A stretch of 36,366 nucleotides of DNA. Origin: an uncultured Bacillota bacterium (GTDB taxonomy: Bacteria > Bacillota_I > Bacilli_A > RF39 > UBA660). The notes below the pieces were generated by a model. The model was given only the letters and a program-made list of their open reading frames with translations, searched no databases and was not told the DNA's origin. The DNA lies in NCBI GenBank assembly GCA_947246355.1, contig CAMXQX010000005.1, positions 1 through 36,366 on the forward strand, given 5' to 3'. Position numbers and translations under genes: made by a program. Shown here piece after piece: positions 1 through 36,366 of the stretch; positions within the stretch are counted from its first letter, which is position 1, and every line of letters starts with the position of its first letter.

Positions 1-1
1 C

Positions 2-76
2 ACTATACTAAAATGGGGTGCTCTTGTTGTACTTATGAGTTCTGCTATTGGGTTTATTTTTCTAAAAAGAAACTAA
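2..76 (+). CDS. C-terminal end of a membrane protein (5' truncated by window)
   Basis: An open frame enters from the window edge and stops with TAA at 74-76. Its 24 visible residues are mostly hydrophobic (about 16 residues rich in Leu, Val, Ile, Phe and Ala, with Trp and Gly) and end in Leu-Lys-Arg-Asn, as expected for a last transmembrane helix followed by a short positively charged cytoplasmic tail. A good intrinsic terminator follows within 6 bases. Too little is visible to name the family. Confidence 0.5.
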   Translation, partial: TILKWGALVVLMSSAIGFIFLKRN

Positions 77-81
77 AACAC

Positions 82-108
82 AAAAATGGCTAGATTTAGC
101 CATTTTTT
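82..108 (+). terminator. Rho-independent terminator
   Basis: Perfect stem ATGGCTA / TAGCCAT (86-92 with 97-103), loop GATT, flanked by A-tract and T-tract. It sits just after the stop codon of the truncated plus-strand membrane gene. Confidence 0.85.
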
Positions 109-180
109 GATTTTCAAAAGTAGTGATTAAGCCGTAAGATAACTCTATTCCTTACATGTATATCTTATTAAAAAAAGGAC

Positions 181-378
181 TTATTCGTCCTCTGTATAAA
201 AAATTTGATCAGGCTTTTTTTTAAAAATTTTAGCAATGTCTTTGGCTTGCAGATAAGTTAATTTACGCTTTCCATTTTCAATTTGTGAATAGTAGGATGG
301 ACTTATATTTAAAAAATGGGCCATATCTGTTACTGTATATTTTTTCTTTTTCCTTAAAGTCTTTAATTTTAAATACAT
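181..378 (-). CDS. Small XRE-family helix-turn-helix regulator
   Basis: This 65-residue protein is a single lambda-Cro/XRE helix-turn-helix domain with no extra domain. The recognition helix region reads SPSYYSQIENGKRK (about residues 26-39), a classic XRE turn and recognition helix with the conserved Gln-Ile-Glu-Asn-Gly-Lys-Arg. The family binds palindromic operators as dimers and usually represses its own promoter. The GGGGGAAT Shine-Dalgarno lies 6 bases before the ATG. It is divergent from another XRE gene at 476 across a 97-base gap, the arrangement of a small regulatory switch, often of plasmid or prophage origin. The target genes are not evident in the window. Confidence 0.85.
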   Translation of the reverse strand: MYLKLKTLRKKKKYTVTDMAHFLNISPSYYSQIENGKRKLTYLQAKDIAKIFKKKPDQIFYTEDE

Positions 379-383
379 CTATA

Positions 384-419
384 CATTCCCCCTAATACAA
401 TTATATCATAAAGTATACT
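384..419 (-). promoter_or_regulatory. Extended -10 promoter with palindromic operator-like site
   Basis: Reading leftwards, an extended -10 element (TG-A-TATAAT) lies upstream of the small XRE gene. The perfect 8-bp palindrome AGTATACT (412-419) sits in the spacer just upstream of it, with a related half-site (GTACTGT) nearby. This is the position expected for an autorepressor operator; the assignment is inference. Confidence 0.5.
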
Positions 420-475
420 AACAATGTACTGTAAACCGATTTTTTATATGAGAAAATAAAATTGTAGGTGGTAAG

Positions 476-754
476 ATGATAACAAATCGAGATTTAAATG
501 AACAATATAGTTTGTTTGCTCAAAATATAAAAAGGAAAAGAATTGAGAAACATCTTACGCAAGAAAAACTAGCAGAAATTTGTGATATTAGTCTTTCTTA
601 TATCAAACAGATTGAAAACGTCAAAGAATATAAAAATATTACACTCACCATCATGTTAAAACTTTCTAAAGCACTCGATACCAATATCGCAGGGCTTTTT
701 GAAAAAGAGGTGCGAAAATCCTCTAAGAATAGTCATCAAAAAAAGGTTCGATAA
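476..754 (+). CDS. XRE-family helix-turn-helix regulator
   Basis: The 92-residue protein has an N-terminal XRE domain (about residues 12-72). The helix-turn-helix reads LTQEKLAEICDISLSYIKQI with the conserved Gln-Glu and Gln-Ile-Glu positions, and a basic tail (KSSKNSHQKKVR) follows. This is a DNA-binding repressor or activator fold; no ligand or protease domain is present. The start is supported by AGGTGG 5 bases before the ATG. The second XRE gene at 181-378 is divergent, so the two may cross-regulate, but no operon partner follows: the stop codon lies inside a terminator stem shared with the convergent yebC-family gene. Confidence 0.85.
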   Translation: MITNRDLNEQYSLFAQNIKRKRIEKHLTQEKLAEICDISLSYIKQIENVKEYKNITLTIMLKLSKALDTNIAGLFEKEVRKSSKNSHQKKVR

Positions 755-765
755 AAAGAACCTTT
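742..765. terminator. Bidirectional terminator between convergent genes
   Basis: Perfect 8-bp stem AAAGGTTC / GAACCTTT (742-749 with 758-765). It overlaps the stop codons of both the plus-strand XRE gene and the minus-strand yebC-family gene. The flanking tracts are AT-rich but no long T-run is present, so efficiency is uncertain. Confidence 0.65.
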
Positions 766-1501
766 ATAAAATAACATTATGATAAATATTTTTTGTATCC
801 TCGGCTTCTTCTAACATAGATAAAAGACGATTAAAAATTTCCAAATCTTCCCCACTCAAAGTAATCTTTTCCTTTGCTAACATTGCAATTTCATCCATTT
901 CAAATTCAATATTTGGAATTTTTTGAGTGATGGCCTCTTTAATGGCAATAAAATCTTGTGGATTCCCATAAATAATGACTACATCGTCTTCTGTTTCGAT
1001 ATCGATGATTTCAAGTCCTGCATCAATGGTAGCTTCCAATGTCTCTTCTTCACTAAGTCCTTTAAAACCAACAATACATAAATGGTCGTAATTAAAAGAA
1101 ACACTTCCTTCGACTCCCATTTTGCACTTACATTTATTTAAAGCTGTTTTTACATTGGAAATGGCACGATTTACATTATCTGTTAAACATTCGACAATCG
1201 CTGTAGAACCACTTGGTCCAAAAATCTCATAGCGCACTGTACTATAAGACTCATCAACACCACTGTTGACTTTATCTAGAGCTCTTTTAATAATATCCCC
1301 TGGAACTTGCTCTTTTTTTGCTCTTTCTAACAATCTTCTAAGAGATAAATTTCCATCAGGGTCCGCTCCACCTTTTTTGGCCACATCATAAATTTCTCTT
1401 GCATACATGGAATAAAGTTTCGCTTTCGCTGCCCCTGTTTTTTGAATACTTGCTTTTCTTACCTCATAGGCCCTTCCAAAAAGTTGTAAATTTAATTTCA
1501 T
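764..1501 (-). CDS. yebC: YebC/TACO1-family translation factor (YeeN-like)
   Basis: The 245-residue protein is a YebC-family member. It carries the family's GRAYEVRKAS start block, the AKLYSMYAREIYDVAKKGGA region, the ERAKKEQVPGDIIKRALDK helix and the RYEIFGPSGSTAIVECLTDN core strand. The spacing is closest to the YeeN/YeeI subtype. Family members were long annotated as transcription regulators and more recently linked to relief of ribosome stalling at proline-rich stretches. An AGGAGGT Shine-Dalgarno 7 bases before the ATG fixes this start, so the protein begins with eight extra residues (MKLNLQLF) where relatives begin directly with Met-Gly-Arg. That extension resembles the N-termini of many Firmicutes phage capsid and scaffold proteins. 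It appears monocistronic and convergent with the XRE gene. Confidence 0.9.
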   Translation of the reverse strand: MKLNLQLFGRAYEVRKASIQKTGAAKAKLYSMYAREIYDVAKKGGADPDGNLSLRRLLERAKKEQVPGDIIKRALDKVNSGVDESYSTVRYEIFGPSGSTAIVECLTDNVNRAISNVKTALNKCKCKMGVEGSVSFNYDHLCIVGFKGLSEEETLEATIDAGLEIIDIETEDDVVIIYGNPQDFIAIKEAITQKIPNIEFEMDEIAMLAKEKITLSGEDLEIFNRLLSMLEEAEDTKNIYHNVIL

Positions 1502-1555
1502 ACTTTTACCTCCTAGACATCGTTATTTTAGCACCTTTGCCTTAGAAAAGCAACC

Positions 1556-1660
1556 TTATTTTTTCATACCATTCGTGATAGTAAAGCGTTTAATATAACT
1601 TACATTTTCTATCATTAAATCAAATAAAGTGTTGACTTCAATTAGTTTTTTATCCTTCAT
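1556..1660 (-). CDS. Possible 34-residue small protein
   Basis: A 35-codon frame starts with ATG at 1658-1660 after AGGTGAT (a plausible Shine-Dalgarno) and ends with TAA at 1556-1558. The peptide, beginning MKDKKLIEVNTLFDLMIENV, is a mixed amphipathic sequence rather than low-complexity. It lies 54 bases upstream of the yebC-family gene on the same strand. No family recognised; it could be a real small protein, a leader peptide or chance. Confidence 0.3.
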   Translation of the reverse strand: MKDKKLIEVNTLFDLMIENVSYIKRFTITNGMKK

Positions 1661-1742
1661 TCGTATCACCTAACGCTACTTTAGCACAATTTTTTCCCCT
1701 TCATTATACATTCGACAAAATTAGAAAAAAATAGATAGGGAT

Positions 1743-1771
1743 TTGCAAAAAAGGTGACTTATGGGTATAAT
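1743..1771 (+). promoter_or_regulatory. Sigma-A promoter of recU-ponA
   Basis: TTGCAA (1743-1748), a 17-bp spacer and a perfect TATAAT (1766-1771). Transcription would begin near 1778, inside or just before the Shine-Dalgarno of recU, leaving a leader of about 10 bases. The upstream ATG at 1761 lies before the transcription start and cannot be the recU start if this promoter is used. Confidence 0.7.
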
Positions 1772-1787
1772 GGAAGTGGTGATAAGG

Positions 1788-2354
1788 ATGCACTACGAAA
1801 ACCAAACAAGGAGAAAAAAAGAAATCATCTATGGAAACAGAGGAATGCATTTGGAACAAGACTTAAACGATACCAATACATTCTATCTTCTTCATAATAG
1901 AGCTGTCATTTATAAAAAGCCAACTCCTATTACCATTGTCAAAGTAGATTATCCATCAAGAATGGAAGCGGTCATCAAAGAAGCCTATTTTAAAACCCCT
2001 TCTACAACAGACTACAATGGAGTTTATAAAGGAAAATATATCGACTTTGAAGCAAAAGAAACAAAACTTACCTCTTTTCCTCTAGCCAACATCCACGTAC
2101 ATCAAATTAAACATTTAGAAATGATTATAAAACAGGGGGGAATTGGTTTTCTAATTGTTCGTTTTCTAAAATACAAGCAAACCTTTCTCTTAGAAGGCAA
2201 GGATTTCTTAACATTTTTAGAAACAAAGAAGAGAAAATCCATTCCTCTTTCCTATTTTGAACAAAAAGGGCATATAATTAAAGAAAAGTACCAACCACGT
2301 CTCGACTATTTAGAAATTATTGACCAACTATTTTTTAAAGGAGAAATGTTATGA
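1788..2354 (+). CDS. recU: Holliday junction resolvase RecU
   Basis: RecU cleaves Holliday junctions in recombination repair and chromosome segregation of Firmicutes. This 188-residue protein follows the family from end to end: GNRGMHLEQDLN, the YFKTPSTTDYNGVYKGKYID core and DFEAKETK. The expected metal-binding and catalytic residues Asp75, Glu88 and Lys90 are all present with the spacing known from Bacillus RecU. The ATG at 1788 is preferred over 1761 because the protein then begins like other RecU proteins and because a consensus promoter -10 element overlaps 1766-1771. The stop overlaps the start of ponA by 4 bases (ATGA), the conserved recU-ponA pair, which couples recombination with cell-wall synthesis at the level of expression. 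Confidence 0.95.
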   Translation: MHYENQTRRKKEIIYGNRGMHLEQDLNDTNTFYLLHNRAVIYKKPTPITIVKVDYPSRMEAVIKEAYFKTPSTTDYNGVYKGKYIDFEAKETKLTSFPLANIHVHQIKHLEMIIKQGGIGFLIVRFLKYKQTFLLEGKDFLTFLETKKRKSIPLSYFEQKGHIIKEKYQPRLDYLEIIDQLFFKGEML

Positions 2355-5320
2355 AAGAATTTATAAAGAAAAATAAAGAAAATGTGATGATAGGAATTGT
2401 AAGTATTATCGCCTTTATCTTAGGTTGTTTTGCAACTGGACCCCTTCTTTCTTTTCTAATTATCGGAGGGTGTGATATTGTACTTTTTGCGCCTCTCCTT
2501 TTAAAAAGAGTCGATTTCTTTCAAAAAAATACACATAAACATCCTAAAATGAAAAACGAGGCAAAGGATTCTACCAAAAAAGAATCTCTGAAAAAGAAGG
2601 AAAAAAAGCATAAGAAAAAAACATGGAAAAAAGTAATGAAAATCCTAATTATCATTTTCTTTGTCTTCTGTTTCTTGGGATTTATCGCACTAGGGTTATT
2701 TATCAATTATATCAAAAAAAATGCACCTATCTTTAATCCTGAAAATTTGTATAAGCAAGAATCATCTATTATGTATGATAAATATGGTGATGTCTATGCG
2801 ACCTTAGGAAGACAAAAACGAGAAAATGTGACTTACAATGATTTACCAGAGGTGTTAATCAATGCGATTGTAGCGACGGAAGATTCAAGATTTTTTGAAC
2901 ATAGCGGTGTCGATTGGGCAAGGTTTTTAAAAGCCACTGTACAACAACTCATGGGAATTGATGCGGGTGGTGCTTCAACCATTACAATGCAAGTTTCTAA
3001 AAATGATGTATCGCAAGATAAAACGTCGAAGGGAATGAAAGGAATTATTCGTAAATTTAACGATGTGTATGTTTCCCTAGAACAAATTGAGAAAAAATAT
3101 ACAAAACAAGAAATTATGGAATTTTATGTAAACTCCTACTATTTAGGAGGAGGTGCTTATGGGGTTGAGCAGGCCAGTCAAACATATTTTGGAAAATCCG
3201 TTAGTGATATCAACTTGGCAGAAGCATCTATTCTAGCAGGTCTTTTCCAACTACCAGGGAAATATGACCCTCTCCTTAATCCAGATGCAACCGAGATTCG
3301 TCGTAAAACGGTTTTATCACTCATGGTTCGTCATGGATATATTACAGAAGAAGAAAAAAAGGCTGCCCTTGCCATTCCTGTTAAAGATTTACTGGTAAAA
3401 GAAAAAAATACTTCTGAAGATGAAGAGAGATACCAATCCTTCATCAATACCGTTGTCGTTCAATTGCAAGAGGAATTTGGTGAAAAAGAAGGAAATCCAT
3501 ATGCCAATGCTCTAGAGATTTGGACAACATTAGACCCAGACAAACAAGACCACATCAATAAAATTATGAGTGGTGAAAATTGGGATTGGAAAAACGATAC
3601 AGTAACCGCTGGAATCGCCGTCATTGATAATCATGATGGTTCAATTGTAGCCATTGGAGGAGAAAGACCAAAGAATGTCGTTAAATTAGGATGGAATAAT
3701 GCTGTAGACACCAAAAAACAAACTGGATCTACTGCCAAGCCTCTTTATGACTATGGTCCTGGTATTGAATACGAAAACTGGTCTACCTATGAACCATTTA
3801 CGGATGAAAAATATACATATTCTAATGGGAAGGCCATCAACAACTGGGATATGAAATACCAAGGATTCTTAACCGCTAGAACCGCTCTTGCTGAATCAAG
3901 AAACGTCTCTGCTTTAAAGGCATTCCAAAAAAATAAAAATGCCAATATTAAAACTTTTGTTAAGAATTTAGGCTTACATCCAGAAGGAGGAGAAGGAGCC
4001 ATTCATGAAGCCCACTCGATTGGTGGATATACAGGGGAGTCTCCTCTAAATATGGCCGCTGCTTATGCCTCTTTCGCCAATGGTGGCTATTATATCGAAC
4101 CATATAGCTACACCAAAGTTACTTTTAGAAATACGGGAGAAACTATAGAAAAAAAGATAAACAAAACGAGAGCAATGAGTGAGGATACTGCATATATGGT
4201 TTACGATATGTTAAAATCGGCAGCAAGAACAGGTCTAGGAAACCAATACAATGTCAATGGTGCTACGTATGGAGCCAAAACAGGAACAACCAATTTTGAT
4301 GAAGAAACCAAAAAAGCAAAAGGCATTCCTGGAAACGCTATCAATGATTACTGGGTAAATGGAGTTTCCCCTGATTATGCTATTTCTGTTTGGTATGGAT
4401 ATACCAAAGTGTACCAAACCAAGGATTCTTCAAGAAACGATTACTGTAAAAATTGTTTCAACTACTTCAATGAAATTTACCACAGAAAAATATTCCAAAA
4501 GGTGGCCCAAGGATTTTTCAAAAAAGGTTCTGACTTAAAAATGCCAGGTGGAGTCGTAAAAGTAGAAGTAGAAAAAGAAACGTACCCTGCAAAACTTCCA
4601 AGTGAATATACACCTGATAATATGAAAATAACAGAGTTATTCAAAAAAGGAACAGAACCTACCGAAGTATCTACAAGATATGCAAAACTCGATAATGTTA
4701 CCAATTTAACATCCAAAGTAGAAAACAATGTAGCCACTCTTTCTTGGACACCAATTAAAACTCCTGAAGCCATCGATGAGACGCAACTAACTACCTTCTT
4801 CTCTACATTTTGGAAAAATACACAAATTCCTCTCAATAGTAGAAAAGATTACAATGCGAAAAATATTGGTTCTATTGTATATAAAATCTATGCAATTCAA
4901 GCCGATGGAACTTCCATCCTAATCGATACAACAAGTGACGCTACCATTAGTTTTAACGTCAATACCGCTTCTTCAGATACTTATGTGGTAAGGACTTCTT
5001 ACTCTATCTTTACTGCCAATATGAGTGATGGCGCTATTGTTAAAATCGATTTAGCCAATACAAAACCTGTCATTACAGCAGAACTCATTGGTACCAATCC
5101 CTATGTTTGGACAGGAGCCTATACAGAAGATGGCGTCACGGTTTTAGAAGATGGAAAAGATGTGACTTTAAACGCAACCATTACAACAAAATATACAAAT
5201 ACAACTGGTCAAGTGATTACCATCGATATGTTAAATACTTCTGGAACCTATACAGTGGAATACACGGTTACCTATAAAGATTTCACAAAAGTATTAACAA
5301 GAACCATTGTAATACCATAA
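2351..5320 (+). CDS. ponA: Class A penicillin-binding protein (glycosyltransferase-transpeptidase)
   Basis: This 989-residue bifunctional PBP polymerises lipid II and cross-links peptidoglycan at the outer face of the membrane. In order: two hydrophobic segments (about residues 13-50), a Lys-rich cytoplasmic stretch (about 55-95), a third membrane helix (about 98-122), a GT51 domain with the EDxxFxxH catalytic motif at Glu177 and the GASTITMQ block, a transpeptidase domain with Ser460-Thr-Ala-Lys463, Ser516-Arg-Asn518 and Lys643-Thr-Gly, then a C-terminal tail with a fibronectin III-like module (about 775-880) and a DUF5011/Ig-like module (last 90 residues). All catalytic motifs are intact. 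It is translationally coupled to recU by a 4-base overlap. The extra N-terminal membrane hairpin is unusual, since most PBP1 proteins have one helix. Confidence 0.95.
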   Translation: MKEFIKKNKENVMIGIVSIIAFILGCFATGPLLSFLIIGGCDIVLFAPLLLKRVDFFQKNTHKHPKMKNEAKDSTKKESLKKKEKKHKKKTWKKVMKILIIIFFVFCFLGFIALGLFINYIKKNAPIFNPENLYKQESSIMYDKYGDVYATLGRQKRENVTYNDLPEVLINAIVATEDSRFFEHSGVDWARFLKATVQQLMGIDAGGASTITMQVSKNDVSQDKTSKGMKGIIRKFNDVYVSLEQIEKKYTKQEIMEFYVNSYYLGGGAYGVEQASQTYFGKSVSDINLAEASILAGLFQLPGKYDPLLNPDATEIRRKTVLSLMVRHGYITEEEKKAALAIPVKDLLVKEKNTSEDEERYQSFINTVVVQLQEEFGEKEGNPYANALEIWTTLDPDKQDHINKIMSGENWDWKNDTVTAGIAVIDNHDGSIVAIGGERPKNVVKLGWNNAVDTKKQTGSTAKPLYDYGPGIEYENWSTYEPFTDEKYTYSNGKAINNWDMKYQGFLTARTALAESRNVSALKAFQKNKNANIKTFVKNLGLHPEGGEGAIHEAHSIGGYTGESPLNMAAAYASFANGGYYIEPYSYTKVTFRNTGETIEKKINKTRAMSEDTAYMVYDMLKSAARTGLGNQYNVNGATYGAKTGTTNFDEETKKAKGIPGNAINDYWVNGVSPDYAISVWYGYTKVYQTKDSSRNDYCKNCFNYFNEIYHRKIFQKVAQGFFKKGSDLKMPGGVVKVEVEKETYPAKLPSEYTPDNMKITELFKKGTEPTEVSTRYAKLDNVTNLTSKVENNVATLSWTPIKTPEAIDETQLTTFFSTFWKNTQIPLNSRKDYNAKNIGSIVYKIYAIQADGTSILIDTTSDATISFNVNTASSDTYVVRTSYSIFTANMSDGAIVKIDLANTKPVITAELIGTNPYVWTGAYTEDGVTVLEDGKDVTLNATITTKYTNTTGQVITIDMLNTSGTYTVEYTVTYKDFTKVLTRTIVIP

Positions 5321-5346
5321 AAAGCTTTCCAATTAGGGAAGCTTTT
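5320..5346. terminator. Bidirectional terminator between ponA and nth
   Basis: Stem AAAAGCTTTCC / GGGAAGCTTTT (one G-U pair) with a 5-base loop, with T-runs on both strands. It serves ponA (plus) and nth (minus); the nth stop codon lies in the loop. Confidence 0.85.
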
Positions 5347-5959
5347 CTTTTTTACATATTTCTTTTAATCCGCAAGTTTCACAAAGAGGGGCTATTGCTT
5401 TACAATAATATCGTCCAAATAAGATAAATTGGTGATGTGTTCTTGGAATTCTCGTCTTTGGAATTTTACGCATCAATTTCTTTTCAACCGTTAAAACATC
5501 ATCCTGTGGTTTCGCTAAGCCCAGTCGTTTGCTTACCCTTTCGACATGCGTATCTACAGCCATAACGGGTACCTGGTAAAGTTCTGCTAAAACAACATTG
5601 GTTGTCTTTCTTCCAACCCCTGGTAGCGTTTCTAGGTAAGCCCGATTGTTTGGAACGACTCCACTTTTTTCTTCTAAAAGTCGCTTGGCAATCATTTGAA
5701 CATTTGAAGCCTTCTTTTTAAATGTACCAATTGGCTTTATAATGGTTTCAATATCTTCTAATTTTGCCTTAGAAAGAGCGTCTAAACTAGGATATTTTTC
5801 AAACAAAATGGATGTAACTTGATTGACTCTTTTATCTGTCGTTTGAGCACTTAACATAACAGCAAGTAAAAGCTCGTAATCTTTATGATAAACAAGTTCG
5901 CAATGAGGGTTATCGATTAGCGTATCCAAATAAGCTAAAATACTACTTACATTCTTCAT
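5333..5959 (-). CDS. nth: Endonuclease III (DNA glycosylase/AP lyase)
   Basis: Nth removes oxidised pyrimidines and cuts the abasic site in base excision repair. The 208-residue length is typical. The helix-hairpin-helix motif LPGVGRKTTNVVL (112-124) holds the catalytic lysine Lys118, and the catalytic aspartate is Asp136 in VDTHV. The C-terminal [4Fe-4S] cluster is complete: Cys186-X6-Cys193-X2-Cys196-X5-Cys202. The gene overlaps the 3' end of dnaD by 17 bases, the conserved dnaD-nth order of Firmicutes, and is probably expressed only from the dnaD promoter. Confidence 0.97.
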   Translation of the reverse strand: MKNVSSILAYLDTLIDNPHCELVYHKDYELLLAVMLSAQTTDKRVNQVTSILFEKYPSLDALSKAKLEDIETIIKPIGTFKKKASNVQMIAKRLLEEKSGVVPNNRAYLETLPGVGRKTTNVVLAELYQVPVMAVDTHVERVSKRLGLAKPQDDVLTVEKKLMRKIPKTRIPRTHHQFILFGRYYCKAIAPLCETCGLKEICKKEKLP

Positions 5960-6599
5960 TTAGCCAATCATAATCCAAAAGTTCTTTTTTGGGTTTTATC
6001 TCCCTTTTATTTTTTTGAAAACGCTTTTTCTCTTTCTCATACTCTTCTTTATTATTGATACCCTTCTTTTTCCATTCGTACAAAATTTTATCAATATAAG
6101 TCAGTCTTGTTGCCCCATTATAAACGGCTTCTTTAAGAGCAAGAGAAACAAGTTCTTCGCTATATCCAGCACTCAACCAGCCTCCAATTAATTCATATTC
6201 AATTGGAGATAAGGTTCTTGAAAACTCTTGTTCAAACAAATCATAAATGCTTTCTCTCTTCTCTTCTTTGGGTACAATCTCTGCATTCATTACAGAAGAA
6301 ACCATTTTTTTATATAAAGATGATAAGTCAATCACTTCTTCCTTTGGTTGTGTATCAGTTAGTTTTAATTCAAGGATACCTTTAGAGGATAGAGCATCGA
6401 TTTCTTCTAATACCTCCATCTGTGTACACCCTAAAATTTCACCCATTTTTTTAGGATTGAAATTTTTTTCTTCATTAATAAAATAAATTAAAAAAAGTAA
6501 ATCTTTTTCTGTTAAATTTAAACTTTTATAATTTTTGAATAGTACAAAGGGAATGCGATAATCTCCTTTTTCCATAATTGTTAGTACTTTCTCTGTCAT
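5943..6599 (-). CDS. dnaD: Primosomal DNA replication protein DnaD
   Basis: DnaD helps load the replicative helicase in Firmicutes. The 218-residue protein has an N-terminal winged-helix domain (about 1-95, with KKMGEILGCTQMEVLEEIDA) and a C-terminal DnaB_2/DnaD domain (about 118-200). The C-terminal domain has the signature LSPIEYELIGGWLSAGYSEE, the LALKEAVYNG segment and YIDKILYEWKKKGI, the YxxxIL-W motif used for ssDNA binding. The sequence ends in a basic tail. AAAGGTGG precedes the ATG and an extended -10 promoter lies at 6618-6626. It overlaps nth, so the two form an operon. Confidence 0.93.
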   Translation of the reverse strand: MTEKVLTIMEKGDYRIPFVLFKNYKSLNLTEKDLLFLIYFINEEKNFNPKKMGEILGCTQMEVLEEIDALSSKGILELKLTDTQPKEEVIDLSSLYKKMVSSVMNAEIVPKEEKRESIYDLFEQEFSRTLSPIEYELIGGWLSAGYSEELVSLALKEAVYNGATRLTYIDKILYEWKKKGINNKEEYEKEKKRFQKNKREIKPKKELLDYDWLNEECK

Positions 6600-6617
6600 A
6601 AAACCACCTTTAACATA

Positions 6618-6626
6618 TTATACCAC
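6618..6626 (-). promoter_or_regulatory. Extended -10 promoter of dnaD-nth
   Basis: TG-G-TATAAT read on the minus strand, 19 bases before the dnaD start codon. No good -35 is visible; that region is occupied by the rplT terminator. Confidence 0.6.
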
Positions 6627-6630
6627 AAAG

Positions 6631-6654
6631 AAAAAATAATCCGAAGATTATTTT
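6631..6654 (-). terminator. Terminator of the infC-rpmI-rplT operon
   Basis: Perfect 9-bp stem AAAATAATC / GATTATTTT closed by a TTCG tetraloop and followed by a T-run on the minus strand. It overlaps the rplT stop codon. Confidence 0.9.
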
Positions 6655-7205
6655 AACGCATCGATTAATTCTGCTTTTTTCATCGCAGTAACACCTGTAA
6701 TTCCTTTTTGTTTTGCCATCTCTTTTAGTTCTGCAACGGTTAATTTGGATAAATCGGTTTCCTCACTCTTAGACTCTTCCTTTTTTGTTTCTTTTTTCTC
6801 TACTGTTGCTACTTTCTCTTCCCTCTTAACAGATGGAGCTTTTGTCTCTCCATTTAAAGCAGATTTTGCAATACTAACTAAGCTTGCAAAAGATTCAGGA
6901 TTATCAATTGCAACTTCTGAAAGCATTTTACGGTTTACAGTAACACCCGCAAGTTTTAAACCATTCATGAATTTAGAGTAGCTAATTTCATTTTCACGGC
7001 ATGCTGCATTGATACGTGTAATCCAAAGTTTTCTGAAATCTCTTTTCTTTTGTCTACGATCACGATACGCATAAGCTCCAGAGTGCATGACTTGCTCTTT
7101 TGCTGTTTTATATAGTCTATGTTTACTACCAAAGTATCCCTTGGCTTGTTTCATTACTTTTTTACGACGAGCACGATGAATTGTGCCACCTTTAACTCTT
7201 GCCAT
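6648..7205 (-). CDS. rplT: Ribosomal protein L20 with C-terminal Rho_N/SAP-like domain
   Basis: Residues 1-118 are a normal bacterial L20 ([20 protein letters not shown], the [16 protein letters not shown] block and [10 protein letters not shown]), a primary 23S rRNA-binding protein needed for early 50S assembly and, in many bacteria, the autoregulator of this operon. Beyond the usual end at about 118 there is a charged Lys/Glu linker (about 119-148) and then a 35-39 residue domain beginning [18 protein letters not shown], which matches the LEM/SAP-like Rho N-terminal motif that binds nucleic acid. At 185 residues it is about 65 longer than usual. There is no frameshift or separate start, so the fusion is continuous. 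The effect on L20 function is unknown. Confidence 0.95.
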
Positions 7206-7213
7206 TTAAATCC

Positions 7214-7414
7214 CTACTTTCCTAAAACGTCTTTAAGTCTTTTGTAGTCCGCAGTACTTAAAGTTGCGCCTTTTCTTTTGTTTCTTTTTGATGCTGATGT
7301 TTGCTTTCCTGTATTGTGGTTTGCTTTAGAAACACCAATTTTAATTGTTCCACCAGGTCTAACTTTACAAACTTTGCTTGTCGCCTTGTGTGTCTTCATC
7401 TTATTCTTTGCCAT
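7214..7414 (-). CDS. rpmI: Ribosomal protein L35
   Basis: The 66-residue protein matches L35 along its length: KMKTHKATSKVCKV at the start, HNTGKQTSASKRNKR in the middle and ADYKRLKDVLG at the end, with the usual density of Lys and Arg. It is a component of the 50S subunit. It lies 8 bases before rplT and 11 after infC in the conserved infC-rpmI-rplT order, so it shares their leader and promoter. Confidence 0.96.
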   Translation of the reverse strand: MAKNKMKTHKATSKVCKVRPGGTIKIGVSKANHNTGKQTSASKRNKRKGATLSTADYKRLKDVLGK

Positions 7415-7425
7415 TAAAATTCCTC

Positions 7426-7953
7426 CTACTTATCTTTTTTTGGTGCAAGTATCATTGTCATAAATTTACCATCTAATTTTGGTTTTTGTTCCATTTCGGC
7501 TAGAGACTGTGTTGCTTCTTCAAAACGCATAAGCACATCTCTTCCTCGCTCTGGGTGGGCAAGTTCCCTTCCTTTAAATTTAACAGAAACTTTTACTCTA
7601 TGTCCTTTTTCTAGGTATTTTGATGCATTGCGAACACGGGTATCAAAATCGTGAACATCAATGGTTACCGACAATCTATATTCTTTTACTTCTAGATTGG
7701 TCTCTCTTTGCTTCTTTAAGTTTTCTTTTTGCTTTTTCTTATTCTCGTATTTAAATTTGTTATAATCCATAATTTTACAAACGGGAGGATTCCCATTGTT
7801 CATCATCACCAAATCAAATCCTGCATACGTTGCAAGCGTCCTAGCATCTTGAATACTCTTTACACCTAATTGTTCACCATTTGGTCCAATGACCATAACC
7901 TCTTTCGCACGAATTTGTTCATTAATAAACAAATCTTTTTCTTTATTTGCGAT
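7426..7953 (-). CDS. infC: Translation initiation factor IF-3 (ATC start)
   Basis: IF-3 blocks premature subunit joining and checks the start codon on the 30S subunit. The N-domain (about residues 8-75, INEQIRAKEVMVIGPNGEQL) and the C-domain (EVKEYRLSVTIDVHDFDTR to the end) are both present. The chosen start is ATC at 7951-7953: a GGAGGT Shine-Dalgarno (7961-7966) stands 7 bases before it, and the protein then begins IANKEKDLFINEQIR, as IF-3 usually does. The ATG codons at 8004 and 7968 are disfavoured; the second overlaps the Shine-Dalgarno itself. Rare ATT/ATC starts are a known hallmark of infC and permit autoregulation by start-codon discrimination. The result is 175 residues. It is first gene of the operon with rpmI and rplT. 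Confidence 0.93.
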   Translation of the reverse strand: MANKEKDLFINEQIRAKEVMVIGPNGEQLGVKSIQDARTLATYAGFDLVMMNNGNPPVCKIMDYNKFKYENKKKQKENLKKQRETNLEVKEYRLSVTIDVHDFDTRVRNASKYLEKGHRVKVSVKFKGRELAHPERGRDVLMRFEEATQSLAEMEQKPKLDGKFMTMILAPKKDK

Positions 7954-8108
7954 ACCTAACACCTCCATAAAAAAGTGAACCGATGGTCCACCTATGCTAT
8001 TCACTTTATATATTAAAATTCTATATATTATTCATGATTATTTAGCATTGAACCTACAGCCTAAGGCCATCAGGTGAGAAGTGGACCTTCTTCTTTCCTT
8101 TGAATACA
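7954..8108 (-). promoter_or_regulatory. Structured infC leader (L20-type attenuator, putative)
   Basis: About 155 nt lie between the predicted transcript start and the IF-3 start codon. The RNA can form a terminator hairpin AAAGTGAA / TTCACTTT followed directly by a T-run. Within its loop is AGGTGGACC, complementary over 9 pairs (one G-U) to GGTCCACTT about 95 nt upstream, giving a pseudoknot-like or antiterminator pairing. A third small hairpin (ACCT...GCC TTA GGC...AGGT) lies between. In Bacillus and E. coli the operon is repressed by L20 binding to such leader structures; assignment here is by position and pairing, not by a model search. Confidence 0.7.
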
Positions 8109-8114
8109 AGATTA

Positions 8115-8143
8115 ATTATATAATTAAAATCCATACTTGTCAA
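8115..8143 (-). promoter_or_regulatory. Consensus sigma-A promoter of infC operon
   Basis: On the minus strand, TTGACA (8138-8143), a 17-bp spacer and TATAAT (8115-8120): a perfect match to the vegetative consensus, fitting a highly expressed ribosomal-protein operon. Confidence 0.9.
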
Positions 8144-8222
8144 GGAATTTGTAATCTTTTATAATCATTTTTGATTGCGTTTTAATTACTTTCTTATTTT
8201 GCACTTTTAAATTAGAGCTTCT

Positions 8223-8465
8223 TTAGGGCATCCTGTGCGCTGTAATAATAGTATAACTATGCGAATGAATCGTCATTTTTATATTATCAATCTCACAATA
8301 CCAATTTTTACCACATTTATAGATAATACAATTCCCATCTAACAATTTACTTTTACAGTATTCCACGATATTCTTTGTATCTACTTGTAAATTTTTTCTA
8401 ATTCTTTCCTTACCCATTTCCGTCGTATGAATCTTATCCATATTGGATAATAATTCTTGTTTCAT
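8223..8465 (-). CDS. DUF3781 family protein
   Basis: The 80-residue protein resembles DUF3781, a small uncharacterised Firmicutes family: an N-terminal LLSNMDKIHTTEMGKERIRK, a middle helix with IVEYCKSKLLD, then short strands ending with the family-typical SYTIITAHR. The ATG at 8463-8465 is taken as start because GGGAGGT lies 8 bases upstream; the in-frame TTG at 8471 would leave only 2 bases. It is transcribed alone, with about 200 bases on either side. Function unknown; the family is scattered and often near mobile or accessory genes. Confidence 0.7.
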   Translation of the reverse strand: MKQELLSNMDKIHTTEMGKERIRKNLQVDTKNIVEYCKSKLLDGNCIIYKCGKNWYCEIDNIKMTIHSHSYTIITAHRMP

Positions 8466-8679
8466 ATACAAATACCTCCCGTATTGCTATTCACTTACAC
8501 ACTTTTAGTTATTATAGCAAATATTGAAAGTTTTAAGCAATCCTCCATCATTCACAATCGAATAGAATTTATATTGTGAAATAGAAAAAGGAAATACAAA
8601 ATATGAGAATATCAAATATAATATTTCTTATTATCTATTTTTTTATTTATTATTAAGTTGATTTTATGAAATGTAATTT

Positions 8680-9342
8680 TTATTCCAATGATATTTTGAT
8701 TGTTATCGTATTTCTCTTGTGTGAGGTTTCCATTTTCACTTTTCCTATTTCACTAAGTTTGCTTATATGAATACCACCACAAGGTATTATATAATTCATA
8801 CACTGCCAATATCTATAATTTCCCTTTTCTGTATCAGGATAAGTTATAACTTGACTATCCGTTTGAACTAATTCATTAAATTTATCTTCCAATTCAGTCA
8901 AAATAGATAAATCAAAACTATTTTCATCATATTTGTTATAGGCAAAACCATCTTCAATTGTAGATATTAATGGATAATCTAACTTACTACCTTTCACTTC
9001 TTCTATAATAGCATGAACTAAATGTAGTGAAGTATGAAGTCTCATTTGCTTATATCTAAAGTTCCAATCTAAATAGCAATCTATATTTGCATTTATGTAT
9101 TTTGGGTTAATAGTATCTTCCATCATTAAGACACTATTATAATTCTCATCTTTTATTGCATTTATTATATTGTGCTTTTCACCATCTATAATTAAATAAC
9201 CTCTATCACCTTTTTGTCCTCCACCCTGTGGATAAAAAATACTATCCTCAAGTCTAATAAAGCATTTTCCATCTTCTGAAAATATATCCGTTATTTTTGT
9301 TTTTAATTCCCTTTTATATTTATCTTCATAATATAATTTCAT
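8680..9342 (-). CDS. AlaX-like alanyl-tRNA editing hydrolase
   Basis: This 220-residue protein resembles the free-standing editing domain of alanyl-tRNA synthetase, which hydrolyses mischarged Ser- or Gly-tRNA(Ala). FYPQGGGQKGDRG (36-48) is the editing-domain signature. The zinc site is complete: His103-X3-His107 and Cys188-X3-His192 (CGGIH). The ATG at 9340-9342 is preferred; the previous in-frame TTG adds one residue. It starts 3 bases after the stop of the upstream acetyltransferase (TGATTGATG), so the two are translationally coupled. Which amino acid it removes cannot be read from sequence. Confidence 0.88.
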   Translation of the reverse strand: MKLYYEDKYKRELKTKITDIFSEDGKCFIRLEDSIFYPQGGGQKGDRGYLIIDGEKHNIINAIKDENYNSVLMMEDTINPKYINANIDCYLDWNFRYKQMRLHTSLHLVHAIIEEVKGSKLDYPLISTIEDGFAYNKYDENSFDLSILTELEDKFNELVQTDSQVITYPDTEKGNYRYWQCMNYIIPCGGIHISKLSEIGKVKMETSHKRNTITIKISLE

Positions 9343-9345
9343 CAA

Positions 9346-9783
9346 TCATACATCCATTTCTATAGCAATATGCGAAACTCCTTCTTCTAAAAATTCGCTA
9401 GATATTGCCCTAAATCCAAATTGTTCATAAAAAGTAAGTGCATGTTTTTGTGCATGTCCATACAACTTAACACAATTCATTTTTTGCTTTATAACTTTTA
9501 AACTCTCACTCCACAAACACTTACCAATGCCTTTTCCATGTTCAATCGTCAAAAATCTTCCAAGTCTAACAACTTTATTGCTATCATCTTCGTAAAAAGC
9601 TCGTAAATAGGCTATAACATGCCCATTATTCATAAAAAAGCAATGCAAGCTATCATAATCAATATCATCCATATCTAAATAACGAATCCCCTGTTCAACA
9701 ACAAATACTTTTGCTCTTGCCTTTAATATTTCATACAATTCCTCTTTTGTTAATTCATCAAATCTTTTTGCAATGAAATTCAT
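9346..9783 (-). CDS. GNAT family N-acetyltransferase (ElaA-like)
   Basis: GNAT enzymes transfer acetyl from acetyl-CoA to amines. The 145-residue protein carries the ElaA-type N-terminus (ELYEILKARAKVFVVEQGIRY), the central strand VVRLGRFLTIEHGKGIGKCLW with the acetyl-CoA pyrophosphate loop (motif A, with G-K-G-I-G-K in place of the usual R/Q-G-x-G-x-G/A), and the C-terminal HAQKHALTFYEQFGF. The ATG at 9783 is chosen over 9813 because it gives the usual family start and has GGAAAG about 7 bases upstream. It is the first gene of a pair with the AlaX-like gene. The substrate is unknown. Confidence 0.88.
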   Translation of the reverse strand: MNFIAKRFDELTKEELYEILKARAKVFVVEQGIRYLDMDDIDYDSLHCFFMNNGHVIAYLRAFYEDDSNKVVRLGRFLTIEHGKGIGKCLWSESLKVIKQKMNCVKLYGHAQKHALTFYEQFGFRAISSEFLEEGVSHIAIEMDV

Positions 9784-9894
9784 AATCATACTTTCCTTTT
9801 CTACTTTTAACATTTTAATTTTTTATATTATAGCATATTTATAACAATATAGCATCTCTATTATTTTTAAATCTTTATTCAAAAAGTAAATAGT

Positions 9895-9925
9895 AAAAAG
9901 TCTATCGATTATTAATAGACTTTTT
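9895..9925. terminator. Terminator after the 105-residue ORF
   Basis: Perfect 11-bp stem AAAAAGTCTAT / ATAGACTTTTT with a 9-base loop. The stop codon of the minus-strand gene lies inside it. It can work on both strands. Confidence 0.85.
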
Positions 9926-10219
9926 CTTTTTTATTTTTTGAAAAGAATGTTCTTTCTTATTTTTCTTTTCAATTTGCATATCACTTTCAAAAGGTACTCG
10001 ATGACTTCCTGCTTGTAAGTAAGGTCCAAAATATTTCATAACCTTCCATAACACAACTTTACTATAACCCTCTTCATTCACCTTTGGTAAAGTGAATTTT
10101 TCTTCTAAATCGGTAAACCATACATTTCTATCCCCATTGTCATAAGCATTTTTTAAAATGGCATACCCAAATGGGGTGATTTTGATATATACTTCCTCAT
10201 TAAAATTTAACTTTTTCAT
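9902..10219 (-). CDS. Hypothetical small protein, phage-like
   Basis: The 105-residue protein begins with NFNEEVYIKITPFGYAILKN and continues with a domain ending KVVLWKVMKYFGPYLQAG. This pattern (short beta start 'VKITPxGxxI', then a C-terminal helix near a Phe-Gly-Pro) is reminiscent of small proteins found in Firmicutes prophages, but I cannot name a family. The last 25 residues are a Lys-rich disordered tail. No other phage gene is adjacent, so this may be a stray or relic of a lost prophage. The Shine-Dalgarno is weak (GCGAGAT). Confidence 0.6.
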   Translation of the reverse strand: MKKLNFNEEVYIKITPFGYAILKNAYDNGDRNVWFTDLEEKFTLPKVNEEGYSKVVLWKVMKYFGPYLQAGSHRVPFESDMQIEKKNKKEHSFQKIKKKKSINNR

Positions 10220-10269
10220 TTTTATCTCGCTTTCTATTTTTGGTACAACAAACTACAAAACAACTCCAT

Positions 10270-10968
10270 CTACATCAAAAAAAGGTAAGAGAAAATTTGA
10301 ATAGCCACTAGGACTCCATTATGCATAAAGTGGATACTGGCAGATACCAAAACATTGTCTGTTTTCGCTAAAATATAAGCAAATATAAAACCTGGGGCAC
10401 AGTAAGGAATTAAATAAAGTAAATCAAGTGGTCCCGAATATCCTGTGACCACATGTAGTCCTCCAAAAACAAGTCCAGATACTAAAATAAATACAGCATC
10501 TATCGGTATAATATTGCGAATACTTCTTCGAAAGATTAATTCCTCGATAATAGGAGCATAAATAACTCCCGAAAAGTAGGCATAAACCATACTTTTCGTT
10601 AAAACATTTCGAAAGGCTTCTTCATTCCCTGCCGTTTGGTTCTCTGTAATAAACATAATTAGAATATTACTAATCATCATAATAGCTAAAATAAGTAACC
10701 AATATTTAAAATACTTTTTAAAATAGGTTTCATGGTTTTTCTTTAAATCTCGAACATCTTCTTTTAATTTCTTTCTAAAAAGAAAAATAATCAAAAACAT
10801 TTCTATGATTTCGGTACCAATTAAATAAAATACTTTTGCATGCAAAGAAATATTATCATAATCGATACCTAGAAGTTGTAAAAGCCCTAATTGCAAATAG
10901 GAAAAAGTAAAATAGATAAAAATAGCAAGGAATCCAATAAAAGCATTTTTAATATATTTATTCTTCAT
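10270..10968 (-). CDS. CPBP family intramembrane metalloprotease
   Basis: The 232-residue membrane protein has about 6-8 hydrophobic segments and the CAAX protease/bacteriocin-processing (CPBP, Abi) motifs: EE-LIFRR (motif 1, glutamates as metal ligand and base), GGLHV (motif 2) and HFMHN (motif 3). Family members cleave within the membrane; several are linked with bacteriocin immunity or protein maturation, but the substrate here is unknown. The ATG at 10968 is favoured by GGGGGAG 7 bases upstream and by the start of the first membrane helix; upstream ATG at 11001 would overlap rbfA by 44 bases. It overlaps the rbfA stop by 11 bases and is likely co-transcribed. Confidence 0.85.
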   Translation of the reverse strand: MKNKYIKNAFIGFLAIFIYFTFSYLQLGLLQLLGIDYDNISLHAKVFYLIGTEIIEMFLIIFLFRKKLKEDVRDLKKNHETYFKKYFKYWLLILAIMMISNILIMFITENQTAGNEEAFRNVLTKSMVYAYFSGVIYAPIIEELIFRRSIRNIIPIDAVFILVSGLVFGGLHVVTGYSGPLDLLYLIPYCAPGFIFAYILAKTDNVLVSASIHFMHNGVLVAIQIFSYLFLM

Positions 10969-11311
10969 TGGTATCTCCCCCATGCATTTTTTCAATGACA
11001 CTTTCTATTTTCTTTCCATAAGCAATCGAATCATCATAAACAAATATAAGTTCAGGTGTATGCCTTAAATTGATTCTATCAGATAATTGTTTACGAATAA
11101 ATCCTGCTGCTTGTTTTAACTCGGCCTCTACTTTTTTTCTTTCCTCTTCTTGAAAACAAGTAAAATAAATTTTAGCAAAACTTAAATCATTGGTTACATG
11201 ACAGGCAGTAATGGTAATAAGCTTTAAAGACTGATTTTTTACTTCCATTTGTAAAATTTGACTGACTTCACGAACCATTTCTTTTTCGATTCTCTCTATT
11301 TTGATACTCAT
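10958..11311 (-). CDS. rbfA: Ribosome-binding factor A
   Basis: RbfA is a KH-like protein needed for late 16S rRNA 5' processing and 30S maturation. The 117-residue protein begins SIKIERIEKEMVREVSQIL and shows the family core KIYFTCF and LRHTPELIFVYDDSIAYG, with the conserved HTPEL-F-DDS string. The ATG at 11311 is preferred since the in-frame GTG at 11320 overlaps the AGAGGTG Shine-Dalgarno. It lies downstream of infB beyond a large terminator, so it may have partly independent expression. Confidence 0.95.
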   Translation of the reverse strand: MSIKIERIEKEMVREVSQILQMEVKNQSLKLITITACHVTNDLSFAKIYFTCFQEEERKKVEAELKQAAGFIRKQLSDRINLRHTPELIFVYDDSIAYGKKIESVIEKMHGGDTNEE

Positions 11312-11418
11312 TTTCTTCACCTCTTTATTAGTATATCATTTAAAAAAGTATTAGTAAACAAAAAAGAAAAGAGCTTTCTAGAAGATGCCAAAAGTTTAAA
11401 AAATGAATTTTATAATGC

Positions 11419-11481
11419 AAAAAAGCAATACCTTTGCTTGGATATATCTTAGGCAAAGATTACATCCTTTGTACTGCTTTT
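11419..11481 (-). terminator. Branched terminator between infB and rbfA
   Basis: On the minus strand the outer stem AAAAAAGCA-TAC / GTA-TGCTTTTTT encloses an inner CTTTGC / GCAAAG stem. The T-run follows the outer arm. It follows the infB stop by a few bases and would separate most infB transcription from rbfA. Confidence 0.75.
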
Positions 11482-11486
11482 TTATT

Positions 11487-13565
11487 TTATCTTTCAATTT
11501 CTATCATCTCATAAGCTTCAATGGTATCCCCTACTTTAATATCATTAAAGTTAGAAATCGTAATTCCACATTCCAATCCTTTTTTTACTTCTTTTACACT
11601 ATCTTTCTCTCTTTGAATCGAACCAATTTCTCCATCATAAACCACTACACCATCACGGATAATGCGGGCTTTCGAATCCCTTTTAACAATTCCATCGGTT
11701 ACATAAGAGCCAGCGATATTTCCTACTTTTGAGAATTTAAACAATTGTCTTATTTCAGCGGATCCAATCACTTTTTCTTCAAAAATAGGGTCGAGCATTC
11801 CTTTCATAGCGGCTTCTATTTCCTCTACAACCTTATAAATAATATTATAAAGACGAATTTCTACACCACTTTCTTTGGCATAATCACGAATGGTATTGTT
11901 TGGACGAACATTAAATCCAATTAAAATCGCATCCGAAGCTTTAGCTAAAACAATATCACTTTCGGTGATGGCACCCACACTTGAACGAATAACATTCACT
12001 TTTACGCCTTCCACTTCTATTTTTTCTAGAGAATTTTTTACAGCCTCACTAGAACCATGGACATCCGTTTTAATAATAACCTTAATTTCTTTAAGTCCTT
12101 CACCAATTTTTGCGAATAAATCATCTAAGCTTACAGCACCACCTGCTTTATTTTCCTGTAGCTTTGCTTGGGCTTTTCTTGATTCTCCAATTGCATGAGC
12201 TTGCTTTTCTGATTCAAACGCCATAAATTTATCTCCACTCGTTGGTGTTTCGCTAAGTCCTGTAATCTCCACAGGTAGGGATGGACCCGCCTCTGTAATT
12301 TCTTCTCCACAATCATTTCTTAGTGTTCTTACCTTACCATAGGTTGTTCCAACAACAATAGGGTCTCCTAATCGTAGTGTTCCATTTTGAATAAGAAGCG
12401 CGACAACGGCTCCGATTTTTTTATCTAGACGTGCTTCAATAACGGTTCCCATCGCATATCGATTTGGATTGGCCTTGTATTCTCCCATTTCACAAAGGAG
12501 TAAAATGTTATCAAGGAGTTCATCAATCCCATCTCCATTTTTAGCAGAAATATTGGTAAATAAGGTGTCCCCGCCCCATGTATCTGGAGTAAGTCCATAT
12601 TCCGAAAGTTCTGTCATAACTCTTTCGGCATTGGCCCCTGGTTTATCCATTTTATTGACAGCTACCATAATAGGTACTCCTGCTGCTTTAGCATGGTCAA
12701 TCGCTTCTTTGGTTTGTGGCATCACTCCATCATCAGCAGCTACAATAATAATAACAATATCGGTAATACTCGCTCCTCTAGCACGCATTTCTGTAAACGC
12801 AGCATGACCTGGAGTATCAATGAATGTAATTGGTTTATTTTTATACACAATTTGATAAGCATTAATCGCTTGGGTGATTCCCCCTGCCTCGCCATCCGCA
12901 ACATTGGTTTTACGAATCGTATCCAAAAGTGTTGTTTTTCCATGATCAACATGTCCCATAATCGTAACGACAGCAGGTCTTTCTACTAAATCAGCCTCTG
13001 CATCATTAAATTTATATTCTTCAAAATTAGAAACATTGGTCTCTTCTTCTCTTTTTAATTCTTTTCCATACTCCATGGCAAGCAGTGATGCATTTTCAAA
13101 ATCAATACTCGCATTGACAGTTGCTAAAATGCCAAGTTGAAATAGTTTCTTAATCAATTCTGCAGCAGGAACACCTAAACGAGTAGCAAGTTCTCCAAGA
13201 CGCATTCCTTCTGTATAAGTAACACCAGCCTCTTCTTTGATATTCGAAATCAATTTTTCTTTGTTCTTATACATTTCTTTCTTTTTATCTTTTAAGTCTT
13301 TCTTATTTGGTTTATTTGTAGAAACGACTTTCTTTCCTACTTTTTCTTTATGTGTGTCATTCTCGGTATCCTTAATTGCTCCTGTGAGTTCTTCCACTTG
13401 TTCCTCATCTACCATTTCATGAACCACATTATCCAGTTCAATAATAGCTTCCTCATCTAATAATGTATCTTCATCATCCACATGAATACCAAGTTCTCTA
13501 CATTTTCTAAGTACTTCTTCTACAGATTTATCAATATCTACTGCGTATTCCTTTACTGTCATCAT
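11487..13565 (-). CDS. infB: Translation initiation factor IF-2
   Basis: IF-2 is the GTPase that brings fMet-tRNA to the 30S subunit and promotes subunit joining. The 692-residue protein has a short charged N-terminal region (1-115, one helical IF2_N-like module), a second IF2_N module (about 117-170), the G domain with GHVDHGKT (204-211), DTPGH (250-254) and NKMDK (304-308), then domains II, III and the C-terminal fMet-binding C2 domain. All GTP-binding motifs are intact. GAGGTGG precedes the start. The usual YlxQ (L7Ae-like) gene between rnpM and infB is missing: only 14 bases separate them. Confidence 0.97.
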
Positions 13566-13579
13566 ATGACCACCTCTTT

Positions 13580-13843
13580 CTAATTTACATAGTTCTTAAT
13601 CTCCTCAAATATACAATCTGGAATGTCTATTTCTAAATGGCGATTTAGAATTTTGCTTTTTTTTGCTTTTTCAAATACTTCTAAATCCTTCTTTAAATAA
13701 GCGCCTCTTCCATTTAACTTTCCTGTTTCATCAATTTTAACTTCCCCTTCTGGTGTTCGAACAACACGTATTAACTCCTTTTTAGGAAGTTTTTCTTTTG
13801 TTACAATGCATGTGCGCATAGGAATTTTTCTCATACTCTTCAC
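13580..13843 (-). CDS. rnpM: YlxR/RnpM RNA-binding protein
   Basis: The 87-residue protein is a DUF448/YlxR member with the signature [20 protein letters not shown], then [11 protein letters not shown], which forms the basic RNA-binding face. In Bacillus the protein modulates RNase P activity (RnpM). It lies directly after nusA (abutting) and 14 bases before infB, the normal position in the nusA operon. Confidence 0.93.
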
Positions 13844-15010
13844 CTATAAAATATTAATTCCATCTTCTTTAGCTTGTTCAAGGGTTTTCACATCAATTTT
13901 AAAGTGCGTTAGCCTGGCTGCCAATTTTACATTAGAGCCTTTCTTTCCAATAGCAAGAGATAGATTATCTTTATCTACCACTACATAAGCTTCTCTTTCC
14001 TTCTCATCGGTAATAAATACTTGTAAGTTTTTAGCAGGACTTAATGCATTGGCAATAAATTTAGACGCATTCTTATCGTACTGAATTAAATCAATTTTTT
14101 CTCCACCTAATTCGGATAAAATCCGAGCTATACGCGTTCCTTTTTCTCCAATACAAGCCCCAATCGCATCCACATTACTATTTTCGGAATAAACGGCAAT
14201 TTTTGTTCTGTTTCCCGCATCACGGGCAACACTATACACCATCACAATTCCCTCATTGATTTCTGGAATTTCGAGTTCAAATAGTCGTTTTACAAAACCA
14301 TAGTGTGTTCTAGATAATAAAATCAAAGGTCCTTTGGTTCCGCTTTCTACTTTAGAAATGTATACCTTGATGGAAGACCCCATCTTAATCGCCTCTCCTG
14401 GAATGGTTTCGGATTTTGGAAGAATTCCCTGTGTTCTACCCAAGTCCACATAATAGTTTCGAACATCCTCCATGGCTACGGTCCCAACAACAAGCTCATC
14501 TTGTTTATCCGTAAATTCTTCAATAATAACTTCTCTTTCAGCCTCTCTTATTTTTTGTACAACCACTTGTTTGGCGGTTGCAGCTGCAACACGTCCAAAA
14601 TCTTTTGGTGTCACTTCTTCTTCAATGGTATCTCCAATTTCGATGTCTGGTACGATTTTTCTTGCTTCTTCAAGCGTTAAGTGAATGTTTTCATCATAGA
14701 CAAAAGGAAGTACTGGTTCATCACTTTCTTCTCCATCCTCTTCTTCTATATCTTCAATCGTAGAAAAATCAATATCCGCAAAACTCTTGTACTTATCTTC
14801 TTCACTTCTATCTACAACTGTCTTATAAGAAAATACCTTGATATCTCCCGTATTGCGGTTAATATCCACACGTACATTGGATAACGATTTATAGTTTTTT
14901 TTGTATGCAGAAGTCAGCGCTAGTTCCATAGCATCATAAATAATATCTTCACTAATTCCTTTTTCTGTTTTTAATACTTCTATTGCTTTCTTAAATGCTT
15001 TTGTGTCCAT
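13844..15010 (-). CDS. nusA: Transcription termination/antitermination factor NusA
   Basis: NusA binds RNA polymerase and modulates pausing, termination and antitermination. Taking ATG at 15010 (388 residues, start MDTKAFKKAIEVLK; the rimP stop TAA overlaps just upstream) gives the usual N-terminus. In order: N-terminal RNAP-binding domain (1-130), S1 domain (about 145-210, with DLGRTQGILP), KH1 (about 215-290) and KH2 (about 295-370, with IGKKGSNVKLAARLT). An acidic insertion, EDIEEEDGEESDE, lies at about 75-87 within the N-domain and is not usual. No C-terminal acidic repeats, as in Firmicutes. An alternative ATG at 15043 would overlap rimP by 32 bases. Confidence 0.95.
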   Translation of the reverse strand: MDTKAFKKAIEVLKTEKGISEDIIYDAMELALTSAYKKNYKSLSNVRVDINRNTGDIKVFSYKTVVDRSEEDKYKSFADIDFSTIEDIEEEDGEESDEPVLPFVYDENIHLTLEEARKIVPDIEIGDTIEEEVTPKDFGRVAAATAKQVVVQKIREAEREVIIEEFTDKQDELVVGTVAMEDVRNYYVDLGRTQGILPKSETIPGEAIKMGSSIKVYISKVESGTKGPLILLSRTHYGFVKRLFELEIPEINEGIVMVYSVARDAGNRTKIAVYSENSNVDAIGACIGEKGTRIARILSELGGEKIDLIQYDKNASKFIANALSPAKNLQVFITDEKEREAYVVVDKDNLSLAIGKKGSNVKLAARLTHFKIDVKTLEQAKEDGINIL

Positions 15011-15011
15011 T

Positions 15012-15266
15012 TTATTCACAACCTTTCTCTTTTGAACAAACATCTAAAACATAACTTTCTTCGATAGGGTCTTCTTTATCTAATATAGGATTGATTAACT
15101 TAGTCACCGCAACGCAATCATCGATAGTAACAACCCCTTTTTTATCAATCACAACCGTTAATACTGCACTTTTTCCTTCTTTTTCAAATGTAATAGCATC
15201 CAAAATATACCCTGCTTCTTCTATCGTAGAGGAGAGCAATTCTTTTATTTTTGAGCAAATGTCCAT
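15012..15266 (-). CDS. rimP: Ribosome maturation factor RimP, short form lacking the C-terminal domain
   Basis: RimP assists 30S assembly. The 84-residue protein is the N-terminal alpha/beta domain only: a helix SKIKELLSSTIEEAGYILDA, the strand pair around KSAVLTVVIDKKGVVTIDDC, and the helix VTKLINPILDKEDPIEESYV. It ends with LDVCSKEKGCE where full-length RimP continues LEVSSPG into a C-terminal SH3-like domain. Total length is about 65 residues shorter than the usual 150. The stop codon overlaps the nusA Shine-Dalgarno region naturally, so this is not an assembly artefact but a genuine short gene. The ATG at 15266 is chosen because GGAGG lies 6 bases upstream. Confidence 0.85.
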   Translation of the reverse strand: MDICSKIKELLSSTIEEAGYILDAITFEKEGKSAVLTVVIDKKGVVTIDDCVAVTKLINPILDKEDPIEESYVLDVCSKEKGCE

Positions 15267-15287
15267 AAAAACCTCCATATGTATGAA

Positions 15288-15310
15288 AGAGTGGGATCAT
15301 TTCCCACTCT
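15288..15310. repeat. Perfect 9-bp hairpin in rimP leader
   Basis: AGAGTGGGA / TCCCACTCT with a 5-base loop, 21 bases upstream of the rimP start codon. On the minus strand only three Ts follow, so it may be a weak attenuator, an mRNA-stabilising leader hairpin, or part of a protein-binding leader rather than a full terminator. Confidence 0.6.
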
Positions 15311-15326
15311 CCGTTGAACTTGTCTT

Positions 15327-15332
15327 ATTATA
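15327..15332 (-). promoter_or_regulatory. Likely -10 element of rimP-nusA-rnpM-infB operon
   Basis: TATAAT on the minus strand, about 60 bases before the rimP start; the -35 region (TTCTCT, 17 bp upstream) is a weak match. The leader then contains the 9-bp hairpin. Confidence 0.5.
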
Positions 15333-15469
15333 TCATACTATTGACAAGAAGAGAACCCCTTTTTTTAATATGGCTACAAAATTTGGATTTCTTTTCTCTT
15401 CCTTTTCCCTCTATGCACCAAAAACTTCCTCCCACATATAATACTTTAGAAATTTAAAGGAGGGGTATT

Positions 15470-16047
15470 TTGAAAAAAATTATAATTTCTATTGTTTGTC
15501 TTGTGATTGTTGTTTTAGGAGCACTATGGCTTGCCAATAAAAAAGACGATACAAGTACTTTGAAGAAAGTAAAAGTAGCCGAAGTAGCGCACTCTATCTT
15601 CTATGCACCACAGTATTTAGCCCATGCACTAGGATACTTCGAAGAGGAAGGTTTGGACGTTGAAATTATCTTAGCTAATGGAGCAGATGCAGTTGCAGCT
15701 TCTGTGATGTCTGACGATGTACAAATCGGTTTTTGTGGTAGTGAACAAACTATCTACGTTTATAACCAAGGTGCGAAGGACTACTTAATTAATTTCTCAT
15801 CACTAACCAAAAAGGATGGAAGTTTCTTAGTAGCACGCACGGAAATGAAGGATTTTTCTATTAGTGATTTAAAAGGTTCCCATATTATTGCAGGTAGAAA
15901 AGCAGGAATGCCTGCCATGACACTTGAATGGGTTTTAAATCAAAATGGAATTAAAACCGAAGACGTTAATTTTGATACAAGTATTGCTTTTGCAGCCATG
16001 AGTGGAGCATTCATTGGTGGTACTGGAGACTATGTTTCCCTATTTGA
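15470..16047 (+). pseudogene. 5' part of ABC transporter substrate-binding protein gene (NMT1/ThiY-like), split by insertion
   Basis: The first 192 codons of a substrate-binding protein for an ABC importer of the NMT1/ThiY/SsuA superfamily. Seen: a TTG start after AAAGGAGGGG, an N-terminal hydrophobic segment (3-21, no lipobox cysteine, so likely a membrane anchor or signal), then AEVAHSIFYAPQYLAHALGYF, the SBP strand GLDVEIILANGADAVAASVM and KGSHIIAGRKAGMPAMTLEW. It stops resembling the family after ...GDYVSLF at 16045. The reading frame then runs on for 62 codons into foreign DNA (to 16234) with no family similarity. The missing 137 residues are at 25098-25511. Joined at the GA dinucleotide the halves give an in-frame protein of 329 residues. 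Likely inactive while the element is inserted. Confidence 0.93.
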
Positions 16048-16066
16048 TGATAGTGTAAGTATAAAA
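16028..16066. other. attL-like junction of the integrated element
   Basis: Host sequence ...TTTCCCTATTT, then core GA (16046-16047), then the element arm TGATAGTGTAAGTATAAAA (16048-16066). The arm is repeated in inverted orientation at 25079-25097. No target duplication other than GA, as for large serine recombinases. Confidence 0.85.
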
Positions 16067-16072
16067 CGCCTC

Positions 16073-17218
16073 CTAATCTTCATCAAAGTCCTTTCTTATC
16101 ATTTTTCCAATATAGTTTTTGTCTTCATTTATACATTTTTTATAAACCTTTGGCGAATTTTCACTGAAAGTATCTTCTCCGTTAAAGTCTTCTCTAATCA
16201 TTTGACTTATATGTTCCATAGAATGGTTTCCTAAAACAAAAATTTCCTCTAAAGGTGCGTCTCCCCCTTCTTCTATATATGCCTCTAAGTTTGTTTCTAA
16301 TTCCGCTAAGGACTCTTCCTTTGAAAGTCTTTGCATTGCAGCTTTGATTTGTTCCTCATGTTGTTCCATAAATTTCACACGTTCTAAAGAGGTAAGTCTA
16401 TCTGCTACTTTATGCATTACTTGTATTTTATCCTGTTGTTTATTCCCTTTTCCATAATTTCGAATCTTAGTAATAATTTCTCCTATGATTTCATCCACTT
16501 CTTTCCTTATTCTATTTACAACTACTTTTGCATTCTTATAGGTGTTTTCGATACTTTCTTTTCTAAAGCTTTCATTTTCTTCTATCTCTCTATAAATTTT
16601 AGCAAAAACAGGTATATCATCACTATAATATAAAATATCTACTTTATCACACCCAATAATAGTAGAATCCCTTTCCCATGCAGAGACCATATTAGTAGGC
16701 CTGTACTCTTCTGCATATACAGTATCACTTTCTTTTTTCTTCATTCTAGTAAATTTCCCAATACATTTATCTTCCATTGTCACCTCTGTTTCAGTAACTT
16801 CAATACACCTATCTTCATTATTACTTAGAGGTAATCCAAAAAGAGAATTATCTAATGACTCCTGTATTAAAAATTGTTGGAATGATTTAAGTTCATATTT
16901 TGTTCGTATACAAATGATAGGTTCTATACTTTCTAAACTATCTGTAACAATGGTTTGATTGATGACATATTCTCCATTCAACACCATATAACTTTTTAAT
17001 AATTGTAAGCCACTAGAATACGTATAGGAATCAATCCCATATTGTAAATACTCCCTTCTCCATTTTTTAAGCAATGCTATCTCACTACTGAAAAAAGGAA
17101 GTGTATACATAAGTTCTACTGCTCTTTCATTCCGTAAAGACTCCTTTTTTTCTATTTCCTGCAAGTCTAATTGTTCCTCTATTGCTTTTGTTATTTTATC
17201 ATTCGCATTAATTGTCAT
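16073..17218 (-). CDS. Unrecognised coiled-coil protein at left end of element
   Basis: The 381-residue protein has no family I recognise. It is hydrophilic with no membrane segment. The N-terminal part (about 1-60) is helical and charged; a mixed middle section (about 60-215) includes IEPIICIRTKYELKSFQQFL and a run of acidic strands; the second half (about 215-345) is predicted helical or coiled-coil, with long Glu/Lys stretches and KVADRLTSLERVKFMEQHEEQ. GAGGAGG precedes the ATG. It stops only 7 bases inside the left arm, so it is the last gene of the element. It follows the RhuM gene by 31 bases and is likely in the same operon. Confidence 0.6.
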   Translation of the reverse strand: MTINANDKITKAIEEQLDLQEIEKKESLRNERAVELMYTLPFFSSEIALLKKWRREYLQYGIDSYTYSSGLQLLKSYMVLNGEYVINQTIVTDSLESIEPIICIRTKYELKSFQQFLIQESLDNSLFGLPLSNNEDRCIEVTETEVTMEDKCIGKFTRMKKKESDTVYAEEYRPTNMVSAWERDSTIIGCDKVDILYYSDDIPVFAKIYREIEENESFRKESIENTYKNAKVVVNRIRKEVDEIIGEIITKIRNYGKGNKQQDKIQVMHKVADRLTSLERVKFMEQHEEQIKAAMQRLSKEESLAELETNLEAYIEEGGDAPLEEIFVLGNHSMEHISQMIREDFNGEDTFSENSPKVYKKCINEDKNYIGKMIRKDFDED

Positions 17219-17249
17219 TTTTTCCTCCTCGTATAACTATATTTAATTC

Positions 17250-18227
17250 TTATTTATCAATAGCATCAATTTCCTTATTTAGCATTTCTAAATAATCTTT
17301 CTCAGCAGTGGTTAAATGATTAACCTTATATCTATCATATTCTTCGTGTGCTTTCTTCAAAGCTTCTTCATGGGATATTTTCCCACTATCTTTTAGAATA
17401 TCTTTTCTTGTCATCTTTAAAAATGTATCTAATTCATTCACCCAATCCTGCATTGTCATAGGACGTCTATCTAAAGCATTAATTTCAGCAACATCTAAAT
17501 AAGCAGAGACCATTCTATTTAAAGTATTCATCTCTTCCTCTGTTAAATAATTTTTAGCAATTTCAGTCTCACTTTTTGTAGGATATTCTCCTTTAAAATT
17601 AGTAAATCCTAAATTTTCTTTTTCTGAATCAACTCTAGTAAAAATTATCTCTGCAGCTGTATTGCCATGCGTAGCGTAGTGCATTTTGTTTTGTACAGTT
17701 TTAAAGAAATTAATTGATAATTTATCCTTAGGATTATAATCAATGGAAGTTGCATAAATATCTAAAACTTTTCTCCAAAATATTTTTTCACTCGATCTAA
17801 TATCTCGAATTCTAGCAAGTAATTCTTCAAAGTATGGACTTTCTCCATTATTTTTTAATCTTTCATCATTTAAAGCAAAACCTTTTATCATGTATTCTTT
17901 TAATACTTTAGTTGCCCATATCCTAAATTCAGTTGCTTTTTTAGAATTAATTCTATATCCAACAGCAATAATTGCATCTAGATTATAATGTAAAACATTA
18001 TATTTTTTACCATCTCTAGCAGTTGTTAAGAATTTCTTAACAACTGAATCTTTTTGCAATTCTCCTTCATCAAAAACATTTTTTAAATGTATAGAGATAT
18101 TATTTTTGGTTGTACCATAAAGATTAGCCATTACATCTTGACTCATCCATATATCGTCATTTTTAATATTAACATCAATTTTTACATTACCATCTTTTGA
18201 AACATATATCATCATATTATTTTTCAT
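17250..18227 (-). CDS. RhuM family (Virulence_RhuM) protein
   Basis: The 325-residue protein matches the RhuM family: an N-terminal DNA-binding-like section with WMSQDVMANLYGTTKNNIS and IHLKNVFDEGELQ, then the family signature YNVLHYNLDAIIAVGYRINS and ATEFRIWATKVLKEYMIKGF, then MQDWVNELDTFLKMTR near the end. RhuM was named from a Salmonella pathogenicity island; it is widespread on genomic islands and often beside restriction or toxin-antitoxin genes, but its molecular activity is not established. AGAGGCGA precedes the ATG. It lies between the Nudix-hydrolase fusion and the coiled-coil gene on one strand. Confidence 0.88.
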   Translation of the reverse strand: MKNNMMIYVSKDGNVKIDVNIKNDDIWMSQDVMANLYGTTKNNISIHLKNVFDEGELQKDSVVKKFLTTARDGKKYNVLHYNLDAIIAVGYRINSKKATEFRIWATKVLKEYMIKGFALNDERLKNNGESPYFEELLARIRDIRSSEKIFWRKVLDIYATSIDYNPKDKLSINFFKTVQNKMHYATHGNTAAEIIFTRVDSEKENLGFTNFKGEYPTKSETEIAKNYLTEEEMNTLNRMVSAYLDVAEINALDRRPMTMQDWVNELDTFLKMTRKDILKDSGKISHEEALKKAHEEYDRYKVNHLTTAEKDYLEMLNKEIDAIDK

Positions 18228-18252
18228 TAAATCGCCTCTTTATGCAATAAAT

Positions 18253-19695
18253 TCATTCCATAGATTTTATACTATCAATAATTAATTTTGACATTTGTTT
18301 TTCATGTTCCTTATAATCGTGTGTTGAATTAGGTATAACATAAAATTGAAATTTAGCATTTTTAAATCTTTCTTTTAACCTGTTTTCAACATAGGACATC
18401 TCCCAACCTTTATAAACATGTTCGCTACTTCCAGCAATTATTGAAATAAATCCTTTATAATTTAGAGGTTTTGCAATATCTCTATTTTCTTCTAATTTAA
18501 ATAAATCAGCTTTACTACCAATAGCCATTGTTGAGGCAACTTTTAATGCTGCAAATTCATCTGTCACCATTTCGTAAGGCTTGCCATCTTTAATTAATTT
18601 TTTGCTTTTACTAACTAACTCACCATATTTTTCTTTAACTCTATATCTAAATCTACTAACCATATCAACTGGACTTAGTAAAATTGCTTTATTAATATCG
18701 CCAATTTGTTCCAAATAATATTGAACTTTTAAAGTTCCTAAACTTTGTCCTACTAAAATAATATCTTCATATTTCATATCTTTAGCGTAATTTACTGTTG
18801 CTGCAATATCATAAATTGAATCATCAAAATTTTCATAAATATTACCTGCTTTTATAGTTTCAGTAACTCCTTTGTTTTTACGATGGAGACGAAAAAACTG
18901 TTCCGAACCCCGATTGTTAGAAATCATAAAATCATATCCATAGTAATTAAATTCTTCAAACATTTCTTCATAATAATCTGATTTGAAGAAATTTCCACCA
19001 CTTCCATGAATAAATATAATAATAGACTTTGTTTTTTTATCAGAATGTTGTATTAATCCAGGTAAAAAGCAACCATCTTCTGTATTTAAAAGAATAAATT
19101 CCTTTTTATGATATTCTTTTTTAGTATTAACCCCTTTAATAATCTTTGATAATTCACCAAAGATATTAATATAAGCTGGAGTATTCTTGAAAACAACTTC
19201 GTCACTATCTGTTAGCATAAGTTCCTGTAATTCATAAAAATCAAACCATTTTTTATCTGTTGCAAGATAAGTATTCAATTTTATGTCCTCATCTTTAATA
19301 TTCGTTTTTATATAATAAAAATAAGTAAATCTCTGCTCACGTTCTTCATTTCTTTTTAGCATAGTTAGATATCTAATATCATTAGGGTTAATTTGGTATC
19401 CTATTTCTTCTATAGCCTTTTGTAATAAAGCATCTATCAATGATTGATTTGCTCCAACATGATTAGCTACCATTCCCCATTTTCCATTATTATAATGAAC
19501 ATTGTTACTACGTTTTTGTAATAAGATTTTACCCTCATCATTAATTATAAATATCGCAACTTCTTGATGCCACAAATGTTTTTCATGGACTTCTTTTTTG
19601 GTTGCCTCTATATCCGTAATATTACCATATTCATCTAAAACCTTTAATAACATTTTATCCTTTTCTTGATATGATTCATAGTGAACTACATTCAT
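18253..19695 (-). CDS. Nudix-like domain fused to an alpha/beta hydrolase
   Basis: One 480-residue frame carries two domains. Residues 1-170 are an isopentenyl-diphosphate isomerase-like Nudix fold (LWHQEVAIFIINDEGKILLQKRS, then GKWGMVANHVGANQSL and ALLQKAIEEIGYQI). The Nudix box is degenerate: the expected Gly, first Glu and Arg-Glu pair are Asn, Gln and Gln-Lys, and only the final Glu-Glu and Gly remain. Residues about 195-480 are an alpha/beta hydrolase with the oxyanion loop IHGSGGN, nucleophile elbow GQSLG and catalytic-His region NSTHDYKEHE. The acid residue is not obvious (GSSEH where Asp is common). A clear GAGGTGATTAACAATG start and a -10 TATAAT upstream support its own promoter. Substrate unknown; the Nudix half may bind rather than hydrolyse. 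Confidence 0.8.
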   Translation of the reverse strand: MNVVHYESYQEKDKMLLKVLDEYGNITDIEATKKEVHEKHLWHQEVAIFIINDEGKILLQKRSNNVHYNNGKWGMVANHVGANQSLIDALLQKAIEEIGYQINPNDIRYLTMLKRNEEREQRFTYFYYIKTNIKDEDIKLNTYLATDKKWFDFYELQELMLTDSDEVVFKNTPAYINIFGELSKIIKGVNTKKEYHKKEFILLNTEDGCFLPGLIQHSDKKTKSIIIFIHGSGGNFFKSDYYEEMFEEFNYYGYDFMISNNRGSEQFFRLHRKNKGVTETIKAGNIYENFDDSIYDIAATVNYAKDMKYEDIILVGQSLGTLKVQYYLEQIGDINKAILLSPVDMVSRFRYRVKEKYGELVSKSKKLIKDGKPYEMVTDEFAALKVASTMAIGSKADLFKLEENRDIAKPLNYKGFISIIAGSSEHVYKGWEMSYVENRLKERFKNAKFQFYVIPNSTHDYKEHEKQMSKLIIDSIKSME

Positions 19696-19803
19696 TGTTA
19701 ATCACCTCTATATAAATTATACTAAAAAAGAATTAGTTTTCCTAGAACTTGACAGCATTTATAGGAAAAATTCTATTTTAAACAATATAAATAATTTCTT
19801 CAC

Positions 19804-19926
19804 TCATAGCCCTTTTTTATAAAGTCATTTTTGTTTTTTTCTAATTCTTTTAAACACTTTTTAATTTTTGTCAAATTCTCTGACAGCTTCTTTCCTAAAG
19901 AGGAATAAAATATTATTCTACCCTAA
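19804..19926 (-). pseudogene. Relic of a small helical gene
   Basis: A 40-codon open stretch without a start codon ends in TGA at 19804-19806. The encoded peptide (LGKKLSENLTKIKKCLKELE and onward) is a clear amphipathic helix, unlike the random translation nearby. It is preceded by a stop, so it looks like the 3' remnant of a gene lost during element assembly. Chance is possible at this AT content. Confidence 0.25.
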
Positions 19927-19932
19927 CATACG

Positions 19933-19963
19933 AAAAAAAGTTGAAAACTCCTTCAACTTTTTT
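19933..19963. terminator. Terminator of hydroxyacyl-CoA dehydrogenase gene
   Basis: Stem AAAAAAAGTTGAA / TTCAACTTTTTT with a 6-base loop, directly after the minus-strand stop at 19970, with T-runs on both strands. Confidence 0.9.
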
Positions 19964-19969
19964 AAATTT

Positions 19970-20935
19970 TCATAACTTATGATGCAATTTTAAGAGTTCA
20001 ATTAACATTTTATCCCTATATTCTGCTAAAGAAGCATTATCATTTCCTATTTCCGCGCTTCTATTTTTTAACTCCTCATTGACTCCTTCTTGTGCAATCA
20101 TGGCAAATTCATCTGGAATTTTTTTAAAATCAGCCATATCTGCTAACCACATATTCGCTGATGGTCCCATATGTTTTAAAGCTCCAGCAATTCCATATTG
20201 TCCTCCTCCTAATTGAAATACTAAAGAAGGACCCATAATTCCCCAACGAAGTCCTGGTCCATAGGTAACTGCTTTATCGGCATCTTCTATGGTACAAACG
20301 CCTCTTGTAACTAAATCACATACTTCTCTATACAAAGCCATTTGAATACGATTACAAATAAAACCTAAAGCTTCCTTTTTTAAAACAATCGGTTCTTTTC
20401 CAATCAACGTATAAAATTCCTTGGCAACCTCTACTACTACTTCACTTGTTTTATCTCCTTTTGTAATTTCCACAAGGGGAATTAAATGTGGTGGATTATA
20501 AGGATGCGCTCCTATAAAACGTTCTGGATGTTTGGCATTCTTACAAATTTCTGTGATAAGAAGACCTGATGTAGAACTTACAATAATGGTTTCAATAGAC
20601 GTATATTTTTCCATTTCTTCAACCATTTGTCTTTTAATGTCATAGTTTTCAGGACCCGATTCTACAATCAATTGAGCATTTCTTACTGCTTCTTCCATTG
20701 ATAAAGTATAGATAATACTTTTTTCAAGTTCCTCACTTTTTTCTTTCGTTAATACATTGTTTTTTATAAGAGTCTCTAAACTTTCATGAATTCTTTTTTT
20801 AGCAAGTTGTAAACTCTCTTCATTGATATCATAGACCGTAACACTTAAATCTTTCATAGCAAAATAAAGTGCCCAGCTGTAGCCTATGACTCCTGCTCCA
20901 ACACAAGATACCTCTCTTATTTCCTTTGCTTGCAT
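19970..20935 (-). CDS. 3-hydroxyacyl-CoA dehydrogenase family (lambda-crystallin/carnitine dehydrogenase-like)
   Basis: The 321-residue NAD-dependent dehydrogenase has an N-terminal Rossmann domain with GAGVIG (13-18) and the acidic end of the second strand (TVYDIN) that marks NAD preference. The middle carries SSTSGLLITEI and IGAHPYNPPHLIPLVEI, the substrate- and catalytic-histidine region of the lambda-crystallin, L-gulonate 3-dehydrogenase and carnitine 3-dehydrogenase branch. The C-terminal helical domain includes ALGFICNRIQMALYREVCDLV. It starts after AGAGGG. The exact substrate cannot be read. It stands between the integrase and a terminator, as cargo rather than a transfer function. 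Confidence 0.85.
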   Translation of the reverse strand: MQAKEIREVSCVGAGVIGYSWALYFAMKDLSVTVYDINEESLQLAKKRIHESLETLIKNNVLTKEKSEELEKSIIYTLSMEEAVRNAQLIVESGPENYDIKRQMVEEMEKYTSIETIIVSSTSGLLITEICKNAKHPERFIGAHPYNPPHLIPLVEITKGDKTSEVVVEVAKEFYTLIGKEPIVLKKEALGFICNRIQMALYREVCDLVTRGVCTIEDADKAVTYGPGLRWGIMGPSLVFQLGGGQYGIAGALKHMGPSANMWLADMADFKKIPDEFAMIAQEGVNEELKNRSAEIGNDNASLAEYRDKMLIELLKLHHKL

Positions 20936-21018
20936 ATTTACCCTCTCTTTCTATTTTTATTGTACCAAATTTATAAAAAGAAAGAGCTATTTTCTTGTTT
21001 ACTTTACATAACCTTCTG

Positions 21019-22704
21019 TCAAAGGTAAGAATAAACATGTACTTGGTAAGTCACCTCATAGCGCTTGGTTCCTTTGGTATCGTATCCTCTTTTAAAAATA
21101 TATTCCTTTTCTTTTAGTAATTCTTGTTTTTCGAGTTCGTACGATAAAAAGATATCTAGATGGATGCTATTTTCTTTTGTTTTATCTTGGAAAACAGTAA
21201 TAGAATCAAGAAGAAAGCCTACTATTTTATCAAAAACGGCTTTGCTCTGCCCTTTTTCTATTAAAAATTTTTCTATTTCCTGTAGTGGATTTTTCTTACC
21301 ATCCCTATCTTTTTTTGTCTTTTGTAATTTGCTTTTTAATTCCTTGATTTCTGTATCGTACGTTTTATAGTATTCCTTCAATTCCTCTTTTGGTAAGTTT
21401 TCATCTAAGTAAAGAGATAAGAGTTTCTTCTTTTTTATTTCTATCTCTTTGATTTCCTTCTCAAGTAGAAAATCTTTCTCCTCTATAAAAGAGGAGGTTG
21501 TCTGTTTATAAAAGGATGAAAGAAGAAGAATTGCATTTTTGCTATAGATGCCTAATTGTTCTAAAATATCCCTTAAAATAAAATCAAGTTCTGATTCACG
21601 AAGATTAGGGGTAGTACATGCTTTTTTGCCTTGTTTTAAATAAGTGCTACATACCCATGTTTTATCACTGTCTACTTTTCGAAAGGTTCTTCTATGAAAT
21701 ACAGTTCCATGTTCTTTGCAATAAATTTTCGCACTATAAGTATATCTGTTCTTATAAAGTGCTTTATCTCCCCTTCGATTTTGAAATGATTTTTTCCTTA
21801 ATTCCAAACGAGTATTTGCATGTTCCCATAACTCTTCTGTGACGATAGGTGGAATTCTAACTTGGTTTTCATATAAAATCCAATCTTTCTTCTTAAAATA
21901 TTTTATCTTTTTAGTCATGTAATCAACAATTTCTGATTTTCTAGCACAATAATACCCTTTGTATTTTGGATTTTCTAACATGCGGGAGATGGTCGTGATA
22001 CTCCACTGTTTACCTAGTCTTGTTGTTTTCCCTTCCTTATTTAAAATGGCGACAATATGAGACAAGGAATATTCTTTGATGGCATAGAGTTCATAAATTC
22101 TTCGCACTTGCTCTGCTTCTTTTGCTACAATGGAAAGCCTTCCTGTTGTTTTGTCTTTCTCGTAACCATACAATTGATTATTTCCTAAAATTTCTCCTCT
22201 TTCTATCGCCCGCTCCATCCCAAATTTCACACGTTCAGATAACCTTCGAATTTCATCTTGGGCCATCGAAGCCATAATGGTTAGCCTTAATTCTGCATCA
22301 GGTAAAGCGGTATTAATATTATCATTTACGAACAAAACAGCAACACCATACGATAAAAGTTCTCTAGTATATTTAATACTGTCGAGGGTGTTTCTTGAAA
22401 ATCTTGATATTTCTTTGGTTACAATTAAGTCAAATTTTCCACTTCGAGCGTCCTCTAACATCTGCATAAAACTGTCTCGTTTAACATCGCTTGTCCCAGT
22501 AATTCCATCATCAACATAACCTTCTACATATGTCCAATTGGGATTTTCTTCAATATACTGTCTAAAATGTTCTACTTGATTTTGAAGGGATTTTTTCTGT
22601 TCAACATGTTCTGTGGAAACTCTTGCATAATCCGTAACACGTAAACGTAAATGCGTTAAAGACTTGCCAAGCGCTAATTCGCTTCGAACCTGGTATAAAT
22701 CCAA
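21019..22704 (-). CDS. Large serine recombinase (integrase)
   Basis: The 561-residue protein is a large serine recombinase, which integrates and excises DNA through a Ser-DNA covalent link. Resolvase domain (about 20-170): YARVS with catalytic Ser30, then VTKEISRFSRN and ASMAQDEIRRLSERVKFG. Recombinase domain (about 190-330): YGYEK..., ISRMLENPKYKGYYCARKSE. Zinc ribbon (about 345-385): paired Cys in CKEHG and WVCSTYLKQGKKAC. The remainder (about 395-520) is coiled-coil. The start is TTG after GCAGGTG at 6 bases; ATG is absent nearby. It lies 29 bases after the 59-residue gene. It is intact, with no frameshift or missing motif, and faces a GA-core site pair at the element ends. Confidence 0.95.
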   Translation of the reverse strand: MDLYQVRSELALGKSLTHLRLRVTDYARVSTEHVEQKKSLQNQVEHFRQYIEENPNWTYVEGYVDDGITGTSDVKRDSFMQMLEDARSGKFDLIVTKEISRFSRNTLDSIKYTRELLSYGVAVLFVNDNINTALPDAELRLTIMASMAQDEIRRLSERVKFGMERAIERGEILGNNQLYGYEKDKTTGRLSIVAKEAEQVRRIYELYAIKEYSLSHIVAILNKEGKTTRLGKQWSITTISRMLENPKYKGYYCARKSEIVDYMTKKIKYFKKKDWILYENQVRIPPIVTEELWEHANTRLELRKKSFQNRRGDKALYKNRYTYSAKIYCKEHGTVFHRRTFRKVDSDKTWVCSTYLKQGKKACTTPNLRESELDFILRDILEQLGIYSKNAILLLSSFYKQTTSSFIEEKDFLLEKEIKEIEIKKKKLLSLYLDENLPKEELKEYYKTYDTEIKELKSKLQKTKKDRDGKKNPLQEIEKFLIEKGQSKAVFDKIVGFLLDSITVFQDKTKENSIHLDIFLSYELEKQELLKEKEYIFKRGYDTKGTKRYEVTYQVHVYSYL

Positions 22705-22733
22705 GAAAACACCTGCTTTCTACCTACCATTGG

Positions 22734-22913
22734 TTATTTCCCTGTAGTCTGTTTTTCTTTTTTTAAAAGAGCTTCCTCGCATTTTTTGTAAACTTGATAA
22801 GAAATTCTTTTTTCGCTAAACAACTCTTCATTTAGAAAAAGGGCAATAGCAACCGTAATTTGTCTATTTTTACTTTTAATTCTCTGCTTGTTTACAAGAA
22901 GTTCCTCTTCCAT
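22734..22913 (-). CDS. Small basic protein next to the integrase (candidate directionality factor)
   Basis: The 59-residue protein (MEEELLVNKQRIKSKNRQIT..., ending KKEKQTTGK) is Lys-rich with a hydrophobic helix (TVAIALFLNEELF) and a helix resembling a SHOCT-like short module (ISYQVYKKCEEALLK). The ATG at 22913 is preferred over GTG at 22922, which overlaps the AAGGTGGGGG Shine-Dalgarno. It lies directly upstream of the integrase on the same strand, the common place for a recombination directionality factor or regulator of serine integrases. No family assigned; the role is inference. Confidence 0.6.
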   Translation of the reverse strand: MEEELLVNKQRIKSKNRQITVAIALFLNEELFSEKRISYQVYKKCEEALLKKEKQTTGK

Positions 22914-22965
22914 AACCCCCACCTTCTATATAATCGTATGAATGTTACAAAAAAATAACACGAAA

Positions 22966-22990
22966 AGAAACAAAATTCTGTTTTGTTTCT
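22966..22990. repeat. Perfect 10-bp inverted repeat upstream of integrase operon
   Basis: AGAAACAAAA / TTTTGTTTCT with a 5-base loop, 53 bases upstream of the small gene. It could be an operator of the integrase operon or a backup terminator of the SDR gene. Confidence 0.5.
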
Positions 22991-23060
22991 CTTTTTCTTA
23001 ATTCCCTATTTTCTAAGCTAAAAGTGATTGTTATCCTACAATTTATCTAAATTTAATATA

Positions 23061-23090
23061 AAAAAAAGAAGATATTAACGCTTCTTTTTC
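23061..23090. terminator. Terminator of SDR gene
   Basis: Stem AAAAAGAAG / CTTCTTTTT with a 9-base loop, followed by T-runs on either strand; it lies about 35 bases beyond the minus-strand SDR stop. Confidence 0.8.
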
Positions 23091-23123
23091 AAAGCAATTT
23101 TGAACATCTATTGTCCAAAACTT

Positions 23124-24044
23124 CTACCCCATAACCTCTCCACCATTATTATGAAGAACCTGCCCTGTTACATAACTAGAGTCATCGGACGCTAAAAATA
23201 CGAAAGTGGGAGCAAGTTCGTATGGCATAGCTCCTCTTGCCATCGCTGAATTGCTTCCTAAAGAAGGTATTTTTTCTTTTACCCAACAAGCGGGTTGCAA
23301 TGGTGTCCAAAAAAATCCAGGAGCTATCGCATTGACACGAATATTTTTAAGCGCTAAATTACGAGCAAGCGCTCTAGTAAAACCAACAATAGCACCTTTA
23401 GTAGTCACATAATCAATCAATTGGGGGTCTCCATAAAAAGTAGTGACCGAAGTCAAATTAATAATGGAGGAACCCGATTTTAAATGGGGTAAAACAGCCT
23501 TGGTCAAATAAAACATACCATAAACATTTACTTTCATCGTTTGATCAAATTGTTCATCACTAATATTTTCCAAACAATCTTGTTGGTACTGTACACCTGC
23601 ATTATTGACAAGAATATCAATTTTTCCAAATGTCTCTATTGTTTTTTCTACAATTTCTTTGGAAAAGCGAGCATCCATCAAATTGCCAGATAGAAGGATA
23701 CATTCTCCTCCTAATTTTTCAATATACTCCTTGGTATACTTGGCGTCTTCATGTTCATTGTAGTAAGGGATTACTACTTTAGCTCCTTCTTTTACAAAAG
23801 CAATAGCTGCTGCTCGACCAAGCCCACTATCTGCCCCTGTAATAATAGCCACCTTATCTTGCAGTTTTCCACTCCCCTTATAATTTGGATTGTCAAAAAC
23901 AGGAAGCGGCTTCATTAAATACTCTTTTCCTGGTTGTTCACTTTGAGATTGCGCAGGAGCCAGTATTTGGTATTCTGTACTTTTAATACCTAACTTATCA
24001 TAATAATTAAAATATTGATTGCCAAAATGGTAATCGTAGTCCAT
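23124..24044 (-). CDS. Short-chain dehydrogenase/reductase (general stress protein 39-like)
   Basis: The 306-residue NAD(P)-dependent SDR has an N-terminal extension of about 60 residues typical of the YhdF/GSP39/YhxC subgroup (PAQSQSEQPG motif), then a Rossmann fold with TGADSGLG (69-76) and NNAG (147-150). The catalytic set is intact: Ser199, Tyr212 and Lys216 (YVTTK). The C-terminal part reads NAIAPGFFWTPLQP and SSYVTGQVLHNNGG. The start is fixed by GGAGGTGATACGATG. Cargo of the element; in Bacillus relatives are sigma-B-type stress genes, but nothing here indicates stress control. Confidence 0.9.
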   Translation of the reverse strand: MDYDYHFGNQYFNYYDKLGIKSTEYQILAPAQSQSEQPGKEYLMKPLPVFDNPNYKGSGKLQDKVAIITGADSGLGRAAAIAFVKEGAKVVIPYYNEHEDAKYTKEYIEKLGGECILLSGNLMDARFSKEIVEKTIETFGKIDILVNNAGVQYQQDCLENISDEQFDQTMKVNVYGMFYLTKAVLPHLKSGSSIINLTSVTTFYGDPQLIDYVTTKGAIVGFTRALARNLALKNIRVNAIAPGFFWTPLQPACWVKEKIPSLGSNSAMARGAMPYELAPTFVFLASDDSSYVTGQVLHNNGGEVMG

Positions 24045-24105
24045 CGTATCACCTCCCTATAACATATGAAATAAAGTTGCTTTCTATCAAAAAAATATCC
24101 GTTTT

Positions 24106-25020
24106 CTAAACAGATACTTCTTTTCGTTCTTTGATTGTACTTAAAAATATTTCCGCATCCTTTTTTAAGTTTTTTAAAAATTCTTGATAATACTTTCCAA
24201 TCACATTCGGATAAAAATAAGTAAGAACATATGTCCAATTTTCAATATCTTCTTCTTTTATTTCTGTAAACAAATAAAAGGGCTCTAAATAAAGGTCTAA
24301 GTACTCTAATCCACAATAGTCAATAAAATTGTTCATTTCCAAATTCCAAGTCGATAAACTTCTTTTTGTATTTTGCACAGCCAAACATGCTATATTCGCT
24401 ATTGCATTTTTCCTTAAATCTATTTCTTGCATTTTAAAATCATAGGCCAAACGATAAATCGAATATTCTGATAAAGTAAAAGAATCTGTTGTATCAATAC
24501 GATATAATTTTTTATTCTTTAAAAGAACCTCAATGCCGTCCCCCTCAAAGAATAGAGACTCCATCCCTTGAAAACGAAAATAATCCTTCCAATTTTCTAT
24601 ACTATCTTTATTTTGTAAAATACTTTTTAAACCTACTCTTTCTCCCTCCTCTAAATATTCTATTCCGCAAACAAAATCACTTTTAAACTTTTCTTTGTCT
24701 TCATCTAAAACAAAAAGTTTTACAGGGGCAACGGATACTCCCATACTATTTGCTATTTTACCATACATGTATTCATTGCAAGCGCAATCATAATGTTCAT
24801 GTTTGACAATGTATTTTTTTGTTTTATCTTTTTTACTCGTCGCTAAAAATAAGGACCCACTATCTCCATCATGGGGGTAGTCTTCAAAAATAAAATCACT
24901 ACTGTATAAAATATCATCGTCTTTCGGAATTTCTCTTTTCTTATTTTCAACCTCTTTCGTCTTTCGAAAACTTTCTCGAACCATTTCCCCTAGTTTTTTA
25001 TTTTCTACCTCGGAATACAT
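24106..25020 (-). CDS. Possible kinase-fold protein (HipA/PI3K-like, uncertain)
   Basis: The 304-residue protein is not recognised with confidence. Its central part is suggestive of a protein-kinase-like fold: SGSLFLATSKKDKTKKYIVK gives a strand-turn-strand with a candidate ATP lysine, followed by NEYMYGKIANSMGVSVAPVK, like the Glu-bearing helix of HipA-type kinases, and LYRIDTTDSF resembles the metal-binding Asp end of that fold. No clear HxxxxN catalytic loop is visible, so it could be a pseudokinase. A -10 element (TG-C-TATAAT) and GGTGATTT Shine-Dalgarno give it its own start near the right end of the element. Function unknown. Confidence 0.5.
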   Translation of the reverse strand: MYSEVENKKLGEMVRESFRKTKEVENKKREIPKDDDILYSSDFIFEDYPHDGDSGSLFLATSKKDKTKKYIVKHEHYDCACNEYMYGKIANSMGVSVAPVKLFVLDEDKEKFKSDFVCGIEYLEEGERVGLKSILQNKDSIENWKDYFRFQGMESLFFEGDGIEVLLKNKKLYRIDTTDSFTLSEYSIYRLAYDFKMQEIDLRKNAIANIACLAVQNTKRSLSTWNLEMNNFIDYCGLEYLDLYLEPFYLFTEIKEEDIENWTYVLTYFYPNVIGKYYQEFLKNLKKDAEIFLSTIKERKEVSV

Positions 25021-25078
25021 AAATCACCTACGCTATTTCTTTTCTTCATTATAGCACATTTTTTAATTTCCAGTGCTT

Positions 25079-25117
25079 TTTTATACTTACACTAAGAGAA
25101 CCTAATGCATTAGCACT
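25079..25117. other. attR-like junction of the integrated element
   Basis: Element arm TTTTATACTTACACTAAGA (25079-25097), core GA (25098-25099), then host sequence ACCTAATGCATTAGC, where the importer gene resumes. The arm is the inverted mate of the left arm. Confidence 0.85.
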
Positions 25118-25511
25118 TGAAAAAGAAGGAAAGGGATATGTTGTTGCCTCTTTAGGAGAACTTGGTGGGGTTGTTCCTTATACAACATATCATGCAAAGA
25201 AAAGTTACATTGAAAAAAATCCAGAAGTCATTGAAGGATTTACCAAAGCAATTGATAAAGCGCTTGACTATGTACATAGTCATTCAGAAAGTGAAATTGC
25301 GAAAAATATCCAAGATTATTTTCCAGATGTAAGTTTCAATGACCTAACAAAAATTGTTAAACGATATATGGATATTGATGCTTGGTATGCTACATCTTTT
25401 ATCAGCGAAAAAGATTTTGACCATATACAAGAAATCATTGATAATGCTGGTGAACTTGATAAAAAAGCGCCATATGACAAATTAGTAGATACAACGTACA
25501 TGAAAAAATGA
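25098..25511 (+). pseudogene. 3' part of the split substrate-binding protein gene
   Basis: The C-terminal 137 codons of the importer's binding protein, without a start codon. Seen: EPNALALEKEGKGYVVASLG, then VVPYTTYHAKKSYIEKNPEV, the FTKAIDKALDYV helix and the typical SBP tail (DAWYATSFISEKDF, ending YMKK). The first codon GAA is completed by the GA core, and fusion with codon 192 at 16045 restores the frame. The stop TGA overlaps the ATPase start (ATGA), so translation of the ATPase would normally be coupled to the intact gene. No mutation other than the insertion is visible. Confidence 0.93.
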
Positions 25512-26254
25512 ATAGTATCTTAAAAATTAAAAACCTAAAAAAAATATACCATACTAAAAAATCTGAAACGCTGGCCGTTTCTGATTTTTCATACAACTTG
25601 AAAGAAAATGAATTTGTATCTATTGTTGGACCATCAGGATGTGGGAAATCAACCATTTTGTCAATCTTATCAGGAAGTTTAGAAAAAAGTGAAGGTTCAA
25701 TTGCCAAGAAAGATTCGATAACGTTTGGGTATATGCTACAAGATGATTGCTTATTTGATTTTAGAACCATTTTAGAAAATTGTTTGTTGGGACTAGAAAT
25801 CAATCGTAAATGTACAAAGGAAAACAAGGAGTATGTTATTTCTCTGCTTGAAAAATATGGATTGAAAGATTTTATGGACAGTTATCCTAAAAACCTATCA
25901 GGGGGGATGCGACAAAGGGTTGCCTTAATTCGAACACTGGCATTAAAACCAGATATACTTCTTTTGGATGAACCCTTTTGTGCTCTTGATTACCAATCTA
26001 GATTAAAAGTTTCAGAAGATGTTTTAAAAATACTTCGAATGGAGAAGAAAAGTGCCATTATGGTTACGCATAATTTGGAGGAAGCTTTAACGATGTCGGA
26101 CACAGTCATTGTTTTATCAAGTAGACCAAGTCATATTAAAAATATTTACAAACTCGATTTTGATAAAAACTTATCTGCTTTAGAAAAGAAAAAAACAGAT
26201 GCCTTTTTAGACTATTATAATTTAATATGGAAGGATATTGATAGCCATGTATAG
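25508..26254 (+). CDS. ABC importer ATP-binding protein (nitrate/sulfonate/thiamine-precursor type)
   Basis: The 248-residue ATPase has Walker A GPSGCGKST (41-49), the signature LSGGMRQR (130-137), Walker B LLLDEP (151-156) and the switch His in VTHNLEEAL. It belongs to the SsuB/TauB/ThiZ group. It energises import together with the permease downstream. The start overlaps the binding-protein stop by 4 bases, so its expression depends on the split operon and may be reduced while the element is present. The reading frame is intact. Confidence 0.93.
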   Translation: MNSILKIKNLKKIYHTKKSETLAVSDFSYNLKENEFVSIVGPSGCGKSTILSILSGSLEKSEGSIAKKDSITFGYMLQDDCLFDFRTILENCLLGLEINRKCTKENKEYVISLLEKYGLKDFMDSYPKNLSGGMRQRVALIRTLALKPDILLLDEPFCALDYQSRLKVSEDVLKILRMEKKSAIMVTHNLEEALTMSDTVIVLSSRPSHIKNIYKLDFDKNLSALEKKKTDAFLDYYNLIWKDIDSHV

Positions 26255-27032
26255 TGATGAACACAAACGTTTCTTAAAAAAAGAAAAATGGTATTGTCTC
26301 TCTGTTATCTTTGTCCAAATCTTCATTCTTATTTTCCTACTTGCATTATGGCAGGTTGCTGCAAATTTTGGATGGATTAATACATTTATTACATCCAGTC
26401 CTAAAATGGTAGTGGAAACAACCTTGCATTTAGTAAAAGAAAATAATTTGTTTTATCATATAGGAGTCACTATTTATGAAACCATCATCAGCTTTTCACT
26501 CGGAACGCTTCTTGGTTTATTAATTGCAAGTATTATGTGGTGGAATCCATTTGTGCGAAAAGTCATTGATCCTTATTTAACTGTTTTAAATAGTCTTCCA
26601 AAAGTAGCTCTTGGTCCTATTATTATCGTATGGTGTGGAGCACAGATGAAATCCATTATTTTAATGGCTCTACTGATTTCTGTCATTGTGATGACGATGA
26701 GTGTCATTGAAAGCTTTGAGGGTGTGGATGAAAATAAAGTAAAATTAATGCAAGTACTAGGAGCAAAAAAGATGCAAATATTTTTTAAACTGATATTGCC
26801 AAGTTCTTATAAACCTATCATTAGTGCTTTAAAAATAGGGGTAAGTATGTCATTAATTGGAGTCATTATGGGAGAATTTCTTGTTTCAAAAGCAGGGGTT
26901 GGCTATTTGATTATGTATGGTTCTCAAGTCTTCAATTTAAATCTTGTAGTATCTGGCATCATGATTTTGGCAATTCTTTCGTGGATGATGTATTCACTCG
27001 TATATACTATTGAAAAAAGACTCACTCGATAG
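26247..27032 (+). CDS. ABC importer permease (BPD_transp_1 type)
   Basis: The 261-residue membrane protein has about six hydrophobic segments and the EAA loop for ATPase contact (LMQVLGAKKMQIFFKLILPSS). Its N-terminal block QVAANFGWINTFITSSP and the LGTLLGLLIASI helix are typical of SsuC/TauC/ThiX permeases. The ATG at 26247 overlaps the ATPase stop by 8 bases; an upstream TTG at 26238 is an alternative. The last codons form one arm of a 22-bp hairpin. With the ATPase and the split binding protein it forms one importer; a thiamine precursor, sulfonate or similar small compound is likely, but specificity is not visible. Confidence 0.92.
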   Translation: MYSDEHKRFLKKEKWYCLSVIFVQIFILIFLLALWQVAANFGWINTFITSSPKMVVETTLHLVKENNLFYHIGVTIYETIISFSLGTLLGLLIASIMWWNPFVRKVIDPYLTVLNSLPKVALGPIIIVWCGAQMKSIILMALLISVIVMTMSVIESFEGVDENKVKLMQVLGAKKMQIFFKLILPSSYKPIISALKIGVSMSLIGVIMGEFLVSKAGVGYLIMYGSQVFNLNLVVSGIMILAILSWMMYSLVYTIEKRLTR

Positions 27033-27052
27033 TCTTTTTTCAATAGTATATA
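27001..27052 (+). terminator. Very long perfect hairpin, importer operon terminator
   Basis: A 22-bp perfect inverted repeat (27001-27022 with 27031-27052) around an 8-base loop. The left arm lies inside the permease coding sequence, whose stop is at 27030-27032. A T6 run (inside the right arm) and AAAAAA (left arm) give a bidirectional terminator core; the arms extend well beyond what is needed. Confidence 0.85.
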
Positions 27053-27056
27053 TTTT

Positions 27057-27109
27057 AATGTTCCTTTCTACATACAAAAAACTATAATCTGTATGTAGAA
27101 AGGAACATT
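27057..27109. repeat. Second perfect hairpin, 20-bp arms
   Basis: AATGTTCCTTTCTACATACA (27057-27076) and its exact reverse complement (27090-27109) around a 13-base loop, only 4 bases after the first hairpin. No gene is inside. It has no T-run of its own, so it may be a palindromic repeat element or RNA structure. Confidence 0.75.
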
Positions 27110-27129
27110 ATTTTATATGAACAATTACC

Positions 27130-27290
27130 TCAAATAGTCCCATGTATATTTAAGATTTCACCATTTATATAATTTGCTTCCTTAACCACTAAAAAAATAA
27201 ATTATTTTAGCAATTTCACTTGAAGTTACTTTTTTCACTATCAATATAATTTATCACAATATTATAGCTATATCTTACAATTTCTATCAT
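27130..27290 (-). pseudogene. Internally deleted short-chain dehydrogenase relic
   Basis: On the minus strand, an N-terminal SDR fragment (YNIVINYIDSE, as in the second strand after the Rossmann glycine loop) is joined almost directly to a C-terminal SDR end (SSEIAKII..., then EANYINGEILNIHG, stop TGA at 27130). About 200 residues between are missing, and one frameshift separates the pieces. It is unrelated to the intact SDR at 23124-24044. Confidence 0.6.
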
Positions 27291-27538
27291 TGTCGTCTTT
27301 CCCAAAATCTTCTAATTGCTTTTAATGACAAAGTGGATAAAGTAAATCCAATGACAGGCACTAGAGAACTCAAAAATATATTATCCATCTTTTTAATCAA
27401 ATAAGAATAGAGAAGCACTACAATATAAGTAAGTACTGCTATACACAACTTTCTAGTAAAACTGATTTCCCACATTTTATCTTTTTCTACGCGTTTATTT
27501 CTTTCTTCAATTTGTTCTATTCTTTCTTCCAATTTCAT
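27287..27538 (-). CDS. Small two-helix membrane protein with coiled-coil N-terminus
   Basis: The 83-residue protein starts with a charged heptad helix (EERIEQIEERNKRVEKDK, residues 4-21) followed by two hydrophobic segments (about 29-50 and 53-72) and a basic tail RRFWERRQ. No family is recognised. Small membrane proteins of this form occur beside toxin or conjugation genes, but no partner is evident: the next minus-strand gene ends 94 bases upstream, after a terminator. Confidence 0.6.
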   Translation of the reverse strand: MKLEERIEQIEERNKRVEKDKMWEISFTRKLCIAVLTYIVVLLYSYLIKKMDNIFLSSLVPVIGFTLSTLSLKAIRRFWERRQ

Positions 27539-27592
27539 TCTTTCTTCTCCATTCCATTAATAAAGCAAAAATATTCTTAAATATATTATATC

Positions 27593-27629
27593 AAAAAAAG
27601 ATTATCTCGTATATAAGATAAATCTTTTT
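27593..27629. terminator. Terminator of the three-gene operon 27632-29746
   Basis: Stem AAAGATTATCT / AGATAAATCTTT with one bulge and a T-run on the minus strand, immediately after the minus-strand stop at 27632. Confidence 0.75.
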
Positions 27630-27631
27630 CC

Positions 27632-28312
27632 TCAATATTCATTTTCTAAAAATGAATTTAAAAAATCTTCAATATTTTCTTCTTGTCCATTCATCACTAT
27701 TTTATCTACACTTTTACTGTTGATAAGTAAAATTCCCTTCAGTAAATCATACTGCACCCTGCAATGAGAAGCCACTAATACACTTGCATGTTCTAGCTTT
27801 ATCTTAGGAATAGGAAAAATCGGTTCCATTTCACTTCCTATATTAGCCTCTTTTACACGAAAGAGGTGTCCACAATAAAGACATAAATGTGTTTTATGAG
27901 GTGTATACGCAAATTTGCCATTATCAGAATGCATTTGATTACAATGATTACATCTTACTTCTTCTAAAGATATATCATTTAGTTTTGAGAGCATGATACC
28001 CACCAAATCTTTATAATTCAAAAGACTACTTTTATATTGAAATACCCCATGAAATAGTTCATGATTGACAAAAATAAGTGGAATGGTATTTTCTAAAATA
28101 TTCATAAATAAAATTTCTAAACTCTTTATAGGCCCCTTTTCTATGTCCCAAACATTTTCAAATACTTCTTTATGAGGACAAAGACAACTAGATAACCTAT
28201 TTCCCTGTTTATCAGAAGCAAGAGCCTTATGTGTTATACACCAGTACTGCTCAACACCATTTCTTTTTTTCCCAATAAAATCTATACTACACTTCATCTG
28301 CAATTGCACCAT
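27632..28312 (-). CDS. Unrecognised zinc-ribbon protein
   Basis: The 226-residue protein is cysteine-rich: ITHKA near the start with CLCPHKE, then CNHCNQMH and CLYCGHLF (about 125-155), which pair as a CxxC...CxxC zinc ribbon. Its C-terminal half has hydrophobic strands (ASVLVASHCRVQYDLLKGIL). No family is recognised. The frame overlaps the upstream gene by 26 bases; an internal ATG at 28297 (start MKCSIDFIG) is an alternative. It is the last gene of a compact operon. Confidence 0.6.
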   Translation of the reverse strand: MVQLQMKCSIDFIGKKRNGVEQYWCITHKALASDKQGNRLSSCLCPHKEVFENVWDIEKGPIKSLEILFMNILENTIPLIFVNHELFHGVFQYKSSLLNYKDLVGIMLSKLNDISLEEVRCNHCNQMHSDNGKFAYTPHKTHLCLYCGHLFRVKEANIGSEMEPIFPIPKIKLEHASVLVASHCRVQYDLLKGILLINSKSVDKIVMNGQEENIEDFLNSFLENEY

Positions 28313-29018
28313 ATTCCTTCCCTTTTTCTAAAACAGAAGCAATAAATGTAGTATCTTTTGTAGCCTTTACCTTTTCTAATAACTTTTCTTTATCTAAATA
28401 TTCTCCTACAGAACATATAAGTTCTACCAAATAGTAAACATCCCTTTTTTCAATAAAATAATCTTCAATAAGAGTAAAATCCATACTACCTTGATAATGA
28501 ACAGCTAGTCTCCATAAAGCTTCTCTATTGTCTTCGTCTACCCCTACTTGCACTAAATCATTAAAAGTATCTTGCGTCAATTTGAGAGGATAAGGAACAT
28601 CTATATATTGTGTAATCAATTCTAACGTTTCTTTAGCGGTCATCTTTTCTACATATTGGTTTACTAACGTATGGTGACTTAGTAAAGAAAGAACGGTTTC
28701 ATAAAGTTTTCCTCCATCTTTCACTTTCTTTTTTTCTCTATAAAGCTCTTCTAACAATTTTTCTATCTTCGTATCATTGGTGCCTTCTTCAAATGTTTTA
28801 ATCATACAATCTAGTTTTTTTAATCTCTCTACTTCTATTTCATCCAGTTCATTCTCTGTTGTTTCTTTGATAAATTTGATATCCTCTACGAGTTTCTTTA
28901 TTTCATAGATTTCACTTTTCTTATAAGCGGATAAATCTATCATTTCTAATTGTTCCAGTAGTTCATTACTATTTAAAAATCGGTTCCTATACTTATACCA
29001 TAAATTAACTAAATTCAT
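28287..29018 (-). CDS. Unrecognised helical-repeat protein
   Basis: The 243-residue protein is almost entirely predicted helical: an N-terminal charged region (1-110) with EIKKLVEDIKFIKETTENEL, then HEAT-like helical pairs (about 115-235) such as DNREALWRLAVHY and RDVYYLVELICSVGEYLDKE. The family is not known. The start overlaps the upstream ART-like gene's stop by 4 bases (ATGA), so it is translated together with it. A role as immunity or binding partner is possible but not shown. Confidence 0.6.
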   Translation of the reverse strand: MNLVNLWYKYRNRFLNSNELLEQLEMIDLSAYKKSEIYEIKKLVEDIKFIKETTENELDEIEVERLKKLDCMIKTFEEGTNDTKIEKLLEELYREKKKVKDGGKLYETVLSLLSHHTLVNQYVEKMTAKETLELITQYIDVPYPLKLTQDTFNDLVQVGVDEDNREALWRLAVHYQGSMDFTLIEDYFIEKRDVYYLVELICSVGEYLDKEKLLEKVKATKDTTFIASVLEKGKEYGAIADEV

Positions 29019-29746
29019 AAAAGGCCTTTCTTTTCTTTTGAAAAAGGAATCTTTTTATAAGAGAGATATTCGCATAAGACAGGACATACTTCTTCTAAAT
29101 CTATGCTTGTATTTGCTAGAATAAAATCAAAAATATTCCTTAATGTGTCTTTTCCATTTTCAAGTATACAAAGACAAATTTTTTCACGTTCCACTCCCTT
29201 TTCTTTCAATGTATGCATATTCCATCTATCCATCTTCGTTGTTTCTAAAGTAGAATATTTCTTCGAATATCCCATCAACTCCAAATGACGTTTCTTATAA
29301 CCCCACTGTTTGATTTCATCATGATCATCCCATTTAAAATCAACATTTTCCTCTAAATCCAATTGCAACAAAACACTATTATCAAGTATCTTATCCATAA
29401 TCTTAAAAGCTCTTTTTCTATGGAGTTTACCTTTCTTAAGCATCCCAAAATATCCATCGGCTATGACCATTGGAAACCATTTTTGTTTCAAAAAATAAGC
29501 ACCTAACTTATATATAAAATTAAATGTAGGAATAAAATACCAACAATTTATCCAACAATCAAATAAAATAAGCAAATTATCCAAACCTTCGACAAAAAAG
29601 ACTTTTTTATTTTTTTCAATATATTTCGCATGACTACCAATATAAGGCTTTAAACCATCGTTTAAAATACTTTGCAAATTCTTCTTTTCCGTAAAATGAA
29701 AAAAGTTTTTATCTCTATCTTTTTCATCGATAACATACTTTGTCAT
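29015..29746 (-). CDS. Possible ADP-ribosyltransferase-fold protein
   Basis: The 243-residue protein begins FFHFTEKKNLQSILNDGLKP (about 15-34) and then KYIEKNKKVFFVEGL. The pattern HxT...NLxSIxxxGL followed by a Phe-Phe strand is the N-terminal signature of several ART-fold families (DarT-like, RNA 2'-phosphotransferase-like), where the His is the first of the H-Y-E catalytic triad. The remainder is charged and aromatic (HDEIKQWGYKKRHLEL). A third catalytic Glu is not certain. ATG at 29746 is preferred over the GTG at 29752, which abuts AGGTG. First gene of the three-gene operon. Assignment is tentative. Confidence 0.5.
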   Translation of the reverse strand: MTKYVIDEKDRDKNFFHFTEKKNLQSILNDGLKPYIGSHAKYIEKNKKVFFVEGLDNLLILFDCWINCWYFIPTFNFIYKLGAYFLKQKWFPMVIADGYFGMLKKGKLHRKRAFKIMDKILDNSVLLQLDLEENVDFKWDDHDEIKQWGYKKRHLELMGYSKKYSTLETTKMDRWNMHTLKEKGVEREKICLCILENGKDTLRNIFDFILANTSIDLEEVCPVLCEYLSYKKIPFSKEKKGLL

Positions 29747-29817
29747 ATGCACCTACTTCCTTTACTTTTATCTATTTTGTCACTATTATAAATCTTTATA
29801 AAAAGTCCTTTAAAATT

Positions 29818-30243
29818 TTACAATTCTTCCTCGCTATTTTCTTCTATATCATCGTAATTCCAAATACTTAAATGTCCCTTAGCTGGAATTGGTTTATCTA
29901 ATACTTCCACATTTTCTAATATCCAAGCATATCTCCCAACTACATATTCACCACAAAGGTATTCTTGTTCATTTTCTTTTTTTATTTTTTCAACATACTC
30001 TTCTGTCATTGGAATACAATCAACCAACCTACACTTACAAATAATCATGCCAAAATGTAGCGTTTTCCCCTCTAACAGTTCCATAAGTTCTTTATTATTT
30101 TTATCTTTTTTCGTCATTTTTGTTTTACTAGCATGAATATAAAGTTCTCCTCGATAACTTGTTTTCCAACTTCTAGTTTCTACTTTCTTTTTCCCATATA
30201 AAATTAAACTAGCGTAAGGTTCTGTTAAACTTAAAATTTTCAT
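29818..30243 (-). CDS. ASCH domain protein
   Basis: The 141-residue protein starts MKILSLTEPYASLILYGKKK, has the ASCH-type ETRSWKTSYRGELYIHASK and ends its domain with GRYAWILENVEVLDKPIPAKG. ASCH is a PUA-like fold that binds RNA or modified nucleotides; some members are RNA-modification hydrolases. The ATG at 30243 is preferred over 30276 because AAAGGAG is 6 bases upstream. It overlaps tag by 4 bases (ATGA), making a tag-ASCH pair. Substrate unknown. Confidence 0.85.
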   Translation of the reverse strand: MKILSLTEPYASLILYGKKKVETRSWKTSYRGELYIHASKTKMTKKDKNNKELMELLEGKTLHFGMIICKCRLVDCIPMTEEYVEKIKKENEQEYLCGEYVVGRYAWILENVEVLDKPIPAKGHLSIWNYDDIEENSEEEL

Positions 30244-30812
30244 TTTTCTCCTTTCCTTCCTTGATATAAAAAACAATCTTTCTCATGAGAATTAATAACC
30301 CCTATGGCTTGCAAATAGGAATAGATGATGGTTGACCCAACAAACTGCATTCCCTTTTTCTTTAAAGAGAAGGAAAGTTCATCAGATAGTATAGAAGTTG
30401 TTTTATCATTTTCATAAATTGTTTCTTTAGGAATGATTGTTTTCAAATAGGAAGCGAAAGAACCATATTTCTTTTCAATTTCTAAAAATACCTTGGCATT
30501 GTTGATACTTGCCTTTATCTTTCTTTCATTACGAATAATTTTTTCATTTTTCATAAGACTTTCTACTTTTTTAGTATTGTACTGGCTAATCTTATGATAA
30601 TCAAAAGAATCGAAAGCTTCCTTAAAAGCTTCTCTTTTATTTAGAATACATTCCCAAGAAAGGCCTGCTTGAAAAGACTCTAACAAAAGCATCTCAAAAA
30701 GATAATTTTCATCAAAATTTTCTATACCCCACTCTTCATCATGGTACTTAATATAAAGTTCATTCTTTGGTTTACACCATCCGCACCTATTTCGGTTATC
30801 TAAAAAACACAT
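30240..30812 (-). CDS. tag: DNA-3-methyladenine glycosylase I
   Basis: Tag removes 3-methyladenine from alkylated DNA. The 190-residue protein begins with NRCGWCKPKNELYIKYHDEE, where the Cys and His are the first zinc ligands; the last two (His and Cys in GVINSHEKDC) complete the zinc snap. LLLESFQAGLSW and the FVGSTIIYSYLQAIGV region are family-typical. The start is TTG at 30815 or the ATG at 30812; both follow GAGGAG. It lies between dacA and the ASCH gene, likely in one operon. Confidence 0.93.
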   Translation of the reverse strand: MCFLDNRNRCGWCKPKNELYIKYHDEEWGIENFDENYLFEMLLLESFQAGLSWECILNKREAFKEAFDSFDYHKISQYNTKKVESLMKNEKIIRNERKIKASINNAKVFLEIEKKYGSFASYLKTIIPKETIYENDKTTSILSDELSFSLKKKGMQFVGSTIIYSYLQAIGVINSHEKDCFLYQGRKGEK

Positions 30813-30817
30813 CAATA

Positions 30818-32035
30818 CTATCTCCTCTTCTTGCCTTTAAATAGGAATAAACAAGTAAGGAGAACAAGAGCAATCGGAATAAATAGAAGCAATGGATGCG
30901 CTTGTACATATTTTTTTAAATCAAAGGAAAGAGGTGTTTCTAAAATAATGTCCATCTTTTTTAGAGTTTCGTTTTTGTATTTTATCTCTAAAGTACCTAG
31001 TTTTTCCCCTACTTTGGTTGTATAGGGAATCACCCCTATACCATCATACTGAAAAGTAATTTCTTTTTCATTAAAAGGAACTTCTGTGTATTTTTGGATA
31101 CTTTCATTCACTAGAAACGATACTGTATCCTCTTTAGCATACTTTGTATCTAAATTTAAAACTTCTGTTCCCTTTTTTACTATCTCTTGTACTTGAAAAT
31201 GGTTCATAAAATACTCATAAATAGTTTTAGCATCGTAAAAATGGTAAGGAGCTTTTTTATCATAAGGGGCACGTGCTGTAACGAGCATATAGTTTGTCCC
31301 ATTTTTAGAAGCAATGCTTGCTAAACATAAACCTGCATCATCCGTAGTTCCCGTTTTTCCACCCTTTATGTAATCTAAATCTAGACCATATCGTTTTTGA
31401 TTTTTATAAAGAGAGCTTGTAACAGAAAAAGAGTTATCACTCATGGTATACGTAGAACTTTCTATAATTCTTTTAAGCTCTGTATTATTTAATACATACT
31501 TAAAAAGAAGGGCACCATCTTCTAAAGTAGAATAATGTCCTTTGGCATCCAATCCTGTTTCATTCATAAAATGTGTATTTTTTAGTCCCAACTCATTTGC
31601 TTTCTTATTCATAAGTTCCACAAATTTTGCTCTACTTCCTGCTACATTACGAGCTAAAGCTAAGGCCGCATCGGCACCTGATGGTAACAATAGGCCATAA
31701 AGCAAATCACGATAGGTTACCCTTTGACCCACTCTAAAACCTGCAACAGCAGCGTTAGCCTCTTTTAGTCCTTCAAAATCTTTTGCAGTTAGCACAACCT
31801 TTTCATCGAGCGAAGATAGATTTTCTACTGTCACAATGGCGGTCATTAACTTCGTTAGAGAAGCAATGGCAATTTGTTCATTTGCTCCTTTTTCATAAAG
31901 TACTGTATTTTCATCTAAGTTATAAAGAAGGGCATTTTTAGAGTATATGTCTAATTCTATCGCACAAACAGAATTAGCATATAAGAAAAAACATATACAA
32001 CTTAATAAAAAGAATAATTTTCTCAAGAGTATCAT
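30818..32035 (-). CDS. dacA: D-alanyl-D-alanine carboxypeptidase (PBP5/DacF type)
   Basis: This low-molecular-weight PBP trims pentapeptides of peptidoglycan. The 405-residue protein has a signal peptide (about 1-25), active-site Ser59-Leu-Thr-Lys62, a second motif SGA (119-121, where many have SGN) and KTG at 227-229. The C-terminal region (about 270-370) is the PBP5_C-like domain, ending with a hydrophobic segment (LLLFIPIALVLLTCLFLF) and KGKKRR, a membrane anchor. It precedes tag by a few bases in one operon. Confidence 0.93.
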   Translation of the reverse strand: MILLRKLFFLLSCICFFLYANSVCAIELDIYSKNALLYNLDENTVLYEKGANEQIAIASLTKLMTAIVTVENLSSLDEKVVLTAKDFEGLKEANAAVAGFRVGQRVTYRDLLYGLLLPSGADAALALARNVAGSRAKFVELMNKKANELGLKNTHFMNETGLDAKGHYSTLEDGALLFKYVLNNTELKRIIESSTYTMSDNSFSVTSSLYKNQKRYGLDLDYIKGGKTGTTDDAGLCLASIASKNGTNYMLVTARAPYDKKAPYHFYDAKTIYEYFMNHFQVQEIVKKGTEVLNLDTKYAKEDTVSFLVNESIQKYTEVPFNEKEITFQYDGIGVIPYTTKVGEKLGTLEIKYKNETLKKMDIILETPLSFDLKKYVQAHPLLLFIPIALVLLTCLFLFKGKKRR

Positions 32036-32093
32036 CTACCTTTTTCTATTCCTATTTTACGTGATTATAACTTTCTTTGCAAGTTTAGAAAAC

Positions 32094-32116
32094 AAAAAAA
32101 GACATATGTCTTTTTT
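32094..32116. terminator. Terminator of ZIP transporter gene
   Basis: Palindrome AAAAAAAGACATATGTCTTTTTT flanking the minus-strand stop at 32115. Confidence 0.75.
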
Positions 32117-32912
32117 ACCCTAAAGCTACATCCAGTACCATCATCAAAGCAAATCCAAATAAAAGCCCAAATGTTGCTAAATTCTTATTTTGAGAAATAG
32201 ATTCAGGAAGTAGTTCTCTTGCTACCACTGTAATCATAGCCCCTGCTGCAAAAGCAAGTAAAAATGGTAAAACACTTCGAATCCATAAAACAAGTACCAC
32301 ACCAATCACAGCTGAAATAGGTTCAACCAGTGCTGAGGCCTGCCCTATCATAAAACTTTTATATCTAGAAAAACCTTCATTTCGAAGCGGAAGGGAGACT
32401 GCTGCTCCTTCTGGAAAATTTTGAATACCAATCCCAATGGCTAACATAATGGCTCCAACCAAAGTCATTCCAGGAATTCCACTAGCAATTCCTCCAAAAG
32501 CAACACCAACAGCCATACCTTCTGGAATATTATGAATGGTAATTGCGGAAACTAAAAGAATGCTTCGTTTTAGTGAGTCTACCTTTTTATTATTTCTTCT
32601 CTCCTTTAAAACTTTATCTAAGAATGTATCAGAAACAAGTACAAATAAACCACCCACAACAAATCCTAAAAGTGGGAATAGCCAAACAACATAATCAAGT
32701 TCTTCTGACAAATCAATGGCTGGAGATAAAAGTGACCAAAATGATGCCGCTATCATCACCCCAGCACTAAATCCCAAAATCGTATTCAAAAATTTTGCAT
32801 TCATTGTTTTAAAAAAACAAACAACTAAGGCTCCAAGAGCAGTTACTCCCCATGTAAATGTCGTAGCAATAAGTGCTTGAATGACTGGATTTAATTCTGA
32901 AAACCAATTCAT
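32115..32912 (-). CDS. ZIP family metal transporter (ZupT-like)
   Basis: The 265-residue membrane protein has eight hydrophobic segments. The metal-binding motifs are HNIPEGMAVG in helix IV and QNFPEGAAVS in helix V; in many ZupT proteins the second has His instead of Gln, which may alter selectivity. A cytoplasmic loop (LKERRNNKKVDSLKR) precedes helix IV. It imports zinc or other divalent metals. A 23-bp inverted repeat upstream (32923-32945) could be a metal-regulator operator. It appears monocistronic. Confidence 0.93.
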   Translation of the reverse strand: MNWFSELNPVIQALIATTFTWGVTALGALVVCFFKTMNAKFLNTILGFSAGVMIAASFWSLLSPAIDLSEELDYVVWLFPLLGFVVGGLFVLVSDTFLDKVLKERRNNKKVDSLKRSILLVSAITIHNIPEGMAVGVAFGGIASGIPGMTLVGAIMLAIGIGIQNFPEGAAVSLPLRNEGFSRYKSFMIGQASALVEPISAVIGVVLVLWIRSVLPFLLAFAAGAMITVVARELLPESISQNKNLATFGLLFGFALMMVLDVALG

Positions 32913-32922
32913 CCTTTTTCAC

Positions 32923-32945
32923 CTCACAATATATAGTATGGTGAG
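32923..32945 (-). promoter_or_regulatory. Inverted repeat upstream of ZIP gene (operator-like)
   Basis: CTCAC...GTGAG arms at 32923-32927 and 32941-32945, with further complementarity inside. The minus-strand TATATT between could serve as a -10. Not a recognised Zur or MntR box. Confidence 0.4.
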
Positions 32946-33028
32946 ATAAAAAAAATGCTACTGAAATACACTTTCTAAATCTCCTTTCAAGAATATAGCT
33001 TAAAGAATACACCCATCAACGCTTATAT

Positions 33029-33934
33029 TTATTCTCCAAGTGTTTCGATTTCCTGTAAAGATAATCCTGTTATTCTAACAATAGTATCTTTTTCTATTTT
33101 TTCCTCTACCATTTTTTTTGCAATCTCTATCTGTTTTTTATGTTCGCCCTTTGCTTCTGCTTTTTCTATTGCCTCTTCTAAGACAGACTGTCTTTCTAAT
33201 TCTGCCCTTCCATATTCTTCATACATCTCAATTACTTCTTCATCCCTACTATACTGTTCTATCTTCTCCTCTAGTAAATCTTTTGCTTCCTTCTCCATTA
33301 AATCCTCCCCTAAAGCTCTCAGAAACTCTTCCCTAGTCGCCGCTAGTATCACCATGCACCATCTAGCTATCTTTGTCTCTTCTTTAGTGTAACAGATTTC
33401 TCTCGCCTTTTCCATATTTACTAAGTCGATTTCTAATTTTTCTGTCAGTATTTCTCCTTCTTCATTTGTTAAATAGTATCTTTCTTTGATTAACCTCTTA
33501 TTCTTTCCTCTCATTAAGTTAATCTGTATTGTCCTCTTTATTCGGTTATAATTCTCTTTACTTCCTCTTTTCTCGTCTTCTTCTCTTACTTTTAATTGGC
33601 CTGCATGTACTTTACAGGCAAATACCACATTCCTGTTAATGATTCCATCGGATGTTTCATTCTGTAGTTCAATATTGATTTTCTCTCCTTCTATATCGAC
33701 TAATAAATCTATTTGTTTATTTGCTTCTTTTTTATGTTCAATAATTAAGTTTCTACTTAATATTTCTACATGTCCTCTTATCTTATTTAATGGAACCTCT
33801 AAATAGCAAGATAAGAAGTTTTCTAGTATAATAATATTCTCTGGATTATTAAAGATACTCTCAAATACATAATCGAACGTAATTGGTACGATATGTCCTT
33901 CTTCTAATTTGTTTGTTCTTACATTTGTGGTCAT
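33029..33934 (-). CDS. Rpn family PD-(D/E)XK nuclease (transposase_31-like)
   Basis: The 301-residue protein matches the Rpn/PD-(D/E)XK family (formerly called putative transposase): a start with IVPITFDYVFESIFNN, then EANKQIDLLVDIEG and INIELQNE (the D...ExQ nuclease core), then RIKRTIQINLMRGK and a C-terminal Glu/Lys coiled-coil (ERQSVLEEAIEKAEAKGEHK). E. coli Rpn proteins promote RecA-independent recombination through Ca2+-activated DNase activity. GAGGGGAA precedes the ATG. It is a common lineage-specific expanded family in gut Firmicutes; no mobile ends are visible. Confidence 0.88.
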   Translation of the reverse strand: MTTNVRTNKLEEGHIVPITFDYVFESIFNNPENIIILENFLSCYLEVPLNKIRGHVEILSRNLIIEHKKEANKQIDLLVDIEGEKINIELQNETSDGIINRNVVFACKVHAGQLKVREEDEKRGSKENYNRIKRTIQINLMRGKNKRLIKERYYLTNEEGEILTEKLEIDLVNMEKAREICYTKEETKIARWCMVILAATREEFLRALGEDLMEKEAKDLLEEKIEQYSRDEEVIEMYEEYGRAELERQSVLEEAIEKAEAKGEHKKQIEIAKKMVEEKIEKDTIVRITGLSLQEIETLGE

Positions 33935-34137
33935 ATAGTTCCCCTCTCATAATAGAATCCCTTTTTCTCTTTTTTCGCATTGTAACTTATTCTTCTCTCT
34001 TTGTAAAATGCTTAAATTTGTTTATTTGAAAAGTACTACTTACAGATTTTGTAAAAGTGACAGTACTATTTATTTCATCTATTATTCAAATTTATTCAAA
34101 AAAAGAAAAGCAATAGGAAATGAAAAAAGCTATCTTT

Positions 34138-35520
34138 TCATAACTTTTCTACAATTTCAGATAAATTAAGACGATTGGAAGCTTTAAATAAGATTGCATC
34201 TCCCTTTTTCAATTCCTTTTTTAAGAAATAAAGAACTTCCTTGTTTTCATGAAAGGAGTAAACCTGATTTTGCTTCATTCCATTTTCTTTCGCACTAAGC
34301 GCAATGAAGCGTGCTTCCTCTCCAACAGTAACTAATAAATCAATTCCTTCCTGCACAACTTTTTTACCCACTTCCATATGTATTTTTTTACTAAATTCGC
34401 CTAATTCCAACATATCACCCAATACAGCTATTTTCCTTTTCTCTGTACGATTTTTTAAGACTTCTAAACTGGCTTTCATAGAATCTTCACTAGCATTATA
34501 GGAGTCGTTAATCATTGTATATTTGTCTTTTTTTATAATTTCTAAGCGTTTTTGTGTTATTGCTACTTTTTGAATTCCATCGATAATGGTATTCATATCC
34601 ATATTCAAAGTAACTCCAACGGCAATTCCCACTAAAGCATTATAAATAAAAGCAGTTCCTGGAATAGGCACTTCCACTTCATAGTCTTTCCCTTGATGGC
34701 TTATTGTAAATTTTGTACTATCCTCTTGCAAAATAATATTTTTAGCCATAAAATCACTGTTTTCATGGATGCCAATCGTAATGATCTCTCTTTTACTTTT
34801 TTCTTTTTGATAATAGGCATGAAGTAAATCATTATCATTATTTATAATTAAAAAACCATCTTCATCCATTCCCTCTAAAATTTCTAACTTTGCTTTTAAA
34901 ATATTTTCACGACTTCCTAAATTTCCAATGTGTGCTGTTCCTATATTGGTAATGACACCAATGTGAGGTTTGACAATATTGGATAACTCTGCAATTTCTC
35001 CCAAATGGTTCATACCCATTTCTATCACTGCTACATCCTCTTTTTCAATTTTAAGCATCGTTAAAGGAACTCCTATGGCATTATTATAATTTTTTTCACC
35101 CTTCAAAGTTTCATATCTTTCTTTTAAAACACTATAGATAATATCTCTTGTTGAAGTTTTTCCAACGCTTCCTGTAATAGCAACAAATTGTGTACGCAAA
35201 GTCTTTCTTTTGTAGGCTGCTAATTCCTTTAAGCTTTCGTTTGGATTTTGAACAAGAATAATGGGTTTATCTCTTTTCTCTATTACATATTTGTTCACAT
35301 ACTCTTCACTAAGAATAACAGCATTGGCTCCTTTATCAAATGCCTCTTGATAAAATGAACTCCCATCATGATTTTTTCCAAGAAGTCCAATATAAGTATC
35401 TCCCTTTTTCATCTCACGTGTATCTCTTACAAAATTTTTACAAAGTACATCCTTTTCTCCACAAAATAATTTTCCCTTACAAATTTCTACGATTTTTCCA
35501 ACACTAAACTCATTTTTCAT
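34138..35520 (-). CDS. murF: UDP-N-acetylmuramoyl-tripeptide--D-alanyl-D-alanine ligase
   Basis: MurF adds D-Ala-D-Ala to the UDP-MurNAc tripeptide, the last cytoplasmic peptide step of peptidoglycan synthesis. The 460-residue protein has an N-terminal domain (1-110), the ATP loop ITGSVGKTSTRD (115-126), the central domain with NNAIGVPLTMLKI, EMGMNHLGEI and NIGTAHIGNLG, and the C-terminal domain with NDSYNASEDSMKASL. All motifs intact. GGAGA is 6 bases before the ATG. The -10 promoter lies at 35563-35571. A D-Ala-D-Ala ligase gene is not visible nearby. Confidence 0.96.
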   Translation of the reverse strand: MKNEFSVGKIVEICKGKLFCGEKDVLCKNFVRDTREMKKGDTYIGLLGKNHDGSSFYQEAFDKGANAVILSEEYVNKYVIEKRDKPIILVQNPNESLKELAAYKRKTLRTQFVAITGSVGKTSTRDIIYSVLKERYETLKGEKNYNNAIGVPLTMLKIEKEDVAVIEMGMNHLGEIAELSNIVKPHIGVITNIGTAHIGNLGSRENILKAKLEILEGMDEDGFLIINNDNDLLHAYYQKEKSKREIITIGIHENSDFMAKNIILQEDSTKFTISHQGKDYEVEVPIPGTAFIYNALVGIAVGVTLNMDMNTIIDGIQKVAITQKRLEIIKKDKYTMINDSYNASEDSMKASLEVLKNRTEKRKIAVLGDMLELGEFSKKIHMEVGKKVVQEGIDLLVTVGEEARFIALSAKENGMKQNQVYSFHENKEVLYFLKKELKKGDAILFKASNRLNLSEIVEKL

Positions 35521-35562
35521 AAAAAGTCTCCTTTATCCTTTTTTATTACTATTTTATGAGAG

Positions 35563-35571
35563 ATTGTACCA
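35563..35571 (-). promoter_or_regulatory. Extended -10 promoter of murF
   Basis: TG-G-TACAAT on the minus strand, about 43 bases upstream of the murF start codon. The -35 region is weak (TTGTGG at a short 15-base spacing). Confidence 0.55.
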
Positions 35572-35807
35572 TTTTATGAAAATCCACAATAGTTAGCAAA
35601 CTATTTTTTATTTGATTGTACAGAAAACAACATGTATGTAGCGCATGAATGCAAGAATAGTTGGCCATTCAACAGAATACTAATTTACATGACTGCTACC
35701 ATTAAATAATCACTAAGTAAATATAAGAATAGGAAATTTTTTTAAGAAAAATAAGAGTCCTATCGATACTCATTTTAGCAAATCAATAAGAATAATTTCT
35801 ACATCGC

Positions 35808-35954
35808 TCATTTCGCATTTCCTTTATCTTCTCTTTTCTGTATAGATATTGGTATGGCTACTGTGTATACCTTATTGAAAATTTCTTTAAACTTTTCAAA
35901 AAATGCTGTTATATTTTTTTGGAATCTAGGGTATCTTTTTTTAGACAACTTTTT
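35808..35954 (-). pseudogene. 3' relic of an unidentified gene
   Basis: A 48-codon minus-strand frame with no start codon ends in TGA at 35808-35810. The encoded sequence is coherent (KNITAFFEKFKEIFNKVYTV then AIPISIQKREDKG) and unlike chance translation; upstream it is interrupted by stops. Family unknown. Confidence 0.3.
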
Positions 35955-36176
35955 CTATATTTTAAGTTTTACGAATAGAAACCTCATTCCCTAATATAAT
36001 TATAATTCAGAAAATGAATTGTTGTTCCCATTAATACCTTAGCAAGCAAATACAAGTGAAACAGTTAAAACATATATTCATTTACTTAACAAAGGCTATA
36101 CCGACGAATTAAATAGAATAAATAGCTTAAAGTTGGTTGTCAAAATGGTATCATAAGAAGCAAAATAAAATAAAAA

Positions 36177-36241
36177 CCGTTGATTTACAACGGATTAAAT
36201 CCTATTGGTGCGTTTGCAAAAGGGGTTTTGCACTTACCAAT
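36177..36241. repeat. Tandem strong stem-loops near right edge
   Basis: First, CCGTTG / CAACGG with loop ATTTA (36177-36193). Second, a long interrupted stem: ATTGGT / ACCAAT outside and TGCAAAA / TTTTGCA inside, loop GGGG (36204-36241), followed by A-rich sequence. Candidate end of a transposable element or a structured RNA. Confidence 0.55.
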
Positions 36242-36366
36242 AAAAAATAAGTTCGGTTATATTTGATAAACTAATTATAACGCATTATATATTTATATTC
36301 AATTATTATATTAACGCGTTGTGCTAGTTAAAGTTCAAGACATTAGAAATTTGAGTAGACCCCCCA

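Follow-up and report, generated by a model that had tools for sequence, protein, structure and literature searches.

A mobile-element-borne fusion of a degenerate Nudix domain and an alpha/beta hydrolase in an uncultured Bacillota bacterium

The stretch of DNA analyzed here, which we call the window, is 36,366 nucleotides long, comes from an uncultured Bacillota bacterium and carries on its minus strand a 480-aa open reading frame (18253-19695) in which a Nudix domain with a damaged signature precedes an alpha/beta hydrolase. Such a gene raises three questions: whether it encodes one functional protein, whether its Nudix half has been inactivated or is simply decaying, and what an inactivated Nudix domain could do for a hydrolase. 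The features of the gene are as follows.

18253-19695, minus strand: fusion gene, pseudo-Nudix domain plus alpha/beta hydrolase, 480 aa; a single ORF with intact orthologues
19147-19656, minus strand: Nudix-fold half, aa 14-183 (hhalign 99.9%, E 1e-34; Pfam NUDIX 7e-12)
19396-19464, minus strand: degenerate Nudix box, aa 78-100, NHVGANQSLIDALLQKAIEEIGY, with G78N, E84Q, R92Q and E93K lost and E96, E97 and G99 kept (alignments)
18262-19107, minus strand: alpha/beta hydrolase half, aa 197-478 (hhalign 99.9%, E 3.5e-37; Pfam)
18736-18750, minus strand: nucleophile elbow GQSLG with Ser318 (translation and alignment with stand-alone hydrolases)
18319-18321, minus strand: candidate catalytic His459, with Asp344 or Glu425 as acid candidates (alignment with stand-alone hydrolases)

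The frame opens with ATG and has zero internal stops, and both Pfam families are found within it, in agreement with the description of a degenerate Nudix domain fused to an alpha/beta hydrolase that a sequence-only reading of this DNA had given. The NUDIX match covers aa 43-165 (45.9 bits against a cut-off of 21.1) and places this half in the Nudix superfamily fold, as does the hhalign match, in which aa 14-183 align end to end with a stand-alone Nudix family. A stand-alone hydrolase family is likewise matched end to end by aa 197-478, and the Pfam alpha/beta hydrolase families at aa 221-391 are Hydrolase_4 (5.9e-7), Abhydrolase_1 (7e-6) and DUF1749 (1.6e-5). Among NCBIfam models of the Nudix half, isopentenyl-diphosphate isomerase (IDI; TIGR02150) scored best and YfcD lower, all far under cut-off. 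Given the short linker between the halves, two complete proteins have been fused cleanly here, and on these profile matches the Nudix half is a complete YfcD/IDI-like domain joined to a complete alpha/beta hydrolase. No signal peptide was obvious by eye in the translation, and the protein is thus probably cytoplasmic. An AlphaFold model from four fusion sequences had a mean pLDDT of 45.8, too poor for viewing the pocket or the domain interface.

The hydrolase half has the sequence features expected of a serine hydrolase, namely a G-x-S-x-G elbow (G316-Q-S318-L-G320), a histidine, an acid and an oxyanion loop (HGSGG, residues 230-234). The elbow and loop noted in the sequence-only reading were thus both seen in the translation. 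The usual acid position is Glu425 in the fusion, Asp in most stand-alone relatives and Glu in one; Asp344, the second acid candidate, is invariant across the stand-alone hydrolase family. The solved relatives found by profile are remote (cinnamoyl/feruloyl-type esterases and an MHETase). Overall, this half is intact-looking and, judged by these residues, looks active.

The Nudix half is a different case. Every fused copy has a box of the form ANHVG(A/T/I)NQ(S/T)L(I/V)DA(L/I)LQKAIEEIGY, whereas the boxes of stand-alone relatives (31-39% identity) resemble CAGHVDAGESLExAALREIKEEVG. Compared with 28 stand-alone relatives, which retain the box with single exceptions at some positions, the fusion has lost G78 (to N), E84 (to Q), R92 (to Q), E93 (to K), Q141 (to N) and E144 (to L), while keeping E96, E97, G99 and most other conserved columns. 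The four box changes occur in all fused copies, none of which therefore carries the complete box GX5EX7REUXEEXGU. The earlier residue list, in which the Gly, the first Glu and the Arg-Glu pair were lost and the final Glu-Glu was kept, agrees with this alignment, although it overlooked a further loss: the distal metal-binding Glu, which is E in 28/28 stand-alone relatives, is Leu144 in the fusion. H43, E45 and Q60-K61-R62 are retained, and these residues are invariant in intact enzymes also. Losses affect 4/7 box residues versus 5/20 other conserved columns, an excess that is not significant (p = 0.18), so the argument for a dead domain is carried by the identity of the residues lost. Published comparisons lend support to this argument, given that changes similar in size or smaller abolish activity elsewhere: NUDT9 loses activity when its box is mutated to RILGEE or REFGKK (PMC6461439), and Mycobacterium smegmatis NrtR, with three changes, is without ADP-ribose hydrolase activity (PMC6800001). 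From the residues involved, the Nudix half has probably lost metal-dependent catalysis.

The fusion is also present in four more genomes at 81-93% identity, intact at loci L034 (93%), L035 (88%) and L036 (86%) and with a frameshift in the hydrolase half at L037 (81%). L034, L036 and L037 correspond to G079, G150 and G003 of our whole-genome search; L035 presumably belongs to the same GTDB family as the other fusion genomes, given its close relatedness. The same full-length ORF thus occurs in four assemblies, which rules out the frameshift artefact that the sequence-only reading had named as a way to be wrong. Comparison of the fused genes gave dN/dS values of 0.04-0.07 (Nudix half) and 0.06-0.12 (hydrolase half), and all fused copies share one invariant degenerate box (ANHVGxNQ...QKAIEEIG). 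With so low a ratio, the Nudix half is not decaying. A tree of 42 Nudix domains groups the fused ones in a single clade (100/98) with a long stem of 1.02 changes per column and a shallow crown. On this evidence, the fused Nudix domain is one that changed fast and then came under strong constraint, and not a dying gene, although the fused copies are all close relatives (81-93%) and conclusions about constraint rest on this narrow sample. The other suggested weakness, that the copy is just a decayed complete enzyme, fails for the same reasons, and complete boxes were found only in the stand-alone relatives at 31-39% identity. A search that reaches close relatives only found no further fusions among 385 order-level and 392 phylum-level genomes, sets that overlap the family search. 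Viral-contig scans and a phage collection gave no match to relatives of the fusion; a plasmid collection held no fusion, its sole match being one remote stand-alone hydrolase.

The gene lies in inserted DNA, the components and flanks of which are listed below.

16049-25085: inserted mobile DNA, 9.0 kb, probably two tandem elements with a boundary near 19800 (flanking substrate-binding-protein gene halves; junctions; end of L034 homology)
15470-16048, plus strand: 5' part of an NMT1/SsuA-like substrate-binding-protein gene, to codon ~193 (tblastn)
25086-25508, plus strand: 3' part of the same NMT1/SsuA-like substrate-binding-protein gene (tblastn)
16073-17218, minus strand: cargo ORF, 381 aa, at the end of the inserted DNA; no Pfam or NCBIfam family matched
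17250-18227, minus strand: RhuM-family gene directly downstream of the fusion (Pfam Virulence_RhuM 1e-107; PADLOC PDC-S05 1e-148)
19970-20935, minus strand: cargo 3-hydroxyacyl-CoA dehydrogenase-like gene (Pfam 3HCDH_N 8.5e-52)
21019-22704, minus strand: large serine recombinase (Pfam Resolvase, Recombinase, Zn_ribbon_recom)
23124-24044, minus strand: cargo SDR oxidoreductase that recurs beside recombinases of this type (78-84% identity at L137, L145 and L154)

The mobile element of the sequence-only reading is thus confirmed as a serine-recombinase element within an ABC substrate-binding-protein gene, which the insert splits at about codon 193 of that gene in its ABC operon. At L034, a related serine-recombinase element sits at the same site in the same gene and carries the fusion and RhuM. 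Since homology to L034 stops at window position 19800, before the recombinase block, the insert in the window is probably a tandem of two elements. At both ends of the insert (window positions 16052-16066 and 25078-25095) there is an inverted motif, AGTGTAAGTATAAAA and TTTTTTATACTTACACT. The fusion gene DNA is 80-90% identical between genomes, while their ABC genes are ~64-75% identical, the sister pair L036-L037 being the exception; this greater likeness of the fusion gene fits its spread by horizontal transfer. L037 has an intact copy of the substrate-binding-protein gene and, between this copy and the fusion gene, a remnant of the 3' end of the substrate-binding-protein gene (9607-9687; aa 302-328).

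Because each of the five fusion genes is within or next to the ABC operon, we considered a functional link between the fusion and the transporter. This was rejected as the default: elements integrate recurrently into the substrate-binding-protein gene, a hotspot seen in the window and at L034, L036 and L145-L154, and bring diverse cargo, which explains the fusion's nearness to the transporter. By our own count, the gene is in at least two pieces in about 63 of the 230 genomes that have it; among 40 genomes chosen for at least two pieces, the break points concentrate at codons ~145 and ~195, and two genomes (G123 and G246) have a break near codon 106. Elements at codon ~195 have recombinases 58-95% identical to that of L034 and varied cargo: SDR, surface proteins, an OLD-like AAA-TOPRIM protein or, at L152 (668-1522), a stand-alone relative of the hydrolase half that adjoins RhuM and occupies the slot of the fusion in L034. 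Another stand-alone relative of the hydrolase half is directly beside RhuM at L136 (4849-5670). The OLD-like protein is encoded at L151 (544-2358), in an element whose recombinase shares 95% identity with the L034 enzyme. The ABC operon's permease gene is cut as well, at codon ~208, beside a different large serine recombinase (L034:3056, L035:5016 and L129:2876). RhuM genes 81-90% identical to that of the window occur in about a dozen other genomes (L091-L102, L120-L129), and in several such inserts RhuM adjoins a 518-aa SWIM-domain protein and another recombinase type. At L086 (1055-12454) there is a long same-direction run of small genes, named mostly by eye, that includes Nudix, HD, histidine-phosphatase-like, SDR, deaminase-like and alpha/beta hydrolase genes. 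Rfam gave no match in the window or in four fusion loci, and with no TPP or FMN riboswitch a vitamin link is unsupported; promoter- and terminator-like sites showed no excess over shuffled sequence.

We hypothesize that a single fusion event joined two stand-alone cargo genes, after which the YfcD/IDI-like Nudix domain would have lost metal-dependent catalysis and been re-used as a non-catalytic module. In this scheme, the hydrolase half, which may be an esterase- or thioesterase-like cytoplasmic enzyme, would do the chemistry through Ser318, His459 and Asp344 or Glu425, while the Nudix half would bind a small ligand in its old substrate cleft, or a partner, and then gate or target the hydrolase; the fusion would have spread as cargo of site-specific serine-recombinase elements. 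We regard a non-catalytic Nudix module of this kind, acting on an active serine hydrolase, as somewhat more probable than its alternatives taken together. The sequence-only reading had considered it plausible that a Nudix fold controls the hydrolase, and this is the best-supported reading, with the binding, the control and the hydrolase activity being steps that we infer. A binding role is suggested by the precedents of NrtR/AraR and TRPM2, together with the constraint on a domain that appears to be dead.

An unlikely though credible alternative is that the Nudix half is a structural, oligomerization or substrate-capturing domain that senses nothing. Such a domain would also be expected to retain its fold residues and to be strongly constrained, as this one is, and a structural or substrate-capturing role predicts the identical sequence pattern. 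Nudix fusions to unrelated enzymes are, moreover, common in this bacterial family, so that fusion need not mean regulation. However, the other fusions of the family keep an intact box, which indicates that this domain changed specifically, and the retained H43, E45 and Q60-K61-R62 are invariant in intact enzymes too.

It is doubtful that the serine hydrolase is switched by a dead Nudix domain acting as a sensor of a nucleotide or lipid diphosphate, in a protein that mobile elements carry, possibly as an infection-triggered effector. Improbable, too, is an anti-phage effector in which the pseudo-Nudix half binds a nucleotide signal and thereby turns on a cell-damaging hydrolase. The fusion is mobile cargo beside RhuM, which matches the PADLOC defense candidate PDC-S05 (1e-148), an OLD/Gabija-like AAA-TOPRIM protein is encoded in a sister element whose recombinase is 95% identical, and an intact relative, L041, matches candidate PDC-S07 (1.6e-14, 51.7 bits). 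The fusion itself, however, matches PDC-S07 weakly (20.3 bits) and matches no curated PADLOC protein of a described anti-phage system. RhuM is present in 202/291 genomes and looks like element backbone, no signal-making gene adjoins the fusion, the other cargo is metabolic (SDR, dehydrogenase and YdjC), and the viral and phage collections gave no match and the plasmids only the one remote hydrolase. For the suggestion that this architecture could belong to a defense or metabolite-signaling system, the hints are thus indirect: apart from the 20-bit match, they are the co-carried RhuM and the OLD-like nuclease in another copy of the element. A defense role for the fusion is possible.

We also considered that the Nudix half could still be catalytic by altered chemistry, with another metal site, an IDI-like isomerase reaction or another substrate, and judge this quite improbable. 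IDI is a working enzyme despite a non-canonical box, E96 and E97 are kept in the fusion, and the clade is strongly constrained. Nevertheless, with Arg-Glu changed to Gln-Lys, a metal-ligand position now bears a positive charge, and Leu replaces the distal Glu that all 28 relatives have. In an alignment with 3hyq, the IDI catalytic Cys aligns with Ala77 of the fusion and the region of the IDI Glu is not conserved, and the NCBIfam model for type 1 isopentenyl-diphosphate isomerase scored 23.2 bits versus 105.8. Finally, an artefactual frameshift joining two genes, or a decaying Nudix enzyme, to which the frameshift at L037 might point, is so improbable as to be ruled out, unless all four separate assemblies are in error: each has the intact full-length ORF, dN/dS is 0.04-0.12 and the degenerate box is invariant.

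The non-catalytic module that we favor can be set against known systems. The closest relatives of each half are stand-alone proteins. YfcD/IDI-like Nudix proteins (PDB 2fkb and 3hyq) have the same fold, matched end to end by aa 14-183 at about 31-39% identity, but keep the box and the distal Glu and have no hydrolase. DUF1749/Hydrolase_4 hydrolases (about 273-298 aa) share the fold, elbow, His and acid positions at about 30% identity over the whole domain, but lack a Nudix domain and mostly have Asp at the position of Glu425. This bacterial family has further Nudix fusions that likewise combine two domains in one ORF, but with different partners and intact boxes:

L139:957-1961: Ham1 (ITPase)-Nudix fusion, intact box
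L140:831-1904: Nudix-YcxB fusion, intact box
L141:1574-2644: Nudix-phosphoribosyltransferase fusion, intact box
L143:1426-2514: Nudix-GNAT fusion, intact box
L144:76-900: Nudix fusion to a domain without a Pfam match, intact box

Given these several partner types, a Nudix fusion as such is ordinary in this family. On sequence grounds, the present one is set apart by an apparent loss of catalysis that is fixed and under constraint, together with its hydrolase partner. Our literature search found no paper on a Nudix-alpha/beta hydrolase fusion or on a dead Nudix domain coupled to a serine hydrolase.

Transcription factors and an ion channel are already known to use dead Nudix domains as ligand sensors. 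In NrtR/AraR, the Nudix box is impaired, several members are inactive and the domain is used for ligand binding (PMC4666351, PMC6800001), which moves a DNA-binding domain (PMC4666351). Like the fusion, these proteins have an N-terminal Nudix-fold domain with an impaired box joined to an output domain; theirs is a DNA-binding wHTH, whereas the C-terminal half of the fusion is an alpha/beta hydrolase, and NrtR models gave no match to the fusion, in which the wHTH is absent. The NUDT9-H domain of TRPM2 has a changed box and is catalytically dead in vertebrates (PMC6461439). It too is an altered-box Nudix domain linked to an effector part, but it is C-terminal to an ion channel, is kin to ADP-ribose hydrolases and is found in animals. 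If our reading is correct, an enzymatic output would join the known outputs of dead Nudix sensors. The fusion is a small, probably soluble protein that is directly testable, and with five copies under strong constraint, the role of the dead Nudix domain for its hydrolase should be answerable by simple tests.
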